A stretch of 64,000 nt of DNA from Rhabditophanes sp. KR3021 (taxonomy: Eukaryota; Nematoda; Chromadorea; Rhabditida; Alloionematidae). Under the pieces are notes generated by a model. It did no database searches, was not told where the DNA came from, and saw only the letters and a program-made list of their open reading frames with translations. Position 1 is the first letter of the stretch, and every line of letters starts with the position of its first letter. Position numbers and translations under genes: made by a program. Positions 1 through 64,000 of the stretch are shown piece by piece. The stretch spans positions 7,006,001 to 7,070,000 of the forward strand of contig CAUJLY010000002.1 of assembly GCA_963281155.1 (NCBI GenBank), read 5' to 3'.

Positions 1-29
1 ATTATTAGGGAAGGGATATTTTATTTCAA

Positions 30-2173
30 CTAACCTTCAACTTCCATTTTTGGTGGTGGTTGTTTAATTTCCAATTCTTCCTCTGATGAACTCTCGTAGG
101 CACCGTTTTCCTCCTCACCCCACCTATGTTGAGTCTTTATTTTAGAGAAACCATTGTTTTCATTCTCATTATCACTATCAGAGTCGTCGGAATCCCGAAC
201 TTTCTTAGCCCTTTCTTCCACCTTCTCGATTTTACTAGTCGACGCTGCTTCTTCTTTTACAGTTATTGCATCCTCAGCCGCTTTCTCCTCATTTTCCTTC
301 AACAAAACCATGATAGCTTCTTGGTGTTCAGATCCTAAGAAAGTAGGATCCTTGACATGGTTCTTAAGAGTCTTCATCATTACAAAGGCCTGGATTCTCT
401 TTTGAGGAAAGATGGGCTTTAGTCTTTCATCCACAATAACCATTCTTTTGTCCTTTGGGTCCATGAGATTATTAGCCTTGAAGTAAGTCCACATGAATTT
501 AACAACATCAGAACGAGTCATGTATCTTTGTCCTGTTAAGTCTGACAATTCATCAGATAAGACACAAAATCTGGAGAAGACAGATTTTCCTTTGCGAGGA
601 GTAGCGGTTTCGCTCTTTTTCTTTTCTTTCTCCTTTTTCTTGAAAGCTTCATCTAAGGCTTCTTGATCAACTCCAAGGTCTCTCAAAATATCGAATTTCG
701 TTTCCTCATCTAAATCCTCAGCATCCTTCACATGATTCTTCATAAGTTTCATCAATCCAAAAGCTAGAAAGGTAATCATGTTATTGCTAATGTAATAAAC
801 GTTTGTTAGTTTTAATAATTGTTTAAACTAATGCATAAATTGTATTGTACATATTAATTTAATCTTATGTTTGTTTGACTATTAAAACATAGAGTGTGCG
901 ATGGTCTATTCAAAGATGCAAAAGATTCGAACTTGAGGACAGGTTCTGATATCAAAAAAGAACTGGATGTAAGGATAAATCTATTTTGAATAAAAGTCTT
1001 CCGACGTTTGTCTGACAACTCATCCAGCTATCACTGAAGCTGAATTGAAGTACATGAGCTTGCCAAGAAACATGTTATGTAGGCGAAAGTACAGAGCTCG
1101 TAAATCGCATGAGTAAGCTTATGTATTGCTACAAACAAAATTGAATTGGAGTTTTGTTCAGTGACAAGGAGAAAGCAATGCACAAAGTCTTCAAGGTTGC
1201 AAAGGAAATGATCGTTTTAAAAAATATGTATGCCTCAGAGAACCATGCCTTGAACATCATATTCGGCGTAGACAATGTCACAGACAGAGTAACCCCGGCA
1301 AGTCTAATTATGAAATGGAGACTCAACTTCTTCCGGTGAGAAAAGATGAAGTTGCAAAGCTAGCTTTCCTCGAGACTCTAGGTGCTAATGACCCTGTTGA
1401 ATTAGGAAAACCTCCAAAAGTGTCTGAATTGTCCATTTAATTTTAATCTACATTTTGAGTCCTTTTTTAATTTAATAAAACTACTCACCTTGAAATCTCT
1501 TTTCCCCAGTTATCTTGAATAAAGCATCATCCGAAAGTACCATTCTCCTATCTGTTGGATCCAAAAGATCATTCTCTTTAAAGTAACTATACATATACTT
1601 GACTATATCTGAACGGCGCATATATCTCTTTTGGGTAACTGTAAAAACTTCATCTGAAACCATAAGAATTTTGGTGATACCGGCTGGGGCGGCTCTTTTC
1701 TTCCCACTAACAGGCGCACCTTTTTTGCCATTCTTTTTGGTGGAAGCTGCAGCTCGTCTACGTTTAATTGCCGTTGCCATGTCCTCGTCATCAAAGACAT
1801 CCTCAGCTGGGGAACTATCTTTAGTAGAAGATTTTTTAGATCCGGAACCTTCTCCTTTCTTGCCTTTAGTCTTTCGTTTGATTATGTCTCTGTCTAGTGG
1901 CCCTTCATCTTCTGAAGATTCATCCGAGCTTTCCTCCTTCTCTTTCTTGCTAGATGCTGCGCTTTTTTGGTCCAATGACTTGATAACGTTTAAAGTCAGC
2001 TCATCCACGACTTTCTTGTGAGGGTTAAAGTCAAATTTAAATTTCTTCTTCATTTCACTCCTAATCAAAGAGGAAGTCACCGTGTTAAGGCCCAATTTCC
2101 CAATCAAACCCTCAATAAAAGAACTAATTTGTTGATTATTAACAGGACATTTGGAATCTTCTATTTTTGACAT
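30..2173 (-). CDS. DEK_C and double SWIB domain chromatin protein
   Basis: Two exons, 1489-2173 and 30-763, joined across a 725-base intron (donor GTGAGT, acceptor TTTCTAG) give 472 residues in frame. Residues 8-68 resemble the DEK C-terminal helical domain. An acidic/Lys-rich linker with Ser/Glu runs follows. Then come two SWIB/MDM2-type domains, about 166-243 and 291-370, with the paired motifs RYMRRSDIVKYMYSYFKEND and RYMTRSDVVKFMWTYFKANN. The splice falls inside the first SWIB, and the join gives a helix ending like that of the second copy (LMKNHVKD against LKNHVKD), which confirms the junction. Proteins of this layout (yeast Tri1 type) are nuclear or nucleolar and linked to chromatin; a specific role cannot be read here. 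The C-terminus is acidic and low-complexity. The large intron holds an unrelated decayed coding fragment on the other strand. Confidence 0.9.
890..1438 (+). pseudogene. Decayed coding fragments inside the SWIB gene intron
   Basis: On the strand opposite the host gene, three stretches read like protein but lie in different frames: about 892-969 (ends at a GTAAGG donor-like site), 1027-1112, and 1165-1438 with an internal frame change near 1300. The last stretch ends with a stop at 1436-1438. Donor- and acceptor-like sites (CATCCAG, TTGTTCAG) sit between pieces, but the phases do not agree, so no intact gene can be built. I do not recognise the family. It looks like a degraded gene copy in the intron; a divergent nested gene with unusual splicing is the alternative. 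Confidence 0.35.
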
Positions 2174-3120
2174 CTAAAATTGAAACACCAATTAAGAAGA
2201 GTAAAAGCAATACCAAAATTAATATTCCCAAACAGTCGATATTAACAATAAAACGTAATCTATTTAATCCCCAATAAAGTAAATAAAATGAAAAAAAGAA
2301 TAGAAACCTAAATTCCAACAACATCAAAATCATCATCACCTTTCGAGGCACCAAACAAAATCAAAAATTTAAATATTTAGTGGTCGTCGTGAGAAGACGT
2401 ATGTACATATGTTGAATATATAAATATATTGTGTGCACACAATCAGGTCGTACACACCACCAGCAACTTCCCATACAGTTTTGGTCGTCTCGATACAGCA
2501 AATAATATTAATTATTAGTAGTAGGTTGAAGGCGATCGCGATGAAGGACGGACGCGCCAAGCAATCGCTGGCCTGATCAGTAGACGTGAACATGGTGCGG
2601 CGCGATGTACCTCTTTTATCTTTTAATGATCTAGTCTTGATTAAATTATTAAATAGGAATTTGGTGGCAATAAATCAAGTAGATTTGATGTTTCCAACTA
2701 ATTTAATTGTTGGCCTTCTTCCAGCCCCAACAAATATCATTTTTACCTCACCCACACCTTACAAAGCCTTTGTCAACTGAAATTGAAGCTAATGCAAAGT
2801 ACTTCCTATACAAGAAATTGTCAAGAACCTTTAATCTCTAACCAACCTACAAAACATCCCCTTCATCACCCACAATACATACTGCGTGTAAGGATAAACT
2901 CAAATGAAGACTCTAGTCCCTTAATCCAGCGCCAAAAAAACGAAATGGACCTTAATAAAGATAACATGCTAAACAAAGTAATTAAATGTTAAGTTGTTTA
3001 TTTTGTGGGGTAGATAGATCCTTCTGTTGTGTGTGTATGTGGTATGTCGTCTTTTCTTTTTGAGAAAAGGTCGTGTTTGGGTTGTTGTTTTGATTAAGTA
3101 AGCTATCTTTTTTTGATATT
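2174..3120. promoter_or_regulatory. Divergent intergenic region, SWIB gene / PPME1
   Basis: About 950 bases between the divergent starts of the SWIB gene and PPME1, with no supportable gene. It must hold both promoters. Visible features are a perfect 16-base palindrome at 2428-2443 and a GC-richer patch around 2525-2610 inside otherwise AT-rich sequence. The short open frames here have no coding character. Confidence 0.4.
2428..2443. repeat. Perfect 16-base palindrome
   Basis: ATTGTGTG is followed directly by its reverse complement CACACAAT. It lies about 255 bases upstream of the SWIB gene start. It could bind a dimeric regulator or be chance; nothing else supports a function. Confidence 0.35.
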
Positions 3121-4941
3121 ATGACGGAGCATAATTATTTGCCCTTGATGTGGGATCAATATTTTGAGGAAAGGAAGTTTGTGGATGTGGAGGGAGATAC
3201 ATTTTGTTGTTATTTGAAGGGTAAGGAGGGCCCGGTCTTTTTTTTGATTCATGGAGCTAGTTATTCGGGCTTGACTTGGGCTACTCTTACCGTAAGTGGA
3301 TTAAACAATTAAAAATATAGAAGTTTTTAGAAAGAATTAACTCAACAAATTGAATGCCGCGTAGTGGCTGTTGATTTAAGAGGGCACGGATCTACGGAAA
3401 CATCAAATGACAAAGATTTAGCCATTGGAACGGTTGTGAAGTAAGTTTATGACTCTAACATCTTCCCAACTTTATTACTTTAACTATCTAAAGATAATTT
3501 AATTCCCTTGATTCATAAAAAATACTTTAAGGTAGATGTCATACGTCTTAATAACAACACAAACTTAAAGCGTTTACATATTTAAGATAAAGTGGCTTGT
3601 AAAAAGCCGTATATGTCTTTTGCATACAGATGAAAAATATTAAAATGAAAGCTTTATAAATAAATATCCACATATACCTCTAATAATTGCACACAATAAA
3701 GCCAAAAATTGTGATAAGTCAGTGTATGAAAGAGTCTCTTTTTATACTAATTTATATTTAAGCAATCGTTTGATTTAACTAACAAATATATTTGAACTTG
3801 TAAATGTTGATAATAAAAAAGTTCAGGAATATTTTTTAGTAGTAGAGAGGAAATAAATCTAGTGAAAAGCACTACAAGTATATATAGATTCGTATTTTTG
3901 CAAGTTATTTTGTTTGCATCCAAACGATACTTACTTATTTGTTGGCTTCTATCTTTATTCTTTTTAAAAAAGAGGTGTTGGAGATGATGGTTGTTGTTGG
4001 TAGTATAGAGTATGTGTATGTATAATATTTGATACATATATTTTATAGTGGTTCCAAAAAATGAAGACGGAAAAAATATGTATCTAGGAATATACTGTAA
4101 CTAAAAATGAGTTAGTAGAATCAATTGGAAGTACAGAAAACGTACTACAAAAATATGTTGTAAAAAAAATAAGAAGTGTATGTACTTGTCGAAAGCATTT
4201 AACCATCCAGATTAATCTATATTCTTACATTTAGGGACTTGGAAAGAGTATATCTGGCAATGTTTGGAGAGGAAAAGCCTAAGTTAATAGTTGTTGGACA
4301 TAGGTATTGATATCAAAGAATAAATTAGATGAAAATATAATAGTATTTTAGTTTCGGAGGATCTATTGCTATACATTTAGTGTCTGCTTTGCCAAACGTG
4401 CAACTTTTGTCTGTCATAGATGTGGTTGAAGGAAGTGCCATGGCAGCTCTGCATTCCATGAGAACTTTGCTAGACAAAAGACCAAAGTCTTTTAATTGCG
4501 TTGAGGAGGCGATCCATTGGTGCGTGAATACTCATTCGACGAATAATCTCGAATCAGCTAGAATCTCGATGCCTGATCAGATTAAAAAAGGGGAAAATGG
4601 AAAGTATGTATTTAAGGTGGATTTATACGAGACTGAAAAGTTTTGGTCTGATTGGTTTACTGGCATATCAAGTCTTTTTCTTAAGGCTGTCTCAGCAAAG
4701 ATTTTAATTCTGGCTAATACAGATAGACTCGACAAAGACCTCACATTCGCACACATGGTATGTTTGTCAGAAAAGTATAAATAAATAAATGGCCTGGTAT
4801 TATATTTAGGCAGGAAAATTCCAACTCGAAGTTTTACGGATGACAGGCCATACAGTTCAAGAAGACAAGCCAAAAGAAGTAGCCGATATTTTTATAAAGA
4901 TTTTGAAACGATACAAAATGGTTAAGTGCATCAATGAGTGA
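3121..4941 (+). CDS. PPME1: Protein phosphatase methylesterase 1
   Basis: Five exons (3121-3291, 3331-3440, 4235-4303, 4352-4757, 4810-4941) encode 295 residues; all phases agree. PPME1 removes the C-terminal methyl ester from the PP2A catalytic subunit and can hold PP2A inactive. It is an alpha/beta hydrolase: the oxyanion strand FFLIHGASYSG is near residue 45, the nucleophile elbow GHSFGG is restored across the exon 3/4 junction, and the catalytic His lies in TGHTVQEDKP near the C-terminus. Segments VIDVVEGSAM, NLESARISM and RLDKDLTF match the family closely. The protein is shorter than the roughly 386-residue human form, mainly at the N-terminus and a mid loop. Intron 2 is unusually long (794 bases, no gene seen in it). 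It converges with eIF2B alpha downstream. Confidence 0.95.
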
Positions 4942-4964
4942 TTCGATTTTTTTGTTGTTATTTA

Positions 4965-4970
4965 AATAAA
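4965..4970 (+). terminator. Polyadenylation signal of PPME1
   Basis: AATAAA lies 23 bases after the stop codon, in the 83-base gap before the convergent eIF2B alpha gene. Confidence 0.5.
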
Positions 4971-5024
4971 CCAAGATGATGTTTAAAAAGTTTTTATTAT
5001 GTGATACTAAATAATATTATAAAC

Positions 5025-6052
5025 TCAAGTATACAACTTGATTAATTCTTCACCGACATTGGCAGGAGTCAAGATTCCCAAATCAGTGAATAGCAAGTAA
5101 ATATATCCAGGCGGTGTATAGTCTACGAGTGGATGCTCTGTATTCAAATTTTTGGCCTTTAGAGTAGAAGTATTGTATTTGAATTCATTAGGAATGTCTG
5201 ATTGGTTGAGTGGATATTCTTTGACAAATTTGATACTTTCCGCCATGATGCAAACAGGCTTGTTGTAGGCTTTAGCGCATATGGCAATACCTAGTGACCC
5301 AATTTTGTTGATTATCCCTCCTGTTTCCATTACTCCTTCAGCTCCTAATAAGATGATGTCGACTGATTCCATTAAATAACCGACTGCTGAATCCAAAATC
5401 AAAGTGCATGGAATTCCTATTTGTCTCAACTTCTCTAACATATACTTGCCACTAGCATCAGGCATAGACTCCGTCACAAAAACCTTGAATTCTTTACCTT
5501 GTTTAGCAGCAGTTTCCAAAGCTTCAAAGACGACTTTTGAAAAGGAATGTGTCAAAATCTTCATATCATCAACAATATAAGGCGCCGCGTACTTTCCAAT
5601 CAAAGATCTTGATAGTTCAACTCTGTCACTAAACAACTTAGCTCGATGTCTAAATGTATTTAATAGTAATTTGAAATCATCTTGATTCATTGTTTCTGAG
5701 GATACTAAGGAAATTGAACGAATGAATAGTTCTGAGGCAGATCTGATTGAGGCAGTGGAATAGTCGGTGCCACAGAGTTTGTTTACTTCTGTCTTTAACT
5801 CATCCAATAAGCCAGCGATTGTCGAGGCTAAAATTATCAATAAACTGGCCATTTTAAAAGGAACTTACCATCTGAATTGTCTAAGACATGTTTTAAAGTT
5901 TTGATAACAGCAGACCCAGTTGAGATTTTGTCTTTGTTTTCTTCTAGTTTGGTTTTGAAGAAAGCTACAGCACAGAAAGGCGGACTTACTCCGGAATCGT
6001 CACCATTCACCTTCTCAACCTTCTCAACCTTCTTAGCCTTATTTTTAACCAT
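5025..6052 (-). CDS. EIF2B1: Translation initiation factor eIF2B subunit alpha
   Basis: Two exons, 5869-6052 and 5025-5827, separated by a 41-base intron, give 328 residues. The eIF2B alpha subunit belongs to the regulatory part of the GDP/GTP exchange factor for eIF2 and senses phosphorylated eIF2. The sequence matches the family along its length: a helical N-terminal region, then the Rossmann-like domain with VTESMPDASG, ILDSAVGYLMESVD, LLGAEGVMETGG, IAICAKAYNKPV and the C-terminal VDYTPPGYIYLLFTDLG. Met at 6052 was chosen because it starts the Lys-rich N-terminus just after a TTTAAG acceptor-like site; upstream in-frame codons do not look coding. It is divergent with EMC2. Confidence 0.95.
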
Positions 6053-6297
6053 CTTAAATAAATTAACAAATACGAAGAATGTTGTTGTGGAGATAAAAAA
6101 TATTTTGAAAGCAAGTGAAGCCGCTGGAAGACCCATCCACACTTCTGTCATTGGTACAAAGCAGCCTAACCAACTACATTGTACAATATAAGCTGTTTGT
6201 TGGTACATAGTTCATTAAAGTCGAAACAAACGTTTTTGTCATTTCGATTTGGAACTTTTATTGGACGTTGGTAAGACTAAAATTGGCGAGCTGCATA
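6053..6297. promoter_or_regulatory. Shared upstream region of EIF2B1 and EMC2
   Basis: Only 245 bases separate the two divergent start codons, so both promoters must lie or overlap here. A GGTAAG sequence at 6270-6275 just before EMC2 could be an untranslated-exon donor. No defined element is recognised. Confidence 0.45.
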
Positions 6298-7215
6298 ATG
6301 GGCTTGAATGTAACAGATTATAAAAGTTTAAGTTTCTATGGTAAGTCAGAATAAATTTTAAAATTAAACTGATTCTTATTTTTAGATGCCAGACATCTGC
6401 TACGCGAATGGAGAACAAAGCACACACGTGAATCAGAAGTGACCCTTGAGGTGTGGGAAAATGTATTAGGTCGCTCTCAATCTTCGTTAGATGATGAATT
6501 ATGGCCCATTTTGGAGCAAGTTTGTGTTGCAGCTTTGGATTGTTCAAGACAGGATGTTGCAGTGCTATGTATCCAGCAACTTAGTGAGAAATTCAAGGGC
6601 TCAAACAGAGTAAGAAGACTACAGGCAATGCAGTTGGAATCTCTTGGAAAATGGCAAGAGGCCCAGAAAATGTATGAGATTTTGAGAGTGGAGGATGACA
6701 AAAACACCCCTTTGTATGAGAAACGACTAATCGCTATTGCTAAAAGCAAGGGGAACACTGAGGAGGCGATTTCACTGATTGGAGAGCACTTGAAAACCTA
6801 CTTGAACGATGTAGAGGCCTGGTTAGAGCTTAGCGAACTTTATTTTGGAGAAAAAGATCTTCTCAAAGGAATCCATTGCTTGGAAGAATTGATGCTGTCT
6901 CATCCACACAACCCTGTCTACTTTCGGCGATTGGCTGAAGCTCGGTACACTCTTGGGGGAAACGATAATTTGGTTGCTGCTAAGAAGTACTTCCAACATA
7001 GTTTAGAGTCTAACCCGAATGATTTGAGATCTAGTTTGGGGTTGTATTTGACTGAACAGCAGTTGGCTGGCGGGAAACAACCGGGATCGAAGACACCTGC
7101 AAGTGAACCCTCAGATGCTCTGCAAAAATGTATTATCATCTTGGAAAAGGCTCAACAACATGGGAATGCTCCAAACCACGTACCAATCATCGAAGCTTTG
7201 GCTACTTTGGGATAA
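6298..7215 (+). CDS. EMC2: ER membrane protein complex subunit 2
   Basis: Exon 1 (6298-6340) carries only the first 14 codons plus one base; a 45-base intron precedes exon 2 (6386-7215). The product is 290 residues against 297 in human. EMC2 is the soluble TPR scaffold of the ER membrane complex, which inserts tail-anchored and multi-pass membrane proteins. Visible are the N-terminal DARHLLREWR helix, the RVRRLQAMQLESLGKWQEA segment, and a TPR array (residues about 80-215) with ...YLNDVEAWLELSELYF.. and ..HPHNPVYFRRLAEARYTLGG... The C-terminus ends in the family's short helix. The extra exon fixes the start: the second exon alone would lack the conserved N-terminus. Confidence 0.95.
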
Positions 7216-7288
7216 ATATCGTGGCAAATTCAACTAAATGGACTTTTAATAATTATGTTGTAAACATTATGTAATTTAAATGTTATAA

Positions 7289-7294
7289 AATAAA
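7289..7294 (+). terminator. Polyadenylation signal of EMC2
   Basis: AATAAA lies 74 bases after the EMC2 stop codon, in the short gap before the convergent chitinase gene. Confidence 0.45.
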
Positions 7295-7356
7295 TGTGTC
7301 ATACAATAATCTCTCTCTTTATTTGTAAAATTTCAGCACAATATCTCTCTTTTTAT

Positions 7357-8649
7357 CTATAAAGATCGAACATAATTGCTCTTTTTCAAAAAAGCCTTCT
7401 TGGCAGAATAAGTCAACCAAAATTTCCTTTTACTTCCAGGACATGTTCCTTCATAGTCATCAGTATAAAGAGCAAATATCATTATTCCACGCAAACCGAT
7501 CTCCCCAGCATATCCAGCCTTAACTGAAACCGATCTAGCCGTTTCAATCCCTACCCAATCTCGATTGTTGTTTATCAAATAATTGCTAGCAGCGTGATTG
7601 TCCCATTTTAGATTAAACGAAGGATCCTTCAGGAGAGGACATGCATTTGGATAAGTATAGGAAGATCCCAGGAATGAATCTGCGACTGCTGGGGAATAGG
7701 GGTAATGCAAGTGCTTTTCTAGCAATGTACATCCTCTGCCGTAAGTGGGAATTCCAAAGACTAATTTCTCTTTGGGAAAACCATTCTTCAGATACCACTC
7801 AGTTGAATACACAGAATTCATCTTGGCTGCAATAAAAACTTCGTACGGTTCAGCTCTCAAAGGAGCATTAAAACCAACGATCGGCTGAAGTTTTGAATAA
7901 ATATGAAAATCATAATTCATTATTTGGATGAAATCTAAATATCTAGCCAATGCTGGCAAATCATAACCACGTTGCCCAATGTTATAAGGTCCAGCTGTTG
8001 CGGCTGCTGAAGATAAATCATTATTAAGATAATATGCATAATGATATTCATAAATATTATAACTATTAATTGATCCTAAATAACTCAGTTTGTCTCTACC
8101 TTATTCCTTTATATGAGTTTTTAAGTAAGGGTCTAAATGAATCCTGATAAACTCACTAATCAAATAATTATTGGTTCCATTATTTTTGAGTTTGACGAAT
8201 AATTTGGTTACTAGTTCGGTGAATTTGCCCTTTTCAGCTGAAGATGAGCCTTTACCCCAAGCCGGAAATTCCCAGTCAATATCAATTCCATCAAGGCCGC
8301 TTTTTCTTATATAAGCATCGATGTCATCTACGAGTTCATCGAATTTTGGATTGTCATAGATAATTTTTCTCATTCTATCAGAGTAAGGTAGTAAAGTAAC
8401 TAATATTTTGAGGTTAGGATTGACTTTCTTTAGTTCCATAATGGACTTGAGGTCATTCAGTTGAGGAAAAACGACTTTATTTTGTTCATCCAAGTAACAA
8501 TTATCAATAAGCATTATATGTGTACATAAGAAAGGATCCAGGTTTTTAGTAACAGCTGTGCTCAAAACTTCATGATAACATGATATAATTGGTTCAGCGG
8601 AAATTGCAATTAAAGCTCCCATCACCAAGACAACAATAAAATTGGACAT
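7357..8649 (-). CDS. Secreted GH18 chitinase
   Basis: Two exons, 8157-8649 and 7357-8006, with an intron (GTGAGT..TCTTCAG) of 150 bases, give 380 residues. Without the splice the frame stops early; with it the join reads NYLITAATAGPYNIG, as expected for the GH18 sixth strand. Residues 1-18 are a signal peptide. The catalytic motif DGIDIDWEFP is at 120-129 with the acid Glu at 127. Substrate-binding strands follow: MNYDFH, FGIPTYGRG and a C-terminal RGIMIFALYTDDYEG. All key acids are present, so the enzyme is probably active on chitin or a related glycan, outside the cell or in the gut. There is no chitin-binding module. It converges with EMC2. Confidence 0.9.
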
Positions 8650-11600
8650 ATTTAGTGCGGTGGAATATTATATGAATAGTGTTATTTATATATTTGACAT
8701 AACTTTACACTAGACACCATGGGTACGACGTCTAATAGTATCAGTCTAATTTTATCAGGTATCTGGTGTGTAAAATGCGCTGTCAGAAGATCAATAAATT
8801 ACATTTGAATGTCCAGGCAATTTAACAAATCAACAACAAATTAAAGGCAATTGGATGTTCGGCCAGATCAAAACAATTTCAACAGACTTTTTTTAATTTG
8901 ATTGTATCGATGTTTATTTGTGATAAAATATCTCGTCAAAGTTACTAGGATACATTTATTCTTTTATCAAATGCGTCTAAATGTGTTTCCATCCATAAAT
9001 TAAAAATGATACAATCCTTAGATAAAACATATGCATATGATAATCTTTGTAAAATATCTAATTGAAAGTGCTTCATTATTACATGCCATTAATGAAATGA
9101 ATTTTATTTTATAATATTGTAAGTCTATTTATAATGGATGACTAGGATTGTACCAGTAAATCCCTTCTTTTGACCATCCATTAAAGAGACCCTCTCTTTG
9201 AAGGGTAATTTATTAAAGTATTTCTTTTGGCAAATCAAAACACACATAGATATGTTCATAAATATATTGGTTATTTATTGTAGGCAAAGTTATGTTTAAT
9301 ATTTGGGGAAAATGTATTTATTTATCATTTTCAAATAAATTTTGTTTATTAACAATAAATATTTATTCAATTTGGTAGAACACCGAGTTTTGTAGAATAG
9401 TTAATGTTGATTCTAATTCCAAATCTATTTCACAAAAAACACTCTTCCTCAATAACCTTCAACAAATTGTTATAGCTTCTGAGTTGATCATCCCAATGAT
9501 TACGATCCCATGTCCTTGCCAACACGTTACATAAGAAAATAACTGTTTTGTTTAGTCTCACTTACACACGTCCTCATTCACTACACGAAAAAACAAAAAT
9601 AAGTGTTAATAGATATATTGGAAATGATCACATTTTTATTGGTATCAATTTGATATTTCTGCACATCATTCCACGACCTGTATTTAACCTTGCAAATAAT
9701 AGATGATAGATAAATAAATATCATTAAATCCGATTTATTTATCACCCGTAATGTGAATATGTCATTTAATTTTTTTGTTTATTTACTTAAAAAATTCAAT
9801 TGGCGCCGGGATAATACCAATAAATATTTGACTAATTGTTGCAAGTTATGTTAAGTAGTAACAATAGTAGTCAATTTTGGAGGATAAGCTAGTAACTTCT
9901 GCCCCCTTCACAAAGACAGGTTTCAAAGCCCTATTTCTGCTTTTTTGGATGTTGTCCGGTGAAGTGATGGTTTAGTATAAAATTAAACTAATTCTAAAAC
10001 ACGATCTGTACCAATAATTTTTTAGTTTTAAAACTTTAATCAGAACTTTTCACTTTTCAACGAATGTTAATATTTGATAATATATCCTTCTAAACATATG
10101 CATTTATAACTATTTATCTTTCCTTTCTATTTGCAAAGCTGTAATAGTATGTGATTAGAATGAATAATTGGTGATTCCGAAACAAAACTAAAAGTTGTAC
10201 GATATTAGTAGAACTTTAAATCTGTTAAATAAACGTTCCAACAAATTGGGATTGCATATTTTAAGGAAATATTGTTGATTATCTATTTTTAAGAAACGTC
10301 TTTGATAATGTATTTTAAGAAACGTCTTTGATAATGTATTTTAAGAAACATTTCTTTAGGCTAATAGCAAATGATTATTTCAACATTCCCCACACCAATT
10401 AATCATCAACATATATTTTACCATCTACTCCAACCATTTAACCATATATTCCACTAAATTTTAACCATCTGCTCATAATTTCCCACATATTTAGCCAACC
10501 AAAAATCGTCCCAAATAATGCACTTTACTACATATTAAAAAAGTTAAATTTAATAATTTAAAGTTTTTCAAAGACATAATAAATTTAAATCACACATCTT
10601 ATTGACCTTCCAACCTTAATTTGTAGTTAATTAATCACCACATACATCCATTATACCTATCATCGTTAAATATTTCTAACAATTAAAATTGTGTTCATTT
10701 TTTACTTAATGAATAATAAAAAATACCCCTGATTCATCAACCCCATTTTTCATCTATATAATTATTATGACCAAACATTAAAATTGGATAGGTAATAAAA
10801 AATATTTATGTGAGTAAATGATTAATTGACACTACCCCCTAAAATAACATAATGTTTTGATGAATATATAAAAGATTGTTTCACCCTTTAACAAAGAGAC
10901 TCTTTCTTCGGTATATGTATGAGTGTTATTTTTAGAACCAATCATTTTTTTCCATAAATATAAAGTAGTTTCAAGGATATATACTTAAAAAGTTTAATGA
11001 TAAGTACAGTTTCACACAACAATTAGATGTTTCTTTAAGAGCTTGGTGTGTTTAACATGAGGCTTCAGAGAGAGTTATTTTTGACAATTGCTATACGATT
11101 TTTCATCGACAAAATAAATGTTTGGTGGTGCGAGGGTGACCTCCGATTTTTTTGTCGTCAAGTATGTAGGAGGTAGAAGTTTCAAAAAATGAACAATCAC
11201 TTATTTATTCACCTGGTTCTTTGTACTTGTTATTAATAAAAAGTTCATTTGTACCTCTTATTAATGTAAATTGGGTGGTGGTACAAAATATTTTATTACA
11301 ATAGGTAAAAAGAAAGACACACATATATGCATATTCTCATTTCTATTGTGGACTTTGTTTTTATTAGTAAACTGATAACAATAATATTATTTATAAATTC
11401 GGACCCTACCGGTGATGATGATAACAATATACAAATATATCTCTATTGTTTTCTTAGTTTTGATTGTTCCGCAGACATCCTTCTTCGTCTAAAATTTTAT
11501 TTATACACAAATTTATATTGATAAGTTTAGAAGCTCTTTTTGTAATGAAGGTTTAGATGCTAAATTATGTCCCATTTACCCTATCAAATTTGCTTATATT

Positions 11601-14025
11601 TGAATGATGTGCAGTTGGAGTAATTTGGTAATCTCTACAATAAAATATCATAAAGAGAAAGGACGGATCATGTTTGATTAATAAATAGGTAGCGAGAAAG
11701 CTTATTAATAGGATGGTGCTAGTATCATCATTTCAACTTACTTTTGTCCTCTGATATATCTATTCACTCATGTACCATTACTCTTTTTAGTTAAATCAAG
11801 TTGATGATTGTTTTTCAACATTTATTATTACATAATACATACCTTTTATTAAAATTTTATCTGTTGATCCGTGACCAGATGTACATTCACAAAATAAAAA
11901 GATGAATCATTGTCATGTTTTGAGTATGTAATTGGAGATGTGTAGAATCCTTTATCTATTGGGTTTAGTCAAAATAAATATTCAAAATATTATCACTTAT
12001 ACATACTGAGTTTAAATAAATTTGATAGATGCGCTACATTTATTTGACAAAGGGTGTATATTTGAATAGTAGGTTATCACACTCCTTTTTCTTTATTTTT
12101 TAATTTATGTTAATTTGAGGTCGCTTCATCTTTTTTAATCTTTTGGACAAAGTTTAGGTACCCTCATGTAAATTGCTGCTTTTTTTAATTGGTTCTATTA
12201 TTAGGATGGTATTTAGTTAAGGGCTAAACTTTTTCCCTCTTCGCCACATTATAATTACTTCTGCAAAAGTGTACGTAGTTTTCTTTTATTAACATATTAT
12301 ATTAACAAATTCCTTAAAAGTTAAAAGCTTTTCTGCAACACCAAATAATGTTTTCTCTATCAAAGGGAAGTCCATTGTTTATAGTATGTTACATTGTTAT
12401 GGATGTAACTTTTGGGCAGACGCAAAAATAATAATAAAAAACTTTCTCTTCTTTATGATAGAATGTTATTGGATGGTGTCGGTTTTGTTTTCTATTCCAT
12501 GTATTTATTCACTTATAAAAAGCTCACTTTCCAGCTGTTGCCTTAAAGATCCTTTTTAAGCGTTTATATTTATATTTTGATGTGCATCATTTGATTTGCT
12601 CAAAAAACAGAACTTAAAAATAGAAAACATATCTATTTCCTCTAATGACTGGTATTAATAACTCTTCTTACATCAAACAAGATGTTAATAATGGCACGAC
12701 ATATAATTATATAATAGCCTGGCCTATTCACTCTTTTCCCACCCAACAACATAATTATACAACAAAAATGGCATATTGATTTAATACAAAGACAGAGGTC
12801 TTTATTCTGTGTTTAAACTTTTATTTAAACAACTTAAAAACTAAACAAAAATTCACTTTACTATACAAGCATTTAATAACATCTTTTGGCTTAATTACTA
12901 ATAGTATCATGATAAGAGTACTAACTTAAGTAAGTACCACATCATGATAAGTAATAAATGTTACTTGTGATGTAAGCCCGTCAAATAAATGTGCTAGCTG
13001 TATAAGTTGACTAAGCTTGGTACCTTTCCAAATAAGAGATTCTCTGTTGGGATAAAGCCAACTTTCTGGAGGAGACTCTTTTAAATTGAGGGCAAAATTA
13101 GATCTATTTTCCTGAAGGTCCTAGAATTGGGTTGGTTTTGATAACTTTTGCTTTATTGACCCAAGATAACATCTTGTCAACTATGTATCAAGTGATTACA
13201 TCATCTGTGCCATAACTTTAAACAAGTTTTAGCGGAATTATATAGTCATCACATACACATACTAACACACATTTGCTTTTTTGCATTAGTCTTGACCACC
13301 AATCTTTGTCTTCCTGATCCTACCAATTATTAATAAGTTACCATCACTTGACGATCTGTTCTTACTATGCGGTATGTCGTGGTTTTTACTTTACTTAGTG
13401 ATGATATGTAATGCTATTTGAAGAAAATAATTTTCCTTTATCAAAAGGAAACATCTTAAAGGATTGCTCGTTTGTTTATACATATAACAAAAAGATAGTA
13501 TATAACTAAAATCATTGTTTTGTTCCAAACAAAGCGCCCTTCTTCCTTATCTAAACAATGTCTGTTGTCACCTTAAACATAGTAAACTTAAAGATCCATG
13601 ACTCTAAGTATAAGCCATAAACAAATCATCTACTCAAATGTCCCTTTCCAAAATCAACTAAATAATAATGTCCCAACAACCAATATTATATTCACTCAAG
13701 ACACGTTACTCTCTACTATATCTTTCCCTTTTAAGCACCACCAATCTTTTTGTATAGTTTTTGGTAACTCATGTGATGACTAGTTTTGTTACATTTTTTG
13801 GTAATACAATTATTTTTGCTTTTATTGTCAAAGTCTTTTCACGTTCAGTTAATTGACAGATCTAGTTTGATTTTAATGTTTTTGTTTTATAGTACTACGG
13901 TATTATTATTTAAGAACCAAGATATAGTTTTGATATTTGGAACAAATTATACAAGCTATTTCGTGAATATTTTATAATTGGCAAGCAATACAAGGACATT
14001 CCATTAAACTGAGAAGCATTGAATG
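8650..14025. other. Gene-poor AT-rich stretch
   Basis: About 5.4 kb with no supportable gene. It lies between the divergent chitinase and DAAM genes and probably holds the DAAM promoter and far untranslated exons. It contains one short tandem repeat (10287-10350). Small open frames at 11327-11521, 13598-13783 and 13786-13977 have AT-driven composition and no coding character. No transposase, tRNA or rRNA signature was seen. Confidence 0.5.
10287..10350. repeat. 26-base tandem repeat, about 2.5 copies
   Basis: Two identical 26-base units (10287-10312, 10313-10338) are followed by a partial third (10339-10350). The core of each unit is TTTTAAGAAACGTC. It is a local microsatellite-like expansion with no known role. 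Confidence 0.85.
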
Positions 14026-14070
14026 GTAAGATAAAGGGTGAACGTTAAATAATTAGTATTTGTAGGTGAA

Positions 14071-17000
14071 ATGGTTGTAATCAATTCAACCTCGGTGAGT
14101 TCAGTCGCCAAACCCGGATCGCCATCACTATCAACGGGTTCGTCGTCGAACAGCACGGCTGTGGGCGAATCCAATCTCTCCGATCAACTGCCATCCGAGG
14201 AATATATTTTAAAAGAGTTCGAAGATGTGCTGAAGAAAATGGATCTTCCTCCAGACAAGATACGGGTCCTTCGTGATTATGATCTCAAGAAAAAATTTGA
14301 TCTAGTTCGAGACCAGAAGAATATGTATCAAGTGGCAGCACCCTCTAGTTACCTTGAAAAACTTAGTCTTTACCTTGATAGTAAGGCTTTCAAGAAGAAT
14401 CACAAGCAGCTGGCAGATGACACTTCAACAACAATCCTTCGTCATATTGAAATCTCGCTACGGACAAATTCGATTGACTGGGTCAAAAGCTTTCTGGATG
14501 TGAAAACAAATGACGGATTGGGGAAACTGATTGAATATCTCACGCAACTAGAGGATGCGATAGTTATAAATCAGATGAAGGATGTGGAAGCTGCGACGTC
14601 TGGAGGAACTCCTGGCCCTGCAACTGTTTTTGGGGGCCATGGGGCCTTTTCCTACACAAGTGGAGGTGAATACAATCCTGGGACACTAGGAAGCAACTCG
14701 TCGGATGGGCGAGATGAAGGCATTGTATTAGGAAGTAGTTCACATTTCCATCCCCCGAATGCTCTTGGAGACCGTCAAAATTCGGGTGGGACTTTAATTC
14801 CGAACACTTCAAGTGCGAAGACTCTTTTCAAGAAGGCAGTTGAAGGGAAAACTAAGCCAAAGCTAGCGAAGTACATCGGCGACCCAGAAAAGGACGTCCA
14901 CATCGCTGTCTGTTGCCTACGAGCAATCATGAACAACAAAAACGGCTTCAACATGGTCTTCAACAACCCCCAAGCCATCTACTGCATCACTCGGGGCATC
15001 CTCCACCAATCTCTCCGAACCAAAGCTCTCGTCATGGAACTTCTAGCCGCAATCTGCTTAGTCAAAGGAGGCCACGAACTAATCATCGACTCCTTCAACC
15101 GTTTCAAATATGATCACAAAGAGACGATCAGGTTTCAATTTCTCATCACTAATTTCAAACATCCTGCCGAATTTCACGTCGATTTCATGGCTAGTTGCAT
15201 GCAATTTATCAATATACTGGTGCACTCAGTAGAAGACATGAATTACCGGTCTTATTTGCAATACGAATTTAGTTGTCTAGGTTTAGATGATTATCTGGAA
15301 CAGTTGAAGGATAATGCTTGTGATGTGCTGCAGAATCAACGGATAGCCTATTTGGAAAATTACTTGGATGTGGCTCAGTTGTTGGAGGATAGCTCTTTGA
15401 AGGCTAAATTGGTTGGTGAGAAAGAAGAGTTGGAGCAAAAGTTGTCTAGGAAGATTGAGGACCTGCAGGTTATTGAAGCGGACTATTTTTCGAATGTCGA
15501 GAAGCTTAATAGGAGGATGAAGGAGTTGATGGAAGAAAGAGACAAAATTCGGGGGGAATTCGATGTGACGGTGTCGACGTTGCAGAGGACTTTGAATGAG
15601 AAGGACTTGACGATGAGGAGTAAGGAGGTCAACTTTGAGAAGAAGATTCAGGAGTTGGAGATGCTCCACAACTCGATGGAAGCGGGCTTGAAAAGGGCTC
15701 AAGATCAGCAAAGTCGCACCTCACCTCAGAAACAAGTTAAGGTCTGTGGGCAGGATGTTGAAGGGGCGCAAATTAGCTGTCCAAATCCAGAAATTCCCCC
15801 TCCACCACCTCTGCCTAAAACAAACGGCGCACCACCACCACCTCCACTTCCATCTTCCTCCAAAAGCAAAGTCCCAATGCCACCACCTCCTCCACCAAAT
15901 CTCAAGGCAGGCATTCCTCCTCCACCACCAAATATTAAAGGAGGCATTCCTCCCCCACCACCATTCCTCAACAAAAACAACATATCCACACCAAGCCTCC
16001 TCCAAGACTCGAAACGTATTAAAAAAGTGATCGAAACCAAAAACAAGCTTCCCTTACTGAATTGGACTCCTCTCAAACCCAACCAAGTCAAAGAAACGAT
16101 CTTCAACAACCTGGACGACGACAAAGTCACTACCAAAATTGACTTTACACTACTCGAAGAAAAGTTTAAAGTCCAAGGTCCGATCAATCCCATCGGTATT
16201 AATACAACTCTGAATCCAATCAAAGAAAATGTATTGAGTAGCCAAACCTCGCCCGGCTCTGTCTCAACCGCCTCTTCCGGCACAACTTCGGCGGGTGTAA
16301 GAAAATCTTTACTGGATGGCAAAAGAATCCAGAACATTGCGATTACTAAGAGACGACTGAATAAGAATGCCAATGAAATTATGGCTGCTGTCCATCGCTT
16401 CGACTTGAATGCGTTGTCGGGTGAGTGCGTGGACATTCTGCTGAAGATAGTGCCTAGTCCGGAGGAGATGGCTATGTTCAAAGAATATGGGGCGGGTAAT
16501 AATAATTCCTTCGAATTGCTAACGGACGAAGATCAATTTATGGGGCAGTTGATGAAGATTGAGAGGTTGAAGCACAAGTTGGGTGTGATGGCATTTATGG
16601 CTTCATTCGATGAGAGTGTTGAGTTGGTGGATCCTCAAATTAAGAATTTAACGACTGCCTCGATCGAAGTTAAGGATGCCAAATCCTTCCATAAAGTCCT
16701 TGAAATCGTCCTTGCCTTTGGTAATTATCTCAATTCTTCAAGGAAGGGTGGCGCCTATGGATTCAAACTTGCTTCTCTCGATTCGTTACTCATCCTCAAA
16801 TCTCCCTCTGACAGATCCACTTCTCTACTCCATTTGATAGCGGGCACTATCTGCAAACAATTTCCGGAGTTGCTCGATTTCACAGATTCACTCAAGTCTG
16901 CAGATAAGGCTTCTAGTATCATGTGGGAGCCAGTTTTGACAGATGTCAAAGAACTGGAATCAAACTTTAAGATAGCAAAGGAGGAATTCGATGTGAAGGG

Positions 17001-17583
17001 ACAAGATTCGCCGGCTGCTTTGAAGGAGTTTATTGAAAGAAGCCAGGATAAGATCAGTGGCTTTAGAGAATCTTGCAATGTTGCCAGGGACTCTTTCAAT
17101 GCTTGCGTCGAAATGTACGGCGAATCTTATAAGACTGTACAGCCTAACAATTTCTTTGGACGGATTTCGGCTTTTGGAAGGAACTTTAAACAAGCTTTAG
17201 CGGACAATGCTTCCAAGCATGCTCAGGATGAAAGAGCAAAGAATGAAGTTGTTCGAAAAGAAAAGGCAGCTGAAGCCAGGAAGAGGATGTCGATGGCAGA
17301 TAAAGAGAATGGTGATTTGCTGAATGAACTGGAGTCGAAGATTATTTCGACGATGGGCAATAATGGATACCGTTCGCGTCCTAAGAAGAACATCGGCACC
17401 AAAATGGATTCAACCCAAATGGGCCATGGTGATTTAGACTTGCTCATTAGTGGACTTAAACACTCTCCGTATGTGGCTGAATCTGGGCCGATTTCAAGAA
17501 CAAGGCCTGGACAAAAAAGTCGTAGTCCTTCTGCTAATAATAGAGCGAGAGTGATGCCACAATATGTTGACAGGGAGAGGTAA
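14071..17583 (+). CDS. DAAM1: DAAM-type formin
   Basis: A single uninterrupted exon of 1170 codons. DAAM formins nucleate and elongate straight actin filaments downstream of Rho and Dishevelled (planar polarity, neurite and muscle organisation). The order is: GTPase-binding/FH3 armadillo region (about 40-430, including LPSEEYILKEFEDVLKKMDL, the DAAM-like start), a coiled coil (about 440-540), a short proline-rich FH1 (about 573-632, four PPPPP-type runs), FH2 (about 655-1070, with NWTPLKPNQV, LKHKLGVMAF, VLAFGNYLNSS and KGGAYGFKLASL), then a DAD-like GDLDLLISGLK near residue 1120, which implies autoinhibition. Met 14071 follows a likely 5'-UTR intron (14026-14065). A coding exon of this length is odd where most genes have several introns. 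The second C-rich part (about 14900-15120) uses more C-ending codons than its surroundings. Confidence 0.95.
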   Translation: MVVINSTSVSSVAKPGSPSLSTGSSSNSTAVGESNLSDQLPSEEYILKEFEDVLKKMDLPPDKIRVLRDYDLKKKFDLVRDQKNMYQVAAPSSYLEKLSLYLDSKAFKKNHKQLADDTSTTILRHIEISLRTNSIDWVKSFLDVKTNDGLGKLIEYLTQLEDAIVINQMKDVEAATSGGTPGPATVFGGHGAFSYTSGGEYNPGTLGSNSSDGRDEGIVLGSSSHFHPPNALGDRQNSGGTLIPNTSSAKTLFKKAVEGKTKPKLAKYIGDPEKDVHIAVCCLRAIMNNKNGFNMVFNNPQAIYCITRGILHQSLRTKALVMELLAAICLVKGGHELIIDSFNRFKYDHKETIRFQFLITNFKHPAEFHVDFMASCMQFINILVHSVEDMNYRSYLQYEFSCLGLDDYLEQLKDNACDVLQNQRIAYLENYLDVAQLLEDSSLKAKLVGEKEELEQKLSRKIEDLQVIEADYFSNVEKLNRRMKELMEERDKIRGEFDVTVSTLQRTLNEKDLTMRSKEVNFEKKIQELEMLHNSMEAGLKRAQDQQSRTSPQKQVKVCGQDVEGAQISCPNPEIPPPPPLPKTNGAPPPPPLPSSSKSKVPMPPPPPPNLKAGIPPPPPNIKGGIPPPPPFLNKNNISTPSLLQDSKRIKKVIETKNKLPLLNWTPLKPNQVKETIFNNLDDDKVTTKIDFTLLEEKFKVQGPINPIGINTTLNPIKENVLSSQTSPGSVSTASSGTTSAGVRKSLLDGKRIQNIAITKRRLNKNANEIMAAVHRFDLNALSGECVDILLKIVPSPEEMAMFKEYGAGNNNSFELLTDEDQFMGQLMKIERLKHKLGVMAFMASFDESVELVDPQIKNLTTASIEVKDAKSFHKVLEIVLAFGNYLNSSRKGGAYGFKLASLDSLLILKSPSDRSTSLLHLIAGTICKQFPELLDFTDSLKSADKASSIMWEPVLTDVKELESNFKIAKEEFDVKGQDSPAALKEFIERSQDKISGFRESCNVARDSFNACVEMYGESYKTVQPNNFFGRISAFGRNFKQALADNASKHAQDERAKNEVVRKEKAAEARKRMSMADKENGDLLNELESKIISTMGNNGYRSRPKKNIGTKMDSTQMGHGDLDLLISGLKHSPYVAESGPISRTRPGQKSRSPSANNRARVMPQYVDRER

Positions 17584-18368
17584 CTAACACCCATTTTTGT
17601 CATTTACCCACACTAACAACCACTCAATGTACAAACTTAAATAAGCAATCTTCCGGTTCGAAAGGAGAATAATAGTTATTTGGATTGATATGTGGTAAAA
17701 AAGACATCAAAGAAACATCCACCAATTAACTTGCCTCCGACAAAATATTTTTTATATTTAATTATATTATCCCATATTTACTAACGTTAATTACAAATTT
17801 TAAAGGTCAGATATGATCAAGATGCCATTTTAATCAGAATAAAGTTACTTTATTTATCCTTTCTTGCTTGACTTCTATTACAAATAATATAAGCCCAATT
17901 TTTGTACTTTCAATGCATTTGTCAAATCACAATCTTAGACACGTTTTGGATTGTTCTTTAAATGATCAGAATCGACCTAAACAATAAAATAAGCCATTTA
18001 AATATGACTTGCTCGTAGTTGTGGCATCTGGAGTAGAATCAGATAGAAGTAGACCATATTGGCACTAAATTCGAGATTGGCCTAGTAAAAGAACGTAATG
18101 CCGTGGAAACCAACATATCATAATTGCAATGTGAACCAATGAAAAATGCGATTAAAATTTGATTGTTTACATTCTTTTGATTTGATCGAAATGATTAGCA
18201 TACTAAATGGGACCAGTGATCTATGATTATATTACAATCAGCGCAATTCTATTTGTTATACGTTCCTTAATAATGTCATAATTAAACAAGTGCCTTTATA
18301 AATTGGTTAAAAACTTTATTGGAAAAAATAAGGTGATAATAAATGGTGTATTAAAAATAAACTTTTGA
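17584..18368. other. Intergenic, 3' of DAAM and of the Tyr-rich gene
   Basis: About 785 bases between convergent genes. It is AT-rich; I see no gene, repeat or RNA signature. It presumably holds both 3' untranslated regions. Confidence 0.5.
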
Positions 18369-18659
18369 TTATCTTCTTTGCTCTTGATTGGTAAAATCAA
18401 TATTGTTGGTGGCAATTTGTTGTCCAGCAATGCCTTGGTTGCTTCCATAACCATAATATCCATAAGATGGATAATAACCATACTGCAAACCAATAAATGA
18501 TCCATTTCAATGATTAAAACTTACACTATATGAAGGGTAATAACTGGCATAAGAAGGATAGTAACTAGCATAAGCACCTCCGTAGTAATAAGGACTGTAG
18601 TAATAAGCTGATGCCATAGCAATGCAAGCGGCAAGAATCAGCAAAATCTTAGCATTCAT
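18369..18659 (-). CDS. Small Tyr/Gly-rich secreted protein
   Basis: Two exons, 18525-18659 and 18369-18482, with a 42-base intron (GTAAGT..TTTGCAG), encode 82 residues in phase. The N-terminus MNAKILLILAACIAMASA is a signal peptide. The mature part is repetitive: SPYYYGG, then SYYPSYASYYPSYS, then GYYPSYGYYGYG, followed by a polar tail ending in EQRR. There are no cysteines in the mature part. Tyr/Gly-rich small secreted proteins in nematodes occur as cuticle components, antimicrobial-type peptides or neuropeptide-like precursors; no dibasic processing sites separate the repeats, so a structural or surface role is the better guess. It has no assigned name. The gene is well formed but short enough to be missed by automatic annotation. 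Confidence 0.8.
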
Positions 18660-19268
18660 TTTGATTAGTAGTTAGAAGGTTAACTGTTTGATGTTAATCA
18701 CCAAAATTATTACCTATTTATACCATCCATAATTCTAAAAATAATCTAAAATTATTACTCCCTGCTAAATTGAACCTCTTGTCCAAACATTGTAATAACC
18801 TCATGTTGACACTTTCGCTTCCTTTCATTGATCATCTTCTTATTGAGGTAAAAAAAGGCTTCAAGATATTGTTAAAATGTTTATACGGCTTGACTTGTCA
18901 CAATTATAACTTAAAGATGTTTGATTTGGCCTTCCAACGACTGTTGAAAAGGACATTAAAAAGTGAAATATGAACAGGAGCTTATCAATTTTAGCGCATA
19001 TTCTATTTGTCAAAGGAATGAATTAAGTGTGAGTAAAGCAATTTGATAAATATTTGCAACTTATATCTTACAAGTGTATAATCTTACTGAAACTTTTTTG
19101 GTTGTTGTTCATTTCCGATTTGATTTGGTGTAATTTTTAAAACGTTAAAGTGTCTTTCAATATGATGAACAAAAAGGAATGTTTTAAAACTTATCAACAC
19201 CGCAATACAACAAAGTTCATTAACAAAACATATTAACAAAGCTTATTAACAAAGTTTATAAATATATT
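18660..19268. other. Intergenic with a coding-like fragment
   Basis: About 600 bases between the Tyr-rich gene and PIGW. A 67-codon open frame on + (18770-18973) has no ATG at its start and coding-like amino acid composition (Leu/Phe/Lys-rich, ..KMFDLAFQRLLKR..), with a donor-like GAGGTAAA inside. I do not recognise it. It may be a remnant of a gene. The rest is AT-rich without features. Confidence 0.3.
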
Positions 19269-20899
19269 TTATTTATTAGAAGTTGATGAAAATGCATCAT
19301 AAATATAACAAACTGACACATTAAAGATCATGTAAACACTTATAATCAGAGTAGAATGGAATGAATTTGTCACCAAAAGAGTGTTAATGGATAAATTAAT
19401 CAAACCAGTTGTTACATTTGCCACCAAAAAGAATAAAAGACCATGTTTGCTAATTATGTATATCAAATCTTTTTCCTTTAACTGTTCCGGCTTGAAAAGA
19501 AGACTAATAATGTAAGAAAGAATATATAATCCCGTCAAGTATGTAGTTAATATTCCAGCCTAAAGAGGATAATCATAAATTATATATATTTGGTTGCTTA
19601 CGGAATAGAAGAAAAATTGAATATTGTAAACTCTTCGTGAACATACACCTAAATACATTTGCAATATGTATTGGGCTACAAAGAATAAGGCAGCTATTCC
19701 ACTCATCGTAATGCTTGTCATTATTTTTGTGTTGTATTTATTGCTATGTACTAACAATAGGCATTTGCCATGAACTCTAAATAAGACATAAATTGCGAAG
19801 TATCCTAAAATATGTAAATCTGAATTAATGTGATAACTGTTTCATATTTTATTTTCTACAAAAGATTATATAAGGTACTGCATTTATGGAAACCCTAAAT
19901 CATGTATTGTACTTTGTTAATTCCAAATATTAGCTACAAAGCATTTTACTATTTAATATTTTCTTACCTATCAGAGACAGTAAGCCTTCTTTATTGGCCG
20001 AGAAAAGATTAGTTCGTTTTACTTGATTGCTTAATCCGTATTCTTCGAATCCAAAATAATTTAATAAAACAACATTGCCCATCAATAGAAACCCTATTAA
20101 TTTGACTCCGATCCAATTTTTAAATATTCTTCCCAATAAAATCACTCCACCTAGTGTGATGAAGAAATTCCAATGTATCCCGTATTCCGAAATATGTTCG
20201 TGATAACCAACAATTGATGTAACTGCTACTCTTCCTACTCCAATAATAAATAGCAATAGCCAAGGTGGAATTAGAGAAGATACAATATTATTCTTAGACG
20301 CCTTTGCACCTTCCATTTCTCTTTTCTTGATAACGATTTCATCTGCTATAGCTATTAGCATAAAAGCACCACTTGTTCCAACATCCATTACAGAATATCC
20401 ACGAAATTCTGTTTTCGCCCATGTTCGAGGGAATACCGGAAAGTCTACGGCCAATATAGCTATTGCTGTTGGAATTAAAACGCATGTTCTATATATTTGC
20501 AATCCTTATTAATCTAACCTCGGTAACTTACCTCAAACAATCAAATTCATAAAAATAAAACGCATTTTTGTTGGCCTCCTTGTTATTAGCTACAACACAT
20601 TCATTTCGATGACTGGCCAATAAAAAACATTGACCCATAACTATACAAACTTGAGTAACAAATATAGGCACAATATTCTCAGCCAAAACAGTCATAAACA
20701 AGATATATGGAACAACCACAACAACGAAATTAATACACACCAACTTCAACCCACTAAATTCCTTGAAAAGCTGCTTCCTAGCCAAGAGGTACATAATGAT
20801 CTGCATGGCACCCATAATTCCTTGCAAAGGAACAACATAGGCCTCCGATCCAACACCATTAGACACGAAATCTTCGTGCAACTTTTTGTAATCGACCAT
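19269..20899 (-). CDS. PIGW: GPI-glucosaminylphosphatidylinositol acyltransferase (GWT1/PIG-W)
   Basis: Four exons (20532-20899, 19968-20488, 19602-19804, 19269-19559) give 460 residues; all three junctions keep frame. PIG-W adds a fatty acyl chain to the inositol of GlcN-PI in the ER, an early step in GPI-anchor synthesis. The family signature AVDFPVFPRTWAKTE..GYSVMDVG sits at about residues 135-165. About a dozen hydrophobic segments are spread over the length, as expected for this multi-pass enzyme. The Lys-rich loop VIKKREMEGAK between membrane segments is also typical. Length compares with about 500 in human. The exon 1/2 intron is 43 bases, the exon 3/4 intron 42. Confidence 0.92.
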
Positions 20900-21345
20900 C
20901 TTCTTTCTAGTCGTGCAAATATTTTGAATATTGTCAGAAGAAGGGTAGTAGCTTTACACTTTCCCTTGAACGCTATTCCACACAACCCTTTTTACTTTTG
21001 TTTTCAACTTAAAGACTCTACTCATGTGTCTTTTATACAAATTTGGTACTAATAACTTTGGCCTGACAATATGCTAATCTCATCATTTTAATTATTTATC
21101 TCAATAATTGGCATCGAAAATTGTTGCATACCCCCACATATGACTAATCGCTTTCAACATCATTATGATCTTATCCTTAACACCCCTTTTATACTTAAAC
21201 TTTAACATCCACTTATTTAATAATATTCTCTTTTAATTTAATTAAAAAAGTCATCGATATCGTTTATTACAGGATTTACTTAGAACAATTGATACTGGAT
21301 GGTATTGGTCAGGACTCTTTTTGCAAATAAGGTTACCAGTATAAG
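20900..21345. promoter_or_regulatory. Divergent intergenic region PIGW / BLCAP
   Basis: 446 bases between divergent starts. It must carry both promoters. It is AT-rich; no motif is recognised. The short open frames that overlap the PIGW start are shadows. Confidence 0.4.
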
Positions 21346-21649
21346 ATGTATTGTTTGCAATGGTTGTTGCCACTCGTTTTAATTCCTAAGACAGGCTTTC
21401 ATCCTGAATTTATTTTTGAACGGGCTGTTTTATCATGGGTATATTTGATAACTTTTATTCTGGAGAGGAGGTAAGTTTTGGTTTATTTGGATTGATTAAT
21501 TCGGCAATTTTAGACCATGCCATGTTTGTACAACCGCCTTCATTCTATTTTTAATGGCTTATTGTTACGGAGATCCTGACAATTGCATCTTCTACCCTTT
21601 CTGCTGGCAATTATCCAAAAACGGTGAATCATGTGTCACTCAAAAATGA
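21346..21649 (+). CDS. BLCAP: BLCAP (bladder cancer-associated protein) orthologue
   Basis: Two exons, 21346-21470 and 21514-21649, with a 43-base intron (GTAAGT..TTTTAG), encode 86 residues, against 87 in vertebrate BLCAP. The N-terminus MYCLQWLLPLVLIPK is nearly identical to the vertebrate protein, followed by a second hydrophobic segment, then ERRPCHVCTTAF matching the vertebrate ERKPCTICALVF, a third hydrophobic segment, and a Cys-containing tail with NCIFYPFCW in place of NCFLYHC. BLCAP is a small membrane protein of unsettled biochemical role, linked to growth control and apoptosis. The human transcript is known for RNA editing of its N-terminal codons; whether that happens here cannot be seen. 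The gene lies just upstream of a decayed PDZ gene on the same strand. Confidence 0.9.
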
Positions 21650-21848
21650 TACTGCTATCAATCTTTTTCTTGATAATAAATATTACTATTATTAAATTGA
21701 AACCATTTTTGTGCCTACCAAATAAATATATCACCTACCACAAATTTGAATTTATCAAAAGACTTTTGTATTTAAATGTTAATAAATACTCTCTATAAAT
21801 AACAGTTCATTTTTATAAATCACCCTCATTCTGCACTTTCTTGCCCCA

Positions 21849-22726
21849 CACCATCTCACAAAACACATATCTTCAACCACCCAAGGCAATAACCGTTGAA
21901 ATTCCTATTGGAGATGGCGAACCACTCGGGGCAACTCCCAATCATCATTTAACTTTCATCAAAAGAATACTTTGGCTGATGTAGTTCTCCAGATTGGGGA
22001 TACCGTAATTCAGCTCAATAATAAGAATGTCCCTGACGCAAACCATTTTTTTCATTTGCTAAGATTACTGTTATTCGGGATGCTTCGAAGGCACAGGAGA
22101 TGTTCAGCAAAATTCACATTCCTGCTGATAGGGAGGAGAATATTTTGAGAAGAGATGGTAGGTCAAGGATTTGCTTTTGTTAAAATTTAAATTTAGGATA
22201 TACTTATTTGCTTGCTGTAATCGTACTTCAAAAGGGAAAGAAACTCGGGTTGGGAATTAGGCATGTTCAGAATCGTGTTCTTGTGTCTAAGATAGAAGCT
22301 GATTCTTTGGCTGCGGAATGCTTGCATCTTGGAGATAGAGTTTGCGAGGTCGGAGGTAAAGTTTGGGCCATTTTATGAATTTACTTTTATTTTTTCAGGA
22401 ACTGTTGTTTCGGACAAAGGCGGGTTTCATATTTGAATACAATAATATTATGTTTCAGATGTTTGTAGAAAGTTGTTGATTGTCAAACTTCAGGTAAGTA
22501 GAATGCTTTATTCAGTTAGTTAGTGTTTTTGGGGAAGCCAAAAAGTATCTATGATCATCGAGAGACCAGATTGCATTGAAGCCAAAGAATGGGTCGGAAA
22601 GGCGCTAGAGACTCCAGCCGCCTAGCCGACGACGTCATGGAAATCGCACAACGCGAAAGAGCCAAGATCAAGAGCTACATTGTCTCCGACAACGACGGCC
22701 ATCCTCTTCGTCGAGTCCGCAAATGA
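21849..22726 (+). pseudogene. Decayed two-PDZ-domain gene
   Basis: The first PDZ domain (about 21880-22155) reads ITVEIPIGDGEPLGATPN, then shifts frame before NTLADVVLQIGDTV, and shifts again after DANHFFH before ITVIRDASKAQEMF and IHIPADREEN. After an intact 38-base-type intron a second PDZ follows (KKLGLGIRHVQNRVLVSKI.., CLHLGDRVCEVGG), then MIIERPDCIEAKEWVGKALE. A further shift precedes the C-terminal VMEIAQRERAKIKS..NDGHPLRRVRK and its stop. One intron has lost its GT donor (GCGGGT). Intron positions are kept, so this is a decayed gene, not a processed copy. The order matches nematode two-PDZ proteins (the SMZ sperm PDZ proteins are members, from memory). At least three frame breaks; assembly indels are the alternative. 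Confidence 0.75.
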
Positions 22727-22946
22727 TTGTCTTTCCTCCTCTTATAAACTATCGATAAAGTCTTGCTCGCCAATTACTTGTATAAAGGATCTATTCTACT
22801 TTCATCCATGCTTTGAATGTATAAATAAAGATATAATTGCAGTGCATAACATTTATTATTATAAAATCAACAACAAAATATTTCAAATTAAAAAGGCATA
22901 ATATAGGTAACAATTAAAAACAACAACAACAATATCAATAAAAAGA

Positions 22947-24136
22947 TTAATCCGTAAAGAGAGATTTGAATAGAACATTTCTTTTTTCATGGCTCCATTT
23001 GACTAATTCAGGTTGAGCAGGACAGAAGTTGACCAGCTTAGGGATGCTTACGAAAGCGCATTTTCTACCTTTTGAAGCTTTGTGGTCCACATTCTTCTTT
23101 TTGGTTTTGCGCTGTCTGAGCTTCTGGATCTCCAACCATTGCTTGCTCATTTGAATAGGATCACTAGTGTCAGCGGACTTTCGGTCGATCAAATCTTTTA
23201 GGATAACTTGGTAGAAGTCGTCGTCGTCGAAGATCTCCACGTCGAAATTGCCCTCAGAGGTTGCCCCTAGTCGATTTACGTCCCCTCTTTTGGTTTGACT
23301 CCTTCTAATTAGCCGTGCCTTGTCAGACATAATCTTTTCGATCTGCTTCGACACGTTAGACTCAAAACTCCCAAAGTTTTTGCCCGGCCTCATGCTTACT
23401 AACCGAGTCCGATCATCCCACTTTTTCAGAGTAGCTTGGCGGTGAGGTTCGAATTTTTGATCACGACTGGCCAGAGCCTTTTCTAAGGATTTGGATGACA
23501 TTGACTTTACTTTGATTCCAGAACGTGAAGGTGCATCGTTTCTTTGTCCATCTTTGATTTTGTCCACCGCTTTGGGCGGAACATCTTCTAGCTCGTCCTC
23601 GGAGCTCGTGATTTCTTCATCTTCACTACCATCATCTTTCTTCTTCAGAGCTTCATCGGCAAATCTTCCCTGCACACCAACCAGCAAATTAAGAGCTTCT
23701 AGTAGATTTTTCCTGGACTTCTCAAGGTTTGCCTTGGTCTCGGTCGTTGCAAGAGATGTGAAGGATTTCCCAACCTCCCCACGAGGAAATTGGTTGAAGA
23801 CGCGCATAGCTCCATGCGCTTTGATAGTGACTCGTACCAACTTGTCAAATAAATCAAGTTGTTCCCGAACGGCTTCACTTTTAGAGATGTCAGAACCTTT
23901 TGAAAGGAGCTCGACGTCATCGCCGTCGCCTTCTTCGTCCTCCAATTCTTCATCTCAAATAATAAAGTAAAATAGATTTAATTTATACCAAACTAACCTT
24001 CTAGATTCTCGTCCTCTGAATCAAGGTCTTCAACATTTCCGACTTCTTCATCCAAAACAGACTCCCCATCACTAACTTCTTCGTCTATAGAACCTCCTTC
24101 GTCGATACTTTCTTCATAATGATCAGAGGAACTCAT
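22947..24136 (-). CDS. AATF: AATF / Che-1 (Bfr2 family) nucleolar protein
   Basis: Two exons, 23998-24136 and 22947-23953, separated by a 44-base intron (donor GTTAGT, acceptor TTTGAG), give 381 residues. AATF/Bfr2 acts in the nucleolus in small-subunit ribosomal RNA processing and in vertebrates also in transcription and apoptosis control. The first 60 residues are a very acidic tract. The AATF leucine-zipper region (about 65-150: REQLDLFDKLVRVTIKAHGA, ..FNQFPRG) is followed by a second acidic linker, then the TRAUB C-terminal domain (about 250-381: EIFDDDDFYQVILKDLIDRK, KNVDHKASKGRK, LVNFCPAQP). It is shorter than human (about 560) because linkers are shorter. It is divergent with SEC61B. 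Confidence 0.93.
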
Positions 24137-24376
24137 GATTTGAGACTTGTCCGGATACTACGAAAATAATTTAAAAATGCAGTTTACACCTTGGTAACAC
24201 GCCCACCCCACAACTCCCCCCACGAAAGTCTGATGTCTACTTGCAATTCGAATGTTGGCAACAGCCACACGTCTAAACACGACTACTCACTTATACACAT
24301 ACCAACGTCAAAAGTTTGTATCAACGGGCGAACACATTCGTATTCATACACTTAAATCGAGTTAAATCTAAATAAA
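24137..24376. promoter_or_regulatory. Shared upstream region of AATF and SEC61B
   Basis: 240 bases separate the divergent start codons of two genes expected to be expressed in all cells. The stretch is noticeably richer in C and G (e.g. CACGCCCACCCCAC) than the flanking intergenic DNA, consistent with a compact two-way promoter. Confidence 0.5.
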
Positions 24377-24760
24377 ATGGTAAGTAAATCTAAAAACTAC
24401 TAACTTTTACTAATCGACTTTATGTAGGCTGATGCATCTAAATCCCCCAAGCCAAGTGCCCGTCCAGCTGGAGCTACTTCCGGAGCTGTCAAGCAACGGT
24501 AAGTAAAAAAGCAAGACAAACTTTGTTTGTTTCTTCGAAAGACGATTAATTAAATGGGTTATGTTTGCAGTAGAACAGGAACTGCCTCAACAACTGCTCC
24601 TCGTGCAACCAACTCAGGAGGGTGGAGATTCTACACGGACGATGCTCCTGGCATGAAGATCGGACCAGTACCAGTCCTCGTCATCTCACTTGCCTTCATC
24701 TTCTGCGTTTTTGTCCTTCATACTTGGGGGAAGTTGACTAGAGCTAGTGCTGCTGTCTAA
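24377..24760 (+). CDS. SEC61B: Protein transport protein Sec61 subunit beta
   Basis: Three coding exons: 24377-24379, 24428-24498 and 24571-24760, total 87 residues. The first coding exon contributes only the ATG, followed at once by GTAAGT. Sec61 beta is the small tail-anchored subunit of the ER translocon. A Ser/Ala/Pro/Thr-rich cytosolic N-terminus precedes the hallmark [20 protein letters not shown], then one hydrophobic segment ([19 protein letters not shown]) and a short tail. Length is near the usual 96. Both introns are short (48 and 72 bases). Confidence 0.96.
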
Positions 24761-24813
24761 GGCATGTCATGGATTGACGATGGTCTGTTTTTGTTTGCTT
24801 TTGTGAATATTTA

Positions 24814-24819
24814 AATAAA
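24814..24819 (+). terminator. Polyadenylation signal of SEC61B
   Basis: AATAAA lies 53 bases after the stop codon. Confidence 0.5.
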
Positions 24820-25260
24820 TTATTCAACTCTTTCTGGATATACCTTTTCGTGAGAGTTAAAAAGACTATAAATTTACAAATACTATAATAAAAAGTTTTT
24901 TAATTTGTGTTTATTTGTTATTGTTCAAATAAAAAGCTACCCACCTAAACGATGTGCATTATTGTGTCGATCAAAAACAACACAAAAATAGTGGAGACAT
25001 TTATCTTATCCAATGTTATTTATTTATTGACTACTAATTAAATTGCTGATGGTTCTTTTTGTGTTTGTTTGAGTCTCTATAGCTCTTAATGACTTTGATT
25101 ATATGAGCATACAATAGATCAGATCTCATTAGTCAAAAATGACGAGATTGAGGTAAAAAGAAAATGAGCTAGTAGGAGTTTTTGAGACGTAATAAGTCAA
25201 GTCAACTAGTTCATTTTTCACACTTTGCAAAAACGACCTAACTCATTGCCTTCAACTGAG
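24820..25260. other. Intergenic between SEC61B and a secreted-protein gene
   Basis: About 440 bases, AT-rich, with no gene seen. It holds the 3' end of SEC61B and the promoter of the downstream gene on the same strand. Confidence 0.4.
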
Positions 25261-25795
25261 ATGAGGGTAGTGACGTTCATTTGGCTGATTTCATTTTTTA
25301 TTTCCTCTAGAACTTGTATCCTTAAATGCCGTGTCTTGAGAAGTCCGGGTGGGTTGGTTCCGAGATTGTATAATGGTTGTCAGTGTGTGCCGGACAAGAA
25401 GAAATATAGTAACAAAAAGTGTGATATCAAACTTACTGTCTTTAAGTTTCGTAATCATATGGCAAAGACAGTCGTTCAGAAGGTTTGTTTTGTGCTGTAA
25501 TCGCTTTCTATAACAAAAAAAGATAATTACCTTCATCTCATAACTTGACTTATATAATAAGCAGCTACAAAAACTAATAGTGTCTCTGTTTATTTAGGCA
25601 GTAATTGAGAAATGCAACGGAGTATATGCTAATCACACACTTTTCCGTAACTCAGAACGCAGCATTCTTACTTTTCACAATAAAAGAAAGCAAAAGGCAT
25701 CTTATACAAAATATTCAGGCACATGGATGACTAAAATTCATTCAAGTTTAAGGAGAATGTTCGATAGCAATTTACATTACTTAAGATTTGGGTGA
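25261..25795 (+). CDS. Small secreted basic Cys-containing protein
   Basis: Two exons, 25261-25482 and 25598-25795, joined in phase 0 (donor GTTTGT, acceptor TTTATTTAG), give 139 residues. The N-terminus MRVVTFIWLISFFISSRTC is a signal peptide; the upstream in-frame non-ATG extension is ignored. The mature part is basic, with Cys residues in LKCRVLRS, GCQCVPDKK, KKCDIKL and IEKCNGVYAN, one N-glycosylation site (NHT), and a Lys/Arg-rich C-terminal half. The spacing suggests two or three disulfides. I do not recognise the family. A secreted factor or nematode-specific extracellular protein is a guess from the signal peptide only. Confidence 0.7.
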
Positions 25796-25876
25796 ACAAA
25801 ATACACGATAACATTATAAAGGAAATATTTATTAATTAAGAGATATTGTTTGTATATTTATTAAAATATTATTAAA

Positions 25877-26059
25877 TTATTTGATTCGTACTTTGATACT
25901 GTTACGAGTAGCGTTAAATTGAATAGCTACACAGAGATCATCTTCATCATCGATATTTCCCACAATAGTTGTGAGTGAAATTTGCTTCTGGCCGGCCCTA
26001 CTTAAATCTCCAACATTGCCCAACGGTCTCGTACAACTGAAAATGCCCCCAACCTCCAT
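25877..26059 (-). CDS. Hypothetical 60-residue protein
   Basis: An open frame from ATG at 26059 to a TAA at 25877, 60 residues, with balanced composition (..RPLGNVGDLSRAGQKQISL.., ..NIDDEDDLCVAIQF..) that looks more like protein than AT-rich noise. An AATAAA-type signal follows its stop. It is divergent, by about 100 bases, from the membrane-protein gene on +. There is no signal peptide or membrane segment, and no family is recognised. It could be a real small gene or one exon of a longer one. Confidence 0.4.
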   Translation of the reverse strand: MEVGGIFSCTRPLGNVGDLSRAGQKQISLTTIVGNIDDEDDLCVAIQFNATRNSIKVRIK

Positions 26060-26161
26060 TGACACGTCTTAAATACCCCTCCTATATTCAAATTTCAATG
26101 TTCCTAAATTTACCTTTTCATTATACAATTTATACACTTAAATCGTCACCTAGTCACCAAA

Positions 26162-26619
26162 ATGCCCTCACCTACCCATATCTCATCAAATTCCTTTCTT
26201 ACCTTTTTAAGGGAAGACAATTTGATGTGTCCCCAAGATTCAATTTACAACCGAAATCCTTACATCAACAGGACTATCACCATCAATTCAATCTTTACTT
26301 TGGGTTGTGGTGACATTTGGAGGGAAAAGAGTGTAACGATTTGGTTTGTAATTGGTGCTTTTGGCATCTTTTATTTGGCTATTTTTTTGTATTTAGGGTA
26401 TAATAGGTGGGTGAGTTGGGATTTTTGTTAATGTTTAAGTTGATATTCTTCTAGATCAAAAGTTCGGTCTTCTCCATTGCCGTCACCTACACCTACGAAG
26501 TCCGCACCGAACCTTCCGCCGAAAACTCGTACGAAGTAATCTTCGAAGAAGATAAAAGAGAAGAATACATGAAATCAGATGCTTTCTTCAGAGTCTCTAA
26601 AGGATCAAAAGTCCCCTAG
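26162..26619 (+). CDS. Single-pass membrane protein, unknown family
   Basis: Two exons, 26162-26410 and 26455-26619, joined in phase 0 (donor GTGAGT, acceptor TTCTAG), give 137 residues. The second exon stays open for 54 codons only in this phase. The first 55 residues are polar with Cys residues and an NRT glycosylation site. One strong hydrophobic segment follows (about 59-79, VTIWFVIGAFGIFYLAIFLY), then IKSSVFSIAVTYTYEV and an acidic/basic C-terminal tail (EVIFEEDKREEYMKSD). Any of the in-frame ATGs (26162 or 26224) could be the start; 26224 (MCPQDS..) is a reasonable alternative. No family is recognised. It may be a type III or tail-anchored protein. Confidence 0.6.
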
Positions 26620-26879
26620 TTCTCCCCAAACCACCTCCCGACCACCTCAAATCCTAATAAGGAAACATATTTATTAATTAAGCAAAATCACCATTTGATC
26701 TATTTATACGACATTTTCTATTAGATACATAAATGCAACCTTACTAAACCATTGTTCTTTATTAATTTAAAATAAATACATCTTTTAGATAAAAATGACA
26801 ATAATAAAAGAAAGGTTTTTCAAATTACATTTGTTTAAATACAAAAAATATGTATAAAAAGGTGTTGCTTTCCCCCAGT

Positions 26880-28517
26880 TTATGATTTAGGAAGATTACA
26901 CATAGCACAGTCAGTGTCTTTAGCGATATTTTGGAAAGTACAGAAATTACATGCCCAGCATCCTGCATTGTCAGAAGTTTTTAGGGGAGTAGATGGTTGT
27001 TCGGGATGAGCTTCGTGAACTTGACACAGACCGATGAGAGTGTTCCAGTTTGAGTTCGATTTGTACCATTTTAGGATTGAAGTTCCATCCATTTTGGTTA
27101 AGGCACTCACTAGAGGTTCAATCTCCTCAGGCGTGAAGGTGACTATTTTGTTTGTCAACAACCATAGCAGAAAGTGGAAGTTTGAAGTCATCTCCACCAA
27201 CTCTTCCTCTCTGAATTGTTTGATGTACTTCCAAACTGAAGTCAAATCTTGTGGTTCCAAATGTTGAGTTCTGTTTTCAATTGGAAATGGAACGCTATCT
27301 TCACCCAAAACATGAAAAGTACTTTCGGGAACTTTCGGTTTGCCGGCTGGAACATCAACCAACAAAAATTCAACAGGCATTGGTTTAGCATCTCTGTGAA
27401 CTTGTACCCCATACTCATTCTTTTCGATGAACTGAACATCGGTAATGAATTGCTTGCTGTTTGGTTCAGCTGTTCGGACGGAAGCAAGTTCGGGGTAGTT
27501 AGTTGGGCAGATGATGTCTGCATCCACCATCGCGGTACATTGTTCAGAGACTTGGTAGCCGGAGAAATGAATTTGATTAGCTTGATCCCCCGAAACAACT
27601 AAGGTGACAAACTTCGACCCAAAGTAACCTTCTTCCGTGTATTTAGACACATTCTTGTATTTATTTTGGAAATGGCCAGCAGTAATACATTCCTTAGCAG
27701 TCATCAAGAAAGATTCAGGATGCCTTACACAGTGAACTTGTCCATTCGCAGCATCCTTCGTAAAAAGATCCGTAACCACCCACCCAATTCTCTTCATACT
27801 CATCAAACCACACAACTTATCCACAGCCTCCTCATTTGGATCTTCTTCAAACTTAACAAAATCAGGTCCCGAAGTTTGAGGTGGCTCATAAATAGCACAC
27901 ACTCGACCTTTTATACCCAATGGAACGTCTGGAAAAACTTCGTAAACTCCTATCAAGTAGCCAACTCGTTGGTTTCCGTCTCTTCTCCAGGAATCAAGGA
28001 ATTTGTTGGCGACGGTGTCGTTTTCGATGGAGATGTTGTCGACGTTTCGATATACTTGTCTGTTTAGGGAAACGGTTTGAGGACGGCATTTGGTGCATAT
28101 TCCGTTTGGGTAAGGCCTGTGGCCACTGTCGCAGTTCGGAAGCAGTTTGCAGTTGATGGTTTCGAGGACGTGGAGCGATTTCGTGGATTTGCCGTGACCG
28201 TCGGTTTTGGAACGGATGTAGGCATGGAGAGACATGTGTTTTATGTCTTTTTCTTTCAGATACTCGGCGTCATAAGGCTAAAATGTAAATAAAGCAAATG
28301 ACTTTATAATAGTGTATTACTTACGTCTATCGGAAGACAATTGGCACAGGAATGACGTTTGCTATGACTGCAATTACTATTAGTGCGAGGAATCTTGCCA
28401 TCCTGCCCATCTAATATAAAGTCCACCGGATCAATCTTGTTCTAGGTTGGACTGATTAAAAGAAACAAAGGCGTATAAACTTACAAAGGTAGAATTAGGA
28501 GATGCGCTTTTGACCAT
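26880..28517 (-). CDS. NPLOC4: NPL4, ubiquitin-binding cofactor of p97/CDC48
   Basis: Three exons (28485-28517, 28325-28441, 26880-28277) give 515 residues in frame. NPL4 works with UFD1 to feed ubiquitinated proteins to the p97/CDC48 ATPase (ER-associated degradation, chromatin extraction). The zf-NPL4 region (DGQDGKIPR..CSHSKRHSCANCLPIDPYDAEYL) starts at about residue 20. The MPN-like/NPL4 domain then runs to about residue 430 (KHMSLHAYIR, YRNVDNISIEN, GYLIGVYEVFPDVPLGI, ECITAGHFQNKY, EGYFGSKFVT). A C-terminal NPL4 zinc finger (CWACNFCTFQN..CAMCNLP) completes it. The usual N-terminal UBX-like p97-binding domain of about 80 residues is not visible: the first exon carries only 11 codons. An upstream exon was looked for and not found. 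Confidence 0.93.
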
Positions 28518-30149
28518 TTTAAATATACAACGCTGAAATGACCGGTACAATGATTTCTTGTTTCAGATACTCAGATGTAATCGTTTTTGGAAGAGCGTAA
28601 ACAAATGTGATGTCGCGTTAAGACCCTCAAAGTTATTGTTCACACAGACAGCTGTCAACCTATTTCTAGACATCAAAGATATCCTCTTGATATCATTTCT
28701 AGCAAAATGGGCTTTTATTTAATAATTCTCGAATATAAATAAATACCAGTAAATAAATGAAATGAAGTGATGTAACTTGACGCTAATGTAATTGATGGAG
28801 TATTTATCTATGTAACGCATCTACCACAAATAATTCACCACTATTAATTGACACCTTTTTTCGGTATCAACTACTTTTCTCTTATTTTCACTAATCAAAA
28901 AAAGTTCATATGCCAAAACATTTATCAATTGACGTGTTTTTTAGTATCTAATTGTAACATTATTCCTGTTTAAATTAAATGTGTAAAGTTAATGGATAAA
29001 TGTATATAGTGTGTGTACTTCATTTGACATTATATATTCGACCGTGTTCCGTCTGTTGTTGTATTTAGTCAAGAATAGAGTTTTAATATACTATGTATTA
29101 CCCACACTAAAAAACTTTCTCTCAAGAACCTAATGCCTCTTTAGAGAAAATGTTTAATTTGTAGTGCATAAGTTTAGTGGAATTTTATGCCGACAAAATG
29201 CTTATAACGGAAGGAAAGTATTTTTCTCTCCGTTAAAAATATGTTGTAGGCTGATAAAGGTTTAAGAAAAAATATCTATTCAATTCGCTAAATATCGCTA
29301 CACAAACTGCGAATGTACCTATTTGTATGCTCACCCAAATTAAATGTCTATTTTTTGTTGATCAATATTTATAATTTTAATTATTTAATGATAACAGTCA
29401 CAGATCCCAGTTGCTTCCTCACTACGTTTATTTACACATTCTTAGAAAGTTTGTCCGTCATAAAAAATGGGTGACTTGTGATTAATTTGAGTCACTTAAA
29501 TTGAATACTACACACTATCTTTTCCTTTTAAAGTTCATTTAACTTTTTTAAGCCGTTTAAATTGCTATAGAATATTTTTAATTTTATATGCTCTCTTGTT
29601 TCATTGTCTTTTGTTTATCATTATCATCGCCATCTACTATCCTCGACACCCATTACCAACTATCATTCCGATGGCAAAGACCTTAATACATGATTGGGAT
29701 GAAAAAGTATATACAACATCTACATATTCATTCCATTTTTGTTCCCATTAAATAAACATCCCAAATACATAATATTTGTATATTATTAAAAAGGGTTAGT
29801 CTGCAGGGGAATCGATAGGATAAATGGCAAACCCAATTTGGTTAGCCTTTTGTGTCGCTCACAATTTGTTAGAGCCTGGCTTGTTTCAATAGATTTTCGA
29901 TAATATTTAAAAAGCTTGTCGACTACAAAAAATTGTGTGTAGTAGCATGTGCCTTTTTGGCAAAAGAGCATCTAACCAAAGTAGAAAACTATGCCTCCTC
30001 ATCCGCAGTCGTTTCTTATCTTTTTTATGATAAACAAAACCTCATGGCTTTAAAACTTTTATTTTTCGCTTTGTTCATTTACTTATTTGTAAATAAATTT
30101 GCTTAATTATTCACTCGTTTACTTACCAATTCGATACATTTAGTAGAAA
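28518..30149. other. Divergent intergenic region NPL4 / AP180
   Basis: About 1.6 kb with no supportable gene. A short frame on - (29786-29971) begins without ATG and looks like noise. It must hold the promoters of both flanking genes. Composition is AT-rich throughout. Confidence 0.45.
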
Positions 30150-33100
30150 ATGCAAACTCTGGAAAAAGTCCTCCACCAACAGATGCCATTCACCACGGGC
30201 GGTCAGACTATAACTGACCGCCTAACCGCAGCCAAGCACTCCCTCGCCGGTTCCCAACTCGGCAAAACAATATGCAAAGCCACAACCGAAGAAATAATGG
30301 CACCTAAGAAAAAACACTTAGATTACCTGATTCACTGTACAAATGAACCCAACGTCTCCATTCCAACTCTTGCCAATATGCTCCTAGAGCGTATTCAAAA
30401 TCCAAGTTGGGTCGTTGTGTACAAAGCTCTCATAACTATGCATAATCTAATGTGTTATGGCAACGAACGCTTCCTACAGTACTTGGCTTCCTGCTCATCT
30501 ACTTTTAATTTGGCTAACTTTACTGACAAGGCTAATCCTACTGGATATGATATGAATGAACATGTCAGACGGTATGGAAAGTATTTGGCGGAGAAGATTT
30601 TTACGTACCGTATGAATGTTTTCGACTTCTGCAAGATTAAGAGAGGTAACTTCACAATTATATATTATTAGATTCTATTTTAATAGGTAACCAAGATGGT
30701 TTGTTGAGAAATATCGACGTCAACAAGCTCTTAAAAACAGTTCCTTCACTTCAAAGTCAAATTGATGCCCTCCTTGACTTCAAAGTTTCCTCATCGGAAC
30801 TGAACAATGGCGTCATCAATTGTTCTTTCATCCTTTTATACAGAGATCTTATTAGATTGTATGCCTGCTTCAATGATGCGATTATCAATATACTGTTTGT
30901 TTACGTCTCTTCAATCTTTACAAATGATGCAAATATCCAAACTTATCCCAACAAAACATATCTTTACAAAGGTGTCTTGGGATAATTTGATGTGTTTGCA
31001 TCATTTGTAATCATTCATAATCGCTTGTTATCATTTCCAATAATTTGTAACATTTTTAGTGAGAAGTTTTTCAATACTAATAGGAAGCAATGCAGGGAAT
31101 GCTTGGACATTTACAAGGGTTTCTTAGTTAGATTAGATAGAATTGGAGAGTTTTTAAGAGTTGCTGAGTCGGTTGGCATGGATAAGGGAGATTATCCTGA
31201 TTTGATGAGGGCTCCTGCGTCTTTGCTAGAGGCTCTGGAGACTCATTGTTACCATTTGGAAGGCGGAAGAGGGCCTTTGCCTGTTCAATCTCAACAAATT
31301 GTTCAACAGTCTCTCTCGCAGGCTGTTACAGTTAAGGATTTACATTCATTGACTGGGGCCTCAGGCGCTATCTTTAATGAAGAAGCCAAGCAGAAATATT
31401 TGGCCGAAGAAAAGGACAGATTAAGGCAATATGAAGAACAGAGACGAATCCAAATGGGAATGGCTCCACCCCAACAAGCCCCAATCACCCAGCAACCAGG
31501 CAGTGACTATCCACCCCAAGAAAGTTCCTTCAATCCATTCGGAGGCCAACAGCAACCTGGCCAGGACTTTGTCAGTTTCCACGATCAAAGTAACTCACAA
31601 CAACAAATGATCCATCAACAACAACTCCCTCAACAACAGATGAATCCTTTCGGAGGACAACCACCCCAACAAATAACACAACAACTCCCCCAGACTAATA
31701 TGTTCCAAGACCCTTACCAACAACAATACCAGCAATACCCCTACCAACAACCCCAACAACAAATGTACCCCGGATATAACAACTTCGCCACCCCCCAACA
31801 ACCACCCCAAGGTAAGTAACACTAAAAGCGCGGTCGTTTCATATTGTTCGTAACCCTATTTAGTATCTTCTCCTTCTTCTACCCCCAAACCATCCAGTGG
31901 AACGCAAGCTCTATTAGACGCCGAATACGAAAAGCTATTTAGTCAGGAAGGGTCATCTTCTGCGGTAAAGACTAATGGCACAGGGGCGACGGGTGGAGTT
32001 TCTGCCATTTCATTGCCTCCTCCTTCGGGAAAGGTTAAAGTGATACCAAATAATCAGCAAAGTAAGAGTTTATTTTAAAAAAGGTTGGGGTATAAAATGT
32101 TAATGTTGTGATCTTATTGTAAATTGGTTGTGTAAATGTTGGTGTGTGTTTTGAACTTTTAATTTAATTGAGTAGATCAACAACAGGCCAATTTCATGGG
32201 ACAGGCTATGGGTGGGCAACAGCAAGTTCCTATGGCGGGGCAACAGCAATGGAATCCATTTGCAGGGCAACAGACCCCTCAACAAATTCAGCCGAATGTT
32301 GGGTCTTATTATGGGCAACAACAGATGTCTGTTGGGCAGCAAATGGCTAATCCACAGCAGGTATCTAATGCCCAGCAAATGCCTATTAGACCACCTCCAA
32401 TGGCCAGACCTACACCACCTGATTCCAATGTCGGGTCTAGAAGTACATCCGTTTGTCAGACTCCGCAACACTTTGTTGATTCTAATGCAGGACAACAGTA
32501 TGAACAACACATTTTGCAACAGCAATACATTGATTCCCAACGAGTGCAGACTCCTATTCAACAGCAAGTTTTGCAGCACCAGTATGTTGATCCGATTTCA
32601 CAACAACAAACCCAGACTCCGATTCAACAGCCAGTTCAAGCTCCAACTCAACAACAAGCCCAGACTACGATTCCACAACCAGTTGAAACACCAATTCAGA
32701 CTCCTGTCCAAATTCCTTCAGCTGAAGTCAAACCAATCGAGCATGGTGACAGTCACCAAGAAGTTGTAGGACCAGAAATTTGTTCCGAAATAAATGGCGA
32801 ACAAACATCGTCTGTCTCTGTTGCGCCAATTGCTGCTGGACCTGTTGCTGGTTCTGTACCGCTTGCAAATGTTCAACCTTTTGAGCCAGTCCAAGCCTAT
32901 ATTCCGCAACAACAACTTCCAACTCAGTCCTTGAATATCTACGACCAAACTCCATACACAGCAAATGACGCCAGCTACAACCAACAACCCCAATTTTCAC
33001 AATACATGGCCCAAGGTGGTTATATGCCCGAACATCAATTACAGCAAACAGGGCCTGGTTTGTTTTATAGTTGCAAAAAGATCACAATATGTGCTAAAAA

Positions 33101-33556
33101 TGAAATAACTTGTAACTGATGGTATTAATTTGTTTATTTTCAGGATTCGATCCATTCTCATCAGTAACAGCACCAATCGCCAACTCTTCAAACAAAGATG
33201 AAGTCGTCAACGCAATTTCTAACTTAGTAAAAGATTTATCAGTTTCCGGGAACCAGAATATAGCTAAGCAAGTAAATTGGACTGGTGGTCCAGCCGTGAT
33301 GGCCGCTCAAAGACCTCAACAACCGATCGGCATGAACCAAGGTCTTCAGCACCAAAATTACTACACCCAACAACAATATACCCCACAACAACAAACTGGC
33401 TACATGCCCCCCCAACAAATCTACAACCCCCAAATGATGGGCCAACAACAGATGGGTGGACACCCATTCCCCCAGAATCAAGGCATCCCTAACCTTCCCT
33501 ACAACCAACAACAGCCTATGCCACCCACACAAGGCGGATTCAATCCCTTCCAATAA
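30150..33556 (+). CDS. PICALM: AP180/CALM clathrin assembly adaptor (UNC-11 type)
   Basis: Six exons (30150-30645, 30687-30894, 31060-31811, 31864-32061, 32176-33057, 33144-33556) give 982 residues; all five junctions keep phase. AP180/CALM binds PtdIns(4,5)P2, clathrin and AP-2, sets vesicle size, and retrieves synaptobrevin; C. elegans UNC-11 is the relative. The ANTH domain (about 1-285) has [18 protein letters not shown], with the lysine cluster that binds lipid, then the [14 protein letters not shown] and [21 protein letters not shown] helices. After this the protein is unstructured and very Gln/Pro-rich, with repeated EH-binding NPF motifs (SFNPFGG, MNPFGG, WNPFAG, GFNPFQ), a DPF at FDPFSS, and a clathrin-box-like EKLFSQEG. 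The Gln-rich tail is longer than in human CALM (about 650). Confidence 0.94.
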
Positions 33557-34236
33557 GAATCCATATCTAAAGAAGTTAACTGATAAATGGACACTATTCA
33601 CTTGCTCTTTTTAAAAATTGATAATATGGATTTTTAATGCTACCTTGGATTAACAAGAAGATATACACAATTAATGATACTAACTACTATACATATAACT
33701 ACTTATATTTTGCTTAAAAGAGATTTATAACTTTGACATTTTTTGAATAAACAGTAATTATAAAAAGGCATATATGAATGAGTAATAAATACAAAGGAGT
33801 AAGAAGGTTCAAAAGGTGTCCATCTTAAAGTCGACAACCACGACAGACTTATTGCCATTAATAATGCCAAATATTTGAAACAACTTCAAAGTTGAATAAT
33901 TTATTTTTGTAAACAATAAAATGTACTTTGAATTGTAATGATTGTTGTAGAGTAAAGTATGGATACATATTTGATTAAACTTAAACACAACAGTTTCATT
34001 ATGGGATCATTTTTTAAATTTTTGATTCAATATGAAGTACAAACTAATATTATTGGTAAAAATACGTACCAAACACTTAAATGCCTTTAAAAAAAGAAAG
34101 TGATAATAACTGTTAAGCCAGAATGGAGTTTCTTGTCTACATGACACCCAGCTATATTTATGCACTTTTTATAATTTGATAAGAATTTAATACTTAAGTC
34201 AAAAAATGTATACACAACCATCTATATTGATACGAC
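33557..34236. other. Intergenic between AP180 and UGT
   Basis: About 680 bases between genes on the same strand. AT-rich, no gene, repeat or RNA recognised. Confidence 0.45.
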
Positions 34237-35955
34237 ATGTTGAAGGCTTATAGATTGTTTTTGTTAATAATTGCTTGTCTAAGTCTTATTGAATCATACA
34301 AAATATTAGTTTATAATCCTAAATTTGGCTTTTCACATGTAGCCTTTGCTTCGCAAATCGCTGATATTTTGGTTGACGCTGGGCATGATGTAGTGGTAGC
34401 GACAGCGGAGATGGATCTTGATATTAAGCATAAAGGGGCTAATAAGGCTAGAATTTATCAAATCAAGAGTAATCCGGAGGCTATTGAGATATGGACCAAA
34501 AATATGATGAAGGATAGGATGTGGAATATGTCGGATGATGCTGTTTCTCAGTTTGAGGTACCTAAAATCATTTGCACTTTTGTTTATTATAGTTTTGTAG
34601 ATCTTCAGAACATTTTACCATGCTCAAGCATTAATGAGATCCGTCATAATCAAAGACGAAGAATTAACAAAATTTGTTCTAGAGGAAAAATTTGACTTTG
34701 CCTACACTGAAGTATTTAATGTTTACATGTTTGCTATGTTCAAATACTGGAATATTCCAGCTTACGCCGTCGGAACAGCAACCTGTTTAGCCGAAGATCA
34801 TTACTCATTCTTTGGAGTAGCATTTGCTCCAAGTTATATGCCCGTAATGGTGACTGGGTTTTCCGACAAAATGAATTATTATGAAAAAGTCAAAAACTTA
34901 GCTTCATTTGCAGTTTCAAAGCTTTTCTACATCTATAATAGAGAAATGTTTACAGGTGAAGAGGAAATTAATGCTGCATTTGGTGAAAATTTCTTTTCAG
35001 CAGAAAGAGATATCGCCCAATCTTCTTTTATCTTTTCAAATTCACACCCATTCCTGGAACTGCCTAATGCTAAAGCTCCAAAAATGATTGAAGTTAGTGG
35101 AATTGGTATTCCGGAACCTAAGCCATTAGACAAATATTGGTTGGATATTTTAAATTTAAGAACAGATACTATTTTGATTAGCTTTGGTAGCTTGGCAAAA
35201 TCTTCAAAAATGCCAGCTCAAATGCAACAGGGAATTGTTAATGCTATCAAGGCAATGCCAGACAAAACTTTTATTTGGAAATATGAGACACCTGAAGATA
35301 ATGTAATTCCAAAGTTAGATAATTTAATTTTATCTAATTGGGTTCCTCAAAATGATTTATTAAATAATAAAAAGTTATCGTTGTTTGTAACTCATGGAGG
35401 TAAGTTATCAATTTGTTTGTTTGTTAATTAATTTGTTTGAGGTATGAATAGTATTACGGAATTAGCGTATAGAGGAATAAGAACTTTATGCATCCCAATT
35501 TTCGGTAAGATTATATAACATCCTGCTAATAATATTAAAAAATTTAAGGAGATCAAATGAAAAATGCCAGACTTGTTTCAAGAGCTAAGATCGGCATAGT
35601 AATGGCTAAAGAAGATCTAATATTTGCAGAAAAAATTAAAGCCAACATTCTAGGAGTTTTAGAAAATACAGAATTTAAAGAAAATGCCATCAGACTTTCC
35701 AAGATGATGAATAATAGACCCATCAGTTCAAAAGACTTATTAGTAAAACATGTAGAATTTGCTGCTGAATTCAAAAAATTACCAATGCTTGACTTAGAAA
35801 GCATAAACCAATCATTTATAGTTTATTATTTGTTAGATATTATCGTGCCTTTTGTGCTATTATTGTTACTTTTCTTGTATATTTCCTTTAAGGTGACGTC
35901 TAAAATACTTTCATGTGTATTTGGATCGAAAAGTTTAAAAGAAAAGAGAGATTAA
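34237..35955 (+). CDS. UDP-glycosyltransferase (UGT family)
   Basis: Four exons (34237-34557, 34601-35399, 35442-35504, 35549-35955) give 529 residues, the normal length for an animal UGT. These ER-lumen enzymes conjugate small lipophilic compounds with a sugar from UDP-sugar (detoxification, steroid or ascaroside-like metabolites). There is an N-terminal signal peptide (about 1-20). The acceptor domain follows. The donor domain has ILISFGSLAKSSKMPAQM, NLILSNWVPQNDLL and the UGT signature FVTHGGMNSITELAYRG..CIPIFGDQMKNA, which is restored only when exon 3 (63 bases) is spliced in. A C-terminal membrane anchor (IIVPFVLLLLLFLYISF) ends in a basic cytosolic tail with KEKRD. The catalytic-type His near GFSHVAF is at about residue 34. 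Confidence 0.93.
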
Positions 35956-35958
35956 TTT

Positions 35959-35964
35959 AATAAA
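35959..35964 (+). terminator. Polyadenylation signal of the UGT gene
   Basis: AATAAA begins 4 bases after the stop codon, unusually close but the clearest signal here. Confidence 0.4.
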
Positions 35965-36398
35965 GTTAGTTAGAATATAAATTGTGTGTAATATATTTGC
36001 CTAAATTATATATTAGGACAAAAAAGTGACATTCTTGTCTGATGAATTTCCATGCAAATACCATCCAAGTTGCTTTAAAAGACACCTAAGGATCATACTA
36101 GTTCTGTGTGGAGTGAGCATCATTTAAATAAATGGCATTCAAAATGTGCTAATCAGTTTTTGAAAATGTATAATTGCATACGTCTCCAGATTTTATATTT
36201 TCGATGACACATACTTTTGGAATTATTATTTAAGTTTGATATAGAATTATCAGTTGTGATCAGAAATTATAAAACTCCGTCACATTCTTATCTCCAAATA
36301 CAATGATAATAATCCTTACATAACCACGTTTCCTTCTCTCAAACAAGCAATTTTCTACTTTGTGCAGGAATACCTTTTATTTTACTAAAAATTAAGAA
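35965..36398. other. Intergenic between UGT and BTB-Kelch gene
   Basis: About 430 bases, AT-rich, nothing recognised. It presumably holds the Kelch gene promoter. Confidence 0.4.
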
Positions 36399-38198
36399 AT
36401 GATCTACCAATATTTTCCCAATTTGTTTGAAGCTAGTCTTTTTAATGATGCTGAATTAGCATTCAGTGACGGATCTATGAAAGTTTCAAGAATGATCTTG
36501 GCTGGACATAGCAAGTATTTTTATGATTTGCTCACCAAGGATGTCACCAAAAGTAAGTTTATTAATATGTTCTTTTGATAAACTTGGTTGTTTCAGCCAA
36601 ATTTGATATTAAGAGTTTGAAGCTGGCTGATTTTAAAGTTTACTATGAATACGTTCACTCTGGAGATGATTTTAAAATCGATGGGGATAAGATTCTCGTT
36701 TTTTTCCAAGTTCAAATTGAGTTAAACTCGGCTGATATCAGGGTGCGTTAGTTTTGAGTAAACTTTTAATTATTTATTTAGATTAAATTAATCGAATGGA
36801 TTAAAAAAAAAGATTTTATTATTTACCAAGGCATTTTCTATGAAAACTCTAGTAAATCTGAACTCGAAGAGTATCATAATTTGACTGAACAGCTGATAAC
36901 CACCAATTTTAAAGCTCTCTGTGAAATTAAGGCTTTTGATTCATTTTCAAGAGACAATTTCTTAAGACTTATGAGGAAAGATTTTATCAAGGATAAGGAT
37001 CAAGTAATAATTTTAGATATGATTGCACGTTGGGTCGAATATGACTTTAATAACAGAAAATCGGATTGGCTCGACTTAGTTTCCCAAATTGATTATACAA
37101 AAGTTGAACTTATAACATTAGAGGAATATGTTGAAAAAAATGAGAAGATTTATTTGATTCCGGATTTAATGAAATTTCTTTTTCTTAAAATAAGTGTGAA
37201 AAAAAATGAAAAAATTGTCGTTAGCAGCGTAGTTTCAAAAAATAGTTACTCAAAAATGATCTTGTGTAAGTCTTGAATTAATAAATAACTATATTTTTTA
37301 AGTTGGAGGAATTAATTCAAGTAAATCAGTTGTTGAAATTGATATAAAACAAAATTCAGTAAAAAGAATTGGAAATTTATCTATTGGAAAAGAATGTCAT
37401 TCCTCAGAAAAAATAGGAAGTGATGTATTTGTATTAGGAGGTGGAATTAGCAAAAAAATCGAAAAGTATGTTCTCAGTTTTAATTATCAACTAAACATTT
37501 TTAGGTATAATTTGGAAAGTAATCAATCTGAAGTTCTTTCAATGGAAATGACTTGTAACAAATATGCTTATTCATCTGTTGTTCACTCAAATAGAATTTA
37601 TGTTATTGGTGGATACTTAAATGGCAATTTATTTGACACTGTTGAATAGTAAGTATGGCAATATTTATACTTATTTTATATTTAGTTTCGAACCTGAAAA
37701 AATGAAATGGATTGATGCCCCAAAATTATTACAATCAATTAATCATCACGATTCAGTTATTGTTGATGAAATTATTTATGCTGTAGGAGATTATGATTCT
37801 AACAAGTTCCAAAGGTAATTAGAGGCACTAATTAGATAAATAAAGTGTTTAGATTTGATCCACGTGAGGGTAAATGGAGTTTTTTGGCTGATATTCCAGA
37901 TAAAACATTTGATACTGCTCTGTCTGTGTTTGAACATGCAATTACATGTTCAGGGGGTGGAAATACTCAATCATTGTGCCAAGTTTACGACATAACAAAT
38001 AACAAATGGGATAAACTTGCAAATTTGACTATTCCTATTTATGGAGTAAAATCTATCGAAAATGAAACATCTATTATTGTTGCAGGTGGATTCAATACTG
38101 ACCAAATTCAATCATACAGCAAAATTAACAAAGCCTGGAGTATTATGAATATTAAGTTACCACATAACAATTATTACAATTCCAAAATTTGGTTATAA
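36399..38198 (+). CDS. BTB-BACK-Kelch protein
   Basis: Seven exons (36399-36552, 36597-36742, 36782-37265, 37303-37465, 37505-37648, 37686-37814, 37853-38198) give 521 residues with all phases agreeing and introns of 37-44 bases. The N-terminal BTB domain (about 10-110) is compact and divergent: LFNDAELAFSDGSMKVSRMILAG replaces the canonical DVTL..G..F.AHR. A BACK-like helical region follows (about 130-240, NFKALCEIKAFDSFSRDNFLRL). Then about five to six Kelch repeats (GGINSSKSVVEID, LGGGISKKIEKYN, YVIGGYLNGNLFDTVEYFEP, AVGDYDSNKFQRFDPREGKW, VAGGFNTDQIQSYS). Such proteins commonly act as substrate adaptors of Cullin-3 ubiquitin ligases. The divergence suggests a rapidly evolving nematode family member; the substrate cannot be predicted. 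Confidence 0.9.
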
Positions 38199-38203
38199 TT
38201 TGA

Positions 38204-38209
38204 AATAAA
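38204..38209 (+). terminator. Polyadenylation signal of the BTB-Kelch gene
   Basis: AATAAA begins 6 bases after the stop codon. Confidence 0.4.
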
Positions 38210-38535
38210 ATATTGTCGTGTGGAAAGTTCTTTTATTTGCAAAGCATCTATTTTTAATTCATGTTGTCTAAATAAGTGCATATTTAAATTGTCAAAAATT
38301 TAGTTTGAACGATTCAGAAATATTTTGAGTAGTAATTTATTCAAAATGTTCCAACTTATTTTTTGCATGACCTCATATTTGTTTTTACCTTTTAATAATT
38401 ATTTTCCAAAATTCATGCTTTGCTTTTAAAAGTAACAAATGATAAGAGTTTAATTAAAATATTTTATTTGTTTCTAATACAAGTATAAATAAAATCATAT
38501 GAAGCAATACGTTCGCATAGAAATTATCGGAAAAG

Positions 38536-39052
38536 TTACATTTCTAAATAATCGTTGTAAGCTTTAGAAAGCTTAGTAAAGAAATTAGTTAATAAATCGG
38601 TTGAAGGGAATGTAAAAAGGAATCCTTCCTTAGCATTCAATGGAGCGATTGTCAGTTTGCTTTGGGTAGTCGATCTCAGCATCTCCTACTCAGTTGAACA
38701 GGACCCTAATACTGAGTTTTTGTTTGATAGAAGTATTCTTTTGTCAGTAGTAAGGAGGACAGCCTTGTCTGACAACCGCGCATGTCCAACATAACTATCA
38801 GTGCTTAAATAAAAACCATTTTCTGTATCTTTAAGGTATTTGTACCCAGTAGACTCTTGGTGTAGGGTCTGATAACCTTGCCTCCATGGGTGAATCTCTA
38901 GCCATTCCTTGGCCAAAGTTGTGCGGCTTTCTGTTTTGCTCTTCTTGCCTCTTTCTTTGGTACTCATCATCAAAGAATGATAAAGATATGAGTATATCTA
39001 ACTTACCCGTGAATAAGTCCATTATAAGGTTGGTAGAAAAGAAATTATTCAT
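38536..39052 (-). pseudogene. VPS13 C-terminal fragment, interrupted by a stop
   Basis: From about 38973 to 38689 the frame reads like the extreme C-terminus of VPS13 lipid-transfer proteins: an NGFYLSTDSYVGHARLSDKAVLLTTDKRILL segment in pieces (..DSYVGHARL.., ..AVLLTTDKRILL..). A TAG at 38686-38688 interrupts it. The same frame then continues for about 50 codons (..KLTIAPLNAKEGFLFTFPS.., ..FFTKLSKAYNDYLEM) to TAA at 38536. A 25-base intron would be needed to remove the TAG, too short to be credible. The 5' part (38974-39052) is open in another frame. VPS13 proteins exceed 3000 residues, so this is a truncated copy, most likely a dead partial duplicate. Confidence 0.6.
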
Positions 39053-39375
39053 GTTTCATAGATAGTATTTACAACTAGAGCTTTGTACGTGTAAATATAT
39101 TTGTAGAAAGCATAATTGATATCTGAAAAAATAATAGAATAAATGTTTTGTGTCAGAAGCTTTACTCAGAATAAGTAAGACAATTACCTAACTACGAAGT
39201 TACGTGTCGATATAATAAATAATCAAACAGACGGGATGATCAAGTTTATAATTGTGAAGTAATACTATCTTTAATATGCATATTATATATTGTATTCTCA
39301 TGTATTTATTTATTGCATATAATTGTAATAATAAATCAGACTAGTTGTTTATGATTTTGATTCAATTTTATTCAA

Positions 39376-39860
39376 AGATGTTCAGGAAATATCAATTTTG
39401 AGGGACTTCATGCTAAATGCACCTATTATACACTGATGGAAACTATATCAAAGAAATGTACATTGGGTGAATTTAAGTTTATTGAAATTTTGCATCTAGA
39501 TGGACGATTTGGCTGTCTTTTTACTCGAAGACCCGACTTACCAGAAATCTTCACAGGCATAAATAATCAAACAAATTTAAAGAAAAAGTTATCTTCAATG
39601 ATTAATCTAAAAGTTTTAAATCTATACGCTCAACATATCACACAATTGAAACAATTAGTTTGTAGCTTTCCCAAAACAGTTCAATATTTGAAGATTACAA
39701 CTTTAAAATTCGATGCAACTAATTGGACATTGTGCAGGCATATCCTAATTTGAAGTTTTTAAATTTTGGATTGATAATCCTGATTGTGAATTAGCAGCAA
39801 ATATTCCACCATTCAACCTAATTTCTTTATGTTGTTTGAAAATATTGAAGTCTTTTCAAT
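39376..39860 (+). pseudogene. Leucine-rich-repeat-like gene remnant
   Basis: A 105-codon frame (39436-39753) has LRR-like spacing (LKVLNLYAQHITQLKQLV, ..VQYLKITTLKFDATNW). At about 39738 the frame shifts, and similar sequence continues in other frames (YPNLKFLNFG, then NPDCELAANIPPFNLISL) to about 39860. The pattern resembles nematode F-box/LRR-type families, which turn over quickly. At least two frame breaks and no proper start suggest a pseudogene. Confidence 0.45.
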
Positions 39861-40707
39861 TAGTTGTGTAAATAATGTTCAACTCACATTTCCAAAACAA
39901 TTACGCAAACTTATTATTAATTGTCGTGCCAATTAAGATCATACTCAGTTCCATTCAACATGTGGTGATTATATTTATGAAAGAATATTACAAAAGTATA
40001 ATGGTATTGAAGATTTTAAAGCCAAAATCAAGAATATACCAAATCATAGAGATTGTTTATGTTCAAATATAGAAACACCCTTCGAAAATGTATTTATTTC
40101 GCGTTCAGTGCAAGATCAAATATATTATATTTATTTTGCAAATGCCAAAGATTGGAATCTCTATAAAGAACATCACAAACGAGAATATAACTGAAGATTA
40201 TACAAATTTACAACCTAATAATTAATCTTTATTGCTTCTTACTCATTTATTTTTGAAGATGACTCATATTAGAAGAATGAATTGATAAGGATTTGTTGTT
40301 CAAAATAAATACAAAATAGTTTAAAATCTAACTTCAATAGAATCTTATGGAGATAAATACTTTTGATAAATAAAAGTCTTATGTTCGTATAATTTCCTTA
40401 TAACTAATTTTTAAATTACGTAAATTCATCATGTAACCATTTTTATACTTTTTCAAAATGGCTTGTCAGGCTGCCGGTTCAGACGTATCAAAAATGCATT
40501 CCGTATCTGGTTAAATGAAGTGATACTTTTGATGGATAGATCATATTTAAATTTCACAAAGTTAAATGCCAATTAATGATGCAAAAGGAAAGTCTTAATT
40601 TAAAGAAAACAACAAATAAATGCAGTAAAGAAACTTCTTAACTTGATTTGGATTTATCTCAGATCTTTTCTTAGTAATCAATCTGTACTTCAAAAACACC
40701 TGTAAGT
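39861..40707. other. AT-rich intergenic stretch in the pseudogene cluster
   Basis: About 850 bases with no supportable gene. A 65-codon frame at 39875-40072 is AT-driven and may be the tail of the LRR-like remnant. Confidence 0.35.
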
Positions 40708-40931
40708 ATGGGTGAAGTTTTTATGGAAGCTCTTCAAATAAGGAATAACACTGCTGCTCAACTAACAATTGTTATGGATGTTGTTCCTGCTGCAAAACTT
40801 CCAGCTCATCAGTAATCCATGGCAACAATATTCAATACCAAACTCATGGTGCCGCTTACTTTGATGAAAATAAACAACAACAACCATTTACTAATTATCA
40901 AGCTCATACAACAATTGTGAAGAAACTTTAA
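40708..40931 (+). pseudogene. Coding-like fragment with one frame break
   Basis: ATG at 40708 opens 35 codons with coding character (MGEVFMEALQIRNNTAAQL..VVPAAKLPAHQ) and a TAA. Directly after it, in another frame, 37 further codons read HGNNIQYQTHGAAYFDENK..TNYQAHTTIVKKL to a TAA at 40929, followed by AATAAA-like sequence. The two halves look like one small Gln/Asn-rich protein broken by one indel. No family is recognised. Confidence 0.35.
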
Positions 40932-41085
40932 ATATTTAAATAAATTTGATTATACGTTCTTTTTTTAATAAATCTAAAAGTTTAAAATTATAAACTACGT
41001 TCGTCCAAAAATTATGTTGTATGAAATTATGAAATACAGAAGTGTTTAAAAATTTTATTTCAGTAAGTACAAAAATATATTTGAA

Positions 41086-42117
41086 CTAATTATTGCTCTT
41101 TCTTGTCAAAGTTTGTTTTGTTGACGAAACTACTTTTGTGTTAATGTCAAATTTAAATAACTTTGTACTAATTGTTTGTCTGATACCACGATTAAAAATA
41201 ATCATGACGCATGAAAATACACTATGAAAGGATATCCACAGAATATGTGCTATTATCATAAAGGTACTATCAATTAATATGAAGTCATTCACGATAAAAA
41301 ATATGCAACAAATGTCTGTAACTATACTGATCAAAATAATTTGGCTTGATAGTTTTGCTGAAGCGGATGATTTGACAAGAACACTTTGACTTACTTCCTT
41401 GGTTTTCTTAATGACAATTGCTACGTACGTTATATACATTAAGAATGAAATGATAACAAAACTAGCCGCACAAATCATATGCATTGTACTTTGTGTAAAT
41501 ACATGATTAGGTATTTCCATTCCAAGATAGCTGTCAAAGCACCAAGTATTTAGATAGGAACTGAAGACGATTGGTTCAAACCATATTATAATCCACAAAT
41601 TGTAAAAAAAAGTTGGTAAAATCCAACACCCAATTTTCCATCCATCAAATAGCCTTGCAGCCAAATGAGTATCAATTATTTCAAATATTCTCGTTAATAA
41701 CAACAAAATGGTAGTTGTAGTATTACACAGATAAAAGAAATATGTAATAGCCCCTCCGACAATATTCAACATTGGATTTGAACATGGCATGTATCCATTT
41801 AATTTCAAGTAGCCAGTAAACAAACCTGTCATAATTAAGCCAACTGTATCACAAATACAAATCAATGCCATCAATTTAAAGCAAATATATTGGAAATGTT
41901 CTTTACAAAATAAGGCATACAAACACGGAAAATGGATGCACAAATAAATTATTCCTAATGTAATATATATTAACCCGACTATTAAACTTTTATTCTCTTC
42001 TTCAATAGCATGGATTTGAGTTAAGGTGAACATTGAACAATCATACAACTCTTGATTTTTAATGAAATGCAATATAGTAAAATTTGGTCTCGAGGATTGG
42101 ATTTCAGCTTCAGACAT
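41086..42117 (-). CDS. Seven-transmembrane chemoreceptor, nematode SRT-like
   Basis: An intronless frame of 343 codons with seven hydrophobic segments (about 45-67, 79-101, 115-145, 163-185, 213-238, 253-280, 285-308). The first segment GLIYITLGIIYLCIHFPCLYAL and the following FKLMALICICDTVGLI match the serpentine receptor class T pattern, as does the conserved GAITYFFYLCNTTTTILLLLTR third helix. These GPCRs are expressed mainly in chemosensory neurons of nematodes. N-terminal NFT is a possible glycosylation site. The C-terminal tail is short and Lys/Thr-rich. The call rests on hydropathy and remembered family patterns; other nematode SR classes are possible. Confidence 0.8.
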   Translation of the reverse strand: MSEAEIQSSRPNFTILHFIKNQELYDCSMFTLTQIHAIEEENKSLIVGLIYITLGIIYLCIHFPCLYALFCKEHFQYICFKLMALICICDTVGLIMTGLFTGYLKLNGYMPCSNPMLNIVGGAITYFFYLCNTTTTILLLLTRIFEIIDTHLAARLFDGWKIGCWILPTFFYNLWIIIWFEPIVFSSYLNTWCFDSYLGMEIPNHVFTQSTMHMICAASFVIISFLMYITYVAIVIKKTKEVSQSVLVKSSASAKLSSQIILISIVTDICCIFFIVNDFILIDSTFMIIAHILWISFHSVFSCVMIIFNRGIRQTISTKLFKFDINTKVVSSTKQTLTRKSNN

Positions 42118-42310
42118 TTTGTTAAAAATGATTATAATTTAGTACATATATCTTTTTATAAAAGACAAACATGTTTTAAAATGAGTAATTTTAAACTAGA
42201 ACAAACATTTAAAGAGTAAAAGGTTAAAGATGAGTCATTTTATTTAATGAAATGTGTTATAAAATAAATATGTTCTTTATAAGTTTTATTGAAATACAAA
42301 AATCTACCCA

Positions 42311-42600
42311 TCAAATACCATTTAACAAAATTCCGAACTCTGACTCATTCTTGTTCTCTACTCCTTTGGTGAAGTCGTCGATATTTGATAACATACTTTC
42401 AGGTAAAATTCCTAAGTTTCTTAAACAATCAAATTCAACGTCTGGAGGGGTGTCACGAGTTGCCGAGGATGAAGCTTCTTTAAATTCAGCCTTTTCTTCG
42501 TCACTCAAATTAACCCAACCTTGCGCACCTCAACTTTAGGTTCCCTTTTATTGCCTTAGAAAATTCAACAAACTCACTTCTGTAGAAGTATTAGGATTTT
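42311..42600 (-). pseudogene. Unidentified acidic protein fragment
   Basis: A frame from about 42532 to a stop at 42311 reads AQGWVNLSDEEKAEFKEASS.., ..PPDVEFDCLRNLGILPESML.. with strong coding character but no ATG in a sensible place. Just upstream (to about 42590), in another frame, SEFVEFSKAIKGNLK reads as if it belonged to the same protein; a one-base shift lies between them (near 42535). An acceptor-like TCTACAG precedes it. It is either a broken gene or the last exons of an unrecognised one. Confidence 0.35.
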
Positions 42601-43038
42601 TAGAAAAATCCAAAAGTGGTATTTAGGCCTATTTAAAAATTCTGTCTCATCAGTCTTTTTTTAAATGCGATTTTATGTAGTATCCCTGAGTTTCATAAAA
42701 ATAAATCAGTGGATTGTCGTACAGAGCATCCATGCTGAATTAAACGGGCACAAGACCATTTCCCTATACATATATTAAGTATTTATTAGTAGGGCTCTTA
42801 ACAAGAAATTGCAGTCTGTTAATAAATTCACACAGATCCGACCTTTATATTATTGCCTTAAAGTACACTCCAAATCTAATAAACTTTGATAAATAATTTT
42901 AATATTAAGAAATCTGATTATGTATTATATTATATACAACATTAATAACATTTTGATTAATAAAAACCATACTACAACATAATACACTTTCCAGCAAAAT
43001 GCACTTTACAGAAAGAGTCATTTTTGATTGTGACAATA
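42601..43038. other. Intergenic before the SLC17-like gene 3' end
   Basis: About 440 AT-rich bases with no gene seen. Confidence 0.35.
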
Positions 43039-44545
43039 CTAAATGATTCTTTCACCAGTTCCTAACAAAGCATACACAACTGATCCAGCCAGACACTGCA
43101 CAGCTGTGAAGGAAAATACAATACTCCAATTGTTACCCGTATGTTGAAGTATATATCCGGCAATGAAGATTCCTACGAAGCCAGTTATTGCAGAGAATGA
43201 GTTAAATAGGCCGAAGACGGAGCCTGTATGATTGGGAGCGAAGTCTTGGGCATTTACTGCGACGCCGGCGTGGTGGAGACCTCTCGCAGCCATTGCTAAG
43301 GTGAAGATAAAGACGGCATGAGTGTAATCAGTGGTGGTTATTATTGAGACTATTAAGAGGCAGATCGCTATTCCGACTAGTGATGCTGCTTCCATTAATC
43401 TTCTTGTGTAAGTCATTGACTTTCCTTTCGATAATAATTTAGTAGCGAAATGGGGAGCTATCACTGAAGTCACCACAATTCCGAGTGATGGTACAACATT
43501 GTAGACAAATCCTTTTGCATCCGGGTAATTGTCATGGAAATATGAAGGTAACCATGAGAACATAGTATAATAAACATTAGCTCCAACATATTGTGCCACA
43601 ACAGCTGCCCAGAACGACTTATGGCGAAGCAAAACTCCCCAAGGCACGTCGTTTTGCGGCGGAGAGCTTTTGGTCAGAACTTCTCTATTAGTCTTTTGAC
43701 TATCCATTGGGAGGTGATCGAATGAGTTTTTGGCCTTAAAATGTGCAGCCTTTGGATTATCATCGCATAAATTGTAGACTCGTGATCGGGATGTCCTTGA
43801 TTTGACTAGTCTTTTGAACAGAATCCACCAAATGAAGCTTATAACTCCGGCAAACTGAAATAATTGACGCCACCCAAAGAAATCCAACAAGACTGAACCG
43901 ACACCCCCTGCGATTACTGATCCTAAATGCGACCCTGCCAGACACACTCCAAAAACTCTTCCCTTATCCTTAGTCGTTAAATGCCTTGACACCATAGAAG
44001 CCATCGAAGGCAAATGAAACCCTAAAAACATTAATTACAACTAGTTCCTCAAATTACAAAAAAGAATACCTTGGCCGACACCCGTTAACACACGTACCAC
44101 CAGCAAACCAGTCAAAGGAAAAGGCGTCAAATAAGCCAAATCAAACAATTGGGGAGTAAAAAAGGTAATGGTGACCCACAACAGAGTCGTGAAACTCAAT
44201 ATTCGTTCACCACCATACTTGTCAGCCAATTGTCCTGCTATGACCTGCGTAAATGCATAACCCCAAAAGAAACATGATAAAACGGTCCCTGAACTTGACT
44301 TGTTCCAGCCGTACTCTTGGGCCATAACAGTTGCGCAAATGGGTAAAGCTGCCCGGGCTGCGTACAAAACGCATGTACCGAGGAAGAAGTTTACTGTCCA
44401 TAGACGTGTTTCAGTTCTATAAAATATATTCATCAAAATCATCTAAACAAACAAAAACGTACGGTGACCAAAGTCTGTGTGATTGAAAACTATCCTCATT
44501 ACTGTCAAAATGTGTGGATTGCTTCAATTTTTTTAATGATATCAT
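43039..44545 (-). CDS. SLC17A9: Vesicular nucleotide transporter-like (SLC17A9) MFS protein
   Basis: Three exons (44463-44545, 44070-44416, 43039-44021) give 470 residues in frame; the first junction needs a GTACGT donor. SLC17A9 (VNUT) loads ATP into secretory and synaptic vesicles using membrane potential. Family matches include LLGTCVLYAARAALPICATVMAQEYGWN in pieces (..GTCVLYAARAALPIC.., ..QEYGWNKSSSGTVLSCFFWGY), LADKYGGERIL, WAAVVAQYVGANVYYTMFSWLPSYF, NVVPSLGIVVTS and VNAQDFAPNHTGSVFGLFN. About twelve membrane segments are seen, with a long cytosolic loop in the middle (about 215-260). The nearest family branch is clear; substrate is inferred from orthology. Confidence 0.88.
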
Positions 44546-46677
44546 CAGGTGATCTAACAAACAAGTTTTTATTTAACCAACTCCTGTACTTAATAATAGT
44601 TTGGACTTATTTAAATTCCAATAAATAGTTTATATATTATTTTCCATAAAATATATGATAAATTAATGAAGGTGTTTATCTGTAATTGATTATAATTAGA
44701 ATACATACAACATCTCGTGTATTTTAAACAACTTTTAAAGATATCCAAAAAGAGAGATGATATTTAGGAACGACATTTTAAATAACTCGATTCGAAACAA
44801 ATGTATTAATCCATATATGTAAACAAATCAGGCTTCGTTGAAGCTTGACGATATTATTAAACATAAAAAATCACATTCACATGTACTTTAATAGGGATTA
44901 TTTAAATTAATGGATGCTAAACAAAGTTTCAATTAAAATGTTGGGGAGAGTAAGTTTGATTAAAATGGCTACGTGTTAAAATAGGGCCGATTGATAGGGT
45001 GATAGGAGAGCAGGACTGTGTTTTGTTGAAGGTAGAGTGGATTTTGTCAGGCTGTAAGGTTTTTGATTGGAATATGTTTGGTAAAAGGAGTCTTACATGG
45101 TGATGCTATACTGAAACGGAAGATTGCGCGTTGACATTTGATCAGACACTTTACTTAGGTGATAAGGTCTATAATCACTTATTAATGATGTTTGGAGAAG
45201 CAGACAAAAATAATTATCTTTACTTTTCAAAGTTTTGTGTCTTATTTTATTTGTGACATCGTCATCAATATAATCTCCACTTGAACACAATCGCAAAAAG
45301 TGAATAGTTGAATGTTTCTTTTTGTTAATATTTTATTGAAATTTAAATCTACGTCAATGTTTATTAACAAAAAATATCATACCTACTCATACGTATATCC
45401 AAAGATCAAAGTCTACCTTTAATTTGCTCGCAGGTTGATCTTAACACAGAAAATGCTCATTTAACAATTTAATTACCAAGTTACTCGCTGCTGCCGTAAA
45501 GTATAGTATATTTTAGATGTTCTTTAGTGTAACAACTTTATTCAATCTTTCTAATGATCACATTGCCAAATACCCTCGTCCGCGCCCCCTTCTAAACAGT
45601 CAGATCAAGCTCGAGATACCACTCGACCACCATCTCCTAATCTCGTCAATTTGATGGGAAAACTTTGTTTGTAGATGTAAATTGGAACTTGTATCTAATA
45701 ACTTTTAATCTAATCTCATGAAATTAGTATGCACATTCTTGTTTACCGTGCCCAGTTTGTTATCATTTTGTGCTAAAGTTAGTCTCTCCACTAAATAGTC
45801 GAAAGTTATATGTTTCTTTGCCTTGCAAATAACATTCACATTTATATACACACATCTGTATATATTAATACACAACTGCATATTGATACAGAACCATTCA
45901 TTTTTTTAGTTAAATTACCATGCTGTTGATACCTATTTATTTGCACCTCTCATTATTGCCATCAGCTTATTAACGTATATTTACTTTTTGTTACTTTTTT
46001 AAAAAATAGACGTCTTTAGGTGATTTTAACAGATATAAATATACAACTTATACTAGATTAAAGTCTATTTTGGTGGTGTCAAAAGATTAAAGTATTCTTT
46101 AATCAGGAAGTTGCAAATTCTCTTATTCGTATAAAAATTAGTCAGCCATAAATTGTTTTCATGACTTTCTAGATAATTGATAAGGTTAAGGGGGTTTAAC
46201 ATCTCTCCCTTTTTCGACAATTAACTCTTAATAAAAGTAGCTTTTTTTCGGTAGCTTATTTAATTTTTTTGATTTTATTTATTTAGTCACCATTTATGTA
46301 TATCCCACCTAAAAAAGGCAAGCTACAATTTTTATACATTAATTTTGGTTTTAATGAAATGTACTTAATTTCCAGTATTTTAGTTTTATTCATTCTATTT
46401 AATTAAATTCTTTGAATACTTACAAAAAATGTCTTTCATTGCACACTTCTATTTACAATTATTTACAATTAATATACATTGACCATAACAATCATTTGTT
46501 TGTCTTGATTTTTAGTTAAAAAATAGATAGTCAATGACAAGAAGCCCCCATCCTCTCAAAGATTGCCCTTCGATGATGATAAGACGGAAAGTAATTTATT
46601 AAATATGAACGTACAGATAGACCCTTTCGCGTATGCACATCTTTATGATAATGTTTTAAAATTACACTTTTCAGTAG
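44546..46677. promoter_or_regulatory. Divergent intergenic region SLC17A9 / nuclear receptor
   Basis: About 2.1 kb, AT-rich, no supportable gene. A possible 5'-untranslated exon of the nuclear receptor ends near 46590 (GTAATT donor) and joins an acceptor at 46675 (CTTTTCAG). A short GC-richer block at 45575-45660 looks partly tRNA-like on the - strand but lacks a B box. Confidence 0.4.
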
Positions 46678-48187
46678 ATGAATATTATTGATTCACCTTA
46701 CATTCTGTCATTAGATCACGAGGCTTACCTACCTAATGAAGAATACTATCATTCTATGAAGGACGATTATACTACTAAATATGATGATTCGACTCCTCCG
46801 CCGCCTAGGCAGCACAAAATTAAGGGAGGTAGGAGTTCGAAAAGCTTCAAGAATTGTGGCATTTGTGGAGGAGTTGCTAAAGGGTTTCATTTCAATTCAC
46901 GGGGCAAAGTCTGTGATTCATGTACCGCTTACTTTAGAAGAGCAGTTGTCCATAAGAGATCTTTCAAATGCAGATTCAATGAAAATTGCCAGATAAATAC
47001 AGCCACCAGAAATTCTTGTAGATCATGTAGGATGCGGGCTTGCTTAGCCTTTGGCATGAATCCAAATGCTGTACAACCACACCATGACCCGATTGGTCCA
47101 GTTGGTCCCCGCCAAAACACAACCTACAACTCCAGACCCTACCAAGACCAAACCCCACAACAAGAATACGAATATCAACAAGTATATGTCCAAGAAGCTT
47201 CCCTCAGTCCATGTTATTCTCTTCAAAACCAACCATCATCAAGCGAAATAAGCACTCCCGACAAATCAAGGTTTTTCGAAAATGCAATCACCTATTACAA
47301 ACGAAAAACAGAACAACGAAGGTTAATAAATTGTTATGGGAATTTTAGAAAATGCTTCACCGATGAACCACCAGAGTTTAGGAAGATCAAGTATGGGGAG
47401 CATATTCAGCCGCAATGTTTCAGAGGTATTTTTGTTATTTGTTGGTTTTAATATTTATTTGTGTTTAGTTGATATTGGCACGTTTATAATGTTTCTGTCG
47501 GACATTAAAGCATTCGAAGGGTTTTCGGATGAAGATAGAACTCTCCTACTACGCAACATCTGTATATTCTCCCATTTCGTAGAAAAACACTACCTCTCGA
47601 TGAAATATGGCGGCTTAGCCAAACAACACCTAATTTACCCAGACTTCACCTACGTTGACCTCAGTGATCTAGACAAAGTAGAAATATGGAGTAGGACAGG
47701 AAAAAATATCGAGAATCAGGAAGAAAAGGAATTACTTTCTACCGCAACAGGTCCAGACGAACCTAATTTTGACAATGTAAAAAGAGCTCTGTTGTATGCC
47801 GTCAAAAATAGCTATAATATTATCACGAAAGCTATGATTGAGTATGAGATGACGGATGCTGAGTATATTGCTTTGTTGCTTATAATGTTATATAATACTG
47901 GTAAGTAAGGTAATTTGTTGTTGGTATTATATTGTTATTCAGATCTCCCCGGCATTTCCAAAGATGCCATCAAATTATGCCAAGAAAAAAGAAACATGGT
48001 TTTCAAAGAATGGATGGAGTATTACCATCGAATCGGTGAACCTAATAGTATTGCAAAAATAGGAAATATCACTTTACTGCTGTCTGTTATAAAAGATTCG
48101 TGTGCCGAAGTGGCCTCAGGTTTTCATATGATAAGGGTGTTTAAAATATTCGACTACGATAAGCTATTAGAAGAATTGTACCTGTAA
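46678..48187 (+). CDS. Nuclear hormone receptor, nematode type
   Basis: Three exons (46678-47425, 47469-47900, 47943-48187) give 474 residues in phase. The DNA-binding domain (about 59-130) has a first zinc finger CGICGGVAKGFHFNSRGKVC with P-box CDSCTAYFRR and a second finger CRFNENCQINTATRNSC..C, followed by the basic extension RMRACLAFGMN. P-box and spacing resemble the expanded nematode receptor group, not NR1/NR2 steroid-type receptors. A Pro/Gln/Tyr-rich hinge follows (about 140-200). The ligand-binding domain (about 225-474) has FRKIKYGEHIQPQCFR, FEGFSDEDRTLLLRN and a C-terminal helical part. It should be a transcription factor; ligand unknown. The uORF stop lies directly before the ATG if the 5' exon is used. 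Confidence 0.9.
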
Positions 48188-48858
48188 ATGTCATCACCAT
48201 ACTATGTATTTTTGTTTATTATTAATTTGTTATCTAGTACATACACACATAATCACTACACAAAGTTGCATATTTTAATTTAAAACTTTTTTATCTATTT
48301 AATTTTTGGCAATAAAAAGTTATTGTTTATTTATTCGGTATACTTCGGACTTTGACCGAAACATGTATTTTTTACCACTATCCTATGTTACAAACTTTAA
48401 TTAGGTAAGAAGTTGTGTTAATGAGTAATAGGTAACCTTAGACTTTGTTAACATTTTGGTCATATTTGTGGAATTTTTGTTTCTATTTGACAACGCTTTA
48501 CTAACAAAATGTGCGTACTTGCAAATTACTAAGAAATGTGGAGATATTTTATGGTTAAATTGGTTCGAAGTTGTTGGATATTCGTTCAGAGATTATGACG
48601 GGGAATGTTTGTAGGGATTTTGTTTTTTGATTTATTTCTATTTGTTAAGGCTTCCCTTAATGGTTTAATAATCAAAAGAGGAACACACTTATTTATTTTT
48701 AAATATGAACTAATAAAGTTGAATACACTCAATCAAATGGTTATTGCAAATATATAAGTCAACATAAGTAAGCGTAAAATACGATACAAAAAAATGCAAA
48801 TAAATAAGGAATACAGTTAGCTAAAACATCAGACGAAGTCGAGTATATCCTTAGATGC
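48188..48858. other. Intergenic, 3' of the nuclear receptor
   Basis: About 670 AT-rich bases, nothing recognised beyond the expected 3' untranslated region. Confidence 0.35.
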
Positions 48859-49155
48859 TTAGAATTGATCGGCTGTTAAAGAAATTTCCCTGAATGTTTT
48901 TGTAGTAGAATTCCCGAATGTGAATATATTCTTTGCCTCTAAAAGTAGATCTGTATACATAACTGTTATTGCCAAATGGATGCATCAAGCCGACACTCAT
49001 GCATAGACGTTTGATTTTGAGTTTCTTTATTTCTTGCCAGTGTCTATTCTTCCAAATAACTGAGCTTGGATTCCACCGTTGTGGAAATAGACTGAGTCTT
49101 TGGTTGTGGTTTCAACCTCAACTGAACAGATAGAGTCGACACATTTACCCATACT
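48859..49155 (-). pseudogene. PC4/SUB1-like coactivator remnant
   Basis: On the - strand a frame reads RWNPSSVIWKNRHWQEI, then HPFGNNSYVYRSTFRGKEYIHIREFYY in pieces (..YRSTFRGKEYIHIREFY..). This matches the single-strand DNA-binding core of PC4/SUB1 (RYV.V..F.GK..I.IREYY). One base shift later (near 48890) another frame continues EISLTADQF and stops, matching the PC4 motif GISLT.EQ. A separate 40-codon ATG frame overlaps the 5' part (49155 down to about 49033). There is no single open frame and no start, so it is read as a decayed PC4-family copy; PC4-like genes are often duplicated. Splicing that I cannot see is the alternative. Confidence 0.5.
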
Positions 49156-50565
49156 TGAATGTAATTTAATTCAGCGTAAACTAGAGTAATTTAAATGTCT
49201 TACTATAAACATATGCATACAGGTTAACATAAGTTCTTGTCAGCGCCTGCCGATTTTAGTATATTATCTTTATCGCCTGTATTTGGTAGTCAATTAATCA
49301 AAATTTCGACCAATTTTAAATTATCTTAATTTGCCTCGTTCATGCATAAAAACGATTTTTTGGCAAGGTATATCAGTTGATTCAAAGTATGTGTTGAGTG
49401 AACTATTGAAAGCGATGTACTGATTGAGTAGTGAAATTATGGTTTGTGTCATGGGAATATTCCAGCACAACAATTACATAATTAAAAGTTTTGTCCCATA
49501 ACTGCAACTACAACAATGACCAAGGTTCACGAAACATCTTCTTTGCACCCACATTTTTTGACAGATGTGCTTGGAACATTTCCGGAACACATTAGTACTT
49601 TTCAGATCAGATTATAGATACAATATTATAGTGAATTTAATTGTTACAAGACCTACTTTGAACCTTCATTCATTTAACTCACACCGGAAACACCCTAATA
49701 AAAATAATTACACTTTCCTTGCACGATATACATTAAAATAAATACTTATCTTATTCTGCAAATAAAATGCAACTTTAAAAGACTCAAAAGGCTGTGATAC
49801 TACAATATTAAACCAAACAACTAAATCCATTATTTGCAATAACAGTGAGAGTAAAAATCTTTGATCAAATACATTTTGAAACACGCAACCCCTAAATCAC
49901 TGTTTAATTGTGTTGCAGACTTTTATTTAAGGAGCACGGACAAAGACATAATATTCAACACACTTAATATATCCTTTTTGACTAGTTTTTGAGAGATATT
50001 TAGCTTGATGCTACGATCAAATTTATTTCCAACTTAATTGCATTTCTTTTTGCAGTAGTTAAAGCCATGACTCGTAACACTTACTTTTACTAACCCAACT
50101 TCCTCAAAACTACTTTTTTTACTTTAGTACCTCTAAATTAGCCTTGCCAAACCTAATTATGTGTTAACAACTTTCAATTTCACACATTTATTTTTCATCA
50201 ACCAACAAATCTTGCCCCTGAACTATATAATAGACCAGCTCTGAATCAACTTTCTTACCAGCCATTATTTTCCTTCCTTTTTTACGATTAAGGCAAAAAT
50301 GGATGTCAATGAGTAGTAGTTGTAGTGGTTGAAGTTGTAATTTAGCTGTATTATAAATAAGAATGAGCATTTTGCTTTTGTGATAAATGGCTACCACCTA
50401 TTTGCAGAAACGATGGCAGATTGTCTTTATTTTGTGGTGGGAAACACCGTTTTTAGATTGTTATTATTAAATTATAACGCCTAATTTTGTTTTTCGTTTG
50501 TTATTAGTAATAGTGTGGAATTATTAATAATATAAAATTAAATTTCCATCATATGCTTCTAGATC
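49156..50565. other. Intergenic, gene-free
   Basis: About 1.4 kb of AT-rich DNA. A 69-codon frame on - (50188-50397), which begins without ATG, contains an internal ATG with 25 codons; too short and unsupported. No RNA gene or repeat recognised. Confidence 0.4.
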
Positions 50566-51219
50566 ATGAAAACGTACTTTATTCCCATATTCCTTGTTTC
50601 CTACTACATCACCCTGACCAATGCCAAATCAACCAAATCAATCCTAAAAACCGAAGATCTAGCCAGGCGACTCCTAATTCCCTTCTACCGTGGCTCCAAA
50701 TTAATCACCATCTCTGATTTATCCAACAAAAAAGTACCTCTCCTAGATTACAAATTCACCCCCAATTACATCCAACTAAAATACGACCATTTCCTCCTAA
50801 ACCCAGGTGAAACCTTGAACCTAATCAAAAGCGACCTGAATCACATAGGAACCAAAACAGTTTCCTTCAACAAAACAGAATTCATCACCAAATGCAAACT
50901 CCTTCCCATCTATGTCCTCTTCGACAAACAAACAAACAGACAAATATTATCAACCACCAAACCAACTACCAACAAACAAATCATCGGATATTGTGCATCC
51001 AAAAGTGGTTCATGTGGAGCAAGTATTGCTTTGCATAAAATAGATGTTTTTGGAAATGGTAAACAATTTAGACAACCCAATTTTGGTAGTATTTTGATTA
51101 AGAGTTATCACTATCATTCTTTTAAGAAGGTGGTTCAGGGTAATTGGAGGGAAGCTGTTGTCAAGACGCAGCTTAATTATTGTTATGGATGGGGAGGCTT
51201 GTCAGAAGTTGCCAAATAA
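50566..51219 (+). CDS. Secreted orphan protein, 217 residues
   Basis: A single exon. Residues 1-20 (MKTYFIPIFLVSYYITLTNA) are a signal peptide. The mature chain has no membrane segment, one NKT glycosylation site at about residue 105, and Cys residues mostly in the C-terminal half (ITKCKLLPI, IGYCASKSGSCGASIALH, QLNYCYGWGG). Codon use differs between halves: the first 140 codons strongly prefer C-ending codons, the rest T-ending, as though the gene were a mosaic. No domain is recognised. It may be a nematode-specific extracellular protein. It is converged on by a doubtful small gene on the other strand. Confidence 0.75.
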   Translation: MKTYFIPIFLVSYYITLTNAKSTKSILKTEDLARRLLIPFYRGSKLITISDLSNKKVPLLDYKFTPNYIQLKYDHFLLNPGETLNLIKSDLNHIGTKTVSFNKTEFITKCKLLPIYVLFDKQTNRQILSTTKPTTNKQIIGYCASKSGSCGASIALHKIDVFGNGKQFRQPNFGSILIKSYHYHSFKKVVQGNWREAVVKTQLNYCYGWGGLSEVAK

Positions 51220-51340
51220 AGTTATTGTGTAAACTTCTTGTAAGGTTTGGATTTTACTGCCATTGTATAATGTTGTTGAAGATACGTCTTGACTAATAAA
51301 AGATATTTATTTTTGGTTTATGTTTGAATCATTAAGTGAT

Positions 51341-51526
51341 TCAAGGGCGAAGCTCCTGATCATTTTGATTCGAATCGTCTATATATTCAAATTTCCATAC
51401 ACAACATTTTTTATATTTCTTAATCTTTTTTATTAAAAAGAACCTCTTCAAAGACTTCAAAAGTATAAACAAAAAAACACAAACAAACATGATTAAAAAT
51501 AAAAAACAGAATAATATATTCGACAT
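51341..51526 (-). CDS. Possible small single-pass membrane protein
   Basis: 61 codons from ATG at 51526: a hydrophobic segment (LFCFLFLIMFVCVFLFILL), then a Lys-rich stretch (KIKKYKKCC) and a polar tail. AATAAA-like sequence follows its stop. The layout (membrane helix with basic stop-transfer side) is sensible, but AT-rich DNA easily gives Phe/Leu/Lys frames. No homologue is recognised. Confidence 0.3.
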   Translation of the reverse strand: MSNILFCFLFLIMFVCVFLFILLKSLKRFFLIKKIKKYKKCCVWKFEYIDDSNQNDQELRP

Positions 51527-51642
51527 GGAGCGACATAAAAGTCAAAAATAATTAATTAATACGAAATAGTATATTGAATGCTTGGTGGTAATTAATTAAG
51601 AAACATAGACCTAATAATAGAAGGCAGATTGTGACAAATTAT

Positions 51643-54011
51643 TTAATTAATTAAGGCTACTGATATCACATTTCTGTCCATTTTTCTGTTATTCAGCGAC
51701 ATCACGGCGTCTTTTGCTTGGTCCGTGGTCAGCAGAGCTAGCAGGCATTCTCCGGTTGGTTTGCCCGCATCGTCCAGCTTCATTAGGGCCGTTTCTCGTT
51801 TGACTTGGAACCCACTGAAGAAGTCTACCACTCCATCCAGAGTAATGGTTTGAGGCATTCCCTTCACAATAACGACACAATTAACAGCCCCGATCGTCAA
51901 CAAGATAGAAGGATCTATGTCTAAAGAGTGCGCTGTAACTGTGTTCAATTGGCCCTCATACCCACATTCATCAGATTTAGCCGGCACGGCAGTAGCAGCC
52001 GAAACCCATTCACGTCCGCCAGAAGGTCTTTCCGTCGTGCTTCGGTCAGGGTAACGAGACCCACGCTCATCTCTATGTTCTTCTCTATGCGAGGAAGTGT
52101 ATTCTCTCCTATCATCACCTCTCGAACTAGTGTATTCACGTCTATAGTCTTCTTTGGGGTAATCTCTGAATCTATCACGATCGTCACGGCGATAATCTCT
52201 TGAGTCATATCGATCGTAATCCTTTCTATCTTCTCTGCCATAATCTCTTCTCTCATCCCTTCCCGATCTTCCCCAATCTGAAGAACGGGGTGGATCTGCA
52301 CCCCCTAGCAGGGGTTGTCTGGCTGCCCCTCTGGAATCATCTCTTGGCGAGTACCTTGGTCCATCTCTGCCTCTACTGTCCCGAATATCTCTAGGATCGC
52401 GAGCATCTCTTGGTTCTCCTCTCAAATCTCTTGGATCTCTTGAGCCTCTTGGGTCTCTGAGATCTCTAGGGTCTCTGAGATCTCTTGGATCTCTGGCATC
52501 TCTCGGATCTCTGACGTCTCTTGAATCTCTGGCATCATAGGGAGATCTAGTAGATCCCCCTCTCGAAGAAGAATAACCATTATCCCCACCCCTCCTACTG
52601 CTCTCGTACCTCGACGCCGACGAATCTCTTTCCTTTTCCTGGGCCGGGCCAACTCCAACCAGCGGCACTGCACTAGCACTAGGAGGCGACGCCTCCGCCT
52701 TCGCAGGTCTCGGAGGAAAGGGCGACTTTCTAGGGTAAGCATCCGGTGGTGGTGGAATAGACAAAAACTCCTCTGCCTCAACATTCGAAATCTTCCTTAT
52801 TATGACCTCTCTTCCGCCAATTACTTCCCTTAACACAGTCAGCTTTTCGGCATCCTTTGAGTCAACAAATTCCATCAACCACCTGTCTGAAGGTCTTTCG
52901 TCTTCGTTGTAGCAACGGTACAACTCACGATAAAATATCCGTACTCTTTTGCAGAGGCCTTGTAGTTCTTTGACTGTGACTCGGAATGGGACGTTCGTGA
53001 TCTCGACGAAGACTCTGTTCAATTCGTCAGTCGACTGACTTTCGTTTTCAACGGACTGAGCTAGAGATTCTAGTGCACTCAAAGTGGAAGGTAACTCTTG
53101 GAGGGGCTTCTTGGCCATGGAGGGAGCGGTGTTTTCGATGGGCTTGGTTTCGGATGGTAAGAGTGGGGCATGGGTTTCATCAATGGCGGCGGTGAAGGTT
53201 TCTTCGGTACTTGGCCTTATTCGGATGCCTTCTGACCCGTCAATTCCAACGCACTTCTCGTAATCTGAGGGCTCTCTGAATCTTACAATTGAATTTAGGT
53301 GGATTCCTGTCGTCTTGTCGAACACTACCTTCACGTCATATGCTTTTAAATTTGGACTGCACCCTAAGAAAGGTAGCAGGGCTTCTCTGGTGACGTAATT
53401 GTTGGGTAATCTTGATAATTCAGCATATTGCGCCCTTGAATTGTCTTCTGGAGTTGGGGGTCTGGGTGGTGAAATCATTCTTTTGGGAGGGGGCCCATTG
53501 TACATGCTATTTTGATCTTCGAACAGTGGTTTTCTTTTTAGACTCGTCCCATTTCTGTTGGACATCGAATTAGACCATTGGTTCTTATCTGATTTCCAAT
53601 CGTTTCCTGTAAAGTAAAGAAAGTCATTAAAGAAGTCCAAACACAACCCATTAAAAATGCCAAATTCCAACACTACATACCATTACTAACAGCTCCTCCA
53701 CTAATAAGCGGCGCCTTCGGCTTAGTCTCCTTCTTGAGCAACAACTCTCTATAAATATTGACCATGACATCCATTTCCGTCTTCGTGGTCTGATTGACCA
53801 TCACCTGCACCCCATGAATAGTCCCCTTCTTCTGAAGTGCCATAATAGCATCTTCATCCGTGCTTAACAAAACAAAAACATCACCTTGTGGTCCACCGAT
53901 AATCCTAACAGCACCCGGAGGTATCGTTATGCCCGTGAAAAAGTCCCGAATGTCCTTTGCCTTAGCTGAAGAGGGGATATTTTGAATTCTAACAACAATC
54001 TCGCTAGTCAT
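51643..54011 (-). CDS. RBM12: RBM12-type RNA-binding protein with RD repeats
   Basis: Two exons, 53681-54011 and 51643-53606, with a 74-base intron, give 764 residues. Three RRM-like domains are seen: N-terminal (about 1-85; IVVRIQNIPSSAKAKDIRDFFTG, IRIIGG-type loop) matching the first RRM of RBM12/RBM12B; a central one (about 290-370; RVFVEITNVPFRVTVKELQGL); and a C-terminal one (about 685-764; VNCVVIVKGMPQTITLDGVVDFF). A Pro-rich linker and a long Arg/Asp-rich tract (about 430-640) separate the last two; the latter contains a tandem RDPRD(A/L/V) repeat. Such proteins are nuclear and bind RNA; a role in splicing or transcript regulation is inferred from family. Confidence 0.88.
52355..52535 (-). 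repeat. Tandem RDPRD-coding repeat
   Basis: About ten copies of a 12-15 base unit (GATCTCT.GG on the + strand) encode repeating RDPRD(A/L/V/I) in the RBM12-like protein. Unit sequence is well conserved at DNA level, which suggests recent slippage expansion. Confidence 0.8.
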
Positions 54012-57000
54012 GGCTCAACTTTTGAGTTACTTTAAAATTTTATCAAATTATAAGCTTCTTTTGTCAAATACTTTGGACCTTGCCACTTCAATACAATCAA
54101 ATGCTTCTCTTGGTATTTAGGAACCTTTCTCTCTTTCACAATAGACAAATACTTATTCAAAAAGAAAGAGATCAATTTCAACAAATGTTATATGCCAATT
54201 CTTTCAAACACCAACTGAAGTCAAATCTTTTGTCTCGTACTTTGTTGAGTTGCAGCAATATATTTATACTATCAAATTCAATTTGCGTAATGATATTGAT
54301 AAAATATAAATATTTAGTTTGGAAAGAGTATTTGTATGTGTATATCTTTATCACTCCAATAAAATTATTGTACTGTGATAACACTTAAATAATAATAATT
54401 AATACCTAAAATGGAGAAGGTGTGAATATTAAAGAAAGTAATGGTGACTGCACATTTGCGCACCACGAGGAAGTTGCTTTTTGACACGATCGATCTAAAA
54501 ATGATTGGGGTGGCGTAATAAGGTGGAGGGATGTGTGAAACGGGAATGGGAAAGGTTGTATGTTTTGATTGGGAAATAGGAATGGAATGTGATGAAATAA
54601 AGATACATAAATATGAGACCACGCAAATAAAGGAATGTCAAATGATAGGATGATGAAATGGTTGTTTTTGGGTTGGAGTAAATAAATATGGTAGCTTTTC
54701 AATTTGTAAATATAAAAGTGTTCTAAAAATATTCTGCTAAATGCCCTAACAATATCCTACAAATTTTCTAACAAAGGTTCAAATATATGAAGGGCCCTCA
54801 ACAATGTTCTAACGAAAGTTCAAATAACAGTTCTAGTAAAAGTTGCTTGCATTGTGGACTACAAAATGATTATACTCATAATTAATTTAGCCATTAACAA
54901 GCATGATGCGCAACTCCCAACCATTTAAATGTTTTAATCTAGCATTAGATTATATTTTACACTTGTATTACATACCTTGATATACCATTAAGTACATCAA
55001 TCTAATCGATTGTAAAAATGCAAGACAATCAAACTCTAAAAAAGCAAATTTGCTGAAAGTGCTCCAAAACTGAATCGTACCCCATCATACCTGTGTTGAT
55101 TAGTGTTAAAAAACAACAACACACTTCATATGGCGGATCAATTTGATTGGACCATCATAAGGCGAACCACCGTGTCAGGTGATGTGATCAAGTAAAGTGA
55201 AAACATAAAATGTTGTACCCCAATCTTTTTTCAAAATAAACCCTCTGATCCAGAAACCACAGTCTTATTAACTTTCTCCAACAAATTGCTACATAAAGTT
55301 TGATCAAAGCAACCAGATACGGTTAATTTCTTAATACTTTCAACGGCAAATAAATATATCGGAAAATTTTTGTCGAATCATATATAAAGTGAGTGTGTGG
55401 ATTGTGTTGAAAGTTTTTGCGTTAAGGCGGGGCAGTTGGGTGATTTGCATCTTTCTCTGGTACTGCAACTCTTCTCTATTAATGTAAGGAAGATGTATGT
55501 GAATGTTAGTTGGCGTCGCTTAGTAATCCCCCTCTATTGATTTGCACATACCACAAGAAATGACTTCTTTCCTTTTGCCTATCGTAGTAACTGGACTAAT
55601 CTTCAACTAAACGCCGCTTACCACACCAAATGACGGATGGTTGCGGCATTTGGCGCCCATACATACACACCACCATACGGAAGTAGTTTTATTTAAGCCT
55701 TACAGGCATTCACCTTACCATCTCAATTGAGGACGCAGCCTTGGTGATACGAATGTTTTGTGTTGCAGTGGTGTATGCATAGTTTGGTATGACAGTTTTG
55801 TTACTAGTTTTGACACAAAATATTGCACAATAATAAGTGGTATCTCATCATCCTTATTCTTACAAACAATATAAAATGATGGATGTGTGTGCATTTTTGA
55901 TAAATTCTAAACAACCCCATCTACATATATTTTATAGTAAAGCTAGTTTTATATAGTCCAGGCCGGCTGTTACATTATCATCCTTTTGACGACAGTCACT
56001 ATAGTAGAGGAACCAATAAATGTTATAAAGTAAAAAGAGAGTTTTAGAGAAACGACATACATACACTATTCTTTGGATTAAAAAACGAAGGAATTAGAAT
56101 ATATGAGTAAGAATGAAAGGTTGCGGCCAATTTTTGATTGTTCCAACTTTCAAAAGTCAATTTGTCATGCCTTTGAATATACATTCTTTAAAAGTATAGT
56201 TTCGGAATGGGTAAATTTGATTAATTGTTAATAAAGTTGATTACTCACAAATGAATAATCTTTTACCTTCAATTTTAATATTGCAAAATTTGATAAACAT
56301 CTTTAACAACTGAAAAATAAATATCCATTTCATCCTCTCCAAAAGACCAAATAAATGACCCAAAAATATGAGATCTTTTTTGAACCACAAAGTTGACCAA
56401 ACAAAGGTGTTCCTATCCCGAAAATGATGGAGCCTCGTACCTTCTAAAATAGCCGAATGACAACATAACAAACATACAATATCCAAATCTCTAGTCTTGT
56501 TCTTAACACTGACGTTGCATTATTATTATCAAAAACAACATATCATTTAATTTATGTGAAAGCAACACATATTTTAACTATATCAAACCATAGCTTTTAT
56601 TGTTTCTATTAAATTCTTTACCTGGGATGGTATATTTATTTAACAATAAAGAATTTACTTTATGAGTGTATATTAAAAAGATCCCCTCCATATGTTTAAA
56701 CACCTTTATTATCTTTTAATTGAAAGTCCAATTGACCTTATAAAGGGTGTATTTAGATATCAAATGTAAAAACCACAACTGTTTTTAATTAACACAATTT
56801 ATCCAATTTTTAAGCATACATAACATTTAAGGACACTTAATTCTTAAACTAGTATTAGCTTACAAACATTCTGCATACAATTTTAACATTCAAAAAAGTA
56901 TGTCTCCAATTTGTTACGAAAAGAGACTATTATATTGGTAGTGATGATGTGTCGTTTATTGCGAGATCACCTGTTTCCAATGAAACTACTGGCCATTATC

Positions 57001-57204
57001 AAGATAGAAGACAGTCTTGTTGTTTGTTTTGGAATCAATTGTGAGGTTTATTTTCCTTTATTTTGTATATATCTACATAATTTAATATTCATTTGTTGAA
57101 TAAATTTTTATTATCGCTTCGTGCTTGCAGCTAAATGTATGCTAAATTTATTTAATTCCAGATATTCATTTACATGTCAGTAAAAGTAACCAAAAGACAT
57201 TAAT
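54012..57204. other. Gene-poor intergenic region
   Basis: About 3.2 kb between the divergent RBM12-like and ERO1 genes. It is AT-rich with no supportable gene. Near 56895-57040 a + strand frame reads RDYYIGSDDVSFIARSPV.. and looks coding-like, but has no start or continuation. Frames at 54080-54388 and 56241-56486 appear to be noise. Confidence 0.4.
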
Positions 57205-58677
57205 ATGCTTGTCAATTCTAAAAGCTCCCGAAAGTTATTGTTAATCATCGCTTTACATACCATATTATTCACATCTATAAAAACACAGTTCACACCTTCG
57301 CAGCAATGCTTTTGTTCAGGCAAGGGGGATTTAGTCAACACGTGTCAATGTAACGAAGCTTCGATAGATGACTATAGTAATAGGAATATTTACCCATTGC
57401 TTCAGAATATATTGCAGAGAGATTTTTTTAAATTCTATAAAGTTAACATGGAAAAGGAATGTCCTTTTTGGGCGGATGAGAGAAGTTGTGGGAGCAAGGA
57501 GTGTGGAATTGAGAATTGTGACGATGAGGTTCCAGAGCAGTTGAAGAAACCCATGACTGTCCATATTCCTAGTTCGCAGGAAAATAGTTTGGAGGATGAT
57601 AAGGTGGAGGAAAGTGAGAAATGCGAAGAGAAGAGTAATAGTTTTGATCCTCTTGACAGGAGTTTGTCTGAAGTTGACAAAGCTCAGATCGCTGAAATTG
57701 AAACCTTTGATGAGACCAAATTGACGTTTTGTGACATGCACGACGAGGAAGGCGAAGATCTCCATTATGTAAATCTTTTCAAAAATCCCGAACGTTACAC
57801 TGGCTACAGCGGAAATTCTGCCCAAAAGGTATGGATGACAATTTATCAGGAAAATTGCTTCAAACCAGATCCCAAAATCGACCCCAATTATTTATTAAAT
57901 CCATCTAATGTAGGAATGTGTCTAGAAAAACGGGTATTCTACAGACTAATTAGTGGCTTGCATTCTGCTATCACAATCTCCATAGCTTCTCACAATTTCA
58001 AACCTGCTCCCATGGGTTTCGGGCAAGGAACATGGTTCAGGAATGTAGAAATGTTCAAGGGTCGTTTCGGAACAAAATGGAGTTGGGAAGGGCCCGAAAG
58101 GATGAAAAACATTTATTTTGTCTATTTATTAGAAATGAAGGCTTTGCTGAAGATAGCACCTTATTTGAATGACGATCTGTTTTATACGGGAAATGAAGTT
58201 GATGATAAGGCGATGAAGGATATGCTAGGAGAGTTGGTGGGAGCCATTGAGGGTTCGCCTAATTCATTTGACGAGAAAGATATGTTCAATGGACCTTTTG
58301 CACCTTCATTAAGAGAGGAATTTCGTATGCATTTTCATAATATTTCAAGGATCATGGATTGTGTGGCTTGTGATAAATGTAGATTGTGGGGCAAATTACA
58401 GACTCATGGAATGGGGACGGCCTTGAAGATTTTGTTTAGTGAGATGCCCGTTAAGAATGAAAATGCATTAGATAATGGTACTATCAAAGACCCTTCCATC
58501 TTACTTGACGACCCACATGCATCCAAAGTCAAAGCATTGCCTAAATATAGAATGCCCTACTGGTTAACAAGAAACGACATCGTTGCTCTATTCCAATCTT
58601 TTGGACGTTATGCTTCTAGCATACGAGAAATAGAAGAATTTAGGAAAGAATTGGCGGTCAAGAAAACAGAATTGTGA
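57205..58677 (+). CDS. ERO1: ERO1 endoplasmic reticulum oxidoreductin
   Basis: A single exon of 490 codons. ERO1 is the FAD-dependent oxidase that reoxidises PDI, making H2O2, and so drives disulfide formation in the ER. Residues about 1-27 are a signal sequence. The shuttle pair is in RSCGSKECGIENC (about 93-106), the regulatory Cys cluster at the N-terminus in CFCSGKGDLVNTCQC, the FAD-binding segment in GYSGNSAQKVWMTIYQENC and LHSAITISIASHN, and the active-site CVACDKCRLWGKLQTHGMG at about 385-404. All catalytic cysteines are present. An acidic insert (about 115-165, DDKVEESEKCEEKS) is longer than in vertebrates. The lack of introns contrasts with most genes nearby. Confidence 0.96.
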   Translation: MLVNSKSSRKLLLIIALHTILFTSIKTQFTPSQQCFCSGKGDLVNTCQCNEASIDDYSNRNIYPLLQNILQRDFFKFYKVNMEKECPFWADERSCGSKECGIENCDDEVPEQLKKPMTVHIPSSQENSLEDDKVEESEKCEEKSNSFDPLDRSLSEVDKAQIAEIETFDETKLTFCDMHDEEGEDLHYVNLFKNPERYTGYSGNSAQKVWMTIYQENCFKPDPKIDPNYLLNPSNVGMCLEKRVFYRLISGLHSAITISIASHNFKPAPMGFGQGTWFRNVEMFKGRFGTKWSWEGPERMKNIYFVYLLEMKALLKIAPYLNDDLFYTGNEVDDKAMKDMLGELVGAIEGSPNSFDEKDMFNGPFAPSLREEFRMHFHNISRIMDCVACDKCRLWGKLQTHGMGTALKILFSEMPVKNENALDNGTIKDPSILLDDPHASKVKALPKYRMPYWLTRNDIVALFQSFGRYASSIREIEEFRKELAVKKTEL

Positions 58678-58833
58678 AACATCATCTTATTGCATTTTTA
58701 ATAATAAGCCTAACTTTAGTAATTTTATTTTATTTTATTTTTGTGCATATAAAGAAGAGTTAATCGTTTTATTTGCTTAAGTTGTTAAAATATCCTATTT
58801 GCCTGAATGGTTTCATCAACTTGTGTAATTTCC

Positions 58834-59241
58834 TTAAATTCCCCCTTGGACATTGCAGAGGCCATTTGAATTGCAAAAGCAAACAAACCTCTTTGTCTTG
58901 GTATTAAGCCGTTCATCAACTTCTTCAGTATTAGAGCACTTATTCTGCCCAGTAAACGTATCAGCTTCTCCATTAGTAGCGCAAGACCGTATAATAGACA
59001 CATAATTAGTATTAGTAACCAAATTAGTTTCATTTCTTATTTCAGCATAACATCCATCCACGCCATTACTACTACAGAACAGAAAGTCGTTGCTTCGTGT
59101 TGTTGGGCACATTCTACCATATTCGGTACCATCATAGACAGTCGGTTCTTGGACGACACAGTCATGGACACATCGAATTCGATCCGGCTCCCCATACCTA
59201 AAGACTGAAACAAAGACAAGCACTCCAAATAGCTTGAACAT
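58834..59241 (-). CDS. Secreted Ly6/uPAR-like cysteine-rich protein
   Basis: A single exon of 135 codons. The N-terminus (MFKLFGVLVFVSVF) is a signal peptide. The mature chain has ten cysteines, and ends with CFCNSNGLCN, matching the C-terminal CxC...CN signature of three-finger (Ly6/uPAR) domains, preceded by RCVHDC near the start. One or two N-glycosylation sites (NET). There is no hydrophobic C-terminal GPI signal, so it is probably soluble. Nematodes have many such proteins. The call depends on the Cys pattern; no orthologue is named. Confidence 0.7.
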   Translation of the reverse strand: MFKLFGVLVFVSVFRYGEPDRIRCVHDCVVQEPTVYDGTEYGRMCPTTRSNDFLFCSSNGVDGCYAEIRNETNLVTNTNYVSIIRSCATNGEADTFTGQNKCSNTEEVDERLNTKTKRFVCFCNSNGLCNVQGGI

Positions 59242-59755
59242 AATGAACTAATTCAATAAACAAAGCCTGCCACTTAAATATCACATACTTCAAATGATGG
59301 TGGTCTTTTCCGAATATTCCAATTCCAACTTATCCAACCAAACCTAACTCTTGCCATCTTCCCAAACTAAACACATCAAAACTTCATCTACGTCGTGGCC
59401 TGATAATGAAGTATCTTTTTCAACCAAAATTCCTCCCCATTATTGATATTAATCTCAGCATCATCTTTCACTCAAATCATCCATTATCTTGTTCATTTTT
59501 GAGAGACTAAGCAATGCTTAAAACTCCATTTATTACATCTTTTTAAAAATGCATTTATTAAGAAGAGCTGATATGCTTACAAAATAGTTATAAATAATAA
59601 TTATAAATGAATAGAGAAGGCTTGTTATTAGTTGGATATAATAATATAGGCTTTTGCAGAGATGACAACAAGATAAGAATGTTTTTTGATAGCAAAAAGC
59701 ATTGGATTTACCGTAATTTTGTAAGTAAATTTGATGAAACTCGGGAAAGAGATCA
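59242..59755. other. Intergenic between Ly6-like gene and the cotransporter 3' end
   Basis: About 510 bases, holding the Ly6-like promoter and the cotransporter's 3' untranslated region (both on -). No gene seen; a 70-codon frame at 59628-59840 overlaps the cotransporter stop and is not coding. Confidence 0.4.
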
Positions 59756-62700
59756 CTAGGCGCTGAAGGTAAGGACGCTTGTTTGGTTTCCTCTTATAAG
59801 GAGAGTTGTAGGCAAGTCCCGTGTCATCATATCTAACCAACTGAGGTATAAGGCTGATGACACCATGTTTTTGCGAGGGACTGGTAAGGTTATGCAGATC
59901 AGGTCTGCTTCTTTTGAGAGTTCTCTTAGTAATTCGGCAGTCCTTAGTTGGCGGTTTGTTTTATCTTTTTGGGAATGCAATTCGGCATCTGAAATCATGC
60001 CTTCGGCTGAATTGTCTGACAAGACACATCTGAAAGGTTCGATCAATTTGTTGAATTGATCCATCGTGGAGTCTCTTGGTTTTCTGGTGATATCACTGAT
60101 GACATGCACATCACCAACCTTGATTCTAAATTTATTCAACAACCCAGCCATTCCTCTTTGCATTTGCTCGATTCCTCCTGAGGAAGCAGACACAGTAAAG
60201 ACACGCAATTGGGCGTTTTCGAGGTACGACTTAGGAATGGACAAAAGATAAGGAATCAACAAAGTCAAACCACCATCATCAAACAACCACCAAACATCAA
60301 CCCTCGGCTGTTTGACTTTATTCTTAAATCTATTGATCGACACCAGCAACTCCTTCTGAGCGGCAGTTGGTCTTCTTGTGCTATAAAACAAACAATCGTT
60401 AATAAACAAATGACGCAATCATAAATTGTGAAATAACACTTGACAACACATGTTTAGCGAAACAAAAAGAAATGAGTATATACTAAAGTGACACAAAAAG
60501 AAGTATAAAAAAGAAAGTATACTAATAGGTAAAGGACAAACCTTGATGTTGTGTTGTTTTGTATGGTATCGCTTAAATTTGTGTTTTCATTAAAGGATTT
60601 TGGTAGAAAAGCAGAAACTAACCTTCGACGCATAAATGAATTGATCTTTGAGTTGATGCCGCAGTTGATGACGGTGTTTTGGCCGGATGGGAGGTGGATG
60701 GAGCCGTTTCCTTTTCTCGATTTCGTTTGCAGTTGGGGAGGGGTTGTTGAGGTTGGAGTTACTGGACGCTACCGATGCTTCTAAGTTGGATATTTCCTCT
60801 TCGTCGTTTTGGTAAGCATTGATGTCTAAGTATGAATTGTCCTTGTCGCCGCTTTCCTCTTCTTTGACTGTTTCTTCATTTTCAATCAACCGTGTTTCTT
60901 CTTCTTTTTGTTCATTCTTGACGATGGCAGCAATTTCTTCGTGCTCTCCAATTTTCAACTGCTTCATCATCTCTGAAAAGTCTAATCCGTTCCCTGAGTT
61001 ACGCAATATCAAAACGCCCACTATAAATAAATACAATCAAAAGATGTCACATGTTGATGTTATCGCTTTGGATAAAACAATTAGAAGATGTGAGGATATT
61101 ATCCTTTTGAATAAAACAAACAAAATTAAAAAGCTATTTTTGTTTTCATTCAAAGGTATTATTGTTTTCATCAAAAGCTATTATTCTTGTCATTAAAAAC
61201 ACATCTGCACTTTTCTTCAACTTACTGTTACTCTCAAAGAAATCCTGAATCATCCCAAAATACTCATTCACCTCTCTCATATCCCTCTGCCCAACCTCCG
61301 CCCAATTACACTTGAACCCAAACAAAGCGACATCCGTTTTTAATCGCCCCAATCCCGTCGTTTCCGTCAAATGCGAAGCTCCTTCTCTGATACTTTTTCT
61401 GGCAATCGAAGAAACAAAACATTTGACATCTCTTTGACTCAACCAATCCGTCAACTTAATATTCAACATATTAAGGTCAGCCAAGTTTTGAATTTTATTC
61501 TTGGAGGTTCTTATGATGTTGCCGCAAATCATCAGGTTATTGCCCTTGCAAATACTATTGGCAAAATCAACCAAAGAAGGCCTTGCTTGCGGATGGCCGG
61601 TAAGTACCAAAATTTGGGGGCGATAGTTTTTGATGTGATCTTCTGTCTCATTTAACTTAATCATTCCCTTCAAGGCAGTTTTGTATGAATGAGCTTGGAG
61701 GGAACTTCCCCAATTGACGTCCGGTTTACGGTAAAGTAAATACAAGTAGAGAGCTCCGAAACAGATGAATGTCAATAAAGCAGTTACCCACGATATTATG
61801 AACATTACGACGATGCATAATAAGGCCCCCATCAAACTTATCCACATGTTGTAATATTTGAAGGATGGGCGGAAGCCAGGAGAATCGGCAATTGAGTTGT
61901 CGAAGCAAGCGTAGTTGATTAAAGCATACGAGGCCAGGAAGAAGTTGGAGATGATTGGGGCGATTGCATTAAGTTCACCTATAAGAATCATCAACATTGC
62001 AATCAGGAAACCGAGGAAGTATGCGATCCTGGGTTCTTCGTTCTTGCCGAAACCACGAGCAAATTGATTTATGTACGGAAAGAGTCTATCTTTGGACACG
62101 GCTTGGAATATCTTGGGTGCTCCGACAAGGGAGGCTAATGCACTTGATAATGTCGCTGCAAAGATACCTAAAATAAATAACTACACATTTAGTCACATCT
62201 ATTTGCACTTACCTGCCGTGACAAGTACTCCAATCGCTGAGCTCATTTCCATGATGTTGAAATTATTCAATAAGCCATAAGGACATGTGTTGTTTAAGGC
62301 ACAAGGGGGCTCGATGTAACCATACACTCCACTGGTATCATTATTCACATAAACAGGTACATTGACTCCGTCAGCATGTCTTACGCAAACGGCCCCAGTT
62401 GTCCATACCGTTAACAAGTACACTAGTGAGGAGGTGAAGATGGCTGCTAAGGTGCCGATCGGAATTGCTTTTTGGGGGTCTGCTAAGTCTCCGGAAATGT
62501 TTGCTCCGGCCATGATTCCTAAAATAGTAATTAAACAAAAGAAAAGGTAGGTTTTAAAAGAGAGTTTTAGCAAGTTCAATACAGCTAGGATTGTCAACAA
62601 ATGAGTAAACTGCTTCAAAACAACTTTTTGGCAAAATATCCTCTAAAGTCGTTTCTTTTCCTGTATGTTCAATAAACTTTTCCAATTTAGCTTGGCTTAC

Positions 62701-64000
62701 CCTGAAAATAAACGACATTAAATATAATTAGGCTCGATTGATGGTACCGTTGAAGCTGGAAAGTAGATGGCAAAGACGGAAAAAAATCCTTGATCTATAT
62801 AGGAGGGGAACAAATTGGAAGTTAATGTGTCTATACTCAAGCCAGTGATTCCTTTGACTTGTTGTTCATTTGACATAGGTAAGAATATTCCTACGAAATA
62901 GTTTACAATTGATAGAGTCAAGATTCCTAATAATCCCATTTGCATCTTGGATTCGAAACCAGTTCCGATGAAGACGATCGACATCAAAATTGAGCACGTA
63001 ATCAGGCCAATTATTCGAACATCATTCATTCCACCGTCGATTAACATAAAATCATACTTGAGGAAGATGTCACGTACGGTTTCAGAAAAACCGATCACAC
63101 ACATAGCTAGAAAGTATTAAATGAATGAATAGCCGAGTAACAAAAAGACTTACCCGCCGACACAGCATTAGCAAACGAAAAAATGATGCCAATAGATCCT
63201 CCAAAAGCCGGTCCCAATGATCTCGAGATCAAAAAATAAGCACCACCACCCTTAACATCTCCATTCGTGCAAATAGCACAGGTAGAAAGTGCCGTGATAG
63301 TAGTAACTAGTGTAGAAAGCAACACGACCACTGAACCCATCAAAACACCTGCTTGCCCAGAAACAAAACTGATTCTTAAATAAAGCATCACTCCGAAGAT
63401 TGACAGAAGACACCTGAAAAAGACTCCTTCAATCCACCCAAATTTGTTTCTGGCCGTGACTTGCGACAACGATTCATTGGACTTGGCGTATTTGGCATCA
63501 CTTAAAAGAGGGTCTGTGACGGTGTCATACTTATCCAAAGATCTCCCATTAAGCAATTGAGCCATGGAGGGCCTTGCGGTCAGGGGCTTGTTGGGATCAA
63601 TTGTATTCTTGTAAAAGTCAATAATGGGTGGCCGTTCCAAGGTCTTGTAATTTCTCAAACTTTTCAGATTAGCATTGTTGATGGAATTCTCATTCGAACC
63701 ATCGCCAACCGCATCTGATACCTTGAATTTGACGGTCCTTTGGTTGTCGTGCAAAGTTAATTGGGCTTCGTTGTGGTCGTCTGTTGCGTTGAGGTCATTC
63801 ATGGAGGATGGTGTTGAGTTGGTTCCGGCCACGACCTGAAAAGATTAGTAATTGAATTAGAAATGACACTTGCCGTAAATCTGCCGGCCAGGGATGCCTT
63901 CCTAGACAAGACGGAACTTTCTCCACTTTTCAAAGTATTAGTGGATGCGTACTGATTCAATTGGGACTGACTGCCACTTCTACTATTAAGGCCATACTCA
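59756..64000 (-). CDS. SLC12A2: Na-K-Cl cotransporter (SLC12A1/2/3 group), 5' end beyond window
   Basis: Exons on -: >64000-63874, 63154-63835, 62748-63106, 62701 (one base), 62213-62518, 61226-62167, 60623-61020, <60381-59756. The protein imports Na, K and Cl together and sets cell chloride and volume. Cation-chloride cotransporter signatures: [24 protein letters not shown] in pieces (..[11 protein letters not shown].., ..[11 protein letters not shown]..), [59 protein letters not shown]. The C-terminal domain has [20 protein letters not shown] and ends QTSVLTFSA as in NKCC/NCC. An acidic insert (about 60640-60980) lies in the cytosolic part. The GC-AG intron at 63836-63873 and the one-base exon are described separately. 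The last junction (60623 to 60380) does not keep phase with the strong donor; a weak donor GC|GTCGAAG would. Confidence 0.9.
62701..62701 (-). other. Putative single-nucleotide exon of the cotransporter
   Basis: On the - strand, TTTTCAG is followed by a single G and then GTAAGC. Joining exon 62748-63106 (ending ..TCA ACG) with G and exon 62213-62518 (starting GA ATC ATG) restores S-T-G-I-M-A-G, conserved in this family. Skipping it breaks frame in the core transport domain. Inference from sequence alone. Confidence 0.6.
63836..63873 (-). other. GC-AG intron in the cotransporter
   Basis: On the - strand the donor is ACG|GCAAGT, otherwise perfect consensus with GC in place of GT, and the acceptor is TTTTCAG. 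The intron is 38 bases. Reading through it shifts out of frame and stops; removing it links GRFT to VVAGTNS. Confidence 0.7.

Follow-up and report, generated by a model that had tools for sequence, protein, structure and literature searches.

The window, a 64,000-nt stretch of a contig of Rhabditophanes sp. KR3021, carries on its minus strand a gene of the Na-K-Cl cotransporter (NKCC) family, here called C2. The features around the junction studied are listed below (slashes in sequences mark splice junctions).

62748..63106, minus strand: NKCC exon upstream of the junction (359 nt), with its phase-0 end at TCA ACG (TTCAACG at 62748)
62702..62747, minus strand: first intron, 46 nt, GTACCA..TTTTCAG, mostly the end of a dispersed element
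62701..62701, minus strand: putative one-nucleotide exon, G, base 1 of the Gly codon in S-T-G-I-M
62519..62700, minus strand: second intron, 182 nt, GTAAGC..ATTTTAG
62213..62518, minus strand: downstream NKCC exon, 306 nt, starting GAATCATGGCC
62590..62732, minus strand: match to the end of a dispersed introner-like element (E 7.8e-14 with a profile built without this copy)

The 46-nt intron begins with GTACCATC and ends with TTTATTTTCAG, also written ATTTTCAG (62747-62702); the 182-nt intron begins with GTAAGCCAAG (GTAAGCC) and ends with TACTATTTTAG, also written CTATTTTAG (62700-62519). The G at 62701 stands alone between an acceptor and a donor that are both canonical (TTTTCAG/G/GTAAGC). 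The genome (44.8 Mb) contains the 14-mer TTTTCAGGGTAAGC a single time. The phase-0 exon end at 62748, the introns of 46 and 182 nt and the lone G at 62701, all described in a first-pass annotation of the region, were found exactly as described in the minus-strand sequence. Elsewhere in the window, on the plus strand, positions 57190-58677 hold a 495-aa ORF without introns, which we take to resemble an ERO1 oxidoreductase.

Translated with the G, the protein aligned across the junction without a gap to human NKCC1 (SLC12A2), and the motif TG[I/M/V/F][M/L]AG, read by eye, had no indel in any of the 15 homologues that cover the site, of 23 listed. This bears out the earlier view that the segment S-T-G-I-M-A-G is conserved and that the frame must hold. 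The best protein match of the gene was from Panagrolaimus superbus (69%). A spliced aligner written for this analysis, which allows only canonical GT-AG introns and was given the Panagrolaimus homologue as query, returned the arrangement unprompted (exon of 359 nt, intron of 46, exon of 1, intron of 182). Single introns of the type GT/GC..AG were then enumerated with the donor between -30 and +120 and the acceptor between -120 and +90 of chosen anchors. Eight were in frame in C2; all eight inserted 30-31 residues into the conserved segment and six of them also deleted residues. No single canonical intron in the searched range thus keeps the protein of the window gene, and homology, enumeration and spliced alignment all require the G at 62701 for the conserved reading frame. 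Two consecutively removed introns around one base were the only canonical reading found that keeps the NKCC protein, which supports, at the level of sequence, the annotation's proposal of a real one-nucleotide exon or two-step splicing. The 229-nt stretch contains one AG/G/GT candidate, and none of 2000 dinucleotide shuffles reached its score, the scoring matrix being built from 12 introns only. A 57-aa ORF within the introns (62554-62727) was considered as coding sequence and dropped: its PF00777 match was weak (E 0.0034, below the cut-off), it matched nowhere else in this genome, and its copy in the paralog C3 is shifted by indels. Rfam gave no matches up to E 1 for the loci L003 and L004.

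Searching the same genome revealed further NKCC-type genes. C4, with 74% amino-acid identity to C2, has an exon ending GCAAC/GTAAGT and resumes at AG/GAATTATGG, two bases short at the same codon as C2. Its gap contains TTTTAG/AG/GTAATA, a two-base spacer matching the two-base need, and spliced alignment gave introns of 713 and 38 nt around AG without a frameshift. There was one candidate pair in the gap, equalled in score by 20 of 2000 shuffles, and no single intron in the searched range was in frame. An interpretation of the C4 gap as two one-base exons was rejected, as none of its four AG/N/GT sites has N = G. C3 (41% identity to C2) has an exon ending TTTACC/GTAGGC and resumes at AG/GACTTTTGG, one base short at this same codon. 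CAG/G/GTAAAA sits 45 nt into the gap, and spliced alignment gave introns of 45 and 2120 nt around G without a frameshift, the next exon lying about 2.1 kb downstream. Again there was one candidate pair (33 of 2000 shuffles scored as well). Four single introns in the searched range were in frame in C3, all with a GC donor, one of which adds just one Val. In C1 there is no gap; an intron of 46 nt lies three codons upstream. Four-fold degenerate sites of C2 and C3 are near saturation (0.33 vs 0.25 expected).

BLAST aligned the block 62731-62611 with the C3 intron at 72% identity. A genome search with the C3 block returned 30 rows, counting itself, the C2 intron and some double pieces. The repeat, detected by DNA similarity without use of the reading frame, occupies introns of unrelated genes, among them hosts of filamin, SLC22 and selenoprotein T type, and the interior AG(G)GT is part of it; in host sense the repeat ends TTTATTTCAG/G/GTAAATTTAAA or TTTTAG/GTAAATTAAA. 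The end patterns were found at 6, 10 and 12 places in the genome, and reversed controls at none. A profile built leaving out C2 and C3 recovered the C3 copy at E 1e-63 as well as the C2 copy. The C2 match spans the interior acceptor, the G at 62701 and the interior donor, and is confined to 62590-62732 of the two introns; this copy deviates by 33% from the majority element sequence. Against C4 the profile scored E 0.0015 at a location away from the microexon, which is not clearly part of the element. In a tree of the copies C2 and C3 were not paired (137 columns, weak support). The C3 intron preceding the twin intron (L005:1969-3849, plus strand) holds another copy (profile E 1.1e-33), and a 242-aa ORF on the opposite strand there had no homologue at E 0.001.

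In the pair L051/L052 the element is about 1 kb long. It spans practically the whole intron, from donor to acceptor, in L051, L052, L053, L054, L056, L058 and L065; among these hosts are a GDSL-type gene (L054), a sirtuin gene (L053) and genes that on our own reading we take to be of DHHC type (L051) and P5-ATPase type (L052). Possible target-site duplications were seen by eye in L044 (ATTGCTCCAG), L065 (TACCAG) and L052 (ACCAGG), and inspection by eye showed none in the window NKCC gene. Opposite-strand ORFs of L052 and L054 resembled GIY-YIG domains weakly, in two ORF pieces (E 1.4e-4 to 7.5e-3; best scores PF22945, E 1.4e-4, and PF01541, E 1.9e-4), all below the cut-offs.

Element copies directly adjoin the 3' side of coding exons. 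From the host donor to the interior AG/GT or AG/G/GT downstream of it, the distance was 43-49 nt in each of the 20 copies measured, which is the size of ordinary short introns of this genome (45, 46, 47, 52 nt). At L035 (C3:4599194-4599415), CAG/A/GTAAGC occurs inside an intron with the pair far from the donor, and the junction seems to need one base modulo three; its host is presumably nicotinic-receptor-like and would lack one residue relative to that family.

The relation between spacer length and host frame was tested at 21 junctions by fixing donor and acceptor and computing the number of bases needed for an open frame on both sides. Donors and acceptors for this test and for the spacing count were picked by eye, after some frames had been read. 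L042, L049, L067, L069, L071 and L072, whose right end was not found in the DNA examined, were left out. Copies with AG/GT needed no base in eight of nine cases (L051, L052, L053, L057, L058, L045, L040, L033). The ninth, L047, needs one base by the ORF rule, but its frame-0 host ORF stops 12 residues past the junction, and it was counted as unclear, as was L035. The two copies lacking an AG..GT pair (L044, L032) also needed none. Single AG/G/GT copies needed one base in six of seven cases (C2, C3, L056, L065, L068, L055), C3 being a tie between 1 and 2 by the ORF rule that homology settles as 1; the exception, L054, needs 0. L066 (C4:2891501-2896200), an SLC22-type gene with two AG/G/GT elements in tandem, needs two. 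With unclear rows excluded, a base was needed in 7/8 junctions with a spacer vs 0/8 junctions with none (Fisher p 0.0014; p 0.0004 if L047 is counted as 0). Spacer length thus tracks the frame need of the host in the junctions tested.

Homology of the host proteins pointed the same way. With two additional bases L066 aligned without a gap to OCT2 across the junction, and the Pfam MFS_1 score was 68.5 bits vs 54.0 for one base, the latter match stopping at the junction. L056 with one base was gapless to filamins across the junction and scored 35.0 bits with the Pfam filamin model, whereas no match was obtained without the G; its left end may carry extra host or element bases. For L068 the Rdx score was 52.8 bits with the G vs 14.5 without it (cut-off 22.6). 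L065 had no Pfam match. L054 (C3:7490001-7500000) and L055 (C2:6824501-6834000) are duplicated lipase-type loci, 99.0% identical over 8.2 kb. L055 is in frame with the G and L054 without it, owing to a one-base difference behind the junction; the donor is GC in L055 and GT in L054. Pfam scores of the pair (38.0 and 36.2 bits) do not settle the ancestral state.

Could the frame gap in the window gene be a sequencing or assembly error, a G missing at the first donor of one ordinary phase-1 intron? One-base slips in GG or GGG are a frequent type of error. However, one base is missing from the paralog C3 and two from the paralog C4 at this very codon, and interior bases are also needed at five host junctions that are unrelated or duplicates (L056, L065, L066, L068, L055). 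Since the gap recurs in two NKCC paralogs and in unrelated repeat hosts, an error of this kind is very unlikely. A single intron with a non-canonical 3' cut, which keeps the last base of the acceptor AG (two bases in L066 and C4), also has little probability. Since the acceptor ends in AG and a G is what is missing, such a cut would leave the protein at the gapped junctions unchanged or at least acceptable. It leaves unexplained, though, that AG/GT copies need 0, AG/G/GT copies 1 and the tandem pair 2 bases, and that one fitting AG..GT pair is present in every NKCC gap; we know of no general splicing rule by which bases of the acceptor AG are retained.

A different history, with a real one-base exon, is possible and in our judgement rather doubtful: an older twin intron would have been present in the NKCC genes first, and elements would have taken over its role in C2 and C3 later. 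The position of the gap at one codon in C2, C3 and C4, together with the lack of a clear element in C4, speaks for such a sequence of events. So do two further findings: the copies in C2 and in C3 remain recognisable members of the family although four-fold sites are near saturation, and they do not group together in the copy tree. The elements may thus have arrived after the NKCC gene duplications. On the other hand, elsewhere the element brings its AG..GT pair along, the tree is based on 137 columns with weak support, and C4 is possibly an independent event. At the codon shared by C2 and C3 there may have been two insertions or a replacement of an older twin intron.

Taken together, these data make it highly probable that position 62701 is a genuine one-nucleotide exon belonging to an introner-like, presumably mobile, element. 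In host sense the end of the element would consist of a minimal intron of about 46 nt, the acceptor TTTTCAG, a spacer of no or one base and a second donor (GTAAA or GTAAGC), the donor of the minimal intron being created at the insertion point. The two introns are probably removed one after the other, because two spliceosomes are unlikely to bind a single base as an exon at the same time. Removal of the short intron first would give ACG-G/GTAAGC, and the regenerated donor would then be joined to the distal acceptor; the reverse order is also possible. The potential for recursive splicing can be read in the sequence, as ACGG/GTAAGC in the window gene and as exon/GTAAA in the AG/GT copies.

The presence of the base itself could be accounted for by the way the element inserts. 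We infer that on insertion the donor GT takes its G from the host, and that the AG of the acceptor comes from the second target copy. In AG/G/GT copies the interior G would then refill the coding position, and an mRNA lacking it would be short by one base. In L065 TACCAG flanks the element on both sides (upstream CCA/GTAAGT, downstream ACCAG/GAGAC): the upstream copy would cede its last G to the donor, the coding G would be lost, and the interior G would restore CCA GGA GAC. In AG/GT copies such as L052, L053 and L058, insertion would have occurred behind GG, with no base lost and a spacer of zero. This model of base compensation is inferred from few junctions. Against the explanation as a whole count L054, which is in frame without the G despite carrying AG/G/GT, and the GC-donor single intron of C3, which at the cost of one extra residue would keep the frame too. 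On balance we lean slightly towards a transposon end with a built-in minimal intron and a recursive exon of zero or one base, the one-base form repaying the base lost at insertion. If so, the element can enter exons without breaking the frame, and one-base exons are a recurrent product of an intron-making transposon.

The first-pass annotation knew of no established one-base exon in an animal. For nuclear genes this held, as we found none in the literature searched, which left most subscription journals out of scope; it did not hold for mitochondria, where placozoan cox1 has one (PMC5436844). That exon too is ascribed to intron insertion, but the introns are of group I and are not removed by the spliceosome. 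In Arabidopsis, the nuclear gene APC11 contains a constitutive one-base exon with experimental support, for which intron definition and recursive splicing were proposed (PMC4674806). The NKCC case is similar in the one-base exon and the stepwise removal argued for it; it differs in that several genes of an animal, known from their sequence, are concerned here, as opposed to one plant gene for which the accessible part of that paper describes no mobile element. Fusarium CYP621A shares the AG/G/GT arrangement, which was likewise deduced from a gap in the reading frame of a conserved motif; it concerns one orthologous set of fungal genes, comes with RNA reads, and no dispersed element is described in the portion available (PMC12940212).

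Introners were reported in 175 of 3325 genomes, with only two groups of animals among them (PMC9860276). The repeat described here resembles them in filling introns of unrelated genes and in that a duplicated target appears to provide one of its splice sites, and is unlike them, as far as that text goes, in its interior second splice pair and one-base spacer. The words 'nematod' and 'recursive' are absent from the accessible text of PMC9860276, and a study of 104 nematodes mentions introners with no nematode case in the part available (PMC9169325). A one-base exon tied to an introner or other mobile element was not found in the literature searched, including the available part of PMC10228655. 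If RNA confirms the splicing proposed here, animal nuclear genes, for which our literature search found no earlier case, would have one-base exons, and several genes at once; spread by a repeated element would be a route by which such exons originate. Gene finders would then misread these genes, and the natural copies with 0 or 1 base make it possible to test how the spliceosome handles an exon of almost no length.

Removal in consecutive steps is also known from recursive splicing with zero-nucleotide exons and from stwintrons, and the AG/GT copies resemble ratchet points. In the sources as available, ratchet points are described for long introns, and in stwintrons a splice signal is split. 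In the window gene both donors and both acceptors are whole and no splice signal is interrupted. Here, the second donor is complete and follows an equally complete short intron, in some copies separated from it by one coding base, and the case joins introners, recursive splicing and ultra-short exons.
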